Shown here piece by piece: positions 1 through 64,000 of a stretch of DNA of 64,000 nucleotides. Each line of letters opens with the position of its first letter. Position 1 is the stretch's first letter. The stretch covers positions 3,286,001 through 3,350,000 of the forward strand of contig NZ_CP117877.1 in the NCBI RefSeq assembly GCF_028736115.1, read 5' to 3'. The translations under genes were made by a program, and so were the position numbers. Below the pieces are notes generated by a model. The model did not search any database, had not been told where the DNA came from, and saw nothing but the letters and a program-made list of their open reading frames with translations. The DNA comes from Mucilaginibacter sp. KACC 22063 (GTDB lineage Bacteria > Bacteroidota > Bacteroidia > Sphingobacteriales > Sphingobacteriaceae).

Positions 1-610
1 CCTCATGCGTTACCAGGATGATCGTATTACCTTTGGCATGAATATCCTCTAAAAGGCCCATGATCTCTACCGAGGTCTTGGTATCAAGGTTACCGGTAGG
101 CTCATCTGCCAGAATAATCGAAGGGTCGTTTATCAAAGCGCGTGCTACCGCCACACGCTGGCGCTGACCGCCCGAAAGCTCGTTAGGCTTGTGGTCCATA
201 CGATGGCCAAGGCCAACGTTTTTTAAGGCATTTTTAGCGCGGTCTTCCCGATCCTGTTTGCTTACGCCCGAGTACACCAGCGGTAATGCCACGTTATCAA
301 GGGCTGTATTTCTTGGCAACAGGTTAAAGGTTTGGAAAACGAAACCAATTTCCTTATTACGTACTTCTGCAAGTTCGTTATCGGTCATGTGGCTAACGTC
401 AATTCCGTTAAGCACATACTGGCCTTTGGTGGGAGTATCCAAACAGCCTAAAATATTCATTAAGGTTGACTTGCCTGATCCTGAAGGGCCCATTAAAGCA
501 ACAAACTCGCCTTTGTTAATAGTAAGTGATACCGATTTTAAAGCGTGAATGGTTTCTGCGCCGATCACATATTTACGGCCTATGTCATTAATGGTAATAA
601 GTGGCTCCAT
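1..610 (-). CDS. ABC transporter ATP-binding protein, LolD/MacB type (3' end cut by window)
   Basis: About 203 residues are visible, from an ATG at 610 running off the left edge. The reading gives a complete nucleotide-binding domain: Walker [11 protein letters not shown]-loop [10 protein letters not shown], signature LSGGQRQR, Walker [13 protein letters not shown] and the switch histidine in VTHE. The PTGNLD and FNLLP wording is typical of the LolD/MacB/FtsE-like family, which powers lipoprotein release or MacB-type efflux with a separate permease. Roughly 25 C-terminal residues are missing. It lies on the same strand as plsC and gatC, 58 bases downstream of gatC, so it may be cotranscribed. 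The permease is not in the window, so LolD and MacB cannot be told apart. Confidence 0.9.
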
Positions 611-668
611 CAGGTTTTTGTGGGTTTTGACTGCAAACTGCAACTAAATGTTACAAGCAGCAATTAAT

Positions 669-983
669 TTAATTTTTGCCAGAACCATGCTCTTTCTTCT
701 CCAACACTTTGGCTACCATAAAATAGTCGGCATTGTGCTGAGGGGCATTTTCTAAAGCTTCTTCATGGCTTACTTCCTGTTTCACAACATCCTCTCTAAA
801 GGTGTTTACCTCGTCTGTCATATAAACAAGCGGCTCAACGTTACTGGTATCTACCTCGTTCAGCTTGTCCATAAAGTCAAGTATACGGGTCATATCACCA
901 ATCAGCTCCTGCTTTTCGTCAGCGCTAACTTCCAGACGCGCCAGGTGCGCTATTTTATCAACTGTTTCTTCGGTAATTTTCAT
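669..983 (-). CDS. gatC: Aspartyl/glutamyl-tRNA amidotransferase subunit C
   Basis: This 104-residue protein is the small stabilising subunit of GatCAB, the cytoplasmic complex that converts misacylated Glu-tRNA(Gln) or Asp-tRNA(Asn) to the correct aminoacyl-tRNA. Visible hallmarks are the N-terminal KIAHLARLEV segment, the central ILDFMDKLNEVDTSNVEPL and the FREDVV region, all in the expected order and at the usual length of about 95-105 residues. Its ATG at 983 overlaps the stop of plsC, so translation is probably coupled. gatA and gatB are not in the window. Confidence 0.95.
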   Translation of the reverse strand: MKITEETVDKIAHLARLEVSADEKQELIGDMTRILDFMDKLNEVDTSNVEPLVYMTDEVNTFREDVVKQEVSHEEALENAPQHNADYFMVAKVLEKKEHGSGKN

Positions 984-1711
984 CCTTGTTCAAATTTACG
1001 CTGCATCAGGTTAAAAACTTCATCTTTCAGCCTGTCTGCATCTTCTAAAGTTAAATGGGTGGTTTCAATGGGCTTATGCACGTAAATATGGCATACACCC
1101 GGCTTACTGCCATACAACAAACCCGTGTCCCATAAAATTTTCCAGGTATCTAACGAAGTTACAGGAATTATCGGAATTTTATGATCAATAGCCAGCCTGA
1201 AAGGCCCGTTTTTAAATTCGTGGAGTTTGGGCGGGTAATCATCCGGAATCATCCCCTCGGGAAAAATAATAACACTTTGCCCGAGCTGCAAACGTTCTGC
1301 AGCATGCTTAAACGCCCTGAATGATGATATTTTGCTTTCACGGTTTACCGGGATATCAATAGTACGAAAAAAGAGACCCGTTACAGGATTGTCCAGCAAT
1401 TCATCTTTACCTATAAAACAATAATTGTTTTTTACGAGCAGGCCAACGCTCGAAATATCCAGATTTGAGGTATGATTGGGGCAAATAATATAAGTGCGGC
1501 TCCAGTCGATCGGCTGTTCATATTCAAATTTGTAAAAAACTCCGGCAAGTGTTGAGCCGCAAAATGCGCATACTCGCCTGAAAAAATTCATAGCACTGTA
1601 TCTTTCGGCCTTGCGCGAATTGTAATAAAGGAATGGCCACCATAAAAAAAAGAAAAAAGCCTGCCCATAACGGTATAAATAGGCATGGGCTTTCTTCAAT
1701 ATCAATTTCAT
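980..1711 (-). CDS. plsC: 1-acyl-sn-glycerol-3-phosphate acyltransferase
   Basis: PlsC-family acyltransferase that acylates lysophosphatidic acid to phosphatidic acid at the inner membrane. The 243-residue reading has a hydrophobic N-terminal segment (about residues 18-31), the catalytic H-x4-D motif as NHTSNLD (H80, D85) and the acceptor-binding FPEG (150-153). An upstream TTG at 1720 also keeps the frame open, but I chose the ATG at 1711 because a perfect TAnnTTTG promoter box lies just upstream at 1718-1725. It overlaps gatC by 4 bases and is divergent from trpS with only 39 bases between the start codons. Confidence 0.92.
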   Translation of the reverse strand: MKLILKKAHAYLYRYGQAFFFFLWWPFLYYNSRKAERYSAMNFFRRVCAFCGSTLAGVFYKFEYEQPIDWSRTYIICPNHTSNLDISSVGLLVKNNYCFIGKDELLDNPVTGLFFRTIDIPVNRESKISSFRAFKHAAERLQLGQSVIIFPEGMIPDDYPPKLHEFKNGPFRLAIDHKIPIIPVTSLDTWKILWDTGLLYGSKPGVCHIYVHKPIETTHLTLEDADRLKDEVFNLMQRKFEQG

Positions 1712-1717
1712 CGACTT

Positions 1718-1725
1718 CAAAAATA
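1718..1725 (-). promoter_or_regulatory. TAnnTTTG -7 box of plsC
   Basis: Reads TATTTTTG on the minus strand, a perfect match to the Bacteroidota -7 consensus. It ends 6 bases before the chosen plsC ATG, so the transcript would be leaderless or nearly so. No clear -33 TTTG is seen. Confidence 0.55.
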
Positions 1726-1736
1726 TAAAAATTCTG

Positions 1737-1744
1737 TACTTTCG
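1737..1744 (+). promoter_or_regulatory. Probable -7 box of trpS
   Basis: Reads TACTTTCG, 7 of 8 matches to TAnnTTTG, ending 6 bases before the trpS ATG. Only 11 bases separate it from the plsC -7 box on the other strand. Confidence 0.4.
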
Positions 1745-1750
1745 CGCACT

Positions 1751-2746
1751 ATGGAAACTGTTGTTAGTGGTATTCGTTCAACCGGGAAATTACACCTGGG
1801 CAATTATTATGGAGCTATACAAAACTTCATAAAAATGCAGCACGAGTACAATTGTTACTTTTTTATTGCCGATCTGCACTCGTTAACTACTCATCCTACG
1901 CCGGGCGATTTGCATGGCAATGTAAAACAGGTACTGGTTGAGTACCTGGCAGCAGGTATCGATCCCGAAAAATCGACGATCTATATACAATCAGACGTTC
2001 CTGAAGTTTCCGAGCTGTACCTGTATCTGAACATGAACGCCTACCTGGGCGAGCTTGAACGCGCTACATCATTTAAAGATAAGGTACGTGCCAACCCCGA
2101 TAATGTAAATGCAGGCCTGCTTACCTACCCTGTATTAATGGCTGCGGATATCATCATCCATAAAGCTACAAAGGTACCTGTAGGTAAAGATCAGGAGCAG
2201 CACCTGGAAATGGCGCGCACTTTTGGCAACCGCTTTAACCGGTTATATAATCATGAATACTTCCCGGAGCCTTATGCTTTTAGCTTCGGCGAAAGCCTGA
2301 TTAAAATTCCGGGGCTGGATGGTAAAGGCAAAATGGGTAAATCTGAAGGTGAAGCCAATGCAGTTTATTTATCAGATTCGCCGGAAGTTATTCGTAAGAA
2401 GGTAATGAAAGCAGTTACTGATGGCGGCCCTACGATGGAGAACCAGGACAAACCTTCAGAAATTCAGAACCTGTTTGACCTAATCAAAGTAGTTTCCTCT
2501 CAGGATACTTACGATCACTTTAACGATCTGTATAATAAAATGCAAATTCGTTACGGCGATCTTAAAAAACAACTGGCAGAGGATATGATTATTGCTACCG
2601 CGCCGATCCGCGACCGTATCAATGATATTGCTGCCGATACCGACTTTCTGCGTAAAGTGGCACAGCATGGCGCTGATAAAGCCCGCGAAAGCGCATCACG
2701 CACCATAAGGGAAGTACGTGAAATTATTGGGTTCAGGAAATTTTAA
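1751..2746 (+). CDS. trpS: Tryptophanyl-tRNA synthetase
   Basis: Class I aminoacyl-tRNA synthetase that charges tRNA(Trp) in the cytoplasm. The 331-residue reading starts METVVSGIRSTGKLHLGN, with the HIGH equivalent HLGN at residues 15-18 and the KMSKS equivalent KMGKS at 204-208; the length is normal for bacterial TrpRS. An in-frame ATG at 1685 would add 22 residues unlike the family and would cross the divergent plsC promoter, so 1751 is preferred. It appears monocistronic. Confidence 0.96.
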   Translation: METVVSGIRSTGKLHLGNYYGAIQNFIKMQHEYNCYFFIADLHSLTTHPTPGDLHGNVKQVLVEYLAAGIDPEKSTIYIQSDVPEVSELYLYLNMNAYLGELERATSFKDKVRANPDNVNAGLLTYPVLMAADIIIHKATKVPVGKDQEQHLEMARTFGNRFNRLYNHEYFPEPYAFSFGESLIKIPGLDGKGKMGKSEGEANAVYLSDSPEVIRKKVMKAVTDGGPTMENQDKPSEIQNLFDLIKVVSSQDTYDHFNDLYNKMQIRYGDLKKQLAEDMIIATAPIRDRINDIAADTDFLRKVAQHGADKARESASRTIREVREIIGFRKF

Positions 2747-2756
2747 TTTGTTACTC

Positions 2757-2830
2757 AGTTATTGGTTATTAAGTTATTTTCACAAGAATAGATTTTTGAC
2801 CGCAACAAATAACTTAATAACACAATAACT
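2757..2830 (+). repeat. Word-type intergenic hairpin (GTTATT word)
   Basis: The left arm at 2765-2779 and right arm at 2807-2821 are perfect 15-base inverted repeats around a 27-base loop, and the stem extends outward by 8 more pairs (2757-2764 with 2823-2830) past a one-base bulge. Each arm is a threefold run of the word GTTATT or its complement. It fills the trpS to dNK spacer and has no U-tract. Confidence 0.7.
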
Positions 2831-2844
2831 ATTAACTTTATCGC

Positions 2845-3459
2845 ATGCACATTGCCGTTGTTGGAAATATAGGAGCCGGGAAAACTACGCTTACCGAGTT
2901 ACTGGCTAAAAATTATGGTTGGGAACCGCTTTACGAAGCCGTAGACAACAACCCCTATCTTGAAGATTTTTACAGCGACATGAAGCGCTGGAGCTTTAAT
3001 CTTCAGATCTATTTCCTGAACAGCCGTTTCCGCCAGATAGCTGAAATTCAGCAAGGCAGCAAAGATGTGATACAGGACCGCACCATATACGAAGACGCTT
3101 TCATATTTGCAGAAAACCTGCATGATATGGGCCTGATGAGCAGCCGCGACTTTGAGAATTACAATAACATTTTCGAAAACATCACCTCGTTTATAAAGCC
3201 GCCAGATCTGCTGATCTATCTTAAAGCATCAGTTCCCACACTGGTAAACAACATTCAACGCCGCGGGCGCGAATATGAGATCGGTATCCGGTTAGATTAT
3301 CTTTCAAAATTGAACGAGAAGTACACCAAGTGGATCAATGGTTATCAACTTGGCAAACTGCTGGTAGTTGATATGGATAACCTGGACTTCGCTAACAAAA
3401 CAGAAGACCTTGCTACCATTGTACAATTGATAGAAAGAGAAATACATGGACTGTTTTAA
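2845..3459 (+). CDS. Deoxynucleoside kinase (dGK/dAK type)
   Basis: A 204-residue salvage kinase that phosphorylates deoxynucleosides with ATP. It shows the P-loop GNIGAGKTT at residues 7-15, the NPYLEDFY substrate segment, the QDRTIYEDAFIFA block with the conserved D-R pair, and the LID arginines in QRRGREYE. The family covers dGuo/dAdo and dCyd kinases; the exact substrate cannot be read from sequence. A 7-of-8 -7 box (TAACTTTA, 2833-2840) ends 4 bases before the ATG. It lies between two unusual spacer hairpins. Confidence 0.9.
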   Translation: MHIAVVGNIGAGKTTLTELLAKNYGWEPLYEAVDNNPYLEDFYSDMKRWSFNLQIYFLNSRFRQIAEIQQGSKDVIQDRTIYEDAFIFAENLHDMGLMSSRDFENYNNIFENITSFIKPPDLLIYLKASVPTLVNNIQRRGREYEIGIRLDYLSKLNEKYTKWINGYQLGKLLVVDMDNLDFANKTEDLATIVQLIEREIHGLF

Positions 3460-3468
3460 GGAGCGAGG

Positions 3469-3544
3469 GGCGAGTTATCAGTTGCCGGTTATGCTTCAAT
3501 TTACTTGCATGCAAATTACTCGCAACTCGAAACACAAAACTCGC
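3469..3544 (+). repeat. Word-type intergenic hairpin (GCGAGTT/AGTTGC words)
   Basis: Two short stems can stack: GGCGAGTT (3469-3476) with AACTCGC (3538-3544), and AGTTGC (3480-3485) with GCAACT (3522-3527). Each arm repeats words built from GTTGCGAGTT. It occupies the 91-base spacer before kdsB, ending 6 bases from the kdsB ATG. Confidence 0.55.
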
Positions 3545-3550
3545 AACTAA

Positions 3551-4279
3551 ATGACTATCCTCGGCATCATTCCTGCACGCTTTGCTTCTACCCGCTTCCC
3601 GGGTAAACCATTGGTAGATATTGCCGGTAAAAGCATGATTCGGCGTGTTTACGAGCAGGCAAAAAAATGCAGCTCCATTGCCGAAGTTGTTGTAGCTACT
3701 GATGACGAGCGTATTTATGAGCATGTGCTCGGTTTCGGCGGAAAGGTGGTAATGACATCAGACGAGCACCAGAGCGGTACCGACCGTTGCGCTGAAGTAG
3801 CCTTAAAGCATCCGGAATATGATGTAATCATCAACATACAAGGCGATGAGCCATATATTGACCCTGAGCAGCTGACTAAAGTTGCCGCTTGCTTTACAGA
3901 TGAAACCACGCAGATTGCGACACTAATTAAAAAGATCAATACTGCTGATGAGTTGCTGAACGTAAATTCACCCAAAGTAATCATCAATCGCTTTGCTGAG
4001 GCAATTTACTTCTCACGGTCGCCGCTGCCACATATCCGCGGACAAGAGCAAGCAGACTGGCTGAAGCATTATACTTATTTCAAGCATATCGGTGTTTACG
4101 CTTACCGTTCCGACATTCTTCAGGAAATAACCAAGTTGCCCATCTCCTCTTTAGAAAAAGCAGAAAGCCTGGAACAGTTGCGCTGGATAGAAAACGGCTA
4201 CCGCATTAAGGTTGCCGAGACCGAACTGGAAACCCATGCAATAGATACGCCGGAAGATTTAAAGAAATTGCCGGTTTAA
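3551..4279 (+). CDS. kdsB: CMP-KDO synthetase (3-deoxy-manno-octulosonate cytidylyltransferase)
   Basis: Activates Kdo as CMP-Kdo for lipid A-core synthesis in the cytoplasm. The 242-residue protein begins with the nucleotidyltransferase signature IIPARFASTRFPGKPL and contains the metal-binding QGDEPYI, the R-SPLP-IR region and the C-terminal DTPEDL, all as in KdsB and at normal length. The ATG at 3551 follows directly after the spacer hairpin. Together with rfaE1, rfaE2, GT9 and the LptF/G permease it shows that this organism makes an LPS core. Confidence 0.95.
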   Translation: MTILGIIPARFASTRFPGKPLVDIAGKSMIRRVYEQAKKCSSIAEVVVATDDERIYEHVLGFGGKVVMTSDEHQSGTDRCAEVALKHPEYDVIINIQGDEPYIDPEQLTKVAACFTDETTQIATLIKKINTADELLNVNSPKVIINRFAEAIYFSRSPLPHIRGQEQADWLKHYTYFKHIGVYAYRSDILQEITKLPISSLEKAESLEQLRWIENGYRIKVAETELETHAIDTPEDLKKLPV

Positions 4280-4281
4280 TA

Positions 4282-4397
4282 GTCATGCTGTCTAAAGGAC
4301 TCATTTGGAGAACTTGTTTCAGCATCCTACACGTAAAGAAAAATACATTTTACAGAACATCTACTACATGAGATGCCGAAACAAGTTCGGCATGACG
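4282..4397. repeat. REP-like palindromic element, GTCATGCTG family, copy 1
   Basis: Outer arms read GTCATGCTG and CGGCATGAC, with inner arms AACTTGTTTCAGCATC and GATGCCGAAACAAGTT. The left arm carries an extra segment (about 4291-4308) that is absent from copy 2 but matches the right arm of the element at 63098-63147. The gene-free stretch 4280-4686 consists of this copy, copy 2 and the pyrG promoter. Confidence 0.8.
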
Positions 4398-4475
4398 GCA
4401 ATGTTTGATCTTATTTTCCACATCTACTCGAACCTTTTTTTATACACCAAAAGCTTTAAAATCTGCGATCTTAAT

Positions 4476-4569
4476 GTCATGCTGAACTTGTTTCAGCATC
4501 CCACACGCAAAGCAAAATGCATTTTACAGAACATCTACATTGAGATCCCGAAAAATATTTGGCATTACG
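4476..4569. repeat. REP-like palindromic element, GTCATGCTG family, copy 2
   Basis: Direct repeat of copy 1, about 190 bases downstream: GTCATGCTGAACTTGTTTC followed by the same loop (ACACG, AAAG, ATTTTACAGAACATCTAC). The right arm is decayed, reading GGCATTACG instead of GGCATGACG. Confidence 0.8.
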
Positions 4570-4656
4570 CTAATCTCATTTTCAACAGCTTACATTTTTA
4601 AACAATCCACATTCTTCTAATTTCTCAACACATAGGCCAAACCCGCAAAAAATTCC

Positions 4657-4664
4657 TACTTTTG
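4657..4664 (+). promoter_or_regulatory. TAnnTTTG -7 box of pyrG
   Basis: Perfect match (TACTTTTG), 22 bases before the pyrG ATG. No clear -33 TTTG. Confidence 0.6.
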
Positions 4665-4686
4665 TATCCCGTACACAAACGAAATC

Positions 4687-6297
4687 ATGACTAAATATAT
4701 ATTTGTTACGGGCGGCGTTTCTTCGTCGTTGGGGAAGGGTATTATATCTGCCTCATTAGCCAAATTACTTCAGGCGCGCGGTTATCGCGTAACCATCCAA
4801 AAGTTTGATCCTTACATTAACATCGACCCAGGTACACTAAATCCATATGAGCACGGCGAGTGTTATGTAACCGAAGATGGCGCCGAAACTGACCTCGACC
4901 TTGGCCACTACGAGCGTTTTCTAAACGCACCTACCTCTCAGGCCAACAACATTACAACCGGCCGTATCTATCAAAATGTGATTAGTAAAGAGCGTGAAGG
5001 TGCCTTTTTAGGTAAAACCGTTCAGGTTGTTCCGCACATTACAGATGAGATCAAACGCAATTTCCGCATCCTTGGCGAAAGCGGCAATTACGATATTGTG
5101 ATCACTGAAATTGGTGGTACCGTGGGCGATATTGAGTCGTTACCGTTTGTGGAAGCAGTACGCCAGTTCCGCTGGGAGTCGGGCGCACATGATTCGTTAG
5201 TGATACACTTAACTTTAATTCCTTTCCTTGCAGCAGCAGGCGAATTAAAAACCAAACCTACACAGCACTCTGTTAAAATGCTGTTAGAGTATGGTATACA
5301 GCCTGATATTTTGGTTTGCCGTACCGAGCACCACATTAACCAGGAGCTTCGCAAAAAAATCGCGTTGTTCTGTAATGTAAACGTAAATGCGGTGATTGAG
5401 TCGATAGATGCGCCAAGTATTTATGACGTTCCGTTGTTGATGCTGAAAGAACAGCTGGATAAAACTGTTTTGAGCAAATTACGCCTTTCAAATAAAAACG
5501 AACCGGATCTGGAAAGCTGGAAAGACTTTTTAGGCCGCTTAAAAAATCCTACTGCCGAAGTACGCGTTGGACTTGTAGGTAAATATGTAGAGCTACCGGA
5601 TGCTTATAAATCTATCGTTGAGGCATTTATTCACGCAGGCGCCAAAAACGAATGTAAGGTACGTGTAGAATACATCCATTCAGAGCAATTAACCGTTGGC
5701 AATGCTATTGAACGCCTTAAAGGCTTACATGGCGTATTGGTTGCCCCTGGCTTTGGCGAGCGTGGCTTTGAAGGTAAAATTGAAGCGATACGTTACGTGC
5801 GCGAAAATAATATCCCGTTCTTTGGTATTTGCCTGGGCATGCAATGTGCCGTGGTTGAATTTGGCCGCAATGTGTTGGGGCTTGAACAGGCAAACAGCAT
5901 TGAAATGAACCCTGAAACACCTTACCCGGTGATCAGCATGATGGAAGAACAGAAAAACATTACAGCAAAAGGCGGCACCATGCGTTTAGGCGCGCAAGAG
6001 TGTGATTTAAAACGCGGCACTAAGGCTGCGGCTATTTATGGCAAAACACATATCACCGAACGTCACCGTCACCGCTATGAGTTTAATAATGAATTCCTTA
6101 CCCGTTATGAAGAGGCCGGCATGATACCTTCGGGTGTTAACCCTGCAAATGGCTTGGTTGAAGTTATTGAGCTTAAAAACCATCCATTTTTTGTCGGATC
6201 ACAATTTCACCCTGAATTAAAATCGACAGTAGCAAATCCTCACCCACTTTTTGTTAACTTTGTCGCCGCTTCGCTGGCTTATGCCCGCAAGAATTAA
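4687..6297 (+). CDS. pyrG: CTP synthase
   Basis: Aminates UTP to CTP using glutamine and ATP. The 536-residue protein has the N-terminal synthetase domain ([15 protein letters not shown]-loop, [36 protein letters not shown] split over residues about 55-78) and a C-terminal class I glutaminase with nucleophile C382 in GICLGMQ and the catalytic QFHPE near the end. Length and order are normal. yidC follows after 18 bases, so the two are probably cotranscribed up to the terminator at 8161. Confidence 0.98.
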
Positions 6298-6315
6298 TTG
6301 TACGATAGATAGATA

Positions 6316-8136
6316 ATGGATAGAAATCAATTCACGGGCCTGTTCCTGATCATGGTGATCATGGTTGGTTCGTTCTTTTTGCTCAAGCCGTCGCAAGACG
6401 AGATCAAAAAAGAGCAAATGCGCGCACATGCCGACTCGCTTCGCCGGGCAGGCATTAAACCGGTTGCCAACGCAAATGCTAAGGCCGATAGTGTAAAGAA
6501 ACCTGGTGTTGTTGATTCAGCAGTATTAAAAAGCCCGTTCGGTGCTGCAACTGTTGGCTCAGAGCAACTGATCACTTTAGAAAATAAAGACCTTAAATTA
6601 AAGCTAAGCACACTTGGCGGTCGCGTTTATTCGGTAGAGCTTAAAAACTTTAAAACCTTTGATGGCAAACCGCTGATCTTATTTGATGGTGCCAATAACA
6701 ACTTTGGTTTTAAATTTAAAGCTGCCGGCAAAAACATCAATACCGACGAGCTTTACTTTACACCAACAAGCACTCAGGCTGCAAATGGTACTATTACCAT
6801 GCGCTTAAACTACAGCCCGACCCAGTATATCGATTATATCTACACAGTTGCTGCCCAAGGTTACAAAGTAGGTTTACAGATTAAGCCTACAGGGCTTGAT
6901 AACGTAATCGGCACTGCCAACCCGCTTGTTCTAAATTGGGATGCAAGCCTGCATAAATTGGAAAAAGATCTTAAAGCAGAACGTCAGTATTCAACCGTGT
7001 ATTTCCATAACACAGACCGCGACGTTGATTACTTAAGCCCTGCCAAAGACGAAGCCAAGTCGATCAATGATAAAAAGCTGAACTGGGTATCATTTAAACA
7101 ACATTTCTTTTCAAGCGTACTGATCTCAAAATCAGGATTTGAAAAAAGCAACCTGGCGGTTAATACAGATGTAGCTTCGGCTGATATCAAACAAATGAAA
7201 GCCAACCTGACGCTTACAGCAGATGGTTCTGGCGCTTATCCTTTAGAATTCTACTTCGGCCCTAATAAGTTTAAAACACTTCAGGATCAAGGGCTTGACC
7301 TTGAGAAACAGATTGACTTAGGCTGGGGCCCGCTAAAATGGATCAACCGTTTTGCAGTATTGCCTGTATTTAATTTCTTGCAGCAGTTTAACTGGAACTA
7401 TGGCATAATTATCTTGGTGCTTACCATATTGCTTAAATTGGTGTTGTCGCCGCTTACCTACAAATCATACCTTTCAATGGCTAAGATGCGTGTGCTGAAG
7501 CCTGAGATGGATGAGATCAAAGCAAAAGTAGGTGAAGATAACCCTACCCTTTTACAGCAGGAATACATGAAACTGTACCGCCAGGCTGGTGTAAATCCGC
7601 TGGGTGGCTGTTTACCATTATTGCTGCAAATGCCTATCGTCATTGCATTCTTCCGCTTTTTCCCAAGCTTGTTTGAGCTGCGCGGTCAAAGTTTCCTTTG
7701 GATGCACGACCTTTCTACGTACGATTCACTCATCAGTTTTGCACCACTGCCATTATTAGGCTGGACACACATCAGTTTAATGTGTTTACTGATGACCATT
7801 TCAACACTGATCTATACGTACTTTAACAACCAGATCTCAGGTGCTACAGGCCAGATGAAATATATCGGATATATTTCTCCGCTAATTTTCTTCGGTATGC
7901 TGAACAGCTACCCTGCCGGTTTGAACTATTACTATTTCTTAGCCAACATGCTAACGTTTGCGCAGCAGTTCTTTATCCGCCAAATGGTAGATGATAAAAA
8001 GATCCACGCGCAGATTCAGGACAATAAAAAGAAACCTGAAACTAAAAAGAAAAAAGGTGGCTTTGGTGCCAAGTTAGAAGAAATGATGCGCCAGCAACAA
8101 GCAATGCAGGCACAGCAACCAAACAAGAAAAAATAA
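6316..8136 (+). CDS. yidC: Membrane protein insertase YidC
   Basis: Inner-membrane insertase that works with or without the Sec translocon. The 606-residue protein shows an N-terminal transmembrane anchor (about residues 7-24), a large periplasmic beta domain, then the conserved core starting near WNYGIIILVLTILLKLVLSP with the cytoplasmic coiled-coil hairpin (KPEMDEIKAKVG), GGCLPLLLQMPIVIAFF, and further helices. The tail is strongly basic (KKPETKKKKGG and PNKKK), as often found for ribosome contact. It follows pyrG in an apparent two-gene unit. Confidence 0.97.
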   Translation: MDRNQFTGLFLIMVIMVGSFFLLKPSQDEIKKEQMRAHADSLRRAGIKPVANANAKADSVKKPGVVDSAVLKSPFGAATVGSEQLITLENKDLKLKLSTLGGRVYSVELKNFKTFDGKPLILFDGANNNFGFKFKAAGKNINTDELYFTPTSTQAANGTITMRLNYSPTQYIDYIYTVAAQGYKVGLQIKPTGLDNVIGTANPLVLNWDASLHKLEKDLKAERQYSTVYFHNTDRDVDYLSPAKDEAKSINDKKLNWVSFKQHFFSSVLISKSGFEKSNLAVNTDVASADIKQMKANLTLTADGSGAYPLEFYFGPNKFKTLQDQGLDLEKQIDLGWGPLKWINRFAVLPVFNFLQQFNWNYGIIILVLTILLKLVLSPLTYKSYLSMAKMRVLKPEMDEIKAKVGEDNPTLLQQEYMKLYRQAGVNPLGGCLPLLLQMPIVIAFFRFFPSLFELRGQSFLWMHDLSTYDSLISFAPLPLLGWTHISLMCLLMTISTLIYTYFNNQISGATGQMKYIGYISPLIFFGMLNSYPAGLNYYYFLANMLTFAQQFFIRQMVDDKKIHAQIQDNKKKPETKKKKGGFGAKLEEMMRQQQAMQAQQPNKKK

Positions 8137-8160
8137 GCAGTTAAACCCTGATAAAGCAAA

Positions 8161-8190
8161 CGCCCATCGATAACCGATGGGCGTTTTTTG
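8161..8190 (+). terminator. Rho-independent terminator after yidC
   Basis: Nine-base-pair stem CGCCCATCG / CGATGGGCG with a 5-base loop, followed by a T6 tract on the + strand. Confidence 0.85.
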
Positions 8191-8243
8191 TTGTATAAAT
8201 TTCATCATGACAGCTATTGGCCAGCTATCTTTCGATAAACCGC

Positions 8244-9137
8244 TTAAACCGGCTCTATAAATAGTTGCTTATAATGCGGGTATTTGGCTTGTATATTTAG
8301 CCGGATATCACTAATTGCCTTATTAACCACTTCAATATCGGTGTGTTGCTTAAAGTTTATTTTTAGCACTAAAATTACTTCTTCAGGTGCAAGATAGGTG
8401 GAAAGCTGGCTTACTACTTTATTTACAGCACCATTATCAGAAGCAAGTTGTAATACCTTGTCCAGTTCAGATTGATCGGGCGTTTCACCCATTAATAAAC
8501 TGCGGCTTTCTCTAACCAGCAGTACAGCTACCGCAGTAAGCAATAAACCGATTAGTATAGATGCAACGCCGTCTATGTACGGATTTTTTAACAACTGCCC
8601 CAACAAGATACCTACAAATGCGATCAGTATACCTATGACATCTGCAGCATCTTCAAACAATACCACAAAGGTAGATGGGTCTTTACTTTGCCTTACTGCT
8701 TGCCAGAATGGAGTAGCTCCGCGCTGGCGTTTAAACTCCTTTATCGCAGTAATAAACGAAATGCCATCAAATATAAATGCGATACCCAACACGATATAAT
8801 TCCATATCGGGCTTTTAACCTCTTCAGGATGCATCAGGTGTTCGATACCTTCATAAATAGAAAAGCCGCCACCCAAGGCAAAAAACAGCAGCGACACTAC
8901 AAAAGCCCAGAAATAAAGCTCGCGGCCGTAACCAAAAGGGCGCTTTTCGTCAGCCGGTTTCTGGCTGCGGCTTATACCGAGCAAAAGCAGAACCTCATTG
9001 CTGCTATCTACCAGCGAGTGTATGCCTTCAGACATCATGGCCGAACTGCCGGTAAAAAAAGCTGCGCCAAGTTTGGTTGCCGCAATAAGTAAATTAGCGC
9101 CAAGCGCGGTATAAATAGGTGTTTTAGATGCCTGCAT
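8244..9137 (-). CDS. Cation diffusion facilitator family transporter
   Basis: Inner-membrane divalent cation/proton antiporter of the CDF family, probably Zn or Fe efflux. The 297-residue reading has six hydrophobic segments, the H-x3-D metal site in HSLVDSSNE of helix 2, D-x3-D in EDAADVIG of helix 5, and a C-terminal cytoplasmic domain of about 90 residues. A TTG at 9164 would add 9 residues; the ATG at 9137 fits the family start better. A perfect -7 box lies at 9201-9208. Metal specificity is unknown. Confidence 0.88.
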   Translation of the reverse strand: MQASKTPIYTALGANLLIAATKLGAAFFTGSSAMMSEGIHSLVDSSNEVLLLLGISRSQKPADEKRPFGYGRELYFWAFVVSLLFFALGGGFSIYEGIEHLMHPEEVKSPIWNYIVLGIAFIFDGISFITAIKEFKRQRGATPFWQAVRQSKDPSTFVVLFEDAADVIGILIAFVGILLGQLLKNPYIDGVASILIGLLLTAVAVLLVRESRSLLMGETPDQSELDKVLQLASDNGAVNKVVSQLSTYLAPEEVILVLKINFKQHTDIEVVNKAISDIRLNIQAKYPHYKQLFIEPV

Positions 9138-9200
9138 GTGTGTAAAACGCTGCCTGCTCAACAATAAGGGGGTAAGTTAAGCCTGGTGATGATTGTTTAA

Positions 9201-9208
9201 CAAATATA
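9201..9208 (-). promoter_or_regulatory. TAnnTTTG -7 box of the CDF transporter
   Basis: Reads TATATTTG on the minus strand, a perfect match, 63 bases before the chosen ATG. Confidence 0.5.
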
Positions 9209-9253
9209 GTATGTATCCCAAACACCATAACAATAATTTAGTTTCCTGCTAAA

Positions 9254-10045
9254 TCACAGTCCCGAGTAATAATCATATCCCCTTTCGGCCCAGTAATCGG
9301 GCGGGCGCTCGTTACTAAAAAACAGCGTGCCAATTCGTTTCAGGTTTTTTATGCCATATTTTACCGGGATAATTAGCCTTAAAGGCGCACCGTGTTCGGG
9401 AGTGATCTGCTGCCCGTTCATTTCATAAGCGAGTAAAGTTTGAGGGTGCAGCATACTGGCCATATCAATGCCAACGTAATATTGCTTATCGGGTGTAACC
9501 AAGCCTGCATATTTATAATCGGCATATGTTTCAAGCCCGGCTTGTTTTAAAAAATCACTGAATTTTACACCACCCCAGTGCATTACCTGGTCCCAGCCTT
9601 CTACGCATTTAAAATCAACCACATGTTCTGTTTTAGGCATCTTTCTGATGTCCTCTATAGATAATGCCCTGGTCTTGCCCTCCAGCCTGACATTTAATTT
9701 CCAGTTTTCTATATCATTTTTATTGTTTAAGCCAACATCTCCGTTCACCCTCGGTGATTTTGCCGCCTGTGCTACAGGGTACGTTTTAGCAAGGTGCTGA
9801 CCTGGTAGTGTTTTACTGAAAACCTGTTCGTTAGTATTTAATATACCACGCAATGTTTTGCGCGTACCGGCTGTTACGCTTTCTTTTTCAAGAGGCTCGT
9901 GGTATAGCCATTCCCAGCCCAATAAGGCAGCAATGCTACCGGCACCAAACGTCAGGAAAGAAAGGAAAGTACGCCTGTTTACCTGTTTATTATTGAAAGG
10001 CTCGCCTTCTTTAAAGCGGTTGATATCTTTATTTTCCTTTTTCAT
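9254..10045 (-). CDS. Tat-exported molybdopterin-dependent oxidoreductase (MsrP/YedY-like)
   Basis: A 263-residue sulfite-oxidase-fold protein. Residues 24-25 are the twin arginine of an RRTFLSFL Tat signal followed by a hydrophobic stretch, so it should be exported folded with its molybdenum cofactor. The fold signature DFKCVEGW carries the presumed Mo-ligand C147, followed by HWGGVKFSDFL and PLRLIIPVKYGIKNLKRI. It overlaps the upstream membrane cytochrome gene by 17 bases. MsrP repairs periplasmic methionine sulfoxide with electrons from MsrQ; whether this enzyme has that substrate is inference from the fold and pairing. Confidence 0.85.
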   Translation of the reverse strand: MKKENKDINRFKEGEPFNNKQVNRRTFLSFLTFGAGSIAALLGWEWLYHEPLEKESVTAGTRKTLRGILNTNEQVFSKTLPGQHLAKTYPVAQAAKSPRVNGDVGLNNKNDIENWKLNVRLEGKTRALSIEDIRKMPKTEHVVDFKCVEGWDQVMHWGGVKFSDFLKQAGLETYADYKYAGLVTPDKQYYVGIDMASMLHPQTLLAYEMNGQQITPEHGAPLRLIIPVKYGIKNLKRIGTLFFSNERPPDYWAERGYDYYSGL

Positions 10046-10796
10046 GGCTTGGGTTAGTGGTTTCGGTAACTGTTTCTGCTACAGGCAAAATAACAGGTAC
10101 GGGTTCAGGGTTAAGCGGTTCTACCGTTGCAGTTGGTGTATCTGCTGTTTCAATAACTTCAAAGCCCGTTATCATTGCCCTAAAATTATTCCATCCGGCT
10201 AATATCACCTGTACAATGTGAACAACAAAGAACAGGCAGTAGCCAATAGTTAACGTAAAATGGATCAGCCTTGCCGTACGGTAGCCGCCAAAGCACCATA
10301 CCAGCCAGTTAAGTTGTGCCGGCTTATAGATGCTTAAACCGGTTAACAGCGACCCTATACCAAAAATCACGATTGCACTATAGGCAATGCGTTGAGCTGC
10401 ATTGTATTTTAATTGTTCGGGAGCAGTTTTGCGTAAATGTAAATCATGCAATACTACCAACCATGCCTCTTTCCATGAATGTTTATCCGGCAACAGGTAA
10501 CGCCACTCACCCGACAGCAGCGTGTATAATACGTAAGCGAAACCATTGATAAAAAACAACCACATAAACACAAAGTGAAACGCCATACCTTCGGCAAGGC
10601 GATGGTTAATATTCAGCTTGTTATAAAACCACTGCGGAAAAAATTTAAATACCTGCGTTCCGAACAACTTTATAGCATAAGGATCATATGCCCAATAAAT
10701 GAGCAGGCCGCTCCATATCATAATGGCTAGCAGCGGAAAATTGAACCAATGAAACCAGCGTATAGCTAATGGGTGCTTTTCAATAATACGCTTCAT
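10029..10796 (-). CDS. Cytochrome b561-type membrane subunit, partner of the MsrP-like enzyme
   Basis: A 255-residue integral membrane protein with about four hydrophobic helices and histidines placed as haem ligands (HPLAIRWFHWFNFPLL in helix 1; AEGMAFHFVFMW in helix 2; LIHFTLTIGYCLFFVVHIVQVIL in the last). This resembles hydrogenase/formate dehydrogenase b-type cytochromes, not the MsrQ ferric-reductase fold. It likely passes quinol electrons to the exported molybdoenzyme encoded directly downstream. The tail after residue 225 is Pro/Thr/Glu-rich. Confidence 0.75.
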   Translation of the reverse strand: MKRIIEKHPLAIRWFHWFNFPLLAIMIWSGLLIYWAYDPYAIKLFGTQVFKFFPQWFYNKLNINHRLAEGMAFHFVFMWLFFINGFAYVLYTLLSGEWRYLLPDKHSWKEAWLVVLHDLHLRKTAPEQLKYNAAQRIAYSAIVIFGIGSLLTGLSIYKPAQLNWLVWCFGGYRTARLIHFTLTIGYCLFFVVHIVQVILAGWNNFRAMITGFEVIETADTPTATVEPLNPEPVPVILPVAETVTETTNPSHEKGK

Positions 10797-10926
10797 ATAT
10801 TAATGATAATAAGGTTGAACTTCTGGCGCATATTCATATCGTTAATCTATATACGGCAAAACCTGTCATTAGGTGCTGAACATATATAAATTTAATCAGA
10901 CTTGACTTTATTTATCTGATACCAGC

Positions 10927-10960
10927 AAAAAAAGAGACTGTCTCAAAAGTGAGGCAACCT
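10927..10960. repeat. GAGAC-T-GTCTC palindrome, probable decayed terminator
   Basis: A perfect 11-base palindrome (10934-10944) after a run of A, followed by a partly complementary GAGGC...CTGCTTTT. Its core closely matches the arm of the hairpin at 15916-15982. The remainder of the 290-base gap before the lipoprotein gene is AT-rich with no recognisable gene. Confidence 0.4.
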
Positions 10961-11086
10961 GCTTTTATTCAAAAATCTGAATGCCGGTTTAATATTTATT
11001 AACAGTTATTTTTATTTGATAGTAAAATGCAATGATTGTTATATTGTAATCCTAATTTAAATAAGGTAACCTAAATCAAAAACATC

Positions 11087-12589
11087 ATGAATCAAAAAAT
11101 TTACCTACTTCTATTTGCATGTTTAGTAATCGCGTCATGTAAAAAATCAACAGATTTTGAATCGCTTGAAAATCAGACAAACACAACAAGTTCCTCTAAA
11201 CGTACAATAAATGGTACCCCTACTCCGCAATTTGAATGGGAAAATGCAGATTTCATGCCCATGCCTTCAGGTAGTGGGCAGGTTACAGTGCCGTGGGGTT
11301 CAGGAGCAAGCAGACAGATCGCTCCTGAAATATTACTTGACTATAAGAAGATTGACGGATGGGAATTGGTTTACAATACCTTTAATACCTCAAACATTCC
11401 AGACAACCTTTATTTTGTTCTTTATAATAAGTACCGGGGATTGTTAAGAATGTATTTGTATATTCCGTCTGGTGCTAATTTTATTAACTCATCTAATATT
11501 GTTCATACTTTAGGCATCGAGGGTAGTTATTTAGGAAGCTCTCCCATTATGAACTTTGGTGATCAAACCATCGTTAATTTAAATAATAATAGCCCATTTG
11601 CATCTGAAGTATTGCAATATCAAGCTGCACCAGCTACATGGTATGCATTTCAATATGAGTTGGCTTACGATAAAAATCTTAAGGATCAGGATTATCAGAA
11701 ACTAAGATTTTCTTGGCCTGTAAAAGCAAATCAAATTACTTCTGTGACGTTAAACGGTGTGCAGAAAGGCACCTTAGATGGCAATATGAATGTTCCGTCT
11801 ACAAATTTAACAATAAGCTCTTCTGTAAGTTCAACAAACGCAAATGTTATTATCAATGGTAACAGCGATGTCGAGAAAGCAAAACCTTCATTAACTACTA
11901 CCATTTTCAATTCACTTAAAGACTTAGTCACAAAAAAACTTACGTCTTTGGCTACGGGTTTTGTAAGTAATATATTTAGTGGGATTTTTGGTGGAAAAAG
12001 TGGTAGCAGCGATGATGTTGTTCATTTGAAAATGAATTCTACCTTACAATTAACAGGTACATTGTCTTCTAATTTCCTGGTTTCATCTACTGGCCTTAGT
12101 ATTCCAGGCTATGACCAAACCTTCACTCCCGGATTTATACCTAACTTCAACGGAAAGCTTGGTGTATTTTACTTAAATAATGTACCAACAGTTAATGAAG
12201 TTTTATACAAAATACCTCAAACAGGGCCTAATGGAGAACAATTGGTTCCTAAGAATGAATATGTATACACACCCGACATGTCTTCCATTAATCCTGTTTA
12301 TAATCCTGATCTGCTTAATATAGCTGACATACAAAACTTTAGGACAGAAGTTGTAGTAGTGAATTCGGATATGTACCAGATAGATGGTAATCTTGAGACT
12401 ATTGGAAACCTACAATATAAAACAGGCTCCAGTGTTGTTTCAAGAGATCAGAGCGCTGGCGTAGTTGGCATACGGGTAATTTTTGATGTAGTACCTAAAA
12501 ACGGAGCCACAAAATCAGTTATTGTTAAAACTTTTGCTTGTAACCTTAGCCGGTCAGAAGGTGGTTATCCAGGTGGGGATGTTAACTAA
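11087..12589 (+). CDS. Uncharacterised lipoprotein
   Basis: A 500-residue protein that I do not recognise. It opens with a lipoprotein signal peptide (MNQKIYLLLFACLVIASC) giving a lipidated C18, so it should sit in the outer or inner membrane facing out. The mature part is rich in Ser, Thr, Asn and Gly, with a low-complexity Gly/Ser stretch near residues 300-310 and no visible catalytic motif. Base composition looks lower in GC than its neighbours and codons are noticeably A/T-ending, which may indicate a later acquisition. It stands alone, ended by the terminator at 12649. Confidence 0.8.
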   Translation: MNQKIYLLLFACLVIASCKKSTDFESLENQTNTTSSSKRTINGTPTPQFEWENADFMPMPSGSGQVTVPWGSGASRQIAPEILLDYKKIDGWELVYNTFNTSNIPDNLYFVLYNKYRGLLRMYLYIPSGANFINSSNIVHTLGIEGSYLGSSPIMNFGDQTIVNLNNNSPFASEVLQYQAAPATWYAFQYELAYDKNLKDQDYQKLRFSWPVKANQITSVTLNGVQKGTLDGNMNVPSTNLTISSSVSSTNANVIINGNSDVEKAKPSLTTTIFNSLKDLVTKKLTSLATGFVSNIFSGIFGGKSGSSDDVVHLKMNSTLQLTGTLSSNFLVSSTGLSIPGYDQTFTPGFIPNFNGKLGVFYLNNVPTVNEVLYKIPQTGPNGEQLVPKNEYVYTPDMSSINPVYNPDLLNIADIQNFRTEVVVVNSDMYQIDGNLETIGNLQYKTGSSVVSRDQSAGVVGIRVIFDVVPKNGATKSVIVKTFACNLSRSEGGYPGGDVN

Positions 12590-12648
12590 GTTTGACATAT
12601 TTAAATAAATCGCTTATAGTTGATCAGCAATTTATTTATAATAACAAC

Positions 12649-12682
12649 AAAAAAGGCGTCTAAATACTCTAACGCCTTTTTT
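12649..12682. terminator. Bidirectional terminator between convergent genes
   Basis: Perfect 11-base inverted repeat AAAAAAGGCGT / ACGCCTTTTTT with a 12-base loop and a T-run on both strands. It serves the lipoprotein gene and the flavin-fold gene. Confidence 0.85.
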
Positions 12683-12699
12683 GTTAATGCGGTGTTGGT

Positions 12700-13236
12700 T
12701 TACAGGACTAATTTACCTTCAATAGAGTCATCAAGGGTTTTGCCTAATACCGCACCAATAGTTTGTTTGGCAAATGCAACTGCGTTACCATGCTTGTTGT
12801 CCCAGTAATAACCTTCTGTTGGTTCTACTTTAACAACGCTGATACGCGGATCGTCTTCACCCTCCGTAAACCATGTTTTTAAAATAGGTTCCCATAGTTC
12901 TTTGATCTTCTCTTTATCGTCGCTTATTTCTGCTAAGCCATAAATGTTAAGGAAATCTGAATGCGCCGAGCCCTGAAATAGTAAGTGAACAAATGGATCA
13001 ACGCCTATTTCTTCATTTTTGTGGCTGTCTTTTGCGCTTAAAAACCAAAAATTGCCTTCGTCGTCAATTTTTTGAATAGACATTGGGCGTACTGATAATG
13101 GAATACCTGTTTTGATATTGGTGATAAAGAAGCATGATTTTGCAGTTTCTGCAAGCTCTTTTATTTTTTTATTTGCTTCAGCACCTTCCAGGTTCTGAAA
13201 ATTGTCTTCCGGTTGATTTTGATTAATGCTGTCCAT
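12700..13236 (-). CDS. Pyridoxamine 5'-phosphate oxidase-family (general stress 26-like) protein
   Basis: A 178-residue protein with the split-barrel flavin-binding fold of the general stress protein 26 group. Recognisable blocks are SCFFITNIKTGIPLSVRPMS, GNFWFLSAKDSHK, VHLLFQGSAHSDFLNIYG and the C-terminal EPTEGYYWD. Such proteins bind FMN or FAD and are associated with stress; an actual oxidase activity is not established. The gene is monocistronic, between a shared terminator and the nuclease gene upstream. Confidence 0.8.
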   Translation of the reverse strand: MDSINQNQPEDNFQNLEGAEANKKIKELAETAKSCFFITNIKTGIPLSVRPMSIQKIDDEGNFWFLSAKDSHKNEEIGVDPFVHLLFQGSAHSDFLNIYGLAEISDDKEKIKELWEPILKTWFTEGEDDPRISVVKVEPTEGYYWDNKHGNAVAFAKQTIGAVLGKTLDDSIEGKLVL

Positions 13237-13317
13237 AATAGTTTTTGTATCGGTAAATGTTATATAATAACCAAAAAGAAACTATATTGTGTGCAAATAA
13301 ATTTAATTAGTTAGAAA

Positions 13318-14700
13318 TTAACTCACTAATACATTTGCACCAAAATGGATCTTTTTGTGGGGATACCTTTCGGCATAACTTACTACCATATTACGGATAT
13401 AATCATTGCCGGGATAAGGTGTCAGGTTATTTTTTAGCTGGTCAATAGTATCCACATCAAAGTAATGTGACACATAGCCCATTCCATAAAAACGGCCCTC
13501 TTCAATTAAGATACAGCTATGCTCATCGTCATGCCGGCCTTCATCACGTATAGCAAATGTTGGTAGCGCAGTTTTTAAACTTTCTATCGCATTGGCAACC
13601 TTACTATTGTAGATTTCTACAGACTCGTGACCCTCGCATGCGCATTGACTGCCGTTTACACCTATGCAAGGCTGATCGTTTTTTTGTATGAAGCAGAATT
13701 TAGGGCAAAGTTCAAACTCTTCAATCAGGCGGTTTAACAAACTGCGGCCTTCAAAAAGCGATCCGCAACTGTAAACGGGAGCGCTATACTTACGGCGCTT
13801 GTCAACCGCCAGGCGCATGTAGCCGCGCTGGTCCTCATACAAATAAAGCCCATAAGCAAACTCCATGTTTTTTTGCGAACGGTTGTAGGCTGGCCATAAG
13901 CGTTTAATTTCAATAGCTTCGGTAACAAAAGCCATGAGTTCGTTACCGCATTCCTGAAAGGTGATACGATGGATATTACGCATAAACTCCTGTCGCTGAT
14001 AACCCGAATTGTTACCCGTGAAATGACTGCAAACGCGTTTTTTAATATTTACCGCCTTACCAACATAAATTACTTTGCCTTTGGCATCATGAAAATAATA
14101 AACGCCAGGTGTATATGGCAACCGGTCTATATCGCTTTTGGGTAGGTTTGAAGGCAATACCTGTTCGCGAGAGCGTTGTTTTAGCGCCTGTTTAATATGA
14201 TTATCCGTATCGCTGTTAAGCAATAAAGTGAACAAGATAGCTGTAGCTTCTGCATCACCGGCTGCGCGGTGGCGCGCCGCGTTTGGTATGCTGAGGTGAT
14301 TACAAAGTTTCCCTAATCCATAAGAAGGCAACCCCGGCAATATTTTACGGCTAAGCCGCACTGTACATAGCTTATTACATTGCAGATCATATCCTGCCGC
14401 GGATAAATGATGCCTTAGAAATGAATAATCGAAGTTTACATTGTGGGCTACAAAGATCTTGTCGTGCAGCAGTTGGTAAATTTCTGGCGCAACAGTTTTG
14501 AAATATGGCGCCCCCTCCACCATATCGTTAGTGATACCGGTAAGCGCGCTAATGTAAATCGGTATCTCGCGGCTGGGATTAATTAGTGTTTCGTATCGTT
14601 TAACTACTTTTTCACCATCATGTATGCAAATGGCAATTTCAGTAATACCATTTGCGCTTGCGTGCCCCCCTGTAGTTTCAATATCGACAATTGCATACAT
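13318..14700 (-). CDS. DnaQ-type exonuclease fused to a UvrC/Cho-like GIY-YIG endonuclease
   Basis: A 460-residue two-nuclease fusion. Residues 1-165 are a DEDDh exonuclease (D6 and E8 in VDIETTG, D91 in HNVNFD, H144 and D149 in the last motif). Residues about 196-276 are a GIY-YIG domain (GVYYFHDAKGKVIYVGKA, R222, E262). A cluster of cysteines at 332, 336, 345, 353 and 355 matches the segment that holds a 4Fe-4S cluster in UvrC proteins. The UvrBC-binding and RNase H-like parts of UvrC are absent, so a Cho-like incision enzyme coupled to 3'-5' degradation is inferred. Monocistronic. Confidence 0.85.
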   Translation of the reverse strand: MYAIVDIETTGGHASANGITEIAICIHDGEKVVKRYETLINPSREIPIYISALTGITNDMVEGAPYFKTVAPEIYQLLHDKIFVAHNVNFDYSFLRHHLSAAGYDLQCNKLCTVRLSRKILPGLPSYGLGKLCNHLSIPNAARHRAAGDAEATAILFTLLLNSDTDNHIKQALKQRSREQVLPSNLPKSDIDRLPYTPGVYYFHDAKGKVIYVGKAVNIKKRVCSHFTGNNSGYQRQEFMRNIHRITFQECGNELMAFVTEAIEIKRLWPAYNRSQKNMEFAYGLYLYEDQRGYMRLAVDKRRKYSAPVYSCGSLFEGRSLLNRLIEEFELCPKFCFIQKNDQPCIGVNGSQCACEGHESVEIYNSKVANAIESLKTALPTFAIRDEGRHDDEHSCILIEEGRFYGMGYVSHYFDVDTIDQLKNNLTPYPGNDYIRNMVVSYAERYPHKKIHFGANVLVS

Positions 14701-14720
14701 ATCCCGCTATACCTTTCACA

Positions 14721-14728
14721 CAAATATA
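14721..14728 (-). promoter_or_regulatory. TAnnTTTG -7 box of the nuclease fusion gene
   Basis: Reads TATATTTG on the minus strand, a perfect match, 20 bases before the ATG at 14700. Confidence 0.55.
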
Positions 14729-14803
14729 ATTAATTGCTAATAATATTAGTCAAATATTACGGAAATAATTATTCTTAAATGAGGATAATTGCCGGTGGGT
14801 ATC

Positions 14804-15220
14804 CTATTGTTGCAATAACCTTAATGTTTTTTCATCTGCATCGCCACCAAAGTACTTATCCAACACGCTTGCAAATACAGGATCGGCTCCGGGCACCTGC
14901 GAAAATAAAGTCATAGAGGATTGCAGTTTCATATCGTCGGGCGTGCCGAATACCTGGTGCGCATCATTACCCGGAAGTTGAAGTAACGCTTTACAGATCT
15001 TTATCAACCTTTCTGATAAAACAGTATCACGCAGGTATTCCTCTGCTTCATTCAGGTCTTTTATACCATAATACCTTGATGCTTCGCTGAATCCTAAGCC
15101 CTTTAACTGCGGAAATATATACCACATCCAATGGCTGCGTTTACGGCCGTTTTTAATTTCACTAAGCGCAGTATCATAATCACGTTTCTGCGCATCTAAA
15201 AATCGTTTTAAGGTTTCCAT
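14804..15220 (-). CDS. DUF1810 family protein
   Basis: A 138-residue protein matching the DUF1810 pattern: RFLDAQKRDYDTALSEIKNG, then the invariant SHWMWYIFPQLKGLG, SRYYGI near residue 50, and VFGTPDDMKLQSSMTLF. The family is widespread and of unknown biochemical role. The start ATG at 15220 gives the usual full length. It is a single gene, and its neighbours do not suggest a role. Confidence 0.85.
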   Translation of the reverse strand: METLKRFLDAQKRDYDTALSEIKNGRKRSHWMWYIFPQLKGLGFSEASRYYGIKDLNEAEEYLRDTVLSERLIKICKALLQLPGNDAHQVFGTPDDMKLQSSMTLFSQVPGADPVFASVLDKYFGGDADEKTLRLLQQ

Positions 15221-15347
15221 ACTCTTAAAATAGGATTGCCTTTAAATTGTTCGTGCGGTTAACGCTTAAAAAAAATTGATAAGCAGGCAACCCCAATGTA
15301 GATATAACAGTAATAACAATAAATAACATTCAAAAAACTGCCATCAC

Positions 15348-15887
15348 ATGAACAAATTAAAATTTATAGCAGGGGCTTTTGCTGTAAGCGCATTACTGTT
15401 ATCAAGCCTTAAATCAAACGCACAAACAACAGAGGCCGGTAAATTTCAGTTTGCTATAGGCCCTAACATCAGCATCCCGACAGGCGATGTAAAACCGTTT
15501 TCCGGCTTTTCGCTTGGTGGTACAGGCCGTTTACAATATGGTGTCACCAACAACTTTGCGGTAACACTGTCTACCGGTGGCGACCACTTTTTTGCCAAGA
15601 AAGTTCCGGGTACAGACAGAAGATACAGCAGCTACGGACTTATCCCTGTTAAGGCTGGTGTGAAATTTTTTGTTGTGCCTAATGTGTACATAGCCGGTGA
15701 GGCTGGTGCAGGATGGGAAGTTCTGGAAAAAGGTTTTTTCTCTAACGGTCAGCGGAAATTTGTGGTTGAGCCGGCTGTTGGCTATGCTACCCGCCGTTGG
15801 GATGTAAGCTTACGATACGAGAGCGCTACCGGAGAGCACTATAACTACGGTTTATTTGGCTTGAGACTGGGATATGCCATATTTTAA
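15348..15887 (+). CDS. Outer-membrane beta-barrel protein
   Basis: A 179-residue secreted protein with a clear signal peptide ending SNAQ (about residue 26). The mature part alternates polar and hydrophobic residues with Gly-rich turns (IGPNISIPTGDV, SFGG-type turns) and ends in an aromatic-rich strand LFGLRLGYAIF, typical of small eight-stranded outer-membrane barrels common in Bacteroidota. No specific function can be assigned. It is followed by a strong hairpin terminator. Confidence 0.8.
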   Translation: MNKLKFIAGAFAVSALLLSSLKSNAQTTEAGKFQFAIGPNISIPTGDVKPFSGFSLGGTGRLQYGVTNNFAVTLSTGGDHFFAKKVPGTDRRYSSYGLIPVKAGVKFFVVPNVYIAGEAGAGWEVLEKGFFSNGQRKFVVEPAVGYATRRWDVSLRYESATGEHYNYGLFGLRLGYAIF

Positions 15888-15915
15888 GCCGCATTGTTTT
15901 TAGAGAATCGTGTAC

Positions 15916-15982
15916 AAAAAGAACAGTCTCAAACTTCAAATGGCTAAATAGCATTACCATTGTTTTGAGACTGTTCTTTTTT
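15916..15982. terminator. Long-stem bidirectional terminator
   Basis: Arms AAAAAGAACAGTCTCAAA and TTTGAGACTGTTCTTTTT form a stem of about 18 base pairs around a loop of about 30 bases, with T-runs on both outer sides. It separates the beta-barrel gene and pyrF, which converge. Confidence 0.75.
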
Positions 15983-16044
15983 ACATGATTCTGTTATGCG
16001 GAATCATGTTTATACAACTGCCAGCAACGTGTACCTGTTGAGGC

Positions 16045-16878
16045 TCAAATAATCCCTGCTTTTTCTAACTCGGCAGCCATTTGCTGTTGCAGTTTTAACG
16101 CTTCGGCGCGTGCTGATTCGGCAAAATCTTCACCGCTTGATGCATAAATAATTGATCTTGAAGAATTAATAAGCAGTCCGCAATCTTTAGTCATACCATA
16201 ACGGCAAACATCTTCAAGGCTCCCCCCCTGGGCACCAACTCCGGGTACCAGTAAAAAGTTATCAGGGGCATGTTTACGTATGGTTGTAAACTCCTCTCCT
16301 TTAGTTGCGCCTACTACAAACATCATGCGGTCTGCACCGGCCCAGGTATTGGCTTTCTGAATAACGGTTTCGTATAAATGACCGTCGCCTGTATTTAGAT
16401 ATTGGAAGTCCTTGCTGCCCGTTGATGAGGTAAGCGCAAGCAGGATCACCCATTTACCCTCATATTTTAGATACGGTGTTACGCTGTCATTCCCCATATA
16501 GGGTGTAATGGTAATCGCGTCAAAGCTCATTCCGCTGGCTTCCTCGTTAAAAAAAGCCTGTGCATATTGGTCGCTGGTATTGCCAATATCACCTCTTTTA
16601 GCATCTATAATGCTCAGGCAATCTTTAGGCAGGTACTGGTAAGTGCCGATCAAGCTTTGTAAACCTTTTAAACCGCGGCTCTCATAAAAGGCAGCATTAG
16701 GCTTGTAAGCAACGCACAAATCTTTAGTGGCATCAATAATGCGTTTGTTAAATTCCAATACAGGATCAGCATAATTCAATAAAAAAGAAGGTATTTTGCT
16801 GATATCGGTATCAAGGCCTACACACAAGAATGATTGTTTTTGACGTATTTGCTGAATGAGCTGTTGACGGGAAAGCAT
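16045..16878 (-). CDS. pyrF: Orotidine 5'-phosphate decarboxylase (type 2)
   Basis: Decarboxylates OMP to UMP, the last step of pyrimidine synthesis. The 277-residue protein shows the active-site run [13 protein letters not shown], the N-terminal FLCVGLDTD, and the phosphate-binding [11 protein letters not shown]. The length and the KPNAAFYE block mark the longer subfamily 2 enzyme, not the E. coli type of about 240 residues. It is transcribed away from rho with a 260-base AT-rich spacer between. Confidence 0.95.
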
Positions 16879-16986
16879 TTTTTATTTTTTTTCGAAGCCA
16901 AAAAAACTAAAAATAACCCGAAGTGTTATCCGAATGTATATATTTTTCAAAAATTTTGATTTTATATATATATTAATTACAATTGC

Positions 16987-17028
16987 ATCGTTTTCCTGAC
17001 AAAAGTTTTCTTGTATCTGAGAAACGAT
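16987..17028 (+). other. Possible hairpin in the rho upstream region
   Basis: ATCGTTTTC (16987-16995) faces GAAACGAT (17021-17028) across a loop of about 25 bases, in an AT-rich 260-base region with no gene. It may be part of a rho leader or simply spacer; no other signal was seen here. Confidence 0.25.
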
Positions 17029-17138
17029 AAAATTACCCGGTACAGATTTACAAATTAACTTGACTTAGCATTTCGCTGAGTAAAAATTGTGGGCAAACTT
17101 CTTAACAATATTATCCCTTTTGAATTATAATTCCTCTC

Positions 17139-18782
17139 ATGTCTGAAACATTAGAATTGAATGACAAGCTCGTATCCGAGTTGCGCCTGATGGCAAAAAG
17201 TATGGGTATCGCAGAAGCTGATGAGTTGCGCAAACCTCAATTAATCACCCGAATCAGCGAGCAACAACAGCTTATTGAAGCTGCCCGCGTACAACAAAGT
17301 TTACTTGAAAATAACTATAAGCCTATAAATGCCCCTGAAGAAGCTGCCGATGGTGATGATAAGCCACGCAGTAAAAGAGCACGTTCTGTAAAAGCTAAAA
17401 AAGATGAACAGCCGGAAAACACTAAGCCTTCTGCAAGTTTATTTGACGGCTCATCAGAACAACCTAACCGTCCTGAAAGCGAAGAAGCTAACAGCGCTAC
17501 TTTAGCCGACGAACCGGTTAATGAAAAAACTGACACTGTTGCTGCTCCTACAGCTCCAGAAGCCCGCCCGCAACGTTTTGAGCGCGAGCGTCGTCAGCCT
17601 AATAATAACAACAACAATAATAACCAAAACGGCCAGCAAAAAAACCAGGAGGCTATTAATCTTGATTTTGACAACGTAATTGTTAACGAAGGTGTACTTG
17701 AAATTATGCCTGATGGCTATGGTTTCCTGCGTTCTTCTGATTATAACTACCTTACATCTCCTGATGATATTTACGTATCACAGTCGCAAATCAAATTATT
17801 TGGTTTAAAGACCGGCGATACCGTTCGTGGAAGTATCCGCCCGCCAAAAGAAGGCGAAAAGTATTTCCCGCTGGTACGTGTAGAAGCCATTAACGGCCGT
17901 ATACCTGCCGAAGTGCGCGACCGTGTGCCTTTTGACCACTTAACGCCGCTTTTCCCGCAGCAAAGGTTAAACCTGTTCACTGATCCGGGCAATTATTCAA
18001 CCCGCATTATGGACCTTTTTGCCCCTATCGGTAAAGGCCAGCGTGGTTTAATTGTGGCACAGCCAAAAACCGGTAAAACCATGTTATTGAAGGATGTAGC
18101 CAATGCTATTGCTAAAAACCACCCTGAGGTTTACCTGATCATCCTGCTGATTGACGAACGCCCTGAAGAGGTTACCGATATGGCCCGCAGCGTACGTGCC
18201 GAGGTTATTTCATCAACTTTTGATGAGCCAGCCGAACGCCATGTTAAAATTGCCAACATCGTACTTGAAAAAGCAAAACGCATGGTGGAGTGCGGACACG
18301 ATGTTGTTATCCTGCTTGACTCGATCACCCGTTTAGCCCGTGCTTATAATACCGTAGCCCCTGCTTCTGGTAAAATATTATCCGGTGGTGTGGATGCAAA
18401 CGCATTGCACAAACCTAAACGCTTCTTTGGTGCAGCACGTAACATCGAAGATGGCGGTTCATTAACCATTATAGCTACAGCACTTACTGAAACCGGCTCT
18501 AAAATGGACGAGGTTATCTTTGAAGAATTTAAAGGTACCGGCAACATGGAGCTTCAGCTCGATCGTAAGCTTTCTAATAAACGTATCTTCCCTGCTATTG
18601 ACCTTACTGCGTCAAGCACACGCCGCGATGATTTGCTGCATGACCGTGATACCATACAGCGTATCTGGATCTTACGTAACCACCTTGCCGATATGAACTC
18701 GCAGGAGTCAATGGAATTTTTACAGGCACAGATAAAAGGAACAAAAACCAACGAAGAGTTTTTGATCTCCATGAATTCATAA
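17139..18782 (+). CDS. rho: Transcription termination factor Rho with long disordered insertion
   Basis: Hexameric RNA-dependent ATPase helicase that terminates transcription. The 547-residue protein has the N-terminal Rho_N helical part (residues 1-55), a low-complexity insertion of about 115 residues (55-172) rich in Lys, Glu, Pro and a run of eight Asn, the cold-shock-like RNA-binding domain ([14 protein letters not shown], about 185-197), and the ATPase core with Walker A AQPKTGKT (307-313) and a complete [19 protein letters not shown] segment. E. coli Rho (419 residues) lacks the insertion. It is monocistronic. Confidence 0.97.
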
Positions 18783-18800
18783 TATATTTAAAGGTATACT

Positions 18801-18834
18801 GTGAGGTTAAGTGTTTTAAAACATTTAACTTCAC
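18801..18834. repeat. 17-bp stem palindrome between rho and pssA
   Basis: The 34 bases from GTGAGGTTAAG to CTTAAC-like TTAACTTCAC pair along their full length with only two G-U wobbles on the RNA. No T-tract follows. It could be a rho transcript end or an operator-like site upstream of pssA. Confidence 0.55.
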
Positions 18835-18872
18835 AGAACCTTAATATAAGGTTGCTATATTTACAGCCGGAC

Positions 18873-19583
18873 ATGAAGAAAAGAGTGAAGAAACACCTGC
18901 CTAATGCTATTACATGTGCTAATTTGTTCAGCGGTTGTATTGGTATTGTTTTCGCTTTTAATAATAACCTCATCTTTGCTGCCTACTGCATCTTCCTGGC
19001 AGCCATCTTTGACTTTTTCGACGGACTGGCCTCAAGGGTACTGCAATCATTTTCGGGTATAGGTAAAGATCTTGACTCACTGGCCGATATGGTAAGTTTC
19101 GGCGTATTACCTGCCGTAATTTTATATCAGCTGTTCCTGCAATCACCGCAGATTGACCATATTAGTCCCTATTTAAACTTTATAGCTTTCCTGCTGCCGG
19201 TGTTTTCAGCTTTAAGGCTTGCCAAGTTCAACGTGGACATACGCCAGGCAGAAAATTTTATAGGTCTGCCTACCCCGGCCAACGCTATACTGATCGCTTC
19301 TTTCCCGTTGATTTTACGCGAACAGAATGCTTTTTACAACGACTACATCCTCAACCCATACTTTTTATCGTGCTTTGTGCTCATTATGTGCGCATTACTG
19401 GTAGCCGAAATGCCGCTGATGTCGCTTAAATTTAAAAACCGCGACTTTAATAAAAATATCTATCGTTATTTACTGCTTCTGTTCTCGGCAATCTTGATCT
19501 TATTTTTTAAATTTGCCGCTGTTCCGGTAGTTATACTTATGTATATTACCTTATCAGTAATTCAATTTAAAATAGCGAAATGA
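18873..19583 (+). CDS. pssA: CDP-diacylglycerol-serine O-phosphatidyltransferase
   Basis: Inner-membrane enzyme making phosphatidylserine, the precursor of phosphatidylethanolamine. The 236-residue reading has several transmembrane helices and the CDP-alcohol phosphotransferase motif D-G-x2-A-R-x8-G-x3-D-x3-D, seen as FDGLASRVL then GKDLDSLADM. A GTG at 18801 keeps the frame open but lies in the palindrome; the ATG at 18873 gives the family-like start MKKRVKKHLPNAITCAN. A 7-of-8 -7 box (TATATTTA) is at 18856-18863. Its stop overlaps the purS start. Confidence 0.93.
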   Translation: MKKRVKKHLPNAITCANLFSGCIGIVFAFNNNLIFAAYCIFLAAIFDFFDGLASRVLQSFSGIGKDLDSLADMVSFGVLPAVILYQLFLQSPQIDHISPYLNFIAFLLPVFSALRLAKFNVDIRQAENFIGLPTPANAILIASFPLILREQNAFYNDYILNPYFLSCFVLIMCALLVAEMPLMSLKFKNRDFNKNIYRYLLLLFSAILILFFKFAAVPVVILMYITLSVIQFKIAK

Positions 19584-19834
19584 CAAAGTTTAAGGCCGAA
19601 ATAGACGTAATGCCTAAAAAAGAAATTCTTGACCCACAAGGCAAAGCAGTTTCAGGAAGTATGAAAAATCTGGGCTTGTCTGAAATTGACAACGTACGTA
19701 TAGGCAAGCACATTTCGCTGGAAATTGAGGCCGAAAACGCAGAGACCGCACACCAAAAGGTTGAACAAGCCTGCAAAAGCCTTTTAGCTAACCTGATTAT
19801 GGAAAGCTACAGCATAGAAATAAGCGCGGTTTAA
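19580..19834 (+). CDS. purS: Phosphoribosylformylglycinamidine synthase subunit PurS
   Basis: An 84-residue small subunit of the three-part PurS-PurL-PurQ FGAM synthase. Hallmarks are the N-terminal KAEIDVMPKKEILDPQGKAV, the VRIGKHISLEIE strand and the C-terminal LANLIMESYSIE. It is coupled to pssA by an ATGA start/stop overlap, an unusual partner, since purL and purQ are not nearby. Its end overlaps the convergent Hpt gene by 4 bases. Confidence 0.93.
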   Translation: MTKFKAEIDVMPKKEILDPQGKAVSGSMKNLGLSEIDNVRIGKHISLEIEAENAETAHQKVEQACKSLLANLIMESYSIEISAV

Positions 19835-20199
19835 AGCTGCGCTTCTGCCTCTGCTTTTACCTGCAATAATTTTCTCAGATTTCCTGTAAGTACAGTTCTA
19901 ACGGCATTGAATTTGTCCGTGATCAGGTCGATATCCGGGGCGCCTGTTTTTGCAAGGTGCTCTATCTCCTGCATGGTCGATTGGCTTTCGAGCATGCCGA
20001 AGAACCCAAGATTAGGTTTTAGCTTATGCGCAGATGTTGCCGCAACTGGCCAATCTTTTGCACTGATAGCCGTTCCTATTATATGTAGCAACTCGGGGGT
20101 TTGCTGCATAAACATATCTATCGACTCTACAATGAATTCATTGCTTCCATCCGCAATTTCATATAAAAAAGACAGATTAAGGTCCTGGTTATCAGACAT
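19831..20199 (-). CDS. Hpt-domain phosphotransfer protein
   Basis: A 122-residue single-domain histidine phosphotransfer protein. The phospho-acceptor motif reads AHKLKPNLGFFG, preceded by the helix around AATS and followed by a four-helix-bundle pattern. A TTG at 20244 extends the frame by 15 residues; the ATG at 20199 (MSDNQDLN) is preferred. It lies 28 bases downstream of folK and probably shares its transcript. No histidine kinase or response regulator is near, so its relay partners are elsewhere. Confidence 0.85.
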   Translation of the reverse strand: MSDNQDLNLSFLYEIADGSNEFIVESIDMFMQQTPELLHIIGTAISAKDWPVAATSAHKLKPNLGFFGMLESQSTMQEIEHLAKTGAPDIDLITDKFNAVRTVLTGNLRKLLQVKAEAEAQL

Positions 20200-20227
20200 A
20201 AATTTAATGTTATGATTTATACCAAAG

Positions 20228-20704
20228 TTATAATTTTTTAACAATTAAGCTATCTTTCAAATCTTTTTTTAGCTGTGTAATATTTTTCTTAAAAACAGGA
20301 TGAATCAGCTCTGCTGCTATTTCTTCAAGCGGTTCAAGCGTAAAGCGTCGCTCATGTAAACGCGGATGTGGCACTGTTAAATCAGCATCATCAATCACAA
20401 GGTTTCCATAAAATAAAATATCAATATCTATTGTACGCGAGCCCCATTTTTCGTTACGCAAACGGCCCAGACGCTGCTCAATATTTAAAAGCATGGCCAG
20501 CAAGTTGTGCGCCTTCATATCAGTAGCTATTTCTACAACCTGGTTAAGGTAATCAGGTTCGCCCTCTTTGCCCCAGGCTTGCGTTTCATATAATGATGAT
20601 GTTTTTAATACGGCGGCAAATTCACCTATTTGTTCAACGGCTTTTTTAATAAACTCCTCACGGTTGCCGAGGTTACTTCCCAGCAACAAAAAAACATTAA
20701 TCAT
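20228..20704 (-). CDS. folK: 6-hydroxymethyl-7,8-dihydropterin pyrophosphokinase
   Basis: Transfers pyrophosphate from ATP to the pterin in folate synthesis. The 158-residue protein shows the N-terminal FLLLGSNLGNRE, the substrate loop YETQAWG, and the C-terminal signature WGSRTIDIDILFYG followed by VPHPRLHERRF. The length is normal. Together with folA and thyA elsewhere in the window it covers parts of the folate pathway. It is divergent from sppA. Confidence 0.95.
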   Translation of the reverse strand: MINVFLLLGSNLGNREEFIKKAVEQIGEFAAVLKTSSLYETQAWGKEGEPDYLNQVVEIATDMKAHNLLAMLLNIEQRLGRLRNEKWGSRTIDIDILFYGNLVIDDADLTVPHPRLHERRFTLEPLEEIAAELIHPVFKKNITQLKKDLKDSLIVKKL

Positions 20705-20754
20705 GTTGTAACAAATATTATATGTGGTACTCTTACCTTTACTTAGGTAATTAC

Positions 20755-20762
20755 TAAGTTTG
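20755..20762 (+). promoter_or_regulatory. TAnnTTTG -7 box of sppA
   Basis: Perfect match TAAGTTTG, 29 bases before the sppA ATG. Confidence 0.55.
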
Positions 20763-20791
20763 CATAGATAAAAAAAGATTTATAATAGTTA

Positions 20792-22561
20792 ATGAAACAA
20801 TTTTTCAAATTTGTACTGGCCACTATAGTCGGGCTTGTAATAACAACAGTTTTACTGTTATTTGTGATTATAGGCTTTGTTTCTTCGGCAAGCAGCGATA
20901 AAGAAGTGAGCGTTGAGCCAAATTCAATTTTAACTATCTCTTTAGATCATCCTATTGCAGAACGTACCCCTAACAACCCGCTTGCAGGATTAGGATTTTT
21001 AGGATTTGATTCAGACAAGGCTATCGGCCTTAATGATATTCTGGCTAACATTAAAAAAGCAAAAACCGACGATAATATCAAAGGTATCTTCCTGACAGAA
21101 AGTTACATGCTTAACGGGCAGGCTACTACCGAAGAAATACGCAAAGCACTGATCGACTTCAAAAAGTCGGGTAAGTTTGTAGTTGCTTACGCCGAGATCT
21201 ATACCCAAAGCTTTTATTATCTGGCTTCGGTTGCTGATAAAGTTTACTTAAATCCTAAAGGTATTTTTGATTTTAGCGGGTTCAGTTCGCAGATCACCTT
21301 TTTTAAGGGAACGCTTGATAAACTTGGTATAGAAGCACAAGTTATTAAAGTGGGGACTTATAAAAGTGCTGTCGAGCCGTTTGTATTAAACAAAATGAGC
21401 GATGCCAACCGCGAACAGGTGAACGCTTATCTTGGTTCTTTATATGATTACTTCCTGAATAATATCGCATCAAGCCGCCATTTAAATGCAGATACCTTGC
21501 GTAATGTGGCCAACAACATGCGCATACAGTTTGCCGAAGATGCTTTGAAATACAAACTGGTTGATGGCTTAAAATATAAGGACGAAATACTGGACGACTT
21601 GAAAGACCGCTCTGGTATCAGCCATAAAAAAGATCTTAACAGCGTAAACATCGGCGACTATACCAACAGCAAGTCTGACAAAGACAGTGACTCAGGCTCG
21701 TCAGACCGTAAAATTGCTATCATCTACGCTTCAGGCGAAATAAGCGGAGGCGATGGTGACGATAATACAATAGGATCAGATAAAATATCTGCCGCACTTC
21801 GTAAGGTAAGGCTTGATAACAAGGTAAAGGCAGTAGTGCTGCGGGTTAATTCTCCGGGTGGCAGCTCATTGGCTTCAGCCGTAATCTGGCGCGAAGTACA
21901 GTTGATACATAAAGTAAAACCGATCATCGTATCTATGGGCGACTATGCCGCATCGGGTGGTTATTATATCTCTTGCGCTGCAGATTCTATCATTGCCGAA
22001 CCGAATACCATTACAGGGTCTATCGGCATCTTCTCTATCCTGCCTAACATGCAAAAGTTTTTTAACGATAAGGTAGGCGTTACTTTTGATGGTGTAAAGA
22101 CAGGTAAGTTTGCCGATCTGGGCGATATCAGCCGCCCGCTTACTCCCGAAGAACACATGATACTGCAAACACAGGTTAATCGTGGGTACGATGAGTTTAC
22201 AAAAGCCGTTGCCGATGGCCGCCATAAAACGCAAGCCTACATCAACAGTATTGGACAGGGCCGTGTATGGACTGGCAGCCAAGCCTTAAAATTAGGACTG
22301 GTTGACCGCTTAGGTAATATCAATGACGCCGTTGCCTCAGCAGCCAAAAAGGCCAATGTTAAAGACTACAAATTGGTAACCTACCCTGAACAGAAAAGCA
22401 TTTTCAATAAATTTAGCGGTAACATCAGCTCCCATATTAAAGCAAAGGTGATAGAATCTGAACTTGGCGAAAATTATACTTTCTACCAGCAGGTAAAATC
22501 ATTACAACATTTAATGCGTATACCGCAGGCACGTTTACCTTATGATATCGTGATCAAGTAA
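20792..22561 (+). CDS. sppA: Signal peptide peptidase SppA, 67K type
   Basis: Inner-membrane serine protease that degrades cleaved signal peptides. The 589-residue protein has one N-terminal transmembrane helix (about residues 8-32) and two tandem SppA repeats, the long E. coli-like form. The catalytic dyad is visible: lysine K191 in VGTYKSAVEPF of the first half and serine S388 in YAASGGYYIS of the second. A charged Ser/Asp linker (SKSDKDSDSGSSDRK) joins the repeats. It appears monocistronic, since polX follows after 86 bases with its own weak promoter. Confidence 0.95.
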   Translation: MKQFFKFVLATIVGLVITTVLLLFVIIGFVSSASSDKEVSVEPNSILTISLDHPIAERTPNNPLAGLGFLGFDSDKAIGLNDILANIKKAKTDDNIKGIFLTESYMLNGQATTEEIRKALIDFKKSGKFVVAYAEIYTQSFYYLASVADKVYLNPKGIFDFSGFSSQITFFKGTLDKLGIEAQVIKVGTYKSAVEPFVLNKMSDANREQVNAYLGSLYDYFLNNIASSRHLNADTLRNVANNMRIQFAEDALKYKLVDGLKYKDEILDDLKDRSGISHKKDLNSVNIGDYTNSKSDKDSDSGSSDRKIAIIYASGEISGGDGDDNTIGSDKISAALRKVRLDNKVKAVVLRVNSPGGSSLASAVIWREVQLIHKVKPIIVSMGDYAASGGYYISCAADSIIAEPNTITGSIGIFSILPNMQKFFNDKVGVTFDGVKTGKFADLGDISRPLTPEEHMILQTQVNRGYDEFTKAVADGRHKTQAYINSIGQGRVWTGSQALKLGLVDRLGNINDAVASAAKKANVKDYKLVTYPEQKSIFNKFSGNISSHIKAKVIESELGENYTFYQQVKSLQHLMRIPQARLPYDIVIK

Positions 22562-22647
22562 ACCAGGCAAAACAATAAGCCATAAATTAAATTATATTAA
22601 AGCCGCTCTATTTGGGTGGCTTTTGTATTTTTACCCGCAAACCCGGT

Positions 22648-24321
22648 ATGGAAAACAAACCTATAGCTCGTACACTAAGGCTGCTTTCGCAATTGATGGA
22701 ATTGCACGAAGAGAACCCCTTCAAGGTAAAGTCTATGGCTAATGCTGCTTTGAAAATAGACAAACTGCCTTTCCCTATTGCCTCTAAGTCTTTAGCAGAA
22801 ATGGAAAAGATAGACGGCCTTGGTAAAAGTACCGCTGCCAAGGTTGCCGAGTTGATTGAAACGGGTTTAATAACCGACTTGCAGGATCTGATCGAAGCTA
22901 CCCCGGTTGGTATTGTTGAAATGCTGGGCATTAAGGGTATAGGACCTAAAAAGATAGGCGTTATCTGGAAAGAACTCGGCATCGAAAATATAGGCGAACT
23001 ACTTTATGCCTGTAACGAAAACCGCCTGATTGAAGCTAAGGGCTTCGGCTTAAAAACTCAGGAAGAGATCAGGAAGGTGATCGAGTTTAAAATGTCTAAT
23101 CATGGCAGCTTCCTTTATGCACAAATAGAAGATGAAGCGGACACGCTTTTAGAAGATATTAAAAGCGAATTACCCGGTGCACTGGTAGAATTTGCCGGCC
23201 AGTTTCGCCGCCGTTGCGAAATAATCAATGAATTGATCATTGTAATTGGCTCGCGCGATCATACTGCAGCACTTGAAGCCGTAAAAAACTCAAAACTATT
23301 AGAAGATATTAAAGTAGAAAATTACTGCGTAACAGGTAAGCTGCCTAATGCCTTACCTGTTAAATTGGTTGTTGTAAGCAAATATTTATTCATTAAAGAA
23401 CTGTTTATACAAACCGGCGACGATCAACACGTTAAAGCAGTGATTGAACATATAACTGATAGCCTTGAACAGCCGGAGACAGAAGAACTAATTTATGAAA
23501 AGGCCGGTTTGCCCTGGATACATCCCGAACTTCGCGAAGGTACAACAGTTGTGGAATCAAAAGTAGTCCCAACACTCATATCCGTTGGCGACCTGAAAGG
23601 TGCCTTGCATAACCACAGTACCTGGAGTGATGGTGTAAACACGCTTGAAGAGATGGCGCTTTATTGCAGGGACACCTTAAAGCTCCAGTATTTAGGCATC
23701 AGCGACCATAGCCGCAGTGCTTTTTATGCCAAAGGACTAACAGCAGAACGTGTGCTTGAGCAGCATAAAGAAATTGATGAGCTAAATAAAAAGCTCGACG
23801 GCTTTCATATATTTAAAGGTATCGAGTCTGACATTTTAAACGATGGTTCTTTAGATTATCCCGATGAGATACTACAAACTTTTGATTTCATAGTAGCTTC
23901 TATACACTCCAATTTAAAAATGGATGAACAAAAAGCAACCGCACGTTTGATAAAGGCTATCGAAAATCCTTATACAACCATTTTAGGCCATCCTACAGGC
24001 AGGCTATTGCTTAGCCGCAAAGGATATGATATAGATTATAAAAAGGTAATTGATGCCTGCGCTGCCAATAGCGTAATAATTGAGATCAACTCGAACCCTT
24101 TACGCCTCGACCTTGATTGGCGCTGGCAGAAATATGCGCTTGACAAATGCGTAATGCTTTCTATCAATCCGGATGCTCACCGTAATGAAGGTTTCAACGA
24201 CATGAAATATGGTGTGCTTGTTGCTCGAAAAGCAGGCGTTAGCAAAGAACAATGCTTAAATGCAATGGATCTTGAACAAATAACAAGCGTTTTTAAAGCT
24301 AAAAAAGAAAAAGCTGTTTAA
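22648..24321 (+). CDS. PolX-like protein: HhH and PHP domains intact, polymerase site degenerate
   Basis: A 557-residue protein with PolX architecture: helix-hairpin-helix motifs (DGLGKSTAAK, KGIGPKKIG, KGFGLKT; residues 56-137), a nucleotidyltransferase-like core (about 150-290) and a PHP phosphoesterase domain from about 313. PHP metal ligands are present (HNHSTWSDG at 321, ISDHSRS, VASIHSN, GHPTGR, NPDAHR). In the core the usual GS-x-RRG...GDIDLL reads AGQFRRRCEIINELIIVI, and the later V-D-L-R-V reads VKLVVV, so all three catalytic carboxylates are missing. It is likely a DNA-binding 3'-5' nuclease. The TTG at 22612 is rejected for the ATG at 22648. Confidence 0.85.
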   Translation: MENKPIARTLRLLSQLMELHEENPFKVKSMANAALKIDKLPFPIASKSLAEMEKIDGLGKSTAAKVAELIETGLITDLQDLIEATPVGIVEMLGIKGIGPKKIGVIWKELGIENIGELLYACNENRLIEAKGFGLKTQEEIRKVIEFKMSNHGSFLYAQIEDEADTLLEDIKSELPGALVEFAGQFRRRCEIINELIIVIGSRDHTAALEAVKNSKLLEDIKVENYCVTGKLPNALPVKLVVVSKYLFIKELFIQTGDDQHVKAVIEHITDSLEQPETEELIYEKAGLPWIHPELREGTTVVESKVVPTLISVGDLKGALHNHSTWSDGVNTLEEMALYCRDTLKLQYLGISDHSRSAFYAKGLTAERVLEQHKEIDELNKKLDGFHIFKGIESDILNDGSLDYPDEILQTFDFIVASIHSNLKMDEQKATARLIKAIENPYTTILGHPTGRLLLSRKGYDIDYKKVIDACAANSVIIEINSNPLRLDLDWRWQKYALDKCVMLSINPDAHRNEGFNDMKYGVLVARKAGVSKEQCLNAMDLEQITSVFKAKKEKAV

Positions 24322-24349
24322 TATTGTTTAAACGGTTCGACTATAAACC

Positions 24350-25336
24350 ATGCTGACAGATAAAGTAAAATCTATACTAAAAACAGAAAAACAACCTAAT
24401 ATATTGGTTATTGGCGACTTAATGGTTGACCATTATGTTTGGGGAAGCGCTACCCGCCTTTCCCCTGAAGCGCCCGTACCGGTAGTGAACGTACAAAAAG
24501 AATCAACTACAGCAGGCGGCGCGGCCAATGCGGCGCAAAACCTGGTGGCTTTAGGTGCAAAAGTAACCGTAGCCGGAGTTATCGGTAATGACATACAGGG
24601 TGAGCAGCTTTTAAGCATACTCGAACAAGAAGGCATGGATACCCGCGGTATTGTGAAAGATGCAACCCGCCCCACTACTGTAAAAACAAGGGTATTAGCA
24701 GGCAATCACCAGTTGGTACGTGTAGACCGTGAGATTACCACCCCAGTTAACACCGAACTGGAAGAACAAATGATCTCATCGCTTGAAAAATGCATCAGCA
24801 ATGTCGATATCGTTTTGTTTTCTGACTATAATAAAGGCCTGTTCGCCCCACATCTTACACAAAAGCTGATAAAGCTGGCCAATGACCACGGAAAAAGGAT
24901 TATCGTTGACCCTAAAGGCCTCAACTATTCTAAATATAATGGTGTTTATATTATTAAGCCAAACCGTAAGGAATTAGCAGAAGCATCAAAATCAGAGAAG
25001 ATCAGTAACATGGACGATTTACAGCGGGCATCAAAAATTATTTTTGATGAAACCAATGCAGATTATCTCATCGTTACACTATCTGAAGAAGGGATGGCCA
25101 TTTTAAGCCCTATCACCTACAAACTGCTTCCAGTTAAAGCAACAGAAGTATTTGATGTAACCGGTGCAGGCGATACTGTACTGGCAACTATCGCATACTT
25201 CATAGCTCAAGGTCTTGAAATTGATGAAGCCTGCGAATTGGCTAACCATGCCGCAGCTATCGTAATTCGCCGGGTGGGTAGTGCTACTACCACTGTTGAA
25301 GAGATCTTAGAGGATATGGCCAAACGCATACAATAA
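24350..25336 (+). CDS. rfaE1: D-glycero-beta-D-manno-heptose-7-phosphate kinase (PfkB family)
   Basis: Phosphorylates heptose 7-phosphate at C1 in the ADP-heptose pathway. The 328-residue PfkB-family kinase has GDLMVDHYVWG at the N terminus, the substrate motif GGAANAAQNLVALGA, and the catalytic anion-hole signature DVTGAGDTVLA with the base Asp. It equals the N-terminal half of E. coli HldE, here a separate gene. Its stop overlaps the start of rfaE2 by one base. It follows polX by 28 bases. Confidence 0.92.
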   Translation: MLTDKVKSILKTEKQPNILVIGDLMVDHYVWGSATRLSPEAPVPVVNVQKESTTAGGAANAAQNLVALGAKVTVAGVIGNDIQGEQLLSILEQEGMDTRGIVKDATRPTTVKTRVLAGNHQLVRVDREITTPVNTELEEQMISSLEKCISNVDIVLFSDYNKGLFAPHLTQKLIKLANDHGKRIIVDPKGLNYSKYNGVYIIKPNRKELAEASKSEKISNMDDLQRASKIIFDETNADYLIVTLSEEGMAILSPITYKLLPVKATEVFDVTGAGDTVLATIAYFIAQGLEIDEACELANHAAAIVIRRVGSATTTVEEILEDMAKRIQ

Positions 25337-25836
25337 TGAAAAACATTGAAACTGCCATTGCTAATAAATTGCTCACTTTGCCCGAAGCCATTGACCGGGT
25401 TAAGGCATGGAAAGTAGCAGGCGAAAAGATAGTTTTCACTAACGGTGTGTTCGATCTGGTGCATACCGGTCATATTACTTATCTGGCAAAGGCGGCCGAA
25501 TGCGGCGACAGACTGATCATCGGACTAAATTCTGATGCATCGGTTAAAAGATTAAAAGGCCCCGAGCGCCCCGTGAACGATCAGGGCAGCAGGACACTGC
25601 TATTGGCTGCTATGCTTTTTGTTGATCTGGTGGTAGTTTTCGAAGAAGATACCCCGGCAAACCTGATCAATAATCTGATGCCTGATGTTTTAATTAAAGG
25701 CGGAGATTACACTATCGACAATATTGTTGGCGCCAAAGAAGTGATGGCTAATGGCGGTGAAGTAAAAACCATTAATTTTGTAGATGGGTATTCTTCAACA
25801 TCCATCATCAACAAGATCAGAAAACAAGGTTCCTGA
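25336..25836 (+). CDS. rfaE2: D-glycero-beta-D-manno-heptose 1-phosphate adenylyltransferase
   Basis: Makes ADP-heptose from heptose 1-phosphate and ATP. The 166-residue cytidylyltransferase-fold protein has FTNGVFDLVHTGHITYL with the H-x-G-H nucleotide-binding pair, GLNSDASVKRLKG and the C-terminal GYSSTSIINKI. It equals the C-terminal half of HldE. It is translationally linked to rfaE1 upstream and abuts the GT9 gene with no spacer, so the three form one ADP-heptose and heptosyl transfer unit. Confidence 0.93.
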   Translation: MKNIETAIANKLLTLPEAIDRVKAWKVAGEKIVFTNGVFDLVHTGHITYLAKAAECGDRLIIGLNSDASVKRLKGPERPVNDQGSRTLLLAAMLFVDLVVVFEEDTPANLINNLMPDVLIKGGDYTIDNIVGAKEVMANGGEVKTINFVDGYSSTSIINKIRKQGS

Positions 25837-26814
25837 ATGAAGATACTGGTAATCAGGTTTAGCTCAATGGGCGATATTATTTACACCACGCCTGTGGTGC
25901 GTTGTCTCAAAAAGCAGTTACCCGATGCCGAAATTCATTTTCTTACAAAACCTGCTTTCAGATATATCTATGATGCCAATCCTTACCTGGATAAACTGTT
26001 GCTTTTAAAAGATAAGCTTGGCGATACTATTGCTGAAATCAAAAAAGAAAAATACGATTACATCATTGATCTGCACAGCAACCTGCGTACCGCCATTATC
26101 AAATTACGCACGGGGGTTCAGTCGTCAACCTATAAAAAGCAGCGCATTAAAAAATGGCTAAGTTTAAAGTTTAACTTAAAGTTAGTACCTCTAACACATT
26201 TGGTAGACAGGTATTTAGAAACAGTTAAATTCTTAAATGTAACCAACGATAGCCAGTCGATAGATTATTATATCAAGGGTAGTTATCAGCTTTCTGACCT
26301 GCTACCAGAAACTCATCAAAATGGTTATGTGGCTTTTGTGATCGGCGCTACCCATTTCACCAAACGCATGCCTAATGACAAGATCATCAGCATTTGCAGG
26401 CAAATAAATTATCCTGTTGTACTGCTCGGCGGCGAAGACGTAAAAGCTAATGGGGAAGTGATAACTCAGGCGCTTGGTAATAAGGTCTACAATGCTTGTG
26501 GTATTACCTCGCTTGATCAATCGGTGTATCTGGTGGCTAACGCCATCAGCATAATTGGATTCGACACAGGACTTACGCATATTGCCGAAGCATTTAATAA
26601 GCCAATTGTATCTGTTTGGGGTGGTACCGTACCAGAATTATTGGGAGTGCAGCCATACCATGTTGAAAAAGTGCTGGTGGCAGGTATAGATCTGCCATGC
26701 AGGCCTTGTTCAAAATTTGGATTAGGCCACTGCCCGCTTGGCCATTTTAAATGTATGAATGATATGCCCGAAGAACCGATCATTAATTTTGCCAATAACA
26801 CGATATCTTCATAA
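25837..26814 (+). CDS. Glycosyltransferase family 9 (heptosyltransferase-like)
   Basis: A 325-residue GT-B enzyme, probably transferring heptose from ADP-heptose to the LPS core on the inner face of the inner membrane. The start MKILVIRFSSMGDIIYTTPV is the GT9 signature; the C-terminal half has the donor-binding GFDTGLTHIAEAF and a late Cys-rich stretch (LPCRPCSKFGLGHC). The gene begins directly after the rfaE2 stop, which supports ADP-heptose as donor. The exact acceptor is unknown. Confidence 0.88.
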   Translation: MKILVIRFSSMGDIIYTTPVVRCLKKQLPDAEIHFLTKPAFRYIYDANPYLDKLLLLKDKLGDTIAEIKKEKYDYIIDLHSNLRTAIIKLRTGVQSSTYKKQRIKKWLSLKFNLKLVPLTHLVDRYLETVKFLNVTNDSQSIDYYIKGSYQLSDLLPETHQNGYVAFVIGATHFTKRMPNDKIISICRQINYPVVLLGGEDVKANGEVITQALGNKVYNACGITSLDQSVYLVANAISIIGFDTGLTHIAEAFNKPIVSVWGGTVPELLGVQPYHVEKVLVAGIDLPCRPCSKFGLGHCPLGHFKCMNDMPEEPIINFANNTISS

Positions 26815-26823
26815 GTTTAGGTA

Positions 26824-27447
26824 ATGAAACACATATTCTTTTTACTGTTAACGTTTCTTACTGTTAATGCCTACGCCCAAAAGTTTGGCTATTCTTTTAA
26901 AATAGGCGGTGGCATAGCATCACAAACTACTAATAACAAAGATGTTATAAACACTAACTCAATCAGAACTTTTAATATAGGCGGTATTGTCAAATACTAT
27001 CTCCCGCGTAACTGGATGCTGCAGGGCAGTATCAACTGGTCAAACAAAGGAGGCGAAGTTGTAGAAGATGCAATAACCACCACTACCCATATCAGCTATT
27101 TAGATATACCCGTTAATATTGCAAAAAAGTTTAAACTAACAGGGCTTGGCATTTTATATGCGGGTGCTGGCGGTTATTATGCCAACGCTTTAAAGGGGCA
27201 TTATGACTATCAAACGCCCAATAGCACGTCTTCCGAGAAATTAGAATTCGGAAACCAAAATTTTTTGCAACGAACAGACCTTGGCGTAAACTTTACCACA
27301 GGTTTAGAGATTGATAATGGCCTGCTTTTCGATTTGAGATATGCATTAGGATTAAAAAACTTAGCCACTCAGCCATTAAAAGATACAGGTACCAGCACTA
27401 TACATAACCGCTTTTTTTGTGTAAGCATAGGTTATGTTTTTAAATAA
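26824..27447 (+). CDS. Outer-membrane beta-barrel protein (PorT-like)
   Basis: A 207-residue protein with a signal peptide ending NAYAQ (about residue 19), followed by alternating beta strands with Gly turns (YSFKIGGGIASQT, YLPRNWMLQGSINWSNKG) and a final aromatic strand FCVSIGYVFK. This is the PorT-type outer-membrane barrel pattern of Bacteroidota. It sits 9 bases after the GT9 gene and 5 before sixA, so it belongs to the same operon; the link to LPS heptose is only positional. Confidence 0.8.
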   Translation: MKHIFFLLLTFLTVNAYAQKFGYSFKIGGGIASQTTNNKDVINTNSIRTFNIGGIVKYYLPRNWMLQGSINWSNKGGEVVEDAITTTTHISYLDIPVNIAKKFKLTGLGILYAGAGGYYANALKGHYDYQTPNSTSSEKLEFGNQNFLQRTDLGVNFTTGLEIDNGLLFDLRYALGLKNLATQPLKDTGTSTIHNRFFCVSIGYVFK

Positions 27448-27452
27448 CATCT

Positions 27453-27929
27453 ATGAAAAAGCTATTGATAATCAGGCATGCTAAAGCAGCACATGAGACC
27501 GAAAGCGGCGATTTTGCAAGGCCTTTGAAACACTCGGGTGAAAAAGACGCGAAACACCTGGCCAAAAAGCTGGAAAAGAAAGAAATTGTACCTGATAAAA
27601 TATACTCAAGTGATGCCTTAAGGGCTAAAACAACTGCCGAAATTATTGCTGACAAACTTGAACTTGCTGCTCCGGAACTGATCCATGACGTTTATGAAGC
27701 ATCGCAGGAAACCCTTGCCCGCATTGTAAGCAACTTTCCGGATGGTTACAACTTTTTAGCACTTGCAGGGCACAATCCCGGCTTAAGCTACCTGTTGACC
27801 TATTTAACAGGACAGTACTGCAATCTTGATACCAGCGGTGCTGCGCTGATTGAGCTTGATATTCACAGCTGGCAAATGGCCGCTTCCGATACAGGCAAGC
27901 TTAGCTGGTATTACGAGGCGGAAGATTAA
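27453..27929 (+). CDS. SixA-type histidine phosphatase
   Basis: A 158-residue histidine phosphatase superfamily protein. The catalytic RHAK is in LLIIRHAKAAHE (His 10), the acidic/His partner lies in LAGHNPGLS, and the middle shows the S-D-A-L-R-A-K-T pattern typical of SixA. SixA removes phosphate from phospho-histidine proteins; a distinct small-molecule substrate is also possible. It closes the polX-rfaE operon and overlaps convergent dprA by 4 bases. Confidence 0.88.
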   Translation: MKKLLIIRHAKAAHETESGDFARPLKHSGEKDAKHLAKKLEKKEIVPDKIYSSDALRAKTTAEIIADKLELAAPELIHDVYEASQETLARIVSNFPDGYNFLALAGHNPGLSYLLTYLTGQYCNLDTSGAALIELDIHSWQMAASDTGKLSWYYEAED

Positions 27930-29023
27930 TTAAGCGCATAGGTTTTACCAGGCATTGAGCGTATAAAGCCCTGCATTTCAAGATTGAGCAGATTCATGGT
28001 AAGCTGGCTTACAGGCATACCTACTTTCAAGGTCAGCTCGTCAATAGCAATACCGGCATCTGACCGTAAAATTTCCATTATTTGCCGCTCTTCGCTGCTT
28101 AAATCCATAGCTAATGATAACTGGCTTGGTTTTGCCACTGCTGCATCAGGCTTATCCCAGCCCATTAAATAGGCAACATCTGCCGCACAAGTAAGCAGGC
28201 TGGCCTTATGGTTGCGGATCAGAAAATTACAACCTTCAGAAAACTCATCATTTATGCGACCTGGAAACGCAAATACGTCACGATTATAAGAGTTAGCTAT
28301 TTCTGCTGTAATGAGCGTACCGCTCTTTATATTGGCCTCTATTACAATGGTAGCATCGGCAATACCGGCTACTATCCTATTCCTCGAAGGAAAATTCTCC
28401 CTATCTGGTATCACACCTGATGGATATTCAGTTAAAATGCCGCCATTTAGCAGCATCTTCTCTGCTGTACCCTTGTTCACTGCGGGATAGATCTGCTGTA
28501 GCCCATGCCCCAACACGCCAACGGTTTGCATATTATGTTTAAGCGCTTCTTTATGTGCAGCCACGTCAATGCCATGTGCTAATCCGCTTACTACCAAAAC
28601 ACCGTACTGGCTTAGTTCCTCTATTAAGTCGCGACAGAGCTGTTTACCGTACTCTGTAGGCTGCCTGGTACCAATTACACTGACTATACGCGGGTGGTTA
28701 AGATCCATTTTCCCTTTGGCGTACAGCAATACCGGGGCATCATGGCAAGCTTTAAGGCGTTTAGGATAAGCAGGATCGCTGTAAAACAGCACATCGATGT
28801 TATGCTTTTCAATAAATCCGATCTCTTCTTCAGCCCGTTTTAATGCGGCTTCAAAATCAAAAGCTTCTAAACGCTTAGGACCTATCCCAGGTACCCTGTC
28901 GAGCCGTTTAGGTACCATAGAGAACACATTTTCGGCACTGCCAGCATAAGCCAGCATAGACTTTGCAAGCACCGGTCCGGCATTTTTAATAAAGCTAAGG
29001 GCTATTTTATGGATAAGGGACAT
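27926..29023 (-). CDS. dprA: DNA processing protein DprA (Smf)
   Basis: Loads RecA onto incoming single-stranded DNA during natural transformation. The 365-residue protein has an N-terminal helix-hairpin-helix-like part (PGIGPKRLEAF), the Rossmann core with VSGLAHGIDVAAH, FPSRNRIVAGI and KSGTLITAEIA, and a C-terminal winged helix (DELTLKVGMPVSQLTMNLLNLE). Residue order and length are normal. The gene is transcribed towards the polX operon and starts next to the AT-rich region before the BlaI gene. Confidence 0.95.
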   Translation of the reverse strand: MSLIHKIALSFIKNAGPVLAKSMLAYAGSAENVFSMVPKRLDRVPGIGPKRLEAFDFEAALKRAEEEIGFIEKHNIDVLFYSDPAYPKRLKACHDAPVLLYAKGKMDLNHPRIVSVIGTRQPTEYGKQLCRDLIEELSQYGVLVVSGLAHGIDVAAHKEALKHNMQTVGVLGHGLQQIYPAVNKGTAEKMLLNGGILTEYPSGVIPDRENFPSRNRIVAGIADATIVIEANIKSGTLITAEIANSYNRDVFAFPGRINDEFSEGCNFLIRNHKASLLTCAADVAYLMGWDKPDAAVAKPSQLSLAMDLSSEERQIMEILRSDAGIAIDELTLKVGMPVSQLTMNLLNLEMQGFIRSMPGKTYALN

Positions 29024-29091
29024 AAGGCTTCTAAAATACAGCTATAATTAAAAAAGCCAATGCTATATCGCCTTAATATTTTCAGCTATAC

Positions 29092-29118
29092 AGCGCTTAA
29101 CCCCTACACTTAAGCGCT
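29092..29118. repeat. Perfect inverted repeat AGCGCTTAA-N9-TTAAGCGCT
   Basis: Nine-base arms, each containing the palindrome AGCGCT, are separated by 9 bases. It lies 74 bases upstream of dprA and 155 before the operator array. The rest of the 385-base gene-free stretch 29024-29408 is AT-rich apart from that array. Confidence 0.5.
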
Positions 29119-29272
29119 AATAACATAGTATTAAGGGCAAATAATCTATTTAACATAATGTTATTTAACCATATTCAAATAACTGTTTTTAGCATTTAAA
29201 TGAAGTTAATAAGCGATGTTGAAGCCAAAACTACAACAAGCCCTTATAAATCAATCATTTAAATAGAAGTAA

Positions 29273-29381
29273 ACTATAAAAATAGTAGACAAACTATGAA
29301 AATAGTAGCATTTTGCACCCTTCGAACTATAACAATAGTAGACGAACTACTAAAATAGTTATGTTAAACTATAGAAATAGT
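29273..29381. promoter_or_regulatory. Array of five ACTAT-N4-ATAGT palindromes (candidate BlaI-type operators)
   Basis: Palindromes start at 29273, 29293, 29326, 29346 and 29368, each 14 bases long. Four are perfect 5-base half-site pairs; the fourth has ACTAC in its left half. Start-to-start spacings are 20, 33, 20 and 22 bases, so sites 1-2 and 3-5 sit on nearly the same DNA face. The last overlaps where the -33 element of the following promoter should be. Autoregulation by the downstream repressor is inferred. Confidence 0.75.
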
Positions 29382-29395
29382 TGGGTATTTTAGGC

Positions 29396-29403
29396 TATTT
29401 TTG
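29396..29403 (+). promoter_or_regulatory. TAnnTTTG -7 box of the BlaI-type gene
   Basis: Perfect match TATTTTTG, ending 5 bases before the ATG at 29409, so a leaderless transcript is expected. It lies directly after the last palindrome. Confidence 0.65.
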
Positions 29404-29408
29404 CTTAA

Positions 29409-29858
29409 ATGAAAGAGCTAACTAAAGCTGAAGAGCAGGTAATGCAGATCCTCTGGCAGATTAAAGAGGGCATTGTAAAGGATGTATTGGCCCAAATGCC
29501 CGATCCTAAGCCTGCATACAACACCGTATCAACGGTTGTAAGAGTAATGGAGACCAAAGGCTTTCTCGGACACAAGGCTTATGGCAATTCGCATGTATAC
29601 TACCCGCTTATCAGCGAGCCGGAATACAAGAAATTCGCTTATGAAAAGCTGTTGAATGGTTATTTTAAGGGGTCAGTAAAGGAATTGATGGCTTACCTGG
29701 TTAAAGACAAGCAGATCAGCCTTAATGATATTGCTGAGCTGGTCGCCTCTCTCCCAGGCAACTCAGTTAAAGAATTTATTGCCTACATGGCACGCGAAAA
29801 GAAACTGGATGTTACTGATTTGGCAGAACTGATTTTACTTTCACAGAAAGGAAAGTAA
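29409..29858 (+). CDS. BlaI/MecI-family repressor with duplicated C-terminal module
   Basis: A 149-residue winged-helix regulator. Residues 1-75 show the BlaI pattern (LTKAEEQVMQILWQ; AYNTVSTVVRVMETKGFL; SHVYYPLIS). BlaI/MecI proteins are usually about 120-130 residues and end with one dimerisation module. Here the module occurs twice: residues 88-117 (GSVKELMAYLVKDKQISLND...) and 118-147 (NSVKEFIAYMAREKKLDVTD...), in exact 30-residue register. No BlaR1-type sensor protease, beta-lactamase or copper gene is adjacent; rsmG follows on the other strand. Five palindromes and a -7 box precede it, so autorepression is likely. The regulated system may lie elsewhere. Confidence 0.9.
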   Translation: MKELTKAEEQVMQILWQIKEGIVKDVLAQMPDPKPAYNTVSTVVRVMETKGFLGHKAYGNSHVYYPLISEPEYKKFAYEKLLNGYFKGSVKELMAYLVKDKQISLNDIAELVASLPGNSVKEFIAYMAREKKLDVTDLAELILLSQKGK

Positions 29859-29932
29859 TAAAATCAATATTTAAACTTTAAGTAGAGATAAGGATTGTAA
29901 CAATTTATAAAAAAGATCATTAGCTTAATAAG

Positions 29933-30562
29933 CTATTGTGCCTTAACGTAGATAACCTGCTTGGTATCAAAAAATTCACCGTCGAAATAGTCTTTCAGAT
30001 AGTATCGCTCTACCCTAAGTTTTGATTCGGCGATCTCCTGATCCAGGTCGCCGCCCTTTAAATACAAAATACCGCTGGGCAGCTTATTTTTAGATTGCTT
30101 GTTAAACTTATCTTTCACCCAGGGATAGAAGTCCTTAAGCTGTGTTACCGCGCGAGAAACCACAAAATCAAACTTACCCGGTACTTCTTCTGCCCTTTTA
30201 TGTTCGGCGCGAAGATTTTTAAGTTCCAGTGCTTTGGCCACTTCCTGCACTACTTTTATCTTTTTACCAATCGAATCCACCAACAGAAAATTGGTTTCAG
30301 GAAAAAGAATGGCCAGTGGTACGCCTGGAAAGCCGCCCCCTGTACCTACATCCAGTACAGTTTCGCCCGGTAAAAAGCCCATCACCTTGGCAATACCTAA
30401 CGAGTGCAGCACATGGCGCTCATAGAGCTGATCGATATCTTTTCTGGAAATTACATTGATCTGGCTGTTCCACTCTTCGTACAAACCTTGAAGTTTATCA
30501 AATTGCTGGCGTTGTTCAGGTGTTATCTCAGGAAAATATTGCTCTATCAGATCAGCGTTCAT
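29933..30562 (-). CDS. rsmG: 16S rRNA (guanine527-N7)-methyltransferase RsmG
   Basis: SAM-dependent methylation of 16S rRNA G527. The 209-residue protein shows the SAM site VLDVGTGGGFPGVPLAILFP, the upstream YEEWNSQINVISRKD and RHVLHSLG, and the VVSRAVTQLKDFYPW catalytic region. Length is normal. Its start overlaps the sigma factor gene by 11 bases, making it the third gene of a GT2-sigma-rsmG unit. Confidence 0.95.
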   Translation of the reverse strand: MNADLIEQYFPEITPEQRQQFDKLQGLYEEWNSQINVISRKDIDQLYERHVLHSLGIAKVMGFLPGETVLDVGTGGGFPGVPLAILFPETNFLLVDSIGKKIKVVQEVAKALELKNLRAEHKRAEEVPGKFDFVVSRAVTQLKDFYPWVKDKFNKQSKNKLPSGILYLKGGDLDQEIAESKLRVERYYLKDYFDGEFFDTKQVIYVKAQ

Positions 30563-31157
30563 TTTTGTTATGATGATTTATAATATTGCCTAATAGGTAC
30601 TTAGCCCTAAATAATTGCGCCTTAACTGTACCCAAAGGCAGGCTTAGCTGTTGTGCTATTTCTTCGTACGATAACTCGTCAAAATAACGCAGCATAATTA
30701 AGTTGCGGTAACGGGGCGGCAGGCCATCTACCAGTAGTTTAATTTCCTGTGTCTGCTCTTTTTTAATAGAAAACTCTTCCGGGTTCAGCGTATCTGCTTT
30801 GATTTGCAATGGGCGTTCGTCGCCTTCATCGTCAAGCATCCCATGTAACGACATGGTATTCAGCTTTTTCTTGCGGATAAAATCAATACAGTTATTAGTC
30901 GCCACCCTGAAAAGCCAGGTACTGAAAGCAAATTCGGGCTGGTATTTTTCTAACTTATCAAAGGCCTTTGCAAAGGTTTCAACAGTAAGATCCATTGCAT
31001 CTTCCTTGTTGTTCACCATTTTAAGCGCCATAAAATAAATGGAGTCTTTGTATCGCTGCATTAAGCTGGCGTACGCCTTCTGATCCCCCTCCCGCGCTTT
31101 CTGCACAAGCTGGAAATCATTTTTCGCATTTTCTGTGAAATTATGATTTACTTCCAT
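30552..31157 (-). CDS. ECF-family RNA polymerase sigma factor
   Basis: A 201-residue sigma-70 family factor with only regions 2 and 4. Region 2 covers about residues 23-98 (YKDSIYFMALKMVNNKEDAMDL and FSTWLFRVATNNCIDFIRKKK) and region 4 about 140-190 (LPPRYRNLIMLRYFDELSYEEIA then LGTVKAQLFRAK). No anti-sigma factor lies beside it; instead it overlaps a GT2 gene upstream (10 bases) and rsmG downstream. Its regulon and signal are unknown. Confidence 0.92.
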   Translation of the reverse strand: MEVNHNFTENAKNDFQLVQKAREGDQKAYASLMQRYKDSIYFMALKMVNNKEDAMDLTVETFAKAFDKLEKYQPEFAFSTWLFRVATNNCIDFIRKKKLNTMSLHGMLDDEGDERPLQIKADTLNPEEFSIKKEQTQEIKLLVDGLPPRYRNLIMLRYFDELSYEEIAQQLSLPLGTVKAQLFRAKYLLGNIINHHNKNER

Positions 31158-32338
31158 TTGCTTGTTTTAATTACTGACCCTATTAAACCAAATACGTTCA
31201 GATAAACGTAATATACAATATCTAAAAGTGGCAAAAACCACAACAAATCTTTTGCCTGAAAACGGATAAATTGCTTGCGGTAAACCAATATCTGCAAAAG
31301 CCAGCGTAAACCAAACAGGCCTGCAGCCGCGTAAACGGCAGGTTTAAAGAACAGGCAGACTATTAAAAGTCCGTAAAATAACAGCCCTGTCAATGCATCG
31401 GCGCTTAATAAGCGCTTGTGGCGGGCTTTATACATCTTGCCTGCCCCCATGTGCCTTCTTTTTTGCCTGAACCATGCGCCAAAACCGGCCTTTGGCTCAC
31501 TATACATAAAAGAATCGGGGTGTATTTCAATGGCGGCGTTCTGTGATGTAGCATTTTGATTTACAAACAGATCATCATCACCAGACATAATATGCATGTG
31601 CGAAGCAAAACCCTTTGCCTTAAAAAAAACGTCTTTGGTGTATGCCATATTACGCCCTACACCCATGTAAGCATTACCACGCAGTGCTGCAGAAAAATAA
31701 TTGATCGCCGTTTTTACTGTTTCAAACCTGATCAGTATATTAACCAGGCTACCGGTCTTATAATAAGGAGAATAACCTAAAATGATCTGATGCTCAGGAT
31801 TTTGAAATTGTGCTGCCATCCTCGCGATCCAGTTTTCTGATACCGGCTGACAGTCGGCATCGGTGAACAATAAATGATCATATTTTGCAGCTTTAATCCC
31901 CATGGTAACAGCAAATTTCTTCCCGGTTTTAAACTTGGCATGTTCTGTTACTCTTACAACCTTTAAATGTGAGTATTTGTGTTCAAATTGTTCAAGTATA
32001 TACTCTGAGTCATCAACCGAGCAATCATTTATTACAACAACCTCAAAAACAGGATATTGCTGCTCCAGGATATTGGGTAAATACTTGCTTAGGTTTTCCG
32101 CTTCGTTACGGGCGCTGATAATAACAGAAACAGGAAATTGCGCCTCATTAAGCTCTTCGGTTATGCGGTATGCGTTTAGCTTGTTATGGTAAACAAGCAG
32201 AAAGTAAATCTGAAATAAAAAGCTGATGCCCAGTAAGGCAGCAAGCACTTCTTGTAATTGTATATTCAAATCAGGAAAATATACGCAAAAATGTAAAAAA
32301 CGGTCAATATAACCGGCAGATGTGGAAAATAAACGCAT
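31148..32338 (-). CDS. Membrane glycosyltransferase, family 2
   Basis: A 396-residue GT-A enzyme anchored by one N-terminal helix (about residues 31-52) and two to three C-terminal helices. The catalytic domain has SVIISARNEAENL, the DxD-type FTDADCQP and an acidic SGDDDLFVNQ followed by WFRQKRRHM, the position of the Q/R-x2-R-W motif of processive synthases (here QKRRH). It may build an envelope polysaccharide or glycolipid; the acceptor is unknown. It is divergent from tgt with 41 bases between starts. Confidence 0.85.
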   Translation of the reverse strand: MRLFSTSAGYIDRFLHFCVYFPDLNIQLQEVLAALLGISFLFQIYFLLVYHNKLNAYRITEELNEAQFPVSVIISARNEAENLSKYLPNILEQQYPVFEVVVINDCSVDDSEYILEQFEHKYSHLKVVRVTEHAKFKTGKKFAVTMGIKAAKYDHLLFTDADCQPVSENWIARMAAQFQNPEHQIILGYSPYYKTGSLVNILIRFETVKTAINYFSAALRGNAYMGVGRNMAYTKDVFFKAKGFASHMHIMSGDDDLFVNQNATSQNAAIEIHPDSFMYSEPKAGFGAWFRQKRRHMGAGKMYKARHKRLLSADALTGLLFYGLLIVCLFFKPAVYAAAGLFGLRWLLQILVYRKQFIRFQAKDLLWFLPLLDIVYYVYLNVFGLIGSVIKTSKWK

Positions 32339-32361
32339 CCGTATAAACGGCTGAAAATGTT

Positions 32362-32369
32362 TATTTTTG
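32362..32369 (+). promoter_or_regulatory. TAnnTTTG -7 box of tgt
   Basis: Perfect match TATTTTTG, 10 bases before the tgt ATG. Confidence 0.6.
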
Positions 32370-32379
32370 CATCCTTAAA

Positions 32380-33510
32380 ATGAAATTTAGTCTAACAGCA
32401 CAAGATCCGATGTCAAAAGCCCGCGCAGGCGAGCTTACAACCGATCATGGAACCATACAAACGCCCATATTTATGCCTGTGGGTACTGCTGGTACTGTAA
32501 AAGCAGTGCATCAGCACGAATTAAAGGATGACATTAAGGCACAGATCATTCTTGGCAACACTTACCACCTGTATTTACGCCCCGGATTAGATACACTTGA
32601 AAAGGCGGGCGGCTTACATAAATTTATCGGCTGGGATACGCCCATCCTTACTGATAGTGGTGGTTACCAGGTATATTCACTCAGCGAAGTGCGCAAGATC
32701 AAAGAAGAAGGCGTTACCTTTCGCTCGCATATCGATGGCTCAAAACATTTGTTTACGCCAGAAAGCGCGATCGACATTCAGCGCACCATCGGCGGCGACA
32801 TCATTATGGCATTTGACGAATGTACGCCCTACCCATGCGAATACAACTACGCACGACGTTCTATTGAAATGACGCACCGCTGGCTTAAACGCTGCTGCGA
32901 CCGCTTTGATGGTACCGAAGGTAAATATGGCTACAGCCAAACACTGTTCCCTATTGTGCAAGGATCTGTTTACAAAGACCTTAGGATAAGATCAGCAGAG
33001 GTAATTGCATCTTTTGAGCGCGAGGGCAATGCTATAGGCGGCCTTTCAGTTGGCGAACCTGCCGAAGAAATGTACGCCATGACAGAATTGGTGTGCGACA
33101 TATTACCGCAGCAAAAACCGCGTTATTTAATGGGCGTAGGTACACCGGTTAACATTTTGGAAAACATTGCTTTAGGCGTTGACATGTTTGATTGCGTTAT
33201 GCCTACACGTAATGCCCGTAACGGCATGCTATTTACTAAAGACGGCATTATCAACATCAGGAACGAGAAATGGAAAACTGATTTCTCTCCGATTGAAGCT
33301 GATAGTGACTTATGGGTTGACCGCGAGCATACAAAAGCATATTTACGCCATTTGATAACTTCGGGCGAAATTTTGGGTGCACAGCTGGCCAGTTTACATA
33401 ACTTGCATTTTTATTTGTGGCTGGTTGGCCAGGCACGCGAAAAAATTATTTCAGGCGAGTTTTACGATTGGAAAAACATAATGGTAAAGCGCTTAGCACA
33501 GCGATTATAA
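32380..33510 (+). CDS. tgt: tRNA-guanine transglycosylase, lacking the zinc cysteines
   Basis: Exchanges G34 of certain tRNAs for the queuosine precursor. The 376-residue TIM-barrel protein has the catalytic regions ILTDSGGYQVYSL, FDECTPYP, GGLSVGEP and FDCVMPTRNARNG. The bacterial zinc site C-x-C-x2-C (in PLDPECDCYTC of E. coli) aligns with PIEADSDLWVD here, so the three cysteines are S309, L311 and D314, while the fourth ligand His is kept (H340 in LHNL). Flanking residues (KAYLRHL) are conserved. The enzyme is probably active but without structural zinc. It is followed by the LptF/G-type gene after 4 bases. Confidence 0.95.
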   Translation: MKFSLTAQDPMSKARAGELTTDHGTIQTPIFMPVGTAGTVKAVHQHELKDDIKAQIILGNTYHLYLRPGLDTLEKAGGLHKFIGWDTPILTDSGGYQVYSLSEVRKIKEEGVTFRSHIDGSKHLFTPESAIDIQRTIGGDIIMAFDECTPYPCEYNYARRSIEMTHRWLKRCCDRFDGTEGKYGYSQTLFPIVQGSVYKDLRIRSAEVIASFEREGNAIGGLSVGEPAEEMYAMTELVCDILPQQKPRYLMGVGTPVNILENIALGVDMFDCVMPTRNARNGMLFTKDGIINIRNEKWKTDFSPIEADSDLWVDREHTKAYLRHLITSGEILGAQLASLHNLHFYLWLVGQAREKIISGEFYDWKNIMVKRLAQRL

Positions 33511-33514
33511 TACA

Positions 33515-34615
33515 ATGAAGGCACTGTTTGGCAGATACTTAAAGGTAATTGACTGGTATATCATAAGAAAATACCTGGGCACTTTCAGCTTTACAATTGC
33601 CTTGTTTATGGTGATCATCGTTGTATTTGACGTATCTGAGCACCTGGATAACTTTTTGAAAAGCAATGCCCCATTAAGCGCCATTGTATTTCAATACTAT
33701 GCCGGTTACCTGCCATTTTACACCAACCTATTACTGCCATTAATCAACTTCTTAGCAGTCATATTCTTTACGGCTAAGATGGCCAATCAAACAGAAATTG
33801 TACCCATACTTAGCGGTAAAGCCAGTTTTAACCGCTTTTTAAGGCCATACTTTTTTTCTGCTACACTGATCTTTATCGTCTTCTTTTTCGCCAATATCTA
33901 TCTTATTCCCTTTACCAACAAGCTGGATATCACCTTTGAGAACCATTATTTTAATGATGTAGACCCTACTAAAAGCGAGGTCCACATGCAGTTGGATAAA
34001 GACACCTACGTTTACCTGCAGTCATTCGATAATACCATCCATACAGGGTATGATTTTGTACTGGAGAAATTTGATGGGGACGAAATGAAGCAAAAACTGG
34101 TTGCCAACCGCATTGTATATGACTCGCTTAAACGGGTATGGTCCATTCAGGACTATAACGTGCGTTATGTAAATGGCCTTAAAGAAAGCTTTGTATACAA
34201 CGGCATCAAAAAAGACACGGTTTTAGACATGAAGCCAGCCGATTTTGAGGCCCATGATAACGTTTATCGTGCTATGGGAATGGCCGAGCTAAACAAAAAC
34301 ATACAACGTGAGCAACTACGGGGCACAGGTGCGCTTACTGATATGCTTTTTGAAAAGTACAGGCGCTTTGTATACCCATTATCCTCTTATGTACTCATGG
34401 TTATCGGCGTTGCCATCTCCTCGCGTAAGGTGAGGGGAGGGATCGGGCTACCTTTGGGTATCGGCATCTTCCTCTGTTTCACGTATATCGTCGTCGACCG
34501 CTTCGCCTTTGTTTTCTCTATTAAAGGGGGTATGCCACCTATTATAGCAGTATTTATCCCTAACGTTCTATTCGGTATTTTAGGATACTACCTGCTGATT
34601 AAAGCACCTAAGTAA
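33515..34615 (+). CDS. LptF/LptG-family LPS export permease
   Basis: A 366-residue YjgP/YjgQ family protein, a membrane subunit of the Lpt ABC exporter that extracts LPS from the inner membrane. It shows three N-terminal hydrophobic helices (with LFMVIIVVFDVSEHL and PFYTNLLLPLINFLA), a periplasmic beta-jellyroll from about residue 130 to 270, and three C-terminal helices (YPLSSYVLMVIGVAISSRKVRGG). LptF and LptG cannot be separated here. It starts 4 bases after tgt and overlaps the eamA-type gene by one base. Confidence 0.9.
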   Translation: MKALFGRYLKVIDWYIIRKYLGTFSFTIALFMVIIVVFDVSEHLDNFLKSNAPLSAIVFQYYAGYLPFYTNLLLPLINFLAVIFFTAKMANQTEIVPILSGKASFNRFLRPYFFSATLIFIVFFFANIYLIPFTNKLDITFENHYFNDVDPTKSEVHMQLDKDTYVYLQSFDNTIHTGYDFVLEKFDGDEMKQKLVANRIVYDSLKRVWSIQDYNVRYVNGLKESFVYNGIKKDTVLDMKPADFEAHDNVYRAMGMAELNKNIQREQLRGTGALTDMLFEKYRRFVYPLSSYVLMVIGVAISSRKVRGGIGLPLGIGIFLCFTYIVVDRFAFVFSIKGGMPPIIAVFIPNVLFGILGYYLLIKAPK

Positions 34616-35523
34616 TGAGCCAACAAGCTACTCCTGCTACCAGCGGACTTAATAAGAATCTACTGATACTTCATTTTACTGTATTTATTTGGGGATTTAC
34701 AGGCGTATTAGGCAAGCTGATCACTGTTACTGCTATTGACCTGGTATGGTACCGCGTACTAATTGCGTTCTGCACCTTGTTCCTGTATTTTAAATTCAAT
34801 AAAACAGTATTCAAAGTAAACCGCAAAACGCTGATTAACCTGGTGCTTACAGGTGCACTGGTAAGCGGCCATTGGGTGCTTTTCTTTGGGGCAATCAAGG
34901 CTTCTACACTATCCATTACGCTGGTTTGCCTTTCATCCATAACGCTGTTCACCGCTATTTTTGAGCCGATAATTAATCATAAAAAGATTTCAAAAATGGA
35001 GATTGCCGCCGGGCTTCTCATTATCACAGGCATCATCCTTATCTTCAAATTTGAAACCCATTACACTAAGGGTATCATTATGGGGCTTTGCAGCGCGGCA
35101 TTTGCCAGTTTATTTTCTATTATAAACGCCCGCCAGGTAAAGCATTTAGAAGCACCTGTTATTGCGTTTTACGAGTTAGGCGGCGGGGTATTATGGTTAT
35201 CACTGTTCCTGTTAGCAACGGGCGGCTTCAGCAACTTTGCTTTGCCCAAGGCATCAGATCTGGGCTACCTGTTTATATTAGGTACCGTTTGCACTTCGCT
35301 TGCCTACGTTGCAGGTGTATCTGTCATGCGGGAATTTTCTGCCTTTAGGGTAGCATTGATCACCAACCTCGAGCCGGTATATGGCATCGTGATGTCGTTC
35401 CTTTTCTTTGGCGAGTTACGTTTAATGAGCATAGGATTTTGGGCTGGTGCATTAATTATCCTGTCTACTATCTTCCTTTTTCCTGTAGCACAAAAGCAGG
35501 TAAGCAAGCTTAAAAATCGCTAA
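34615..35523 (+). CDS. EamA/DMT-family transporter
   Basis: A 302-residue inner-membrane protein with ten predicted helices in two EamA repeats (first from HFTVFIWGFTGVLGKL, second from KGIIMGLCSAAFASLFSI). Family members export or import small metabolites such as amino acids or nucleosides; the substrate cannot be inferred. Its ATG overlaps the stop of the LptF/G gene, so it ends the tgt operon. A weak 7-base inverted repeat (35568-35574 with 35585-35591) lies downstream. Confidence 0.88.
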   Translation: MSQQATPATSGLNKNLLILHFTVFIWGFTGVLGKLITVTAIDLVWYRVLIAFCTLFLYFKFNKTVFKVNRKTLINLVLTGALVSGHWVLFFGAIKASTLSITLVCLSSITLFTAIFEPIINHKKISKMEIAAGLLIITGIILIFKFETHYTKGIIMGLCSAAFASLFSIINARQVKHLEAPVIAFYELGGGVLWLSLFLLATGGFSNFALPKASDLGYLFILGTVCTSLAYVAGVSVMREFSAFRVALITNLEPVYGIVMSFLFFGELRLMSIGFWAGALIILSTIFLFPVAQKQVSKLKNR

Positions 35524-36221
35524 TCAGCATCTTTTTCTTTACAACCATTTAACTTGTTGTTAAAAGCAGACAATTTAATTTCTTATTGTCTATTTAGGGG
35601 TGCAACAAACTCATCTATTCATATGCTTTATAGCGATGCTTTTCATGAGACAGCTTAGTGTATTTATTCTTTATTAACCTTAATTCAGATTTCCACTTTA
35701 AACATTTAAAAAGTGCATTTTTAACCGTATTAGCTGGATTTATTTCTATTTATATAAATATAAATAAAATATTAAAAATCAATATCTTACATAGTTTAAA
35801 TAAACTTCAATTTCAGAATATATAATGACTTTTAAAATCTCAATGCTAATTAATTTAGCAAATGATACTTCAAGGGTATTTTTATTAAAATAAGTAAATG
35901 TTTTCCAGTTATTTATGAACTCTATTTAAACATATAATTTTTGTTAGATAAAATAGACAGTAAACAGGATTAAGTGTAATGAACAAACACTTCAGGAGAA
36001 TTAATCAGAGAACTGTTTTAAGGCTAATTTGCTTAGGAGTAGTTATCAGATAAAAGTTGAGCGCAAAAACCAATTTAATTTCAAATTAAATATTACGATA
36101 ACTGTGCCAAGGTGAAATATTGAGAATGCTTCCCTATTAATGCAAACTTTTAATGAGTTAAAACGCTTTCATTTACATCAAACTAAAAAGCGATATTGAC
36201 CTTAGTTAAACATTACCGATC
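35524..36221. other. AT-rich gene-free region of about 700 bases
   Basis: No recognisable gene. The stretch is markedly more AT-rich than the surroundings. It contains small palindromes: AGACAAT/ATTGTCT (35568-35591), TGCTAA/TTAGCA (35844-35860), and ATTTAATTT-C-AAATTAAAT (36073-36091). One 24-codon ATG frame (35979-36053) has no supporting signal. An untranslated RNA or a decayed gene remnant cannot be excluded. Confidence 0.6.
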
Positions 36222-36506
36222 ATGAGAATATCAACCATTGTTGCTATTGTAATTGCTATCCTGCTAACAGTAGTATTTATGCAAAACACCGACGAGGTTC
36301 GGTTCACCCTATTATTCACTTCCATGTATGTATCAAAAGTTGTGATGATGGGGATAGTAGCGGTTATTGCTTTTATACTTGGAGTAATTATAGGCAGGCC
36401 GAAGCGAAGAGCAAAAGTGGAAGATTTTAAGTATGATGAGGACGACAAGGAGCACCTGAGCAAACCGGGTGGCCTTACAGATGAAGATCGCGAGTATATC
36501 AATTAA
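36222..36506 (+). CDS. LapA-domain (DUF1049) membrane protein
   Basis: A 94-residue protein with two transmembrane helices (about residues 4-20 and 39-58), the QNTDEVRF segment between them and a charged cytoplasmic tail ending EDREYIN. This is the LapA/DUF1049 pattern; in E. coli LapA helps adjust LPS synthesis with LapB. LapB is not adjacent here. It is 18 bases upstream of the dehydrogenase gene, a likely cotranscript. Confidence 0.82.
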   Translation: MRISTIVAIVIAILLTVVFMQNTDEVRFTLLFTSMYVSKVVMMGIVAVIAFILGVIIGRPKRRAKVEDFKYDEDDKEHLSKPGGLTDEDREYIN

Positions 36507-36524
36507 TTCAATATTCAACACACT

Positions 36525-37412
36525 ATGAAAACCAACATCGGATTTATAGGCTTAGGCAACCTGGGTACACCCATTGCCCAAAACCTGATTAAGGCCGGCT
36601 ACCATTTACAAGTATATAATCGTACCGCTACAAAAATTGACGAGCTTGATCAGTCGGCAGTAACAAAATGCGACTCGCCTGCTGATGCAGCTAAAGATGT
36701 CGAGTTTATTGTCACTGTACTCTCTGATGATAAAGTGGTGCGCGAGGTGGTTACCGGAGAAGATGGCATTTTAAAAACACTCCCTAAAAATGCCATACAT
36801 ATTTCTATCAGTACCATTTTACCAGAAACTTCAAAAGAGATGGCGGCACTGCATGAGCAGTCTGGAAGCTGCTACCTTGCCTCGCCTGTTTTTGGCCGGC
36901 CTGAAGCTGCCGCAGCAAAATTGCTTTGGGTATGCACATCAGGCAAGGCAGAAATAAAGGAAGCTGCTAAGCCGGTGCAGGAAAGCATTAGCCAGGGCAT
37001 TATTGATTTTGGCGAAGAGGTTGGCGCCGCCAACGTGGTTAAGATTACCGGTAACTTTATGATACAGGCATCAATGGAAATGATGGCCGAGTCGTATACC
37101 CTCGCTGAAAAGTATGGTGTTGACCGCAGCCAGATCAGCGAGTTCTTTAGCGCTACCCTTTTCAATGCACCAATATTTAAAAACTACGGCAAGATCATTT
37201 CAGGTAAACAGTACGAGCCGGTAGGCTTTACGTCGCAGTTAGGCTACAAGGATGCCAACCTTGCATTCAGGTTGTCGCAGCAAAGCCAGACACCCATGCC
37301 GCTGGTAAACATAGTACACAACCGTTTACTTACTGCATTAGCTAAAGGCTGGAAAGACCGCGACTGGTCTGAAGCATTTGGACGCGGCGTAAGCGACGAC
37401 GCCGGAATTTAA
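36525..37412 (+). CDS. NAD(P)-dependent beta-hydroxyacid dehydrogenase family protein
   Basis: A 295-residue protein of the 3-hydroxyisobutyrate/6-phosphogluconate dehydrogenase group. It has the Rossmann motif GFIGLGNLGTPIAQNL, NRT after strand 2 (suggesting NADPH), the substrate motif region SISTILPET, and the catalytic lysine in VVKITGNFM. Substrates in this family include succinic semialdehyde, glyoxylate and hydroxyisobutyrate; which applies is unclear. Its end overlaps convergent ispE by 4 bases. Confidence 0.88.
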   Translation: MKTNIGFIGLGNLGTPIAQNLIKAGYHLQVYNRTATKIDELDQSAVTKCDSPADAAKDVEFIVTVLSDDKVVREVVTGEDGILKTLPKNAIHISISTILPETSKEMAALHEQSGSCYLASPVFGRPEAAAAKLLWVCTSGKAEIKEAAKPVQESISQGIIDFGEEVGAANVVKITGNFMIQASMEMMAESYTLAEKYGVDRSQISEFFSATLFNAPIFKNYGKIISGKQYEPVGFTSQLGYKDANLAFRLSQQSQTPMPLVNIVHNRLLTALAKGWKDRDWSEAFGRGVSDDAGI

Positions 37413-38212
37413 ACATTATAAAATACCTGGTTGTCTTTTTCCAGGTGTGTAAGCAGAGGCGGCGTTCCAAAAATCCCAAATACTGAAGCGCCGCTTCCGC
37501 TCATACTGGCATACAAGGCACCTGCATCATACAGAGCTTTTTTAACAGCTGCTATCTGCGGGTACTTTTCAAATACGGAAATCTCAAAATCATTTTTAAT
37601 CGCATCCTTCCAATCAGCAACCGGGAGTTTAATCAGCGCTTGCAGATCATGCTCGGCTGGCTCAGGTTTTACCCCTGCATAAGCTTCGGCGGTGGAAACA
37701 TGTACAGGCGGCATCACTAATACAATCACATAATTACTCAGGTCAAGTTCAACAGGTAAAAATTGATCGCCCTTGTCAAAAGCATACACTGGCTTATTTT
37801 CGATGAAGAAAGCACAATCGGCGCCAAGCTGCCTTGCATAATTCTGCATAGCCTCAACACTCAATCCTAAACTGAACTGCTCATTGATCAGTTTAATAAA
37901 AAAAGCGGCATCGGCAGAACCGCCACCAAGCCCTGCCCCTATTGGAATGTGCTTGTGCAAGTGAATTTTCAACGGCGCAAGGTCATAATCATTTTTAATG
38001 AGCTCGTAAGCTTTTATACAGAGGTTTTTCTCCGGCTCTCCCGGTATATTTATCCCCGAAGATGTAAAACTCAACTGAGGGGCTGCAATAGCTTCTAATG
38101 CATCATTGATCTTTACCGGGTAAAAAACAGTTTCCAGATTATGGTAACCATCCGGCCTTTTAGCCGTAATATTTAAACCTATATTGATCTTGGCGTTTGG
38201 AAATACGATCAT
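37409..38212 (-). CDS. ispE: 4-diphosphocytidyl-2-C-methyl-D-erythritol kinase
   Basis: GHMP kinase of the MEP isoprenoid pathway. The 267-residue protein has the N-terminal NAKINIGLNITAKRPDGYHNLE, the ATP-binding IPIGAGLGGGSADAA, and the C-terminal SMSGSGASVFGIF. All three GHMP motifs are in order and the length is normal. The start at 38212 is an ATG; no canonical promoter box was seen in the spacer shared with thyA. Confidence 0.96.
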   Translation of the reverse strand: MIVFPNAKINIGLNITAKRPDGYHNLETVFYPVKINDALEAIAAPQLSFTSSGINIPGEPEKNLCIKAYELIKNDYDLAPLKIHLHKHIPIGAGLGGGSADAAFFIKLINEQFSLGLSVEAMQNYARQLGADCAFFIENKPVYAFDKGDQFLPVELDLSNYVIVLVMPPVHVSTAEAYAGVKPEPAEHDLQALIKLPVADWKDAIKNDFEISVFEKYPQIAAVKKALYDAGALYASMSGSGASVFGIFGTPPLLTHLEKDNQVFYNV

Positions 38213-38354
38213 AAACTTATTAACCTTGCTGCATAGTTATGCACAAAAGGTAGGATGTCAAAATTAGATTTTTTTATTTTGCACCCTGGTTATTGAGTTA
38301 GTGTGCAAACAGAACTTAGCAATTGACCTGGTAACTTAACGACAGCCTCAAAAA

Positions 38355-39149
38355 ATGAAACAATATTTAGATCTGATGCAGCATGTGCTGGATAACGGCA
38401 CACAAAAACACGACAGGACCGGAACCGGAACCATCAGCGTGTTTGGCTATCAGATGCGCTTTAACCTGCAGGATGGTTTTCCGCTGGTGACTACCAAAAA
38501 ATTACACCTTAAATCCATCATCCACGAACTGATATGGTTTTTGCAAGGCGATACCAATATTAAGTACCTTAAAGATAATGGCGTACGTATCTGGGACGAA
38601 TGGGCTGATGCCGAAGGTAACCTTGGCCCGGTTTATGGCTACCAATGGCGATCATGGCCGATGCCGGATGGCGGCCACATCGATCAGATCACTCAACTGA
38701 TTGATATGATCAAAAAGAACCCCGACTCGCGCAGGCTGATTGTATCTGCATGGAACGTAGCCGATGTCAACCAGATGGCGCTTCCGCCCTGCCATACGCT
38801 GTTTCAGTTTTATGTAGCCGATGGCAAGCTAAGCTGTCAGCTTTACCAGCGCAGTGCCGATATATTTTTAGGTGTGCCTTTTAATATTGCATCATACGCA
38901 TTGTTAACCATGATGATTGCGCAGGTTTGCGATTTACAATATGGCGATTTTATTCACACTTTCGGTGATGCACACATTTATAATAACCACCTCGACCAGG
39001 TGAAGCTACAGCTAAGCCGCGAACCACGTCCTTTGCCAACCATGAAGATCAACCCTGAAGTAAAAAACATCTTCGACTTTAAGTATGAAGACTTCACTTT
39101 AGAAAATTATGATCCGTGGCCGCATATTAAAGGTGCAGTAGCGGTATAA
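38355..39149 (+). CDS. thyA: Thymidylate synthase
   Basis: Methylates dUMP to dTMP using methylene-tetrahydrofolate. The 264-residue protein is the E. coli-like length, with the dUMP-binding R-T-G-T region early ([13 protein letters not shown]), the nucleophile C146 in [11 protein letters not shown], and [18 protein letters not shown]. The spacer to folA holds a REP-like element. Together with folA and secDF it forms a same-strand series. Confidence 0.97.
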
Positions 39150-39215
39150 TTTAGTGCAATGGTTCACTGGTCATTGGTTCATTAGTCATTGGCTTAACAT
39201 TCTTTAAAACCAAAC

Positions 39216-39313
39216 GTCATTGCGAGGAGGAACGACGAAGCAATCTCCGGACAATTAATAAAATATAATTAAACACATTGCAGGCTCGGGATTGCTTCGT
39301 ACCTCGCAATGAC
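39216..39313. repeat. REP-like palindromic element, GTCATTGCGAGG family, in the thyA-folA spacer
   Basis: Left arm GTCATTGCGAGG (39217-39228) with GAAGCAATC (39238-39246), right arm GATTGCTTCGTACCTCGCAATGAC (39290-39313; longest run shown in two parts: GATTGCTTCG and CCTCGCAATGAC). It ends 10 bases before the folA ATG. Upstream (39160-39194) is a tandem run of the word TCATTGGTTCA. Confidence 0.8.
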
Positions 39314-39323
39314 TCAATAAGAA

Positions 39324-39806
39324 ATGATCGTATCTGCAATTGTCGCCGTATCAACCAACAACGCCATAGGTAAAAATAATCAACTTTTATGGCACCTGCC
39401 TGCTGATCTAAAGCACTTTAAACAGATCACAACCGGCCATACCGTAATTATGGGCCGTAAAACCTTTGATTCTGTAGGCAAGCCGCTTCCAAATCGCAGG
39501 AATATTATTGTTACCCGTCAGACTATTCAAATTGAAGGTTGCGAAGTAGTAAGCTCTGTTGAAGCGGCTTTAGCGCTTTGTGCCAGCGAAGATGAGGTTT
39601 TTATTGTAGGCGGTGCCGAGATATACCGCTTGGCTATGCCGCTTACCAACAGGATCTATTTAACCAGGGTTCACAAGGATTTTGAGGCAGATACCTTCTT
39701 CCCTGAAATTGATGAAAATGATTGGAAAATCACTTCGCAAGAGGACTTTGACGCCGATGAAAAGAACAATATCCCCTACTCCTACATCACGCTTGACCGC
39801 CGCTAA
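39324..39806 (+). CDS. folA: Dihydrofolate reductase
   Basis: Reduces dihydrofolate with NADPH, regenerating the cofactor spent by ThyA. The 160-residue protein has AIGKNNQLLWHLPADLKHFK near the N terminus, the NADPH-binding VIMGRKTFDSVG, PNRRNIIVT, and the IVGGAEIY motif. Length matches bacterial DHFR. It follows thyA on the same strand, 174 bases downstream, with the REP-like element between, so cotranscription is plausible. Confidence 0.96.
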   Translation: MIVSAIVAVSTNNAIGKNNQLLWHLPADLKHFKQITTGHTVIMGRKTFDSVGKPLPNRRNIIVTRQTIQIEGCEVVSSVEAALALCASEDEVFIVGGAEIYRLAMPLTNRIYLTRVHKDFEADTFFPEIDENDWKITSQEDFDADEKNNIPYSYITLDRR

Positions 39807-39859
39807 CACACGTCATTTATTTTTGTTTCAATTAAAATTTAAGCGTAGCAAATTTTTGT

Positions 39860-39867
39860 TAGATTTG
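39860..39867 (+). promoter_or_regulatory. TAnnTTTG -7 box of secDF
   Basis: Perfect match TAGATTTG, 54 bases before the secDF ATG. Confidence 0.55.
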
Positions 39868-39921
39868 CCGTCTTGTTAAAAAAGCTTATAAACTAATTAA
39901 TTACATACACTAACACACACA

Positions 39922-42894
39922 ATGCAAGGTAAAGGGGTTATTAAGTTTTTCGCAATCCTGCTGACTATTGTTTGCTTGTACCAACTCTCGTTTACGTTGG
40001 TGGTCCACAAAGTTCAACAAGACGCTAAAGAATATGCGAAAGGTAACGCAGAAAAAGAGAAAGCATATCTGGACTCGATGTCCAATCAGCCGGTGTACCC
40101 GGTTTTAAAACACACCTATCAATATTGCTTGGAGCGTGAGCTTGCTTTAGGTCTCGACCTTAAAGGCGGTATGAACGTTACCATGCAGATCTCATTAGGT
40201 GACCTGATCAAAGCATTATCAGACAACAATCAGGATCCTGCCTTTAAAGAGGCGCTTTCAAAAGCAGAGATCGATTCACATACCAGTCCTGAAAACTACA
40301 TTACGCTTTTCATGAATGAGTATAATAAGATCGCTCCTGATGGCAAGCTTGCCCCTATCTTCGCTACGAAAGAAAATCAGGAACACATTAAATTTAACTC
40401 AAGCAACAGCGAGGTTGAATCATTCCTGAAACAACAGGCTAATACAGCAATCACTCAGTCATACAACATCCTTACCACCCGTATCGATAAATTTGGTGTA
40501 ACTGCGCCAAACATCCAGTTACAGGAAGGTACTAACCGCATTTTGGTTGAACTACCGGGTGTTACTGAAAAAGACCGTGTACGGAAGCTGTTACAAGGTT
40601 CGGCTAAATTAGAATTCTACGAAACTGCCGAAAACCAGGAAGTATTCCCTTTACTGAATAACATCAACAACATCTTAGTAGCTAAAAACAAATCAGCTAA
40701 AAAAGATACTGCAAAGAAAGACACTGCTAAAACTGCTGCTGTTGCTAAAGCTGATACTGCTAAAGGCGGTTCGCTACTAAGCAAAGTGCAGAAAAATGCA
40801 GGTAAAGATACCAGCGCTTTAAACAAAACTCAGGCAGCAGAGCAAAACCCATTATTCGCGGTTCTACGCCCGATGGTTGGCCAGGGTCAAAATGGCCAGC
40901 TGCAATATGCACCAGGCCCGGTAGTAGGTTCGGCAGAACAAAAAGATACTGCTAAAATCGATGGTTACCTGCGTTTACCTGAAGTTAAATCAGCTATCCC
41001 GCAAAACATCCGTTTCCTTTGGAGCGTAAAGCCTGAAGAAAAAACAAAAGTATTCAGTTTATATGCCATCAAACTTTCAGGCGCTAACAACGGCCCCGTA
41101 TTAACAGGCGGTGTTATTACTGATGCCAACAGCGACGTTAACCAATCTCGCGGTGGTTTTGAAGTAACAATGGACATGAATTCGGAAGGTGCTACTAAAT
41201 GGCGCGAAATTACTGCTGCTGCGGCTGGTAACCCTAATGATCCTAACGATAACCGTTCAATCGCTATCGTACTTGACGATAACGTGATCTCTGCCCCTCG
41301 TGTAGATAATGAGATCTCTGGCGGCCGTTCTTCTATCTCTGGTAACTTTACCCAGGAAGAGACAAAAGACTTAGCCAACATCTTAAAAGCTGGCCGTTTG
41401 CCTGCTCCGGCACGTATCGTTGCCGAAGACGTTGTAGGCCCTTCATTAGGTCAGGAAGCTATTAACAATGGTTTAGCATCATGTTTAGTGGGCTTACTGG
41501 TTGTATTAGTGTTCATGATTGCTTACTACAACCGCGCAGGTACTGTTGCTGTTGTTGCGGTAGTTGTAAACGTATTCTTCCTGATGGGTGTACTCACCAA
41601 CTTGGGTGCAGTATTAACCCTGCCTGGTATTGCCGGTATCGTGTTGATATTAGGTACCTGCGTGGATGCGAATGTATTGATTTACGAACGTGTACGTGAG
41701 GAAATGGCTTTAGGTAAATCTGTACGTATTGCCATTGCCGACGGTTACAAACACGCTTTATCATCAATCCTTGATGCTAACATATCTACATTCATTACCG
41801 GTTTAATCCTGTTTATCTTCGGTTCAGGCCCTATCCAGGGTTTCGCAACCACGTTGATGATCGGTATTATCACCTCCTTATTCTGTTCGTTACTGATCTC
41901 TCGTTTGATCTTCGAATGGATGCTGGAAAAAGGCTGGGATATCAAATTCTCAAACCCATGGAGCTCACATACCTTTAAAAATGCAAACTTCGGTTTCGTT
42001 AAAAACCGTTTCAGGTTCTACGCATTCTCAGGTATCTTCATCCTTGCAGGTATCATCTCTATGTTTACCCGCGGCTTTAGCTACGGTGTAGATTTCCGCG
42101 GTGGCCGTACTTATGTTGTACGTTTTGATAACGCTGTAAACGTTGAGGACGTTCGTAAGAACGTTACCGAAACTTTTGGCGAAGGTAAAGCGATTGTTAA
42201 AACTTACATTAACAACAACAACCAGGTAAGTATTACTACCGACTATATGATCGACGACAACTCGAGCGCTGCTGACAATAAAGTTGAAAGCACCCTGCGT
42301 AAGAGTTTGGCTAAAATCAATCCTAAGTTCTCTATTCCAAGTCAGCAAAAGGTTGGCCCTACTGTAGCTAACAGTATCAAAACCTCAGCTATCTGGACAG
42401 TATTATTTGCTATCGCGATCATTTCGATCTATATCCTGATCCGTTTCCGCAGATGGCAGTTCAGCTTGGGTGCAGCTATTGCAACCGCTCACGATGCCTT
42501 GCTGGTATTATCGTTCTTCTCTTTATTCCATGATTACCTTCCGTTCTCACTGGATATCGACCAGAACTTTATTGCGGCAATACTTACCGTAATTGGTTAC
42601 TCAATTAACGATACCGTGGTTGTATTTGACCGTATTCGTGAGTTCCTGAGCCACTCAAACAAAAATGAGGATACCAAAGTGGTTATTAACCGCGCTATCA
42701 ACAGCACATTAAGCCGTACTATTATTACTGCATTAACGGTAGTATTCGTTTTGGTCGTGCTGTTCATCTTCGGTGGCGACGTTATCCGCGGTTTCTCATT
42801 CGCGTTATTGATAGGTGTATGTTTCGGTACTTATTCTTCTATCTGCGTAGCTACCCCGGTTATCGTAGACTTTGGCAAAAAAGACCTGAAATAA
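39922..42894 (+). CDS. secDF: Fused protein-export subunit SecDF
   Basis: A 990-residue RND-type membrane protein that uses proton flow to complete Sec-dependent export. The SecD part has an N-terminal helix (about residues 7-29), the family motif LGLDLKGGMNVTMQ, a periplasmic domain and six helices (LGTCVDANVLIYERVREE). The SecF part starts near residue 690 with YGVDFRGGRTYVV and ends with GYSINDTVVVFDRIREF and further helices. A Lys/Ala/Asp/Thr-rich low-complexity insertion (about residues 255-300, repeating DTAK) interrupts the first periplasmic domain. Fusion of SecD and SecF is usual in Bacteroidota. Confidence 0.97.
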   Translation: MQGKGVIKFFAILLTIVCLYQLSFTLVVHKVQQDAKEYAKGNAEKEKAYLDSMSNQPVYPVLKHTYQYCLERELALGLDLKGGMNVTMQISLGDLIKALSDNNQDPAFKEALSKAEIDSHTSPENYITLFMNEYNKIAPDGKLAPIFATKENQEHIKFNSSNSEVESFLKQQANTAITQSYNILTTRIDKFGVTAPNIQLQEGTNRILVELPGVTEKDRVRKLLQGSAKLEFYETAENQEVFPLLNNINNILVAKNKSAKKDTAKKDTAKTAAVAKADTAKGGSLLSKVQKNAGKDTSALNKTQAAEQNPLFAVLRPMVGQGQNGQLQYAPGPVVGSAEQKDTAKIDGYLRLPEVKSAIPQNIRFLWSVKPEEKTKVFSLYAIKLSGANNGPVLTGGVITDANSDVNQSRGGFEVTMDMNSEGATKWREITAAAAGNPNDPNDNRSIAIVLDDNVISAPRVDNEISGGRSSISGNFTQEETKDLANILKAGRLPAPARIVAEDVVGPSLGQEAINNGLASCLVGLLVVLVFMIAYYNRAGTVAVVAVVVNVFFLMGVLTNLGAVLTLPGIAGIVLILGTCVDANVLIYERVREEMALGKSVRIAIADGYKHALSSILDANISTFITGLILFIFGSGPIQGFATTLMIGIITSLFCSLLISRLIFEWMLEKGWDIKFSNPWSSHTFKNANFGFVKNRFRFYAFSGIFILAGIISMFTRGFSYGVDFRGGRTYVVRFDNAVNVEDVRKNVTETFGEGKAIVKTYINNNNQVSITTDYMIDDNSSAADNKVESTLRKSLAKINPKFSIPSQQKVGPTVANSIKTSAIWTVLFAIAIISIYILIRFRRWQFSLGAAIATAHDALLVLSFFSLFHDYLPFSLDIDQNFIAAILTVIGYSINDTVVVFDRIREFLSHSNKNEDTKVVINRAINSTLSRTIITALTVVFVLVVLFIFGGDVIRGFSFALLIGVCFGTYSSICVATPVIVDFGKKDLK

Positions 42895-42912
42895 TAATTT
42901 ATAAGTAATTTT

Positions 42913-42945
42913 AAAGGCTCCGAAGAACATTCGGAGCCTTTTTTG
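42913..42945 (+). terminator. Rho-independent terminator after secDF
   Basis: Twelve-base-pair stem AAAGGCTCCGAA / TTCGGAGCCTTT with a 5-base loop and a T-tract. Confidence 0.88.
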
Positions 42946-42984
42946 TTTATAACTAAAACAACTTATTTGAGTTAACATCGACTT

Positions 42985-44346
42985 ATGGCAGCAGCAGATA
43001 ATTCAAAATTTCCATTGGTAGTAGTAGTTGGCGGCGGTTTCGGCGGCATACAGGTTGCTAAGCACCTTGCCAACCAGCCCGTAGAAGTACTATTACTTGA
43101 TAAACATAATTATCACGTATTTCAGCCGCTGTTATACCAGGTGGCAACGGGCAGCATCGAGGCAGAATCGATTGCCTTTTCGCTACGCAAAACCTTCGAG
43201 GGGCAAAAGAATTTCAAATTCCGCATTGCAGAAGTATCCGGCATAAACACCGAAAACAATACCATTAATACCACAATAGGCGAAATAGCATATGATTACC
43301 TGGTTATAGCTACAGGCTCAACCACCAATTTCTTTGGCAATAAAGACATTGAGCACTTTGCCATGCCAATGAAAAGCATCCCGGAGGCGCTTAACCTACG
43401 TTACCTGATGCTGCAAAACATGGAAGAAGCAGTGCTGGCTAAAACGCCTGAAGAACGTGCAGCCCTATTAAACTTTGTGTTGGTAGGCGCAGGCCCTACC
43501 GGGGTGGAGCTGGCAGGTGCATTAGCAGAATACAGGAACCATGTTTTATGCAAGGATTATCCAGAGCTGAGCAAAGATGACATGAAGGTTTATCTTGTCG
43601 ATTTTTTGCCTAAAGTTTTAGGGCCAATGAGTGATGAGGCATCAGCAGCAGCTAAAGATTTCCTTGTGAAAATGGGTGTGGATGTATTGCTTAACGTAAA
43701 GGTAGAAAGCTACGATGGGCAAGTTATTAAGTTTGCCGATGGCCGCGAGATTGCTACCAAGAGCGTAATATGGTCTGCAGGTGTAATGGGCGTTGTACCG
43801 GAAGGTATCGCAAAAGAAAACCTGGAGCGCGGTAACCGCATACGTACCAACGACCGTTGTGTAGTTGCAGGCACTTCAAACGTTTTTGCAATAGGTGATG
43901 TTGGTGCAATGATTACACCAGACACCCCGAAAGGCTTGCCAGGCGTTGCGCAAACTGCCATACAGCAAGGCGAATATGTAGCCAAGACAATCACCCAAAT
44001 CATTAGCGGAAAGCCAACAGCGCCCTTTAAATACAACGACAAAGGCTCAATGGCAACCATTGGCCGTAACAAGGCAGTTGCCGACATTGGAAAGATCAAG
44101 TTTCAGGGCTTTTTTGCATGGCTGATCTGGATGTTTATTCACCTGATATCATTGCTTGGTTTCCGCAATAAGGTAATTGTGTTTATCAACTGGCTGATCA
44201 ACTATATGCATTACAACGGTGGCACAAGGCTTATTATACGCAGGTTTGTACGCGAGGCTTTACCACAGGAAAGTTTAGAAGCACAGAAAAAAGAGCTGGA
44301 AAAGCAACAAACAGAGGTAGCGCATCTGCCGAAAAGCGACGCTTAA
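42985..44346 (+). CDS. Type II NADH dehydrogenase (NDH-2)
   Basis: Single-subunit FAD enzyme passing electrons from NADH to quinone without proton pumping. The 453-residue protein has the FAD dinucleotide motif VVVGGGFGGIQVAKHL, the quinone/FAD motif FQPLLYQVATG, the NADH-binding VGAGPTGVELAGAL, and IGDVGAM for FAD. The C-terminal hydrophobic segment (about residues 375-410, FFAWLIWMFIHLISLLGF) should anchor it to the inner membrane. It is followed by maa after 30 bases. Confidence 0.92.
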   Translation: MAAADNSKFPLVVVVGGGFGGIQVAKHLANQPVEVLLLDKHNYHVFQPLLYQVATGSIEAESIAFSLRKTFEGQKNFKFRIAEVSGINTENNTINTTIGEIAYDYLVIATGSTTNFFGNKDIEHFAMPMKSIPEALNLRYLMLQNMEEAVLAKTPEERAALLNFVLVGAGPTGVELAGALAEYRNHVLCKDYPELSKDDMKVYLVDFLPKVLGPMSDEASAAAKDFLVKMGVDVLLNVKVESYDGQVIKFADGREIATKSVIWSAGVMGVVPEGIAKENLERGNRIRTNDRCVVAGTSNVFAIGDVGAMITPDTPKGLPGVAQTAIQQGEYVAKTITQIISGKPTAPFKYNDKGSMATIGRNKAVADIGKIKFQGFFAWLIWMFIHLISLLGFRNKVIVFINWLINYMHYNGGTRLIIRRFVREALPQESLEAQKKELEKQQTEVAHLPKSDA

Positions 44347-44376
44347 TTTTAGCTGATAAACCATTCTATTCGCCTT

Positions 44377-44940
44377 ATGAAAAGCGAAAAAGAAAAGATG
44401 CTTGCAGGTGAGCCTTACCTTGCCTATGATGCGCAATTAGTTAAAGTGCGTACAGAAGCCAAGCATTTACTCCGTAAAATAAATGTGGAGGAGTATGTTT
44501 TTAACGACAATGTTAAAGACATACTTAAACAACTGATGCCCAATGCAGGAGACGGATTATACATAGAGCCGCCCTTCCATTGTGATTATGGCTACAATAT
44601 TTATGCAGGCAGTAACGTGTACTTTAATGTGAATTGCGTAGTGCTTGATGTGATGAAGGTAAGCATCGGGAATAATGTATTCTTTGGCCCTGCGGTTCAG
44701 GTTTATACGGCAACACATCCGTTAAACGCTATTGAAAGGCGCTCAACAGAATTTGCAAAACCAATTGTTATTGGCGATGATTGCTGGATTGGCGGCGGAG
44801 CAGTAATTTGTCCCGGTATAACCATCGGTAACAGATGCGTAATTGGCGCCGGTTCGGTGGTAACAAAAGATATTCCGGATGATTCACTTGCAGTTGGCAG
44901 CCCGGCACAAGTAATCAGGAAAATAGATCATAAAGAATAA
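44377..44940 (+). CDS. Maltose/galactoside O-acetyltransferase family protein
   Basis: A 187-residue left-handed beta-helix acetyltransferase using acetyl-CoA. The N terminus EKEKMLAGEPYLAYDAQL is the Maa/LacA signature; hexapeptide turns (IGNNVFFGPAVQVY, VIGDDCWIGGGAVICPG) and the catalytic His in TATHPL follow. Natural substrates of these enzymes are poorly defined sugars. It is probably cotranscribed with the NDH-2 gene, with its stop codon inside the bidirectional terminator. Confidence 0.88.
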   Translation: MKSEKEKMLAGEPYLAYDAQLVKVRTEAKHLLRKINVEEYVFNDNVKDILKQLMPNAGDGLYIEPPFHCDYGYNIYAGSNVYFNVNCVVLDVMKVSIGNNVFFGPAVQVYTATHPLNAIERRSTEFAKPIVIGDDCWIGGGAVICPGITIGNRCVIGAGSVVTKDIPDDSLAVGSPAQVIRKIDHKE

Positions 44941-44973
44941 TAGAAAACGCCGGTAATTCCGGCGTTTTCTATT
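44939..44973. terminator. Bidirectional terminator shared by convergent genes
   Basis: Fifteen-base stem AATAGAAAACGCCGG / CCGGCGTTTTCTATT with loop TAATT. It contains the end of both flanking stop codons, so it acts as an extremely compact shared terminator. Confidence 0.85.
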
Positions 44974-45397
44974 TCTTCAATACCATTTTATAATGGCGTA
45001 TACCTGCTTCTTCAAACTCTGGTCCAGTCTTTTCAAAGCCGAATTTCTCATATAAGCCGGCAGCCTGGATCTGTGCATGCAGATAAACATAGTTTGCATC
45101 GGCAGGCAGATCAGCTATTACTGCCTTTACAAGCTCTTGCCCTACGCCAAGGCCTCTATACTCCTGTAGCACGGCAAAACGCTCTAATTTGTAACCTTTA
45201 TCCGTTTTACGCCAGCGTGATGCCCCGGCAGGTTGCCCATCAACTATAGCTAAGAAATGTGTTGATTCATCCTCATATTCCCACTCCAGTTCGGGAGGGC
45301 AATTTTGTTCAACAACAAATACTACGCGGCGCACTTCGTGCACCTTGTCTAAATCTTCCTGGTTATTTACTTTTTGAACCGTGATGTTTTGATTCAT
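44969..45397 (-). CDS. GNAT-family N-acetyltransferase
   Basis: A 142-residue acetyl-CoA-dependent acyltransferase of the ElaA/YjcF-like group. The CoA-binding motif reads RFAVLQEYRGLGVGQELV, preceded by the VRRVVFVVEQNCP start typical of this group, and ends with LYEKFGFEKTGPEFEEAGIRH split over the last strands. Substrate unknown. It overlaps the upstream membrane protein gene by 35 bases in another frame. Confidence 0.88.
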   Translation of the reverse strand: MNQNITVQKVNNQEDLDKVHEVRRVVFVVEQNCPPELEWEYEDESTHFLAIVDGQPAGASRWRKTDKGYKLERFAVLQEYRGLGVGQELVKAVIADLPADANYVYLHAQIQAAGLYEKFGFEKTGPEFEEAGIRHYKMVLKK

Positions 45398-45863
45398 TTA
45401 TCTTATTTGTATTGCTACGTGTACGTTCTTCTTTATAACTATGGTTAAAATCTGCTGCATCAATAGTATGTGTACAACCTAAATTATCTTCTTTTTTAGA
45501 TAACTCAGACAGGCGCACATAAAACTTATGAATCTGCTCTATTTCGTGCTCGCTAAGGTCTTCAATGTTCACCATACGGTTACTGGCGCCCTCATGGGCT
45601 GCAATCAGCTCATTCAGCTTTAAATGCACTGCTTTTGAATCCTTATTCTGCGATTTCTGGATCAGGAATACCATCAAAAAAGTAACAATGGTTGTACCTG
45701 TGTTAATGACCAGCTGCCATGTGTCAGAATATTTAAAAAGAGGCCCGGTAACAGCCCAAATGATAATAATTGAGGTAGCTACAATAAATGCACCCGAGCT
45801 GCCTGTAGCAGCTGTAGCCCAGTTGGCAAATTTTTCAATGAAATTATCGTTTTTCTTAGGCAT
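45363..45863 (-). CDS. Low-affinity iron permease family membrane protein
   Basis: A 166-residue protein with two transmembrane helices (about residues 23-45 and 50-67). The pattern FANWATAATGSSGAFIVA, WAVTGPLFKYSDTWQLVINTGTTI and FLMVFLIQKSQNKDSKAVHLKLNEL is the family's core. Despite the family name, bacterial members have not been shown to transport iron. The long polar C-terminal tail overlaps the GNAT start. Confidence 0.85.
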   Translation of the reverse strand: MPKKNDNFIEKFANWATAATGSSGAFIVATSIIIIWAVTGPLFKYSDTWQLVINTGTTIVTFLMVFLIQKSQNKDSKAVHLKLNELIAAHEGASNRMVNIEDLSEHEIEQIHKFYVRLSELSKKEDNLGCTHTIDAADFNHSYKEERTRSNTNKINESKHHGSKSK

Positions 45864-45893
45864 ATATTTTTTTTAGCGTATCACAAATTAAAC

Positions 45894-45929
45894 CATAAAA
45901 AAACGCCAATGCAAAGTACATTGGCGTTT
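45894..45929 (-). terminator. Terminator of fba
   Basis: Eleven-base stem AAACGCCAATG / CATTGGCGTTT with a 7-base loop; on the minus strand it is followed by a T-tract, 21 bases after the fba stop. Confidence 0.82.
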
Positions 45930-45950
45930 AAAATAAATTTTTACTTATAA

Positions 45951-47030
45951 TTACAATTTACTGTTTACATCTAAACAGTTTAAATCTGCAAATGCCTGGG
46001 TTAAACGTTTAACAAAGGTTTCTTCGCCTTTACGTAACCATACACGCGGATCATAGTATTTTTTGTTTGGAGAATCTTCGCCTTCAGGGTTACCGATCTG
46101 GGTTTGCAGATAACCTTCTTTTGATTGATAGTAATCTTTAATGCCTTCCCAGAAAGCCCATTGCATGTCGGTATCAATGTTCATTTTGATAGCACCGTAT
46201 GAAATAGCTTCGCGGATCTCTTCCTGGCTTGAACCAGAACCACCGTGAAATACAAAGTTGATCGGCTTCTCGGCAGTAAGGTTATGTTTCTTTTTAAGGT
46301 ACTCTTGTGAATTGTGCAGGATAACCGGTTGTAATTTCACGTTACCTGGCTTGTAAACGCCATGTACGTTACCAAAAGCAGCAGCAACGGTAAAGCGGTG
46401 GCTAACCTTTGAAAGTTCGTCATAAGCGTAAGCAACCTCTTCTGGCTGAGTATATAAACGTGAGCTGTCTACATCGCTGTTATCAACACCGTCTTCTTCG
46501 CCGCCGGTTACGCCAAGCTCAATTTCAACGGTCATATCCATTTTAGCCATACGTTCAAGATATTTAGCTGATATCTCGATGTTTTCTTCAATTGGCTCTT
46601 CAGAAAGGTCAAGCATGTGTGAAGAGAACAATGGTTTGCCGGTTTCAGCAAAGTGTTTCTCACCGTAATCTAATAAACCATCAATCCACGGAAGCAGCTT
46701 TTTAGCAGCGTGGTCGGTATGTAAAATAACCGCAACACCATAGTGCTCGGCTAATAAATGTACGTGCTTAGCAGCAGAAACCGCACCTAAAATGCAAGCC
46801 TGCAGTTTTGAGTTATCTAATGATTTGCCCGCATAAAATTGCGCTCCACCGTTAGAAAGCTGAATAATTACCGGCGAATTAACGGCCTTAGCAGTTTCCA
46901 TAACTGCGTTAATAGAATTTGTGCCTATTACGTTTACGGCTGGTAGTGCAAACTGGTGTTTTTTTGCAGCTTCAAACAGCTCCTGCACCTGGTCACCGTG
47001 CAGTACGCCTTTATAATTCTTTAAATCCAT
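45951..47030 (-). CDS. fbaA: Class II fructose-bisphosphate aldolase
   Basis: Zinc-dependent aldolase of glycolysis and gluconeogenesis. The 359-residue protein is the E. coli FbaA type, with the zinc-ligand HTDHAAKKLLPW, the catalytic/zinc EIELGVTGGEEDGVDN, HGVYKPG, and the phosphate-binding FHGGSGSSQEEI. Length matches class IIA. A 7-of-8 -7 box (TAACTTCG on the minus strand) lies at 47051-47058, 20 bases upstream of the ATG. Confidence 0.97.
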   Translation of the reverse strand: MDLKNYKGVLHGDQVQELFEAAKKHQFALPAVNVIGTNSINAVMETAKAVNSPVIIQLSNGGAQFYAGKSLDNSKLQACILGAVSAAKHVHLLAEHYGVAVILHTDHAAKKLLPWIDGLLDYGEKHFAETGKPLFSSHMLDLSEEPIEENIEISAKYLERMAKMDMTVEIELGVTGGEEDGVDNSDVDSSRLYTQPEEVAYAYDELSKVSHRFTVAAAFGNVHGVYKPGNVKLQPVILHNSQEYLKKKHNLTAEKPINFVFHGGSGSSQEEIREAISYGAIKMNIDTDMQWAFWEGIKDYYQSKEGYLQTQIGNPEGEDSPNKKYYDPRVWLRKGEETFVKRLTQAFADLNCLDVNSKL

Positions 47031-47219
47031 CTAACAATTGTTTGTTGCGCCGAAGTTATAAAAATTATTTATTTAACTACTAATCAGATAGGATTAAAGC
47101 GTAACAAATACACTATCATACCATATCACCCACGGGAATAAATTAGAAACCCGGCGAAACAATTAACTGAATTATTTTTTTTGTTTCTTTGCAGATATTT
47201 CTATTTAAAAGCAAGATCA

Positions 47220-48065
47220 ATGTCGTGGTTTAAACGAGAATCAAAAGGAATTATAACTTCTACTGAAGAAAAGAAAGAAGCTCCGGACGGGATATGGAAT
47301 AAATGCCCTAATTGCAAAAAACCATTACACTATTCAGAGCAGGTTGAAAACCAGTACGTATGCCATTACTGCGGTTACCATTTACGCATAGGATCAAAAG
47401 AATATTTCTCTGTATTATTTGATAACAACGAGTTCACTGAGTTATTTGCCGATCTGCGTTCTGGCGACCCATTGCACTTTGTTGATACTAAAAAATATAC
47501 CGACCGTTTAAAAGATACACAGGCCAAAACAGGCTTAAAAGATGCTATACGTGCTGCTCATGGCAAAATAGGCGGACAGGATATCATGATTGCCTGTATG
47601 GACTTCAACTTTATTGGTGGTTCTATGGGATCTGTTGTAGGCGAAAAAATTGCCCGCTCAATTGATTACAGCATCCAGAACAAAGTACCTTTCCTGATGA
47701 TCTCAAAATCGGGCGGTGCACGTATGATGGAAGCCGCGTTTTCGCTGATGCAAATGGCTAAAACTTCGGCTAAATTAGCTTTATTATCAGAGGCACGCGT
47801 ACCTTATATCTCTTTACTTACCGATCCTACTACTGGTGGTGTAACTGCATCATATGCCATGCTGGGTGATATCAACATTGCCGAACCTGGATCACTGATC
47901 GGTTTTGCAGGGCCGCGTGTAATTAAAGAAACCATTAAGAAAGATTTGCCTAAAGGTTTCCAGACTGCAGAATTTTTGCAGGAGCACGGTTTTCTTGATT
48001 TTATTGTAGACCGCCGCGAAATGAAAGATAAACTGGCCTCGTTCCTGAAAATGATGGCTAACTAA
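47220..48065 (+). CDS. accD: Acetyl-CoA carboxylase carboxyltransferase subunit beta
   Basis: Transfers carboxyl from biotin to acetyl-CoA for fatty acid synthesis, with AccA. The 281-residue protein has the C4 zinc ribbon ([13 protein letters not shown]... VCHYC) at about residues 25-50 and the crotonase-like core with [12 protein letters not shown], the glycine-rich [18 protein letters not shown] and [13 protein letters not shown]. The frame is open from a TTG at 47181, but this would add 13 residues unlike the family; the ATG at 47220 is preferred. A 7-of-8 -7 box (TTTCTTTG) is at 47184-47191. Confidence 0.95.
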
Positions 48066-48067
48066 AT

Positions 48068-48099
48068 AAAAAAAAAGCACCTAAGGGTGCTTTTTTTTT
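48068..48099. terminator. Bidirectional terminator between accD and prmA
   Basis: Stem AAAAAAAAAGCACC / GGTGCTTTTTTTTT with a TAAG loop; long A and T runs make it functional both ways. It begins 2 bases after the accD stop. Confidence 0.88.
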
Positions 48100-48937
48100 A
48101 TGCTTTAATGAACCGGGCTGCTACCCAGTCTTTCATTTTTTGATGGCTGACGTAATTCATTTGGTATTTAGCAGCTTCCTCTTTAATGATATCAAGGTCG
48201 GGCGTTTCATAAAAACCGCTGAAATAAATCTCACCTTCGGGTTTTAATACTTCTGCATAACGCTGCATCTGATCGAGCAGGATATTACGGTTAATATTAG
48301 CCAGTATCATATCGTATTGCGTATCCGGGATCACTTCTTTAGAGCCACAAAGCGCAGTGATATGATCTGCATGGTTCAACTTACTGTTCTCTATCGTACT
48401 GTCGTAACAGATCGGATCATAATCAATAGCTGTTAGATCATCAGCACCCAACTTTGCAGCCAGTATAGCAAGTATGCCTGTACCGCAACCCATATCCAGT
48501 ACCTTTTTGCCTTTAAAATCAGCTTTCAGCATCAGTTCCATCATCATGGTGGTAGTTTCATGATGGCCGGTGCCAAACGCCATTTTAGGATCGATTACAA
48601 TCTCATACGGAAACTGCGGCTGCGGCTCATGAAATGTGGCACGTATCCAAACCTGATCAGAAATCTGCATCGGCTGAAAGTTACGCTCCCATTCTTCGTT
48701 CCAGTTTTTCTGCGCTATCGTGTTTACTTCATAGCTAAACTGAAACATATCCTGGTAATCAGCTAAAGCTGTATCCACATTCTGCTGGTTAAAATCAGTT
48801 TCAGGGATGTAGGCCTTGAAGCCGGTTTCCATTTCTTCAAAAGTGTCAAACCCTTGCTGCCCTAACGCATCAATCAGCAAATCCTGCTGATAATCTTCCC
48901 TTTCGCCCAGGGTAAAAACCAATTCGAGATAATTCAT
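48098..48937 (-). CDS. prmA: Ribosomal protein L11 methyltransferase
   Basis: Trimethylates ribosomal protein L11. The 279-residue protein has an N-terminal substrate-binding domain and a SAM methyltransferase core with AFGTGHHETT, VLDMGCGTGILAILAAKLGA, and the DMILANINRNILL motif IV. It is the last gene in the run rpmE, glmU-like, tpiA, membrane protein, prmA on the minus strand. Its stop codon lies at the terminator edge. Confidence 0.95.
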   Translation of the reverse strand: MNYLELVFTLGEREDYQQDLLIDALGQQGFDTFEEMETGFKAYIPETDFNQQNVDTALADYQDMFQFSYEVNTIAQKNWNEEWERNFQPMQISDQVWIRATFHEPQPQFPYEIVIDPKMAFGTGHHETTTMMMELMLKADFKGKKVLDMGCGTGILAILAAKLGADDLTAIDYDPICYDSTIENSKLNHADHITALCGSKEVIPDTQYDMILANINRNILLDQMQRYAEVLKPEGEIYFSGFYETPDLDIIKEEAAKYQMNYVSHQKMKDWVAARFIKA

Positions 48938-48955
48938 TTATTCAGATGTGAGATA

Positions 48956-49417
48956 TTAAACAGGAGATGTTAGTTTTAATTTAGCTGACTTTAGGTTTTC
49001 GATAAATTTGATTGCGCCAAATGTTAACAGCCAATAAACTACTTGAACAACACTAATACAGCCTACCGAACGCAGCAGGATAACAAGGCCTGCATCAGGC
49101 TGCCAGATCAATACACTTAAACCAACAGAGCATATTAAAATACTGTATAAGAATTTAGTAGCAAGTTGCTTATAACATGTGTAATCAAGTTTATGAAACA
49201 GTTTCCCGACAAATAAAATGTGCATTAATACAGCTGCGGTGTACAGCAAAGGCATTGTATGCGAAAAATAAATTCGCAGGTCAGTAAAAGTAAACTCGTT
49301 CGGATTTAAAGCTGAGTTGATTTGGTAAGGAAACAATTGTTTGCCCAGCCATGCCATTATTACAAAAGGAATAAATACCGTAATCAGAACCGATGCAAGC
49401 CTATTGATGTATTTCAT
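48956..49417 (-). CDS. Uncharacterised four-helix membrane protein
   Basis: A 153-residue protein that I do not recognise. It has four strongly hydrophobic segments (about residues 7-26, 52-70, 87-105 and 112-134) and a short basic tail (NLKSAKLKL). No catalytic motif is visible. It lies 18 bases upstream of prmA on the same strand and 89 bases downstream of tpiA, with a word-type hairpin in that spacer. Confidence 0.75.
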   Translation of the reverse strand: MKYINRLASVLITVFIPFVIMAWLGKQLFPYQINSALNPNEFTFTDLRIYFSHTMPLLYTAAVLMHILFVGKLFHKLDYTCYKQLATKFLYSILICSVGLSVLIWQPDAGLVILLRSVGCISVVQVVYWLLTFGAIKFIENLKSAKLKLTSPV

Positions 49418-49439
49418 CTTATAATAATAGCAAGTATTT

Positions 49440-49499
49440 AGTGTCAGGTATCAAGTCAGCGCAATAAGTTTTGCTACTAAGTACTTGATACCCGATACT
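49440..49499. repeat. Word-type intergenic hairpin (GTATCAAGT word)
   Basis: Seventeen-base arms AGTGTCAGGTATCAAGT (49440-49456) and ACTTGATACCCGATACT (49483-49499) match at 15 of 17 positions around a 26-base loop that itself repeats AAGT-like words. It fills the tpiA downstream spacer; there is no T-tract. Confidence 0.65.
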
Positions 49500-49506
49500 C
49501 AATTTA

Positions 49507-50271
49507 TTAATTAAACACCTTTACAATGTCTGTAAAATCGCGTGATTTTAATGATGCACCACCGATAAGACCACCATCAATATCTGCCTGTGCAAATAAC
49601 TCAGGTGCATTTTTAGGGTTACAACTGCCACCATAAAGAATGGTGGTATTATCAGCAACTTCCTGGTTGTAAGCCTCTGCAATTTCATTACGGATAAAAG
49701 CGTGGATTTCCTGCGCCTGTTCTGCACTGGCAGTTTTACCTGTACCAATAGCCCAAACCGGCTCATAAGCAATTACAACCTGCTCAAACTGCTCGGTAGA
49801 CAGATGTCCTAAACCTTCTTTTAATTGTGTTTTGATCACATCAAAATGCTGATCTGCTTCGCGTTCTTCCAATGTTTCTCCGATACAAAAGATAGGTTTC
49901 AAGCCATTTTTAAGTGCAGTATCAGTTTTAGCAGCCAGCAGCTGATTGTCTTCACCAAAATACTGGCGGCGTTCTGAGTGGCCAAGAATCACGTACTCGG
50001 CACCTGTTGAACGTACCATTTTAGCAGAAATTTCGCCGGTGTAAGCACCGCTTTCATTCTGATGTGCATTTTGAGCGCCGATAGCCACTTTATCATAACC
50101 CTTAGCCAATTGCGCAAGGCTATGTAAATGGATATAAGGGCTGCAAACAACAGTTATTTGTGAACCGGTTATTTCATCTTTTACCATGTTTACCACTTCA
50201 GAAAACAAGGCTAAACCTTCGTTATAATCAAGGTTCATTTTCCAGTTTCCGGCAACAATTTTCTTTCTCAT
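49507..50271 (-). CDS. tpiA: Triosephosphate isomerase
   Basis: Interconverts dihydroxyacetone phosphate and glyceraldehyde 3-phosphate. The 254-residue TIM barrel has the catalytic GNWKMNL lysine, the electrophilic histidine in LGHSERRQYF, the base glutamate in AYEPVWAIGTGK and the phosphate-binding GGSCNPKNA. It follows the GlmU-like gene by 32 bases. With fbaA it gives two consecutive glycolytic steps in this region. Confidence 0.98.
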   Translation of the reverse strand: MRKKIVAGNWKMNLDYNEGLALFSEVVNMVKDEITGSQITVVCSPYIHLHSLAQLAKGYDKVAIGAQNAHQNESGAYTGEISAKMVRSTGAEYVILGHSERRQYFGEDNQLLAAKTDTALKNGLKPIFCIGETLEEREADQHFDVIKTQLKEGLGHLSTEQFEQVVIAYEPVWAIGTGKTASAEQAQEIHAFIRNEIAEAYNQEVADNTTILYGGSCNPKNAPELFAQADIDGGLIGGASLKSRDFTDIVKVFN

Positions 50272-50303
50272 TGTATATCTGTTTTGAGTTATTTGTTATG
50301 CTG

Positions 50304-51494
50304 TTAATAATAAAGTTCTCTGTATGGCTGTGTAGCCTCGTATATATGCGCTAAAATGGCACGTTCAGTTTCGTTGAAGCTACGCTCGGCACGGCGCGAA
50401 AAAACGCGTTCAGCCGTCTCAAACATCTTGTTCAGGCTGTAAGGCACCATACCTTCTGCCCCGCCCCAGCTAAAATCTGGTATAAAGTTTTTAGGGAAGC
50501 CAGCACCAAACACATTCGCGCTTACGCCCACAACCGTACCCGTATTAAACATGGTATTGATTGCACATTTAGAATGATCGGCCATGATTAATCCGCAGAA
50601 CTGTAATCCTGTTTTGCGATAGTGGCCAAGGCTGTAATCCCACAGTTTTACTTCGTCGTAATTATTTTTGAGGTTAGAGTTATTGGAATCGGCTCCGATG
50701 TTGCACCATTCGCCAAGTACTGAGTTACCTAAGTAACCTTCGTGCCCTTTTGATGAGTAGCCCCATATAATGGCATTATTGATCTCTCCCCCAACGCGCG
50801 AATACGGCCCTACAGTTGTTGCGCCGTATATTTTGGCACCCATTTTCACCTGAGAGTTATTGCACAAAGCAAATGCCCCACGGATATGTGTACCTTCCCA
50901 TACCTGGCTGGTTTTACCTAAATAGATGGGGCCATTTTTGGTATTGAATGTTGCACAATCGGCAACGGCATCATCTTCGGCAAAGAAATCATCCCCTATG
51001 ATAACGTTTGTAGAACTGATTGCGGCACTACTTCGGCCTTTTGTAAGCAAGGCAAAGTCCTTGCGCAACTCAATATCATTTTTGCGGAAGATATCTTCAG
51101 GATGGCGGATCACGACAGGTTCATGCTGCAAGTCCGTTACTTTACTAAATTGAAGATTGGTATTAAATCCTTTTGCATCAACATCCTTTAGCTTTACAGC
51201 TACCAACTGCTCACCATGCCTTAAAGCTTCGCCGGTTTGCAGCTTATCAGTAGCTTCTAAAAGTTGCTCATCAGGGCAAAAAGCGCCGTTAATAAACAAA
51301 TTATCATTGCTTATCTGCATCGGAAATTTGACCTGCAAATAAGGCTGTGTATGGTAAGAAAATGTGGTATTTAGATACTTAGCCCACTTTTCGGCAATGG
51401 TTAAAATACCAATACGCAAATCGGCAACGGGGCGTGTAAAGGTTAAAGGCTGTAAGGTATGATGTGATGTATCGTCAAATAGGATGATGGCCAT
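50304..51494 (-). CDS. GlmU-like bifunctional sugar nucleotidyltransferase/acetyltransferase family protein
   Basis: A 396-residue protein of the alternative bacterial GlmU family. The N terminus MAIILFDDTSHHTLQPLTFTRPVADLRIGI is characteristic and differs from classical GlmU; the C-terminal half (from about residue 165) is a left-handed beta-helix with repeated hexapeptides (IIGDDFFAEDDA, GNSVLGEWCNIGADSNNSN). It may make UDP-GlcNAc or a related nucleotide sugar. The ATG at 51494 lies 4 bases after a perfect -7 box that sits in the rpmE terminator U-tract. Confidence 0.85.
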   Translation of the reverse strand: MAIILFDDTSHHTLQPLTFTRPVADLRIGILTIAEKWAKYLNTTFSYHTQPYLQVKFPMQISNDNLFINGAFCPDEQLLEATDKLQTGEALRHGEQLVAVKLKDVDAKGFNTNLQFSKVTDLQHEPVVIRHPEDIFRKNDIELRKDFALLTKGRSSAAISSTNVIIGDDFFAEDDAVADCATFNTKNGPIYLGKTSQVWEGTHIRGAFALCNNSQVKMGAKIYGATTVGPYSRVGGEINNAIIWGYSSKGHEGYLGNSVLGEWCNIGADSNNSNLKNNYDEVKLWDYSLGHYRKTGLQFCGLIMADHSKCAINTMFNTGTVVGVSANVFGAGFPKNFIPDFSWGGAEGMVPYSLNKMFETAERVFSRRAERSFNETERAILAHIYEATQPYRELYY

Positions 51495-51498
51495 TGCA

Positions 51499-51506
51499 CA
51501 AAAATA
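51499..51506 (-). promoter_or_regulatory. TAnnTTTG -7 box of the GlmU-like gene
   Basis: Reads TATTTTTG on the minus strand, a perfect match, 4 bases before the ATG. It coincides with the T-tract of the rpmE terminator. Confidence 0.55.
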
Positions 51507-51537
51507 AAAAAGTCCCCCGTTTTAGGCGGAGGACTTT
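51500..51537 (-). terminator. Terminator of rpmE
   Basis: Minus-strand stem AAAGTCCTCCG / CGGGGGACTTT with one mismatch and a 7-base loop, followed by TTTTTTATTTTT. It lies 22 bases after the rpmE stop. Confidence 0.82.
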
Positions 51538-51559
51538 CCAATATTTTATTAGTAACCGA

Positions 51560-51805
51560 TTATTTTTTGTAACGGTTACGGAATTTATCGATACGTCCCG
51601 CGGTATCAACCAGTTTCATTTTACCGGTATAGAACGGGTGAGACATATGAGAAATCTCTAATTTAACCAATGGATATTCGTTACCATCTTCCCATTTAAC
51701 GGTTTCGCGGGTATCGATGCATGATTTAGTGATAAAAGAATAGTCGTTTGACATGTCTTTAAATACTACTAATCTATAATTTTTTGGATGCAGGTCCTGT
51801 TTCAT
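51560..51805 (-). CDS. rpmE2: 50S ribosomal protein L31, type B
   Basis: An 81-residue L31 paralogue without the zinc cysteines of type A (only one Cys in SCIDTRET). Hallmarks are [17 protein letters not shown], the central [12 protein letters not shown] and the C-terminal [10 protein letters not shown]. Type B is the zinc-independent form and the usual one in Bacteroidota. It has its own promoter box and terminator. Confidence 0.97.
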
Positions 51806-51833
51806 CTTAATTACTTTCCTTTCAAAAGAGGTG

Positions 51834-51841
51834 CAAATATA
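51834..51841 (-). promoter_or_regulatory. TAnnTTTG -7 box of rpmE
   Basis: Reads TATATTTG on the minus strand, a perfect match, 28 bases before the ATG. Confidence 0.6.
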
Positions 51842-51950
51842 CGCTTTTACTTTAAAACTGAAAAGGTTCTAACAAAAAGTTTTTAACATTTATTTGAGGA
51901 GGGTTCTGAGCACTGATTACGGATTAAATTACTATATACATCTTATCGGT

Positions 51951-51997
51951 GATTGCTTCATCGCCCCGATAAATTATTGGGACTTTTCGCAATGACG
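51951..51997. repeat. Solo arm of the GTCATTGCGAGG REP-like family
   Basis: GATTGCTTC ... TCGCAATGACG with a small inner hairpin CCCGATAAATTATTGGG. No left arm is present. Downstream (52037-52072) is a pyrimidine-rich run of the word TTGTCTCTCGG; these two fill the gap between rpmE and mce. Confidence 0.6.
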
Positions 51998-52072
51998 CTT
52001 GGAGTTTATCAGAAATCACACCTCTGAACTCAGACATTTGTTTCTTGTCTCTCGGTTCTTGCTTCTCGTCTC

Positions 52073-52471
52073 TCAAACATCCTGGCATAACTCTATCAGC
52101 ACACCATTAGCACTTTTGGGATGCACAAAGCATACCAGCTTATTGTCTGCGCCGCGTTTTGGTTTATCATTTAACAAAATAAATCCTTCGGCTTTCAGTC
52201 GTTCCATTTCAGCTTCAATATCACCTACAGCAAAAGCGATATGGTGTATCCCCTCCCCTTTTTTAGCTATAAAAGCAGCTATGGCGCTTGCTTCAGCGGT
52301 GGCTTCCAATAGCTCAATTTTATTCGGCCCGGTTTGTAAAAAAGCGGTATTTACATATTCAGATTCAACTTCTTCCGTTTTATAGATACTGGTATTCAAC
52401 AATGCTTTGTAAATCTTACCTGCCGAAGCAATATCTTTTACGGCAATACCAATGTGTTCTATCTTTTGCAT
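52073..52471 (-). CDS. mce: Methylmalonyl-CoA epimerase
   Basis: Converts (S)- to (R)-methylmalonyl-CoA in the propionate/methylmalonyl pathway. The 132-residue glyoxalase-fold protein has metal-ligand segments KIEHIGIAVKD, NKIELLEAT, GEGIHHIAFAVGD and a terminal GVLIELCQ, matching the family at normal length. An ATG at 52507 would add 12 residues; the ATG at 52471 (MQKIEHIGI) is preferred. It is divergent from iscS. Confidence 0.93.
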   Translation of the reverse strand: MQKIEHIGIAVKDIASAGKIYKALLNTSIYKTEEVESEYVNTAFLQTGPNKIELLEATAEASAIAAFIAKKGEGIHHIAFAVGDIEAEMERLKAEGFILLNDKPKRGADNKLVCFVHPKSANGVLIELCQDV

Positions 52472-52547
52472 AGCCAAATATTGCAAATTAATGACTACCG
52501 CTTGCATGCATGACGGTTATTTGATAAATTTAAAATAAAAGTTTACT

Positions 52548-52555
52548 TATCTTTG
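52548..52555 (+). promoter_or_regulatory. TAnnTTTG -7 box of iscS
   Basis: Perfect match TATCTTTG, 21 bases before the ATG. A TTTG at 52520-52523 is a possible -33 element, though the spacing (24 bases) is longer than usual. Confidence 0.6.
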
Positions 52556-52576
52556 TACTTGTAATTCAACAGAACT

Positions 52577-53788
52577 ATGAACATTCCTGTATATTTAGAT
52601 AATAACGCAACTACGCCGATGGACCCGCGTGTGCTGGATACAATGGTACCTTACTTTGTACAAAAGTTTGGTAACGCTGCCAGCCGTAACCACGCTTTTG
52701 GCTGGGTTGCTGAAGAGGGGGTTGATTATGCCCGCGAGCAAGTGGCTAAACTGATTGGTGCAAACGAGAAAGAGATCATCTTTACTTCGGGCGCTACCGA
52801 ATCAGATAACCTTGCTATTAAAGGTGTGTTTGAGATGTACAAGGAAAAAGGCAACCACGTTATTACCGCGGTTACCGAGCATAAAGCTGTATTGGACACC
52901 TGCAAACACATTGAAAAACTGGGTGCGCGTGTAACTTACCTGCCAGTTAAAGAAGACGGCCTGGTTGACCTTGCCGAACTTGAAGCTGCCATGACCCCTG
53001 AGACCATCCTGGTTTCTATTATGTATGGCAACAACGAGATTGGTGTAATTCAGCCGGTTAAAGAGATTGCCGCTATTGCACACAAGCACGGTGCATTATT
53101 TATGACTGATGCTACCCAGGCAGTAGGCAAAATCCCTGTAGATGTAAACGCTGACGGCATTGACCTTTTAGCAATGTCGGCGCATAAATTATATGGCCCT
53201 AAAGGTGTAGGCGCATTATACGTTCGCCGTAAAGGACCACGTGTTAAGGTTACCGCACAAATGGACGGTGGCGGCCACGAGCGCGGCATGCGTTCTGGTA
53301 CTTTAAACGTACCTGGTATTGTTGGTTTAGGTAAAGCCTGCGAAATTGCCCGCCTGGAAATGGCTGACGAAGCAGCACGCTTATCAAAACTACGCGACAA
53401 ATTAGAATCGGCATTAACCGTACTGGAAGAAAGCTATGTAAACGGTAACGTTGAACACCGCTTACCACACGTAGCAAATATTTCTTTCAAATATGTTGAG
53501 GGCGAAGGCTTAATGATGGCCATGAAAGATCTTGCTGTATCGTCAGGCTCAGCTTGTACATCAGCATCATTAGAACCATCATATGTGTTAAAATCATTAG
53601 GTTTGTCTGATGATCTGGCACACTCTTCTATCCGTTTCGGTTTAGGCCGTTTTACAACTGAAGAAGAAATTGATTACGCTATTGAGGTAACTAAAAAAGC
53701 AGTTACCCACCTTCGCGAGCTTTCACCACTTTGGGAAATGTTTAAAGAAGGTATCGACCTTAACTCAATTGAGTGGGCAGAACACTAA
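52577..53788 (+). CDS. iscS: Cysteine desulfurase, IscS type
   Basis: PLP enzyme that takes sulfur from cysteine for Fe-S cluster assembly. The 403-residue protein has [14 protein letters not shown], the PLP lysine K204 in [11 protein letters not shown], and the persulfide cysteine C327 in [14 protein letters not shown] within the long IscS-type loop. Length and loop mark group I (IscS/NifS). The scaffold gene follows after 114 bases, then IscA. Confidence 0.97.
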
Positions 53789-53902
53789 AGAATGTGAAAA
53801 TGTGCTGATTTGCAGATATGCAGATTAGCCCATTTTTAGAATATAATATATGAGGGACAGGAAACTGGCAACTCGCAACTGACAACTTAAAAATTTAAAG
53901 CC

Positions 53903-54316
53903 ATGGCTTATTCAGATAAAGTAATTGACCATTACACCAACCCACGTAACGTGGGTACATTAGATAAAGCGAGCACCCAGGTTGGTACCGGCCTTGTTGG
54001 CGCTCCAGAGTGCGGCGACGTTATGCGTCTTCAAATTCAGGTTGATGATAACAACGTGATCACCGATGCTAAATTCAAAACTTTTGGCTGCGGTTCTGCC
54101 ATTGCATCATCATCACTGGCTACAGAATGGTTAAAAGGCAAGTCAATTGATGAAGCAATGACTATTGACAATATGGACATTGTAGAAGAGTTGGCTTTAC
54201 CACCGGTAAAAATCCACTGCTCTGTTTTAGCTGAGGATGCTATTAAAGCTGCCATTAACGATTACCGCGTTAAAAATGGCCTGGCTCCTATCGAGACTGA
54301 AAAATCGCATCACTAA
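53903..54316 (+). CDS. iscU: Fe-S cluster assembly scaffold, IscU type
   Basis: Holds the nascent Fe-S cluster delivered by IscS. The 137-residue protein has the three conserved cysteines in GAPECGDVM, FGCGSAIASSS and IHCSVLAEDAI, and the LPPVKIHC motif recognised by HscA in IscU proteins. Length is normal. The upstream spacer contains tandem words (GATTTGCAGATATGCAGAT and CAACTCGCAACTGACAACT); the downstream spacer holds a word-type hairpin. Confidence 0.97.
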   Translation: MAYSDKVIDHYTNPRNVGTLDKASTQVGTGLVGAPECGDVMRLQIQVDDNNVITDAKFKTFGCGSAIASSSLATEWLKGKSIDEAMTIDNMDIVEELALPPVKIHCSVLAEDAIKAAINDYRVKNGLAPIETEKSHH

Positions 54317-54317
54317 T

Positions 54318-54412
54318 TAGTAGCAGGTAGCTGGTATCAGGTCGCAAGACCTTTTATTTTAATCCCTTGTTTGGATTTAATCTTGATACTAACTGCCTGA
54401 TACCTGATACTA
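54318..54412. repeat. Word-type intergenic hairpin (CAGGTATC word) between iscU and iscA
   Basis: TAGTAGCAGGTA (54318-54329) pairs with TACCTGATACTA (54401-54412) at 11 of 12 positions; inside, TATCAGG (54335-54341) can pair with either of two adjacent CCTGATA copies (54396-54402, 54403-54409). There is no T-tract, and the genes on both sides are same-strand isc genes. Confidence 0.65.
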
Positions 54413-54422
54413 TAGATTAAAA

Positions 54423-54749
54423 ATGGTAACTGTAACTGATAAAGCAAAAGATAAAATTGAAGGGCTAATGACCGATGCCGGGCTGGATAACTCGTATTTC
54501 CTACGTGTGTCTGTGCAAGGCGGTGGCTGCTCTGGTTTATCTTACAAGCTTGATTTTGATAACGAAGAGAAAAAAGGCGACCAGTTTTTTGAAGATAAAG
54601 GCGTAAGAATGGCGCTTGATATGAAATCGTTCCTTTACCTGGCAGGCACAGAGCTTGATTTTTCTGATGGCTTAAATGGTAAAGGTTTCAATTTCCATAA
54701 CCCTAATGCAAGCCGTACCTGCGGCTGTGGCGAAAGCTTTTCCGTGTAA
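54423..54749 (+). CDS. iscA: Iron-sulfur cluster carrier, HesB/IscA family
   Basis: Receives and delivers Fe-S clusters. The 108-residue protein has the three family cysteines in GGGCSGLSYKLDFD and the C-terminal SRTCGCGESFSV (C-x-C), plus FLYLAGTELDFSDGL. Length is normal; IscA, SufA and ErpA cannot be separated by sequence alone. It closes the iscS-iscU-iscA set and is followed by a strong terminator. No hscAB or ferredoxin genes are present next to it. Confidence 0.93.
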   Translation: MVTVTDKAKDKIEGLMTDAGLDNSYFLRVSVQGGGCSGLSYKLDFDNEEKKGDQFFEDKGVRMALDMKSFLYLAGTELDFSDGLNGKGFNFHNPNASRTCGCGESFSV

Positions 54750-54767
54750 TATTTAACACTTCGTATA

Positions 54768-54801
54768 ACAACAAAGGCGCTCATTTGAGCGCCTTTGTTG
54801 T
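54768..54801. terminator. Bidirectional terminator after iscA
   Basis: Near-perfect stem of 16 base pairs (ACAACAAAGGCGCTCA against its complement) with a minimal loop, A and T runs outside; shared with the convergent lipoprotein gene. Confidence 0.82.
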
Positions 54802-54822
54802 TTACTTAAAATTCACAGTTTA

Positions 54823-56448
54823 TTATATTGCTTTTGCAAGCCACAAAGAAGCATTTAAGTGCAAAGCCGGGTGCGAGGTATAACCTGATGGTGCATCGCC
54901 CGACCAGCCGTTGAATAGATTATCGTTAGGATCGCCAGTACCGTCATCAGCCGGAGAACTATCGCCAACAAAAACGATACGGCCAGAACCGTAGGTCGAT
55001 AACAATGCCATTACGCCGGTATTACCCCCATTGGTCGAGCTGCTTCTCCAGAATAAACCCTGTACATTCGAGTTATTTGCCGGGTATAGTGTTGCCGTAC
55101 AGCCATCATAAAAAGCAAGTTTTGATGCCGTACCAGCAGCACCATTCAATACTTTCTGTGCGTTTGCATTGGTACCTGTGTAAACGTTACTTGTAGGCTG
55201 ATCATTGATGTCTACGTAATCAATATTAAAACCGAAAGGGTTTGTGTTATTGATACCATTATTAGTCATCAGATCATTCCAAACGCGCGGCGAATCATAA
55301 CCGTCGCCATCACGGTCCGAAGGATTATAACCGTTTGAATCAGTACCGGCAGTAGTAGCCGCAGTATGGTCGGCAACCATCATTAAGCCACCACCATTGG
55401 CCACAAAGTTCATCAAGGCTGTTTTTTCGGCTGTAGTAAATAAACGGTTAGGCTCAACAACTACAAACACATCATAATTACTTAAATCCTGTGCGTTTGA
55501 TGAATTACCATAGGTAATGGTTGATCCGCTTGGCAATGATTCCACCAGTTCTCCACGTTTAACTAATTCAACTGCCCATGCAGATATACCACCTCTCCAG
55601 TAGGTTTCTGGTGTGCTTGAAGTAATACCTGTATAAGAAGGCGTAGGTATGCGTTGTGCTTTAGTTTCAACAGTAGTTCCTCCTGTGTAGGTAGGCACGT
55701 TTTCTGTACCGTCAGCATCTATCTGCCAGTCGGCGCTGCCTGCGTTTTCTAAATGGCTGGCATCGAACAGAAATTTCTTTCCGGTAACTACAGTACCCGT
55801 GCCACCACCACCGGTATTGCCACCGCCGTTGTCATTAATGGTAATGTCGTCGATATTAATACGGTTAGTGCCGCCACTTAGCTTACGAATTTCCAAGCGG
55901 GCGCTGCCTGTTGTATTTATTGTAAATGTTGAAGTAGCTAATGTTGACGTTGTTGTTACAGCCGACCCACATTGTGTCCAGCTGCTGCCGCCATCGGTAG
56001 AATAAAATAAGCCCCAGGTACTGGCTGCATCGCTGCTGTAAGTACCACTTTTAATAGTAACGGTGCTGATACCACCTGTTACATCAAACAGCATGGTGAT
56101 CTTTCCGGTGTTACGGATACGGCCGCTCCATGATCCGGCTTTAAGATCGCCGCTCAAATTTCCAATAAGCGCGTCATACATGTTCCAAGAATTGCCCGAC
56201 AAGGTGACATTATCGCCACTGCTTGAGCCCGTTGGCGATACATCATAAGCTGTTTTGGGGCTGGTAGAACCTACCTCGAAACCTTGGGTAAGCGATACGG
56301 CAAGCGTGCCGACAGTTTTTGTTTTTGTAGATGCAGGGTCGGCGTTTTGAGATAATGCCGGCTCAGCGGCATTCTTGGTGCAACTGGCGAAGGTACCTGC
56401 CAGCGCAAGTGCCAACAGAAAAGTAAAGCTTTGTTTTTTGTTTAGCAT
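54823..56448 (-). CDS. Large secreted lipoprotein with GATase/DUF4350-like C-terminal domain
   Basis: A 541-residue protein of uncertain function. The signal peptide ends in the lipobox FASC (C23). Residues about 50-205 are a Ser/Thr-rich beta region with NRINIDDITIND, reminiscent of secreted adhesin-like domains. A Gly-rich linker (GGGNTGGGGTG, about 207-217) leads to a C-terminal domain with FVVVEPNRLFTTAEKTALM, VANGGGLMMVADH and GRIVFVGDSSPADDG, an arrangement like DUF4350 or class I glutamine amidotransferase folds without a visible catalytic Cys. DRDGDGYDSPR resembles a calcium-binding loop. It stands alone. Confidence 0.78.
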   Translation of the reverse strand: MLNKKQSFTFLLALALAGTFASCTKNAAEPALSQNADPASTKTKTVGTLAVSLTQGFEVGSTSPKTAYDVSPTGSSSGDNVTLSGNSWNMYDALIGNLSGDLKAGSWSGRIRNTGKITMLFDVTGGISTVTIKSGTYSSDAASTWGLFYSTDGGSSWTQCGSAVTTTSTLATSTFTINTTGSARLEIRKLSGGTNRINIDDITINDNGGGNTGGGGTGTVVTGKKFLFDASHLENAGSADWQIDADGTENVPTYTGGTTVETKAQRIPTPSYTGITSSTPETYWRGGISAWAVELVKRGELVESLPSGSTITYGNSSNAQDLSNYDVFVVVEPNRLFTTAEKTALMNFVANGGGLMMVADHTAATTAGTDSNGYNPSDRDGDGYDSPRVWNDLMTNNGINNTNPFGFNIDYVDINDQPTSNVYTGTNANAQKVLNGAAGTASKLAFYDGCTATLYPANNSNVQGLFWRSSSTNGGNTGVMALLSTYGSGRIVFVGDSSPADDGTGDPNDNLFNGWSGDAPSGYTSHPALHLNASLWLAKAI

Positions 56449-56596
56449 AAAGTGAGTTTTTAGTTGATTATTTTCTCTTGTACGCTAAATAAGTGTCGCA
56501 GGTTCAACAATTTACATTGTTATTAAGTTAATTAATCATTAACGGCCGGATAAGCCTAAGCCGTTGCACCCTAATTGGTTTTTACTTTTAAATAAT

Positions 56597-56604
56597 TATT
56601 TTTG
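56597..56604 (+). promoter_or_regulatory. TAnnTTTG -7 box of the acyl-CoA ligase gene
   Basis: Perfect match TATTTTTG, 29 bases before the ATG; TTGG at 56575-56578 is a possible weak -33 element. Confidence 0.6.
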
Positions 56605-56633
56605 CTTTAATATAAACCCCCGATTAAGATTTA

Positions 56634-58547
56634 ATGAACCTTGATTTAGAGATTAAAACCGTTCCGGAGCTACTTAGGAACGTGGTAAAGAATATCCATC
56701 CTGATACCCATACCTTCCTTATACACAAAGTAAAAGATGCCTGGCAGGAAATTTCATACCGCGAAACTTTAGATAAAGCCGATGCCATTTCGGCTTACTT
56801 TTTAAGCATTGGTATCAAAAAGGGCGACCGCTTAGGTTTACTAATTGACAACGGACCTGAATATATTTATTACGATCAGGCACTACAACAAATCGGCGCT
56901 GTTAATACGTCTATCTACCCTACCCTAACCGAGGCTGAAATAGAATACATCCTGAACGATTCGGGTACACGTACGCTGCTGGTAGGTAATCCCTTCCTGC
57001 TGCGTAAAGTACTTAAAGTGGCTAATAACTGCCCTGAGCTGATCCGCATTATTCCGGCGTTTGATGATTTTGAAAAATATACAGACAAGATCGACCTTAC
57101 GGCAGGTGTAATTGGTTTTGACGATATGATTGCTGAAGGCCGCACCTGCCTTGAGGAATATCGGCTGCAAATAAACATTTGCCGCGAAGGTATTTTGCCG
57201 TCTGACCTTTCTTGTCTTATCTATACATCGGGCACTACAGGCACACCCAAAGGCGTAATGCTGATGCATAGCAATTTTGTGGAAACGGTACGTTACGGTC
57301 TTGATCAGATTTCTAACGTCGACCAGGACGACCTTTTCCTTTCATTCCTGCCGCTTTCGCACGTATTTGAGCGTTGTGCTACTTATTACATTTGCTGCGG
57401 CGCAGGTGCGCGTATTGCCTTTGCACAAAGCCTCGACCTGCTTGCTAAAAACTTAATGGAGGTAAAACCTACCATTATGAATTGCGTACCGCGTTTGCTG
57501 GAGCGCATACATGATCGCGCCAATAAAAACGGCATGGCAGCAGGCGGCATTAAAACCAAGATCTTTTTATGGTCGATGAACATCGGCCAGAAGTACCGTA
57601 AGGCTACCGAAAGTGGCAAAAAACCAGGTTTTGTTTTAAGCCGTGAATATAAAATTGCGCATAAGCTTGTATTCAGTAAAATTATCGAGAAAACAGGTGG
57701 CCGCTTAAAATTCCTGATCTCAGGCGGCGGTGCATTGCCACGCAATGTGGGCGAGTTTTTTGGTAACCTCGGCGTACCTATCCTGGAAGGCTTTGGCTTA
57801 ACCGAAACTACAGGCCCTATGTGCGTTACCGAGTTTGAACGCCAGGTTTACGGAACCGTAGGCCGCGTATTTAAAGGCACCGAAGTTGGTATCCAAAATA
57901 TAGAGACTGGTAAAATATATACCGTACAAACACACGACAGCTTTAATCCGGAGTTTCAATCAGAAGAAGGTGAGATCATTATCAAGGGTATTTCAGTAAT
58001 GAAGGGCTATTGGAATAAGCCCGAAGAAACCAAAGTTGCCATTGATAGCGAAGGGTGGTTCCATACGGGTGATATTGGCCGTTTTTACAAAGGCTATCTG
58101 CAAATTACCGACAGGCTTAAGAACATGCTGGTTAACGCTTATGGTAAAAATATTTATCCAACCCCGGTTGAAAACACTTATCTGAAAAGCCACAAGATTG
58201 AACAGATATTCTTAGTAGGCGATAAACGCGAGCATATTACGGCGATCATTGTCCCATCAAGAGAAGCATTGCAGGAAACTTTTGGCTATACCGAGCAGTA
58301 TTTTGAGCAGCCTGAATTGTTTATTAAAGACAAGCAGGTGATTGACTGGCTTAACCAGGATGTGCGCAAGCTATCGAACGAGTTGGCCAAATTTGAACGC
58401 ATTAAAAACTTCAAGGTAAAACGTACCCCCTTCAGTATGGAAGAAGGTGAAATGACCGTTACGCTAAAAGCCAAACGTAAAGTTATCGAAAACAAATATG
58501 CTGATGCCATTAACGAGATGTATATGGTTGAAGCTGATGAGGCTTAG
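56634..58547 (+). CDS. Long-chain acyl-CoA synthetase (AMP-forming)
   Basis: Activates fatty acids to acyl-CoA via an acyl-AMP. The 637-residue ANL-superfamily protein has the ATP loop LIYTSGTTGTPKGVMLMH, the FLPLSHVFER motif of long-chain enzymes, GFGLTETTGPM, GWFHTGDIG, and the hinge/catalytic KNMLVNAYGKNIYPTPVE. The two insertions and length match FACL (FAA1-like) proteins. It is flanked by a REP-like element and appears monocistronic. Confidence 0.94.
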   Translation: MNLDLEIKTVPELLRNVVKNIHPDTHTFLIHKVKDAWQEISYRETLDKADAISAYFLSIGIKKGDRLGLLIDNGPEYIYYDQALQQIGAVNTSIYPTLTEAEIEYILNDSGTRTLLVGNPFLLRKVLKVANNCPELIRIIPAFDDFEKYTDKIDLTAGVIGFDDMIAEGRTCLEEYRLQINICREGILPSDLSCLIYTSGTTGTPKGVMLMHSNFVETVRYGLDQISNVDQDDLFLSFLPLSHVFERCATYYICCGAGARIAFAQSLDLLAKNLMEVKPTIMNCVPRLLERIHDRANKNGMAAGGIKTKIFLWSMNIGQKYRKATESGKKPGFVLSREYKIAHKLVFSKIIEKTGGRLKFLISGGGALPRNVGEFFGNLGVPILEGFGLTETTGPMCVTEFERQVYGTVGRVFKGTEVGIQNIETGKIYTVQTHDSFNPEFQSEEGEIIIKGISVMKGYWNKPEETKVAIDSEGWFHTGDIGRFYKGYLQITDRLKNMLVNAYGKNIYPTPVENTYLKSHKIEQIFLVGDKREHITAIIVPSREALQETFGYTEQYFEQPELFIKDKQVIDWLNQDVRKLSNELAKFERIKNFKVKRTPFSMEEGEMTVTLKAKRKVIENKYADAINEMYMVEADEA

Positions 58548-58561
58548 AATATATTAAAAAA

Positions 58562-58662
58562 ACGTCATTGCGATCCGTCGGCAGACGGAGAAGCAATCCC
58601 TGATTTGCAAAAAGTAATTTTCAATTAGTGATTGCTTCGTCGTTCACTCCTCGCAATGACGT
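58562..58662. repeat. REP-like palindromic element, GTCATTGCG family
   Basis: Outer arms ACGTCATTGCGA (58562-58573) and TCGCAATGACGT (58651-58662) are perfect complements; inner arms GAAGCAATC and GATTGCTTC repeat the family pattern. It lies 14 bases after the acyl-CoA ligase stop. Confidence 0.8.
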
Positions 58663-58688
58663 TTTAATTTTGATCGCTAAAAACCTCT

Positions 58689-59278
58689 CTAATCAGTGAT
58701 TAAATCCTGGCAGTCTTTACTTAAACCAGCCAGGCGGCTATCTAAAAATTTAAGTCCCTGCTCGTCTTTGATATTCTTATAAAGCATTTTGATGAGCGAA
58801 TGTGTGTCCTCGGTTGGGTCACAGGCTTGGGCCTTTTCAAGATAATGTAGCGTTTTCTTCACCTCCGCATTGTATAAAGCTGTTAACCGCTTATTCTCGT
58901 TGATGTTTGTTTTAGAAGCATTTAATTGCGCACCAATTTGATTTAGTTTTTTAACGTGCAGATAGCCAGCTGCCCTTTGCGCTACAAAATAGTTTGGTAC
59001 CGAGTCAATTACTTTATCGTAGTAGGAAAGTGCCTGATCATACTGCTTATTACTATCATAAAGACTTGCCAGTAAAAAATTAAACTTTGCCCTGGTTTTC
59101 TCAGGCAACTTGTCTGCGTTAGCAGTAATCTCTTCACCTAATTGATTGCCCTTTCAGTTTGACCTTGTATAGCGAGGTCGTTAAAGTCTACATACTTTGA
59201 AAAAATATCTTCTGCCGTTTGCGCCTTAACTGATAACGAGATTGAAAATAAAATAATTGCTAATAGAAGTTTGTACAT
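58689..59278 (-). pseudogene. Secreted TPR protein gene broken by a frameshift
   Basis: The minus strand begins at an ATG (59278) with a signal peptide, MYKLLLAIILFSISLSVKAQ, and continues to about residue 46 where a TAG (59140-59138) stops it. The downstream 58689-59108 frame has no ATG at its head but continues the protein (LPEKTRAKFNFLLASLYDSNKQYDQAL, a TPR-like repeat). One base is missing in the 59138-59157 region: adding it would read ERAI.LGEEITANADKLPEK and rejoin both parts. The whole would be about 195 residues. It could be a genuine pseudogene or a sequencing error. Confidence 0.75.
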
Positions 59279-59383
59279 GATAAGGAGTAGTTTCAGATAC
59301 TAATATAGCTTATCCATTATTAAGCGCAAGTTAAAAATTGCGTTAAAAGCTTAATGTTTCATAGAAGAGTGGTTTCAAAAAAA

Positions 59384-59469
59384 TTGTCATTCTGAACGAA
59401 GAGAAGAATCTAATAATAAACTATAGTAAGCATCATGCAAAAGATTCTTCTCTTCGTTCAGAATGACAA
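59384..59469. repeat. Perfect 28-bp inverted repeat, GTCATTCTGAACGAAG family
   Basis: Arms at 59384-59411 and 59442-59469 are perfectly complementary; each contains GTCATTCTGAACGAAGAG and the loop is 30 bases. It is the most intact REP-like element in the window and lies between the broken TPR gene and the SDR gene. Confidence 0.9.
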
Positions 59470-59481
59470 AACAAACAATAC

Positions 59482-60219
59482 TTACCAGGCGCTTACTCCT
59501 GTTTCCGGGTTATTTTCAATGCTATAGAATTGTCCGTTAGGGCCGTCTGCATCAAGCGTAGCAAACTTCACAATGTCAGCAGCGGCATCGGCTACGCTGC
59601 GGTGGCCGCTATGATGATTAAAGTCTGTTGCAGTATAACCTGGGTCAACCACATTTACCTTAAACTTGGTATCGCGCAATTCGTACGCTAATACCGTGGT
59701 GTAAGCATTTAAAGCAGATTTTGAAGGCCCGTAAGCAGCAGTTTTAACCTGATAATAGCGCCATGAAGGATCATTATGCAAAGTAATAGATCCCAATCCT
59801 GATGTAACGTTTACAATGCGCGGCTGATCTGCTTTTTTAAGCAACTCCAAAAACGTTTGCGTTACGTTTATCGCCCCGAAGAAATTAGTCTCAAATACTT
59901 CGTGAAACATTTCCAGGCTTGCTGTTTGTGCCGATTGCTCCATGCCTCCCAATATGCCGGCATTATTGATCAATGCATCCAACTGGTCTGTTTTAGAAGC
60001 AATGGATTGATAGGCAGACTGCACAGAAGCCGGATTGCTCACATCAATCTCTACCGTTTCTACATTGTCTAAACCTTCTGCTTTAAGTTTATTCACCGCT
60101 TCTTCGCCCCTGTTACGATCGCGGCTGCCTAAATAAACGTAATATCCTTTTTGTAATAGTTGTCTGGCGGTTTCAAAACCAATGCTTTTGTTAGCACCGG
60201 TGATTAATACTTTTTTCAT
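59482..60219 (-). CDS. Short-chain dehydrogenase/reductase
   Basis: A 245-residue Rossmann-fold oxidoreductase, NADP-preferring by the residues after strand 2 (GSRDRNRG). It has TGANKSIGFETA at the N terminus, LINNAGIL, the catalytic Ser in VNVTSGLGSI, and Y-x3-K in YGPSKSALNAY. Substrate unknown. The AraC regulator gene lies directly upstream on the same strand and may regulate it. A perfect -7 box lies at 60243-60250. Confidence 0.92.
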   Translation of the reverse strand: MKKVLITGANKSIGFETARQLLQKGYYVYLGSRDRNRGEEAVNKLKAEGLDNVETVEIDVSNPASVQSAYQSIASKTDQLDALINNAGILGGMEQSAQTASLEMFHEVFETNFFGAINVTQTFLELLKKADQPRIVNVTSGLGSITLHNDPSWRYYQVKTAAYGPSKSALNAYTTVLAYELRDTKFKVNVVDPGYTATDFNHHSGHRSVADAAADIVKFATLDADGPNGQFYSIENNPETGVSAW

Positions 60220-60242
60220 ATACGTGTGATGTTTTTATATGA

Positions 60243-60250
60243 CAAAAGTA
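60243..60250 (-). promoter_or_regulatory. TAnnTTTG -7 box of the SDR gene
   Basis: Reads TACTTTTG on the minus strand, a perfect match, 23 bases before the ATG. Confidence 0.55.
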
Positions 60251-60280
60251 TCGTTCAGTAAGTTTTAAAGCATTACACGC

Positions 60281-61183
60281 TTACAGGTATGCATGGTACT
60301 TTTTACGGACTTCACTCCTGAAGGTAAGCGGCGTGTAGCCGCTAAGCCGCTTAAAGAAACGCGCGAAATAAGACACGTCTGAAAAATTGAGCTTGAATGC
60401 CATTTCCTTTACACTAAGTTCGGTGTGGAAAAGCAGCCGTTTAGCCTCGAGCAGTATACGTTCATGAATATGCTCAATTGCCGTTTTGCCGCTTTGATAT
60501 TTGACCGCTTCGCTCAAATGACCCGCAGAAATATTTAAAAGCTGGGCATAAGAAGCCACATCATGCAATTCGAGGTAGTGCTCTTCAACCGCAGACTGAA
60601 AGCGCTTTAAAAGCTTCTTATCTGCTGACGGTTCGGCATTTTCATATTGTGCAGTATAAATACGGCTAAGATAGATCAACATAACACGCAAATAAGCGTT
60701 CAGCATGCTGTTCTTCCAGTCGGCAGTGCTTTCGTATTCCTTAACAATCTTACCCGACAGGTCTTCCAAAAACGCGACATCCTCATTATTCAGCTTAAGT
60801 TGATGCCCGTTATACAAGTTCTGAATAATGGGTAGCTGGCTTAGTTCATCATTGCCACTGATGCTTAAAAATTCATTGGTAAAGCAGATGATATAACCGT
60901 TTATTGGCCGTGTATCTTCTTTTAAATGGATCTGATGTGGTACGGTGAAGTAAAATGAGTTTTCCTGTAATGTATAAGGCACCATATCCACCCAATGGCG
61001 GCTGTCGCCTTTCTTTACAAAAGCAAACAGGTAATAATCCTTCCGGTGCGGGGCAAGAAAATAGTTCTTTTCATATATTACATCACCTTGCTCCTGGTAA
61101 GCATGAAAGCATTCGGCCTTGTTGCAGAACGACTGCATTAGGGTATACTTTGGGATAATGGTGTTTGCCGCTAATACTTCCAT
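60281..61183 (-). CDS. AraC-family transcriptional regulator
   Basis: A 300-residue regulator with an N-terminal cupin-like sensing domain (about residues 1-165) and a C-terminal AraC helix-turn-helix pair (NISAGHLSEAVKYQSGKTA, then ELSVKEMAFKLNFSDVSYFARFFKRLSGYTP). The ligand is unknown. It is 61 bases upstream of the SDR gene on the same strand and divergent from lysS. Regulation of the SDR gene is a guess from position. Confidence 0.92.
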   Translation of the reverse strand: MEVLAANTIIPKYTLMQSFCNKAECFHAYQEQGDVIYEKNYFLAPHRKDYYLFAFVKKGDSRHWVDMVPYTLQENSFYFTVPHQIHLKEDTRPINGYIICFTNEFLSISGNDELSQLPIIQNLYNGHQLKLNNEDVAFLEDLSGKIVKEYESTADWKNSMLNAYLRVMLIYLSRIYTAQYENAEPSADKKLLKRFQSAVEEHYLELHDVASYAQLLNISAGHLSEAVKYQSGKTAIEHIHERILLEAKRLLFHTELSVKEMAFKLNFSDVSYFARFFKRLSGYTPLTFRSEVRKKYHAYL

Positions 61184-61278
61184 GGCGGTAAATATAATAT
61201 TTCAACCCATTCAAAGTACCCGGCTAACATTAGTTCTTATATCTCTAATTGCATGATTTACATCTGAATGAAAAAAGC

Positions 61279-61286
61279 TATTTTTG
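61279..61286 (+). promoter_or_regulatory. TAnnTTTG -7 box of lysS
   Basis: Perfect match TATTTTTG, 25 bases before the ATG. Confidence 0.6.
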
Positions 61287-61311
61287 CACCCTTATAAAAA
61301 GTGTAAAATAA

Positions 61312-63036
61312 ATGAGTATTGCAGCTTTATCTGAGCAGGAAATATTACGCCGCGAATCGTTACAACAATTACGCGCGCTGGGCATAGAACCCTACCCTGC
61401 CGAAGCATACCCTGTTAACGCATGGGCTAAGGATATTAGAGATAACTTTAATAGCAAACCCGACGCTTATAAACAGGTTTATATTGCAGGCCGTATCATG
61501 TCGCGCCGTATTATGGGCAGTGCCTCTTTCGTCGAAATTCAAGACTCGACAGGCCGTATACAGGTTTACCTGAAGCGCGATGATATTTGCCCTGACGAGG
61601 ATAAAACGCTTTACAATACCGTTTTTAAAAAGCTGCTGGACATTGGCGATTACATTGGCATTAAAGGGTATGTTTTCCTGACCCAAACCGGCGAAATATC
61701 TGTACACACAGAAGAACTGACCATTTTAGCTAAATCGCTTAAACCGCTTCCTGTTGTTAAGCGCGATGAAAGCGGAAATATTTATGACGGGTTTACCGAC
61801 CCTGAATTGCGTTATCGCCAGCGTTATGTCGACCTTACCGTAAACCCCGAGTTTAAAGAGATCTTCATCAAACGTACCAAGGTGATCAGCACTATGCGTA
61901 ACTATTTTAACGAACAGGGCTGGTTAGAGGTGGAAACGCCTATCCTGCAAGCGGTACATGGCGGTGCAGCTGCTCGTCCGTTTGCTACGCACCACAATAC
62001 GCTTGATATGCCTTTGTACCTGCGTATTGCGAATGAGCTTTATTTAAAGCGTTTGATCGTAGCAGGATTTGATGGCGTATACGAGTTTGGCAAAATGTTC
62101 CGTAACGAAGGTATGGACCGTACCCACAACCCGGAGTTTACATCAATGGAAATATATGTAGCCTACAAAGACTATGTATGGATGATGGAGATGGTAGAAA
62201 ACTGCCTTGAAAAGGTGGCCACAGAGGTAAATGGTTCGACGTTGGTTAAAGTGGGCGACCATGAAATTAACTTCGCCGGCCCTTACGAGCGTTTATCGAT
62301 GTACGATTCCATCTTTAAATACACCGGTATCGATGTATCAAACATGGACGAACATGCTTTGCGCCAAACCTGCCGCGATTTAGCCATTGAGGTGGACAAC
62401 ACCATGGGTAAAGGCAAGCTGATTGATGAGATTTTCAGCGCCAAGGTTGAAGCCAACTTAATACAGCCTACATACATTACCGATTACCCGGTGGAGATGA
62501 CGCCGCTTGCTAAAAAGCACCGCACCAAAGAGGGTTTGGTTGAGCGATTTGAGCTGTTTGTTAACGGTAAAGAGATCGGCAATGCTTATTCAGAGCTTAA
62601 TGACCCTTTGGATCAGCGCCAGCGTTTGGAAGACCAGCTGCTGTTAGCAGGCCGTGGCGATGAAGAAGCAATGGCTATGGACGAAGACTTTTTACGTTCG
62701 CTTGAATATGGTATGCCGCCAACATCGGGCTTGGGTATAGGCATCGACCGTTTGGTGATGCTGATGACCAACCAGAGCACCATACAGGAAGTATTGTTCT
62801 TCCCGCAGATGCGCCCTGAGAAAAAGGCCAAAGTGATTACCATTGATGACTTTGTAAACATCGGCGTGCCTGCCGAATGGGTACCGGTAATCAATAAAAT
62901 GGGCTTCAATACGCCTGAAGAACTGAAAGCAGCTAACCCGAACAAGGTATTTAACGACCTTGGCGGCATGCGCAAGAAATTAAAGTTAGACTTAACAATG
63001 CCAGACAAAGACAGTGTTATGGCATGGTTTGCATAA
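61312..63036 (+). CDS. lysS: Lysyl-tRNA synthetase, class II, with C-terminal extension
   Basis: Charges tRNA(Lys). The 574-residue protein has the OB-fold anticodon domain ([23 protein letters not shown]), class II motif 1 ([21 protein letters not shown]), motif 2 ([20 protein letters not shown]) and motif 3 ([13 protein letters not shown]). About 65 residues follow motif 3 and its helix ([25 protein letters not shown] to the end), longer than E. coli LysS (505), a feature I expect in Bacteroidota. It is divergent from the AraC gene and ends near the repeat cluster. Confidence 0.97.
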
Positions 63037-63047
63037 GCATATTGAAT

Positions 63048-63147
63048 GTCATGCCGAACTAGTTTCGGCATCTCAAACGCACTGGTAAAATCAGATTGTG
63101 AGATCCTGAAACAAGTTCTCCGAAGGAGTCTCTTGGACAGAATGACG
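63048..63147. repeat. REP-like palindromic element, GTCATGCCG family with long arm
   Basis: Left arm GTCATGCCGAACTAGTTTC followed by GGCATCTC; right arm from GAGATCCTGAAACAAGTTC through TCCGAAGGAGTCTC to AGAATGACG. The extra right-arm segment is the complement of that in the left arm of the element at 4282. The gene-free stretch 63037-63537 consists of this element, a terminator, and two further repeats. Confidence 0.8.
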
Positions 63148-63159
63148 TAAGGATAAATA

Positions 63160-63198
63160 AACGAAACAAGCCCGGCAAATTGCCGGGCTTGTTTCGTT
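63160..63198. terminator. Bidirectional terminator after lysS
   Basis: Seventeen-base stem AACGAAACAAGCCCGGC / GCCGGGCTTGTTTCGTT with a 5-base loop and short T-tract. It lies after the first repeat, about 120 bases beyond the lysS stop. Confidence 0.7.
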
Positions 63199-63260
63199 TA
63201 TGAGGTTTACCGTCTTTGGGATGAATGAAGCAAGCGGCCGTTCACCTTTCATATCTCTGG

Positions 63261-63296
63261 GATTGCTTCTTCTCCTTACGGCGAATCGCAATGACG
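63261..63296. repeat. Solo arm of the GTCATTGCG REP-like family
   Basis: GATTGCTTCTTC ... CGAATCGCAATGACG, with no opposing arm nearby. It matches the right arms at 39290-39313 and 58631-58662. Confidence 0.6.
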
Positions 63297-63327
63297 TAAC
63301 TGTGACCTATCATAGTTAAACAAAAGC

Positions 63328-63427
63328 GTTGTCATGCTGAGCTTGTCGAAGCATGGTGGGTGGCTTTTGATGTATGAACCGATTATATTCCTTAAAATTC
63401 ATGCTTCGAGGGCCTGAGCATGACAAC
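63328..63427. repeat. REP-like palindromic element, GTCATGCTGAGCTTGTCG family
   Basis: Arms at 63328-63355 (GTTGTCATGCTGAGC, then CGAAGCATG) and 63400-63427 (CATGCTTCGAG, then GAGCATGACAAC) are complementary except in the middle; loop about 44 bases. Confidence 0.8.
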
Positions 63428-63537
63428 CCATAACCATTCATAACAAGCCACATCCTTAACCAAAACTTAAAATAACGATAATTATTTGTTTATAAAGGTT
63501 ATATAGTTTTATGTTGGACACTTAAAGCTGAAAAGAC

Positions 63538-63738
63538 ATGACACTGGAGATAACTGAAAACGAATATCTGATCAAGCTCGACCGTACTAAATTCGGGCTT
63601 TCATTCCTGCGCAGCCTTTTAAAACAGGTTGAAGTAGCTAACCCAACCGAAGACGATCTGTTTTCATCAGAACGTCATTCGCGTATAAAGAATGATCCTG
63701 CTGAACCTGATTATTTTGGTTCTTTAGAAGATAAATAA
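63538..63738 (+). CDS. Small hypothetical protein
   Basis: A 66-residue acidic protein that I do not recognise. It has a beta-like start (MTLEITENEYLIKLDRTKF), a helix (LSFLRSLLKQVEVAN) and a disordered acidic tail. A weak promoter (TTTG at 63485-63488, TAGTTTTA at 63504-63511) precedes it. Its length and shape would fit an antitoxin or a small regulatory protein, but no toxin gene is adjacent, so I assign no function. Confidence 0.55.
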   Translation: MTLEITENEYLIKLDRTKFGLSFLRSLLKQVEVANPTEDDLFSSERHSRIKNDPAEPDYFGSLEDK

Positions 63739-63754
63739 AAGGGCTTAACCGCAA

Positions 63755-64000
63755 TTAATAATTGCGGTAACCTCTTTGCACCTGCTTGTCCATCTGATTA
63801 AGCTGGCCTTTCATCATCTTGATCTGATCGGCAAGCAGTTTATTTTTATCTTCTTTAGTAGCCTCAGATAAATACTGCTGCGCTTCACGCTTATTGCGTT
63901 TTGCCATTGAAATACCTGCCAGGCTCAGTTTAGCCAAAGCTGTATTGTGCGACATACGCATACCTAAAGAAAGGGCTTTCTTAAAGTATTTTTCAGATTT
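63755..64000 (-). CDS. TPR-like protein (5' end cut by window)
   Basis: The minus-strand frame is open to the right edge and ends at 63755. The visible part reads EKYFKKALSLGMRMSHNTALAKLSLAG then a basic and acidic helix-rich stretch (KRNKREAQQYLSEATKEDKNKLLADQIKMMKG). The paired-helix pattern YFKKALSLG suggests TPR-like repeats, as does the tail after them. The start codon lies beyond the window; an internal ATG at 63961 is not evidence of the start. Confidence 0.55.
   Translation of the reverse strand, partial: KSEKYFKKALSLGMRMSHNTALAKLSLAGISMAKRNKREAQQYLSEATKEDKNKLLADQIKMMKGQLNQMDKQVQRGYRNY

Follow-up and report, generated by a model that had tools for sequence, protein, structure and literature searches.

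A BlaI/MecI-family repressor with a tandemly duplicated C-terminal hairpin in one Mucilaginibacter species, at a locus without the M56 protease gene

BlaI and MecI are repressors that bind DNA dyads as dimers and, in the classical systems, are inactivated by a membrane M56 protease, which cuts the dimer domain (PMC9834060; PMC3305447). BlaR1 of S. aureus cleaves BlaI at N101-F102 (PMC9834060), and BlaI/MecI reportedly come off DNA in response to a peptidoglycan dipeptide (PMC3305447). Members of the family usually have ∼120–126 aa and one C-terminal module, a usual rather than a strictly defining trait; the protein described here, encoded in the window (the whole 64-kb stretch of DNA that was analysed), has 149 aa and two such modules, and it lacks the adjacent M56 gene of the BlaI-BlaR1 two-gene arrangement, all three M56 genes in this genome lying at other loci.

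A BlaI/MecI-family repressor with two C-terminal modules

By ORF listing, the blaI-like gene starts with an ATG at 29409 and comprises 149 codons, its stop ending at 29858. The gene and its parts are as follows.

29409..29858, + strand: blaI-like gene encoding a 149-aa orphan repressor with two C-terminal modules (ORF; PF03965, 107.1 bits; MecI/BlaI the best solved relatives by sequence and fold)
29409..29669, + strand: residues 1–87, winged-helix DNA-binding domain and helix alpha4 (70–85) (Pfam match; AlphaFold pLDDT 80–97)
29670..29759, + strand: module copy 1, residues 88–117, in the usual position with diverged sequence; predicted helices 90–99 and 105–113, SLPG turn at the end (alignment, module scoring, AlphaFold)
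29760..29849, + strand: module copy 2, residues 118–147, nearest to the orthologs' ordinary C-terminus; predicted helices 118–130 and 135–147 (alignment, searches, AlphaFold)

The Pfam model Penicillinase_R (PF03965), with a curated cut-off of 22.6 bits, matched residues 4–115 on profile positions 1–113, and a comparison with the PDB placed MecI and BlaI best among the solved relatives, matched over residues 3–112. The sequence places the 149-aa protein in the BlaI/MecI family, and the BlaI-type repressor named in an earlier sequence-only reading of this DNA is thereby upheld by the Pfam score and by MecI and BlaI leading both the sequence and the fold matches. The TIGR02698 model of CopY/TcrY gave 52.5 bits, under its family cut-off of 121.95, and the translation of the 149-aa repressor contains no cysteine, so the C-terminal CopY-type cysteine motif is absent; identity as a CopY/TcrY copper repressor was rejected on both grounds.

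The same reading had proposed that residues 88–117 and 118–147 match without gaps, and this was borne out: 11/30 residues and 47/90 nucleotides are identical, the ungapped BLOSUM62 score of copy 1 against copy 2 is 61 compared with a shuffle mean of −20 (z ∼7), none of 200,000 shuffles scored as high, and when the whole protein is compared with itself the top-scoring windows all lie at a 30-residue offset. Both copies are, in addition, recognised on their own, copy 1 by the end of the Penicillinase_R match, which falls there in register, and copy 2 by its match to the normal C-terminus of the nearest orthologs (59–70% identity, E ∼1e-9). The tandem duplication is thus confirmed as genuine. Because the DNA of the two copies is only 52% identical, the duplication is neither recent nor an assembly artefact, and both assembly error and recent slippage were ruled out. 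Of the further statement that BlaI and MecI have one such module for dimerisation, the count stood, each normal member having one copy; as a refinement, the duplicated unit is the alpha5–alpha6 hairpin and so only part of the dimerisation domain, with alpha4 present once.

Rarity, origin and predicted structure of the second module

When a 70-residue query covering both copies was searched against 150 genomes of the genus and 395 of the class, no genome but the window's own spanned both copies without a stop, and the few weaker matches reaching into copy 2 pass through a stop codon. A family-model search over all fetched loci yielded 139 distinct family proteins, a sample of Bacteroidota only that takes in 20 relatives picked for long reading frames; an extra module was found in one of the 139, the window's, whose tail runs 26 residues past the family model as against at most 3 in the other 138. 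A common length variant was also rejected: none of the 20 relatives with stop-to-stop frames of 144–184 aa is longer behind the module, the excess being N-terminal. Counting homologue lengths and modules, which the sequence-only reading had put forward as a check, therefore showed that the long two-module form is not common in this Bacteroidota sample, and literature searches for duplicated BlaI modules, or for BlaI in Mucilaginibacter, found nothing. The duplication, known from a single sequence, is a real change restricted to one Mucilaginibacter species and absent from every relative examined.

Scored against 64 distinct modules from relatives, copy 2 exceeded copy 1 in all but one case. 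Its best partner is the M. straminoryzae module NSVKDLVTYLAKEGKLDITDLAELILLSQK (22/30), and that of copy 1 is the module of G016 and L015, from the same clade (14/30 identities), with paralog modules scoring lower, which ruled out that a module was borrowed from a paralog. Since the best-scoring partners of both copies come from their own clade, the two copies most likely derive from this gene after its clade had split off; copy 2 thus most likely retained the old sequence, and copy 1, which occupies the original position after alpha4, changed more. In the FastTree phylogeny the window gene is sister to the one-module M. straminoryzae gene (support 0.88).

Structure prediction recovered the family fold, the N-terminal winged helix and the C-terminal helical dimer domain being matched with one hairpin extra (AlphaFold and Foldseek). 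Foldseek returned 13 matches at E ≤0.001 with MecI and BlaI on top (target TM-score ∼0.68–0.79), most alignments having 112–117 columns, equivalent to the first module only, and one BlaI entry 131 columns with a worse rmsd. In the AlphaFold model the pLDDT is 80–97 up to about residue 90, 54–75 past it and 54–68 over residues 101–149; the input alignment was almost empty over copy 2, which may account for part of this drop. The single-module ortholog used as a control was modelled with helices at 70–86, 90–99 and 105–119 and a pLDDT of 75–87 (75–84 at the C-terminus). Copy 2 is hence predicted, at low confidence, to be helical rather than disordered, so that the question of disorder raised by the sequence-only reading receives a qualified answer, helices being predicted but at the low pLDDT of this region.

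These features bear on whether the extra copy is simply a tolerated, near-neutral C-terminal extension, with copy 2, for example, domain-swapped into the old dimer place of copy 1. The restriction to one species would fit such an extension, as would the divergence of copy 1, in which the leucine conserved at position 27 of the module is gone and whose alpha6 is shorter in the model than in the control (105–113 versus 105–119). However, copy 1 keeps nearly every hydrophobic position of the family, and that both copies stay in frame and preserve almost all of the hydrophobic pattern at only 11/30 identical residues suggests continued constraint; we regard a near-neutral extension as possible though doubtful.

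Operator array and loss of the M56 gene

Five candidate dyads of the form ACTAT-N4-ATAGT lie 5′ of the gene, located by pattern search and comparison of 18 loci (eight without and ten with M56).

29273..29286, unstranded: candidate operator 1, ACTATAAAAATAGT
29293..29306, unstranded: candidate operator 2, ACTATGAAAATAGT
29326..29339, unstranded: candidate operator 3, ACTATAACAATAGT
29346..29359, unstranded: candidate operator 4, ACTACTAAAATAGT
29368..29381, unstranded: candidate operator 5, ACTATAGAAATAGT

Dyad operators in the own promoter, as expected in this family, are accordingly present, five in number and kept in all 18 clade loci at identical offsets of 0/20/53/73/95 bp, with 44–50 of the 50 half-site bases matching and the four central bases variable; retention at orphan loci (47–50/50) is at least as high as at M56-paired loci (44–48/50). 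Across 16 genomes, tandem pairs with 20-bp spacing and at most one mismatch were confined to this promoter, the reversed control giving 0 in 15 of the 16. Within the own genome, allowing three mismatches produced only poor extra tandem-pair matches, fewer than the control and none of them resembling the array, and single operator-like sites stayed below the reversed-pattern control count. A wider regulon was rejected on these counts, and the operator searches of the own genome and the 16-genome set found no target besides the own promoter. Because tandem operator pairs in the 16 genomes occur at the own promoter only, the protein is most likely a dedicated autorepressor.

The operator spacings of 20, 33, 20 and 22 bp are near whole DNA turns, the 95 bp amounting to about nine turns, and would put dimers on one DNA face. 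Together with the prediction of a folded second module located past the ordinary dimer domain, this would suit a second module that joins neighbouring dimers into tetramers or filaments along the five operators and makes repression more cooperative. The array does not require a second module, however, because single-module species have the same array at the same spacing, and such dimer-linking appears unlikely; that the hairpin duplication created a new oligomeric state, making the protein a higher-order assembler by which dimers are joined on the five-operator array, seems decidedly unlikely.

Several other features of the promoter region were observed. Other blaI–M56 promoters of Mucilaginibacter have three such operators, and it looks as though one operator pair was duplicated to give five. 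The paralogous BlaI–M56 loci L157, L145 and L147 carry different upstream dyads, TACGA...TCGTA, so the different paralogs of a genome appear to be served by operators of their own. The sequence TATTTTTG at 29396–29403, 5 bp before the ATG, is similar to the −7 element of Bacteroidota, TAnnTTTG, and is found again in several orphan relatives; this may point to a leaderless transcript, and inspection by eye found no matching −33 element at the usual distance. The dprA–blaI intergenic stretch 29024–29272 is long, and throughout the genus the two genes keep their divergent orientation. No Rfam family was found in the 64-kb window.

Most Mucilaginibacter loci examined have the order dprA(−), blaI(+), M56 protease(+), rsmG(−), of which the window retains the following around blaI.

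27926..29023, − strand: dprA, conserved divergent neighbour (ORF; synteny in relatives)
29859..29932, unstranded: blaI–rsmG gap, site of the M56 protease gene in most related genomes (synteny; tblastn)
29933..30562, − strand: rsmG, conserved convergent neighbour (ORF; synteny in relatives)

The spacing from blaI to rsmG is 74 bp, and tblastn with M56 relatives found no M56 remnant in this gap; the absence of an adjacent BlaR1 protease gene, remarked earlier from the letters, is thus supported by both ORFs and tblastn. An intact M56 gene is likewise missing at L043, L044, L124–L128, L130 and L131. In L126 the blaI–rsmG gap holds a fragment like the C-terminal part of M56 (E 2e-12), and a similar fragment with a weaker match is found in L124; because such fragments persist, loss of M56 is indicated rather than late gain. 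In a FastTree phylogeny of BlaI plus DprA, the orphan pair L044/L130 clusters with the M56-bearing L046/L129 (support 0.994), and L131 stands apart with a weakly supported placement, which points to losses of M56 at this locus in at least two lineages and probably to a third.

All orphan orthologs other than the window's are single-module repressors, and the absence of the protease is therefore independent of the duplication and a trait of several lineages; the lack of a protease does not call for a second module, nor does it account for one. The window genome contains three M56 genes and, counting the orphan, four BlaI-family genes; each M56 gene adjoins one of the three remaining BlaI genes, among them a paralog 59% identical to the window BlaI. 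Because these three M56 genes persist elsewhere, cleavage of the orphan repressor in trans is possible. Given the repeated losses, the orphaned single-module orthologs and the remaining M56 genes, the claim that induction must work differently at this locus could not be sustained.

With such proteases left, one of them beside the close paralog, the second copy might also alter proteolytic control, a cut in copy 2 leaving a full one-module repressor and hence more resistance to M56. In the alignment the S. aureus cleavage site falls on Y96-L97 of copy 1, the equivalent in copy 2 being Y126-M127. Copy 1 could nevertheless be cut as well, and the N-F pair is missing from the M56-paired Mucilaginibacter orthologs too; we consider altered proteolysis very unlikely. 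A further reading, in which the second module is a ligand-binding site and the orphan repressor has become a one-component sensor, could draw on the reported release of BlaI/MecI from DNA by a peptidoglycan dipeptide (PMC3305447); it is highly improbable for a protein with no cysteines and no CopY-like metal motif, whose single-module orthologs are orphaned just the same.

Proposed mechanism and comparison with known systems

We consider it moderately probable that the observations are jointly explained by an autorepressor acting on five operators that lost its M56 partner, then duplicated its hairpin and so gained a longer dimer interface. BlaI/MecI-type dimers would bind the five upstream operators and silence their own promoter. 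The sequences themselves establish the family, the duplication and its rarity, the operator array and the loss of the protease; DNA binding and autorepression are what we infer from the family and the operators, and the longer dimer is likewise an inference. The adjacent M56 gene, the usual partner at the locus, would have been deleted in an ancestor, and the terminal 90 bp of blaI would thereafter have been tandemly duplicated in this species' lineage. Each subunit would then consist of alpha4 followed by two alpha5–alpha6 hairpins, and the extra hairpin would probably lengthen the dimer interface and tighten it.

The locus offers a natural experiment, in which the dimer domain is one hairpin longer and many single-module orthologs share the same locus and operators; comparison with them could directly measure the effect of extra interface on repression. 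It also indicates that BlaI-type repressors can persist once the protease is lost, which at this one locus happened at least twice and probably three times, with operator spacing kept exact. The orphaned autoregulatory locus is evidently maintained, and the persistence of an orphan repressor raises the question of its purpose.

Compared with the described and related systems, the single-module orphan orthologs (M. straminoryzae L043; G016, G120, G129, G178 and G187) resemble the window in locus, operator array and spacing, have no complete adjacent M56 gene and share ∼70% identity with the window protein over the first 112 residues, but have 120 aa and one C-terminal module instead of two. The M56-paired orthologs (e.g. 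M. lacusdianchii L046) have the same locus and operator array and differ in their single module and in the M56 metalloprotease gene that follows immediately 3′. MecI and BlaI of S. aureus (PDB 1okr, 1sd6, 1sd4 and 1xsd), ∼25% identical to the window protein, share the winged helix and C-terminal helices, whereas they have one module, MecR1/BlaR1 in the operon and the N-F site. The B. licheniformis BlaI, a dimer on several operators that controls its own operon too (PMC3305447), is like the proposed autorepressor in this respect and differs in its three operators (OP1–OP3), its beta-lactamase target, its BlaR1 partner and its single module. CopY/TcrY have a related N-terminal domain, as the sub-threshold TIGR02698 match reflects, but carry a cysteine metal motif that the cysteine-free window protein lacks. 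The two-module repressor is an elaboration of a well-known protein family and no new kind of system: the BlaI/MecI family itself is known, and what is new is the species-restricted tandem duplication.
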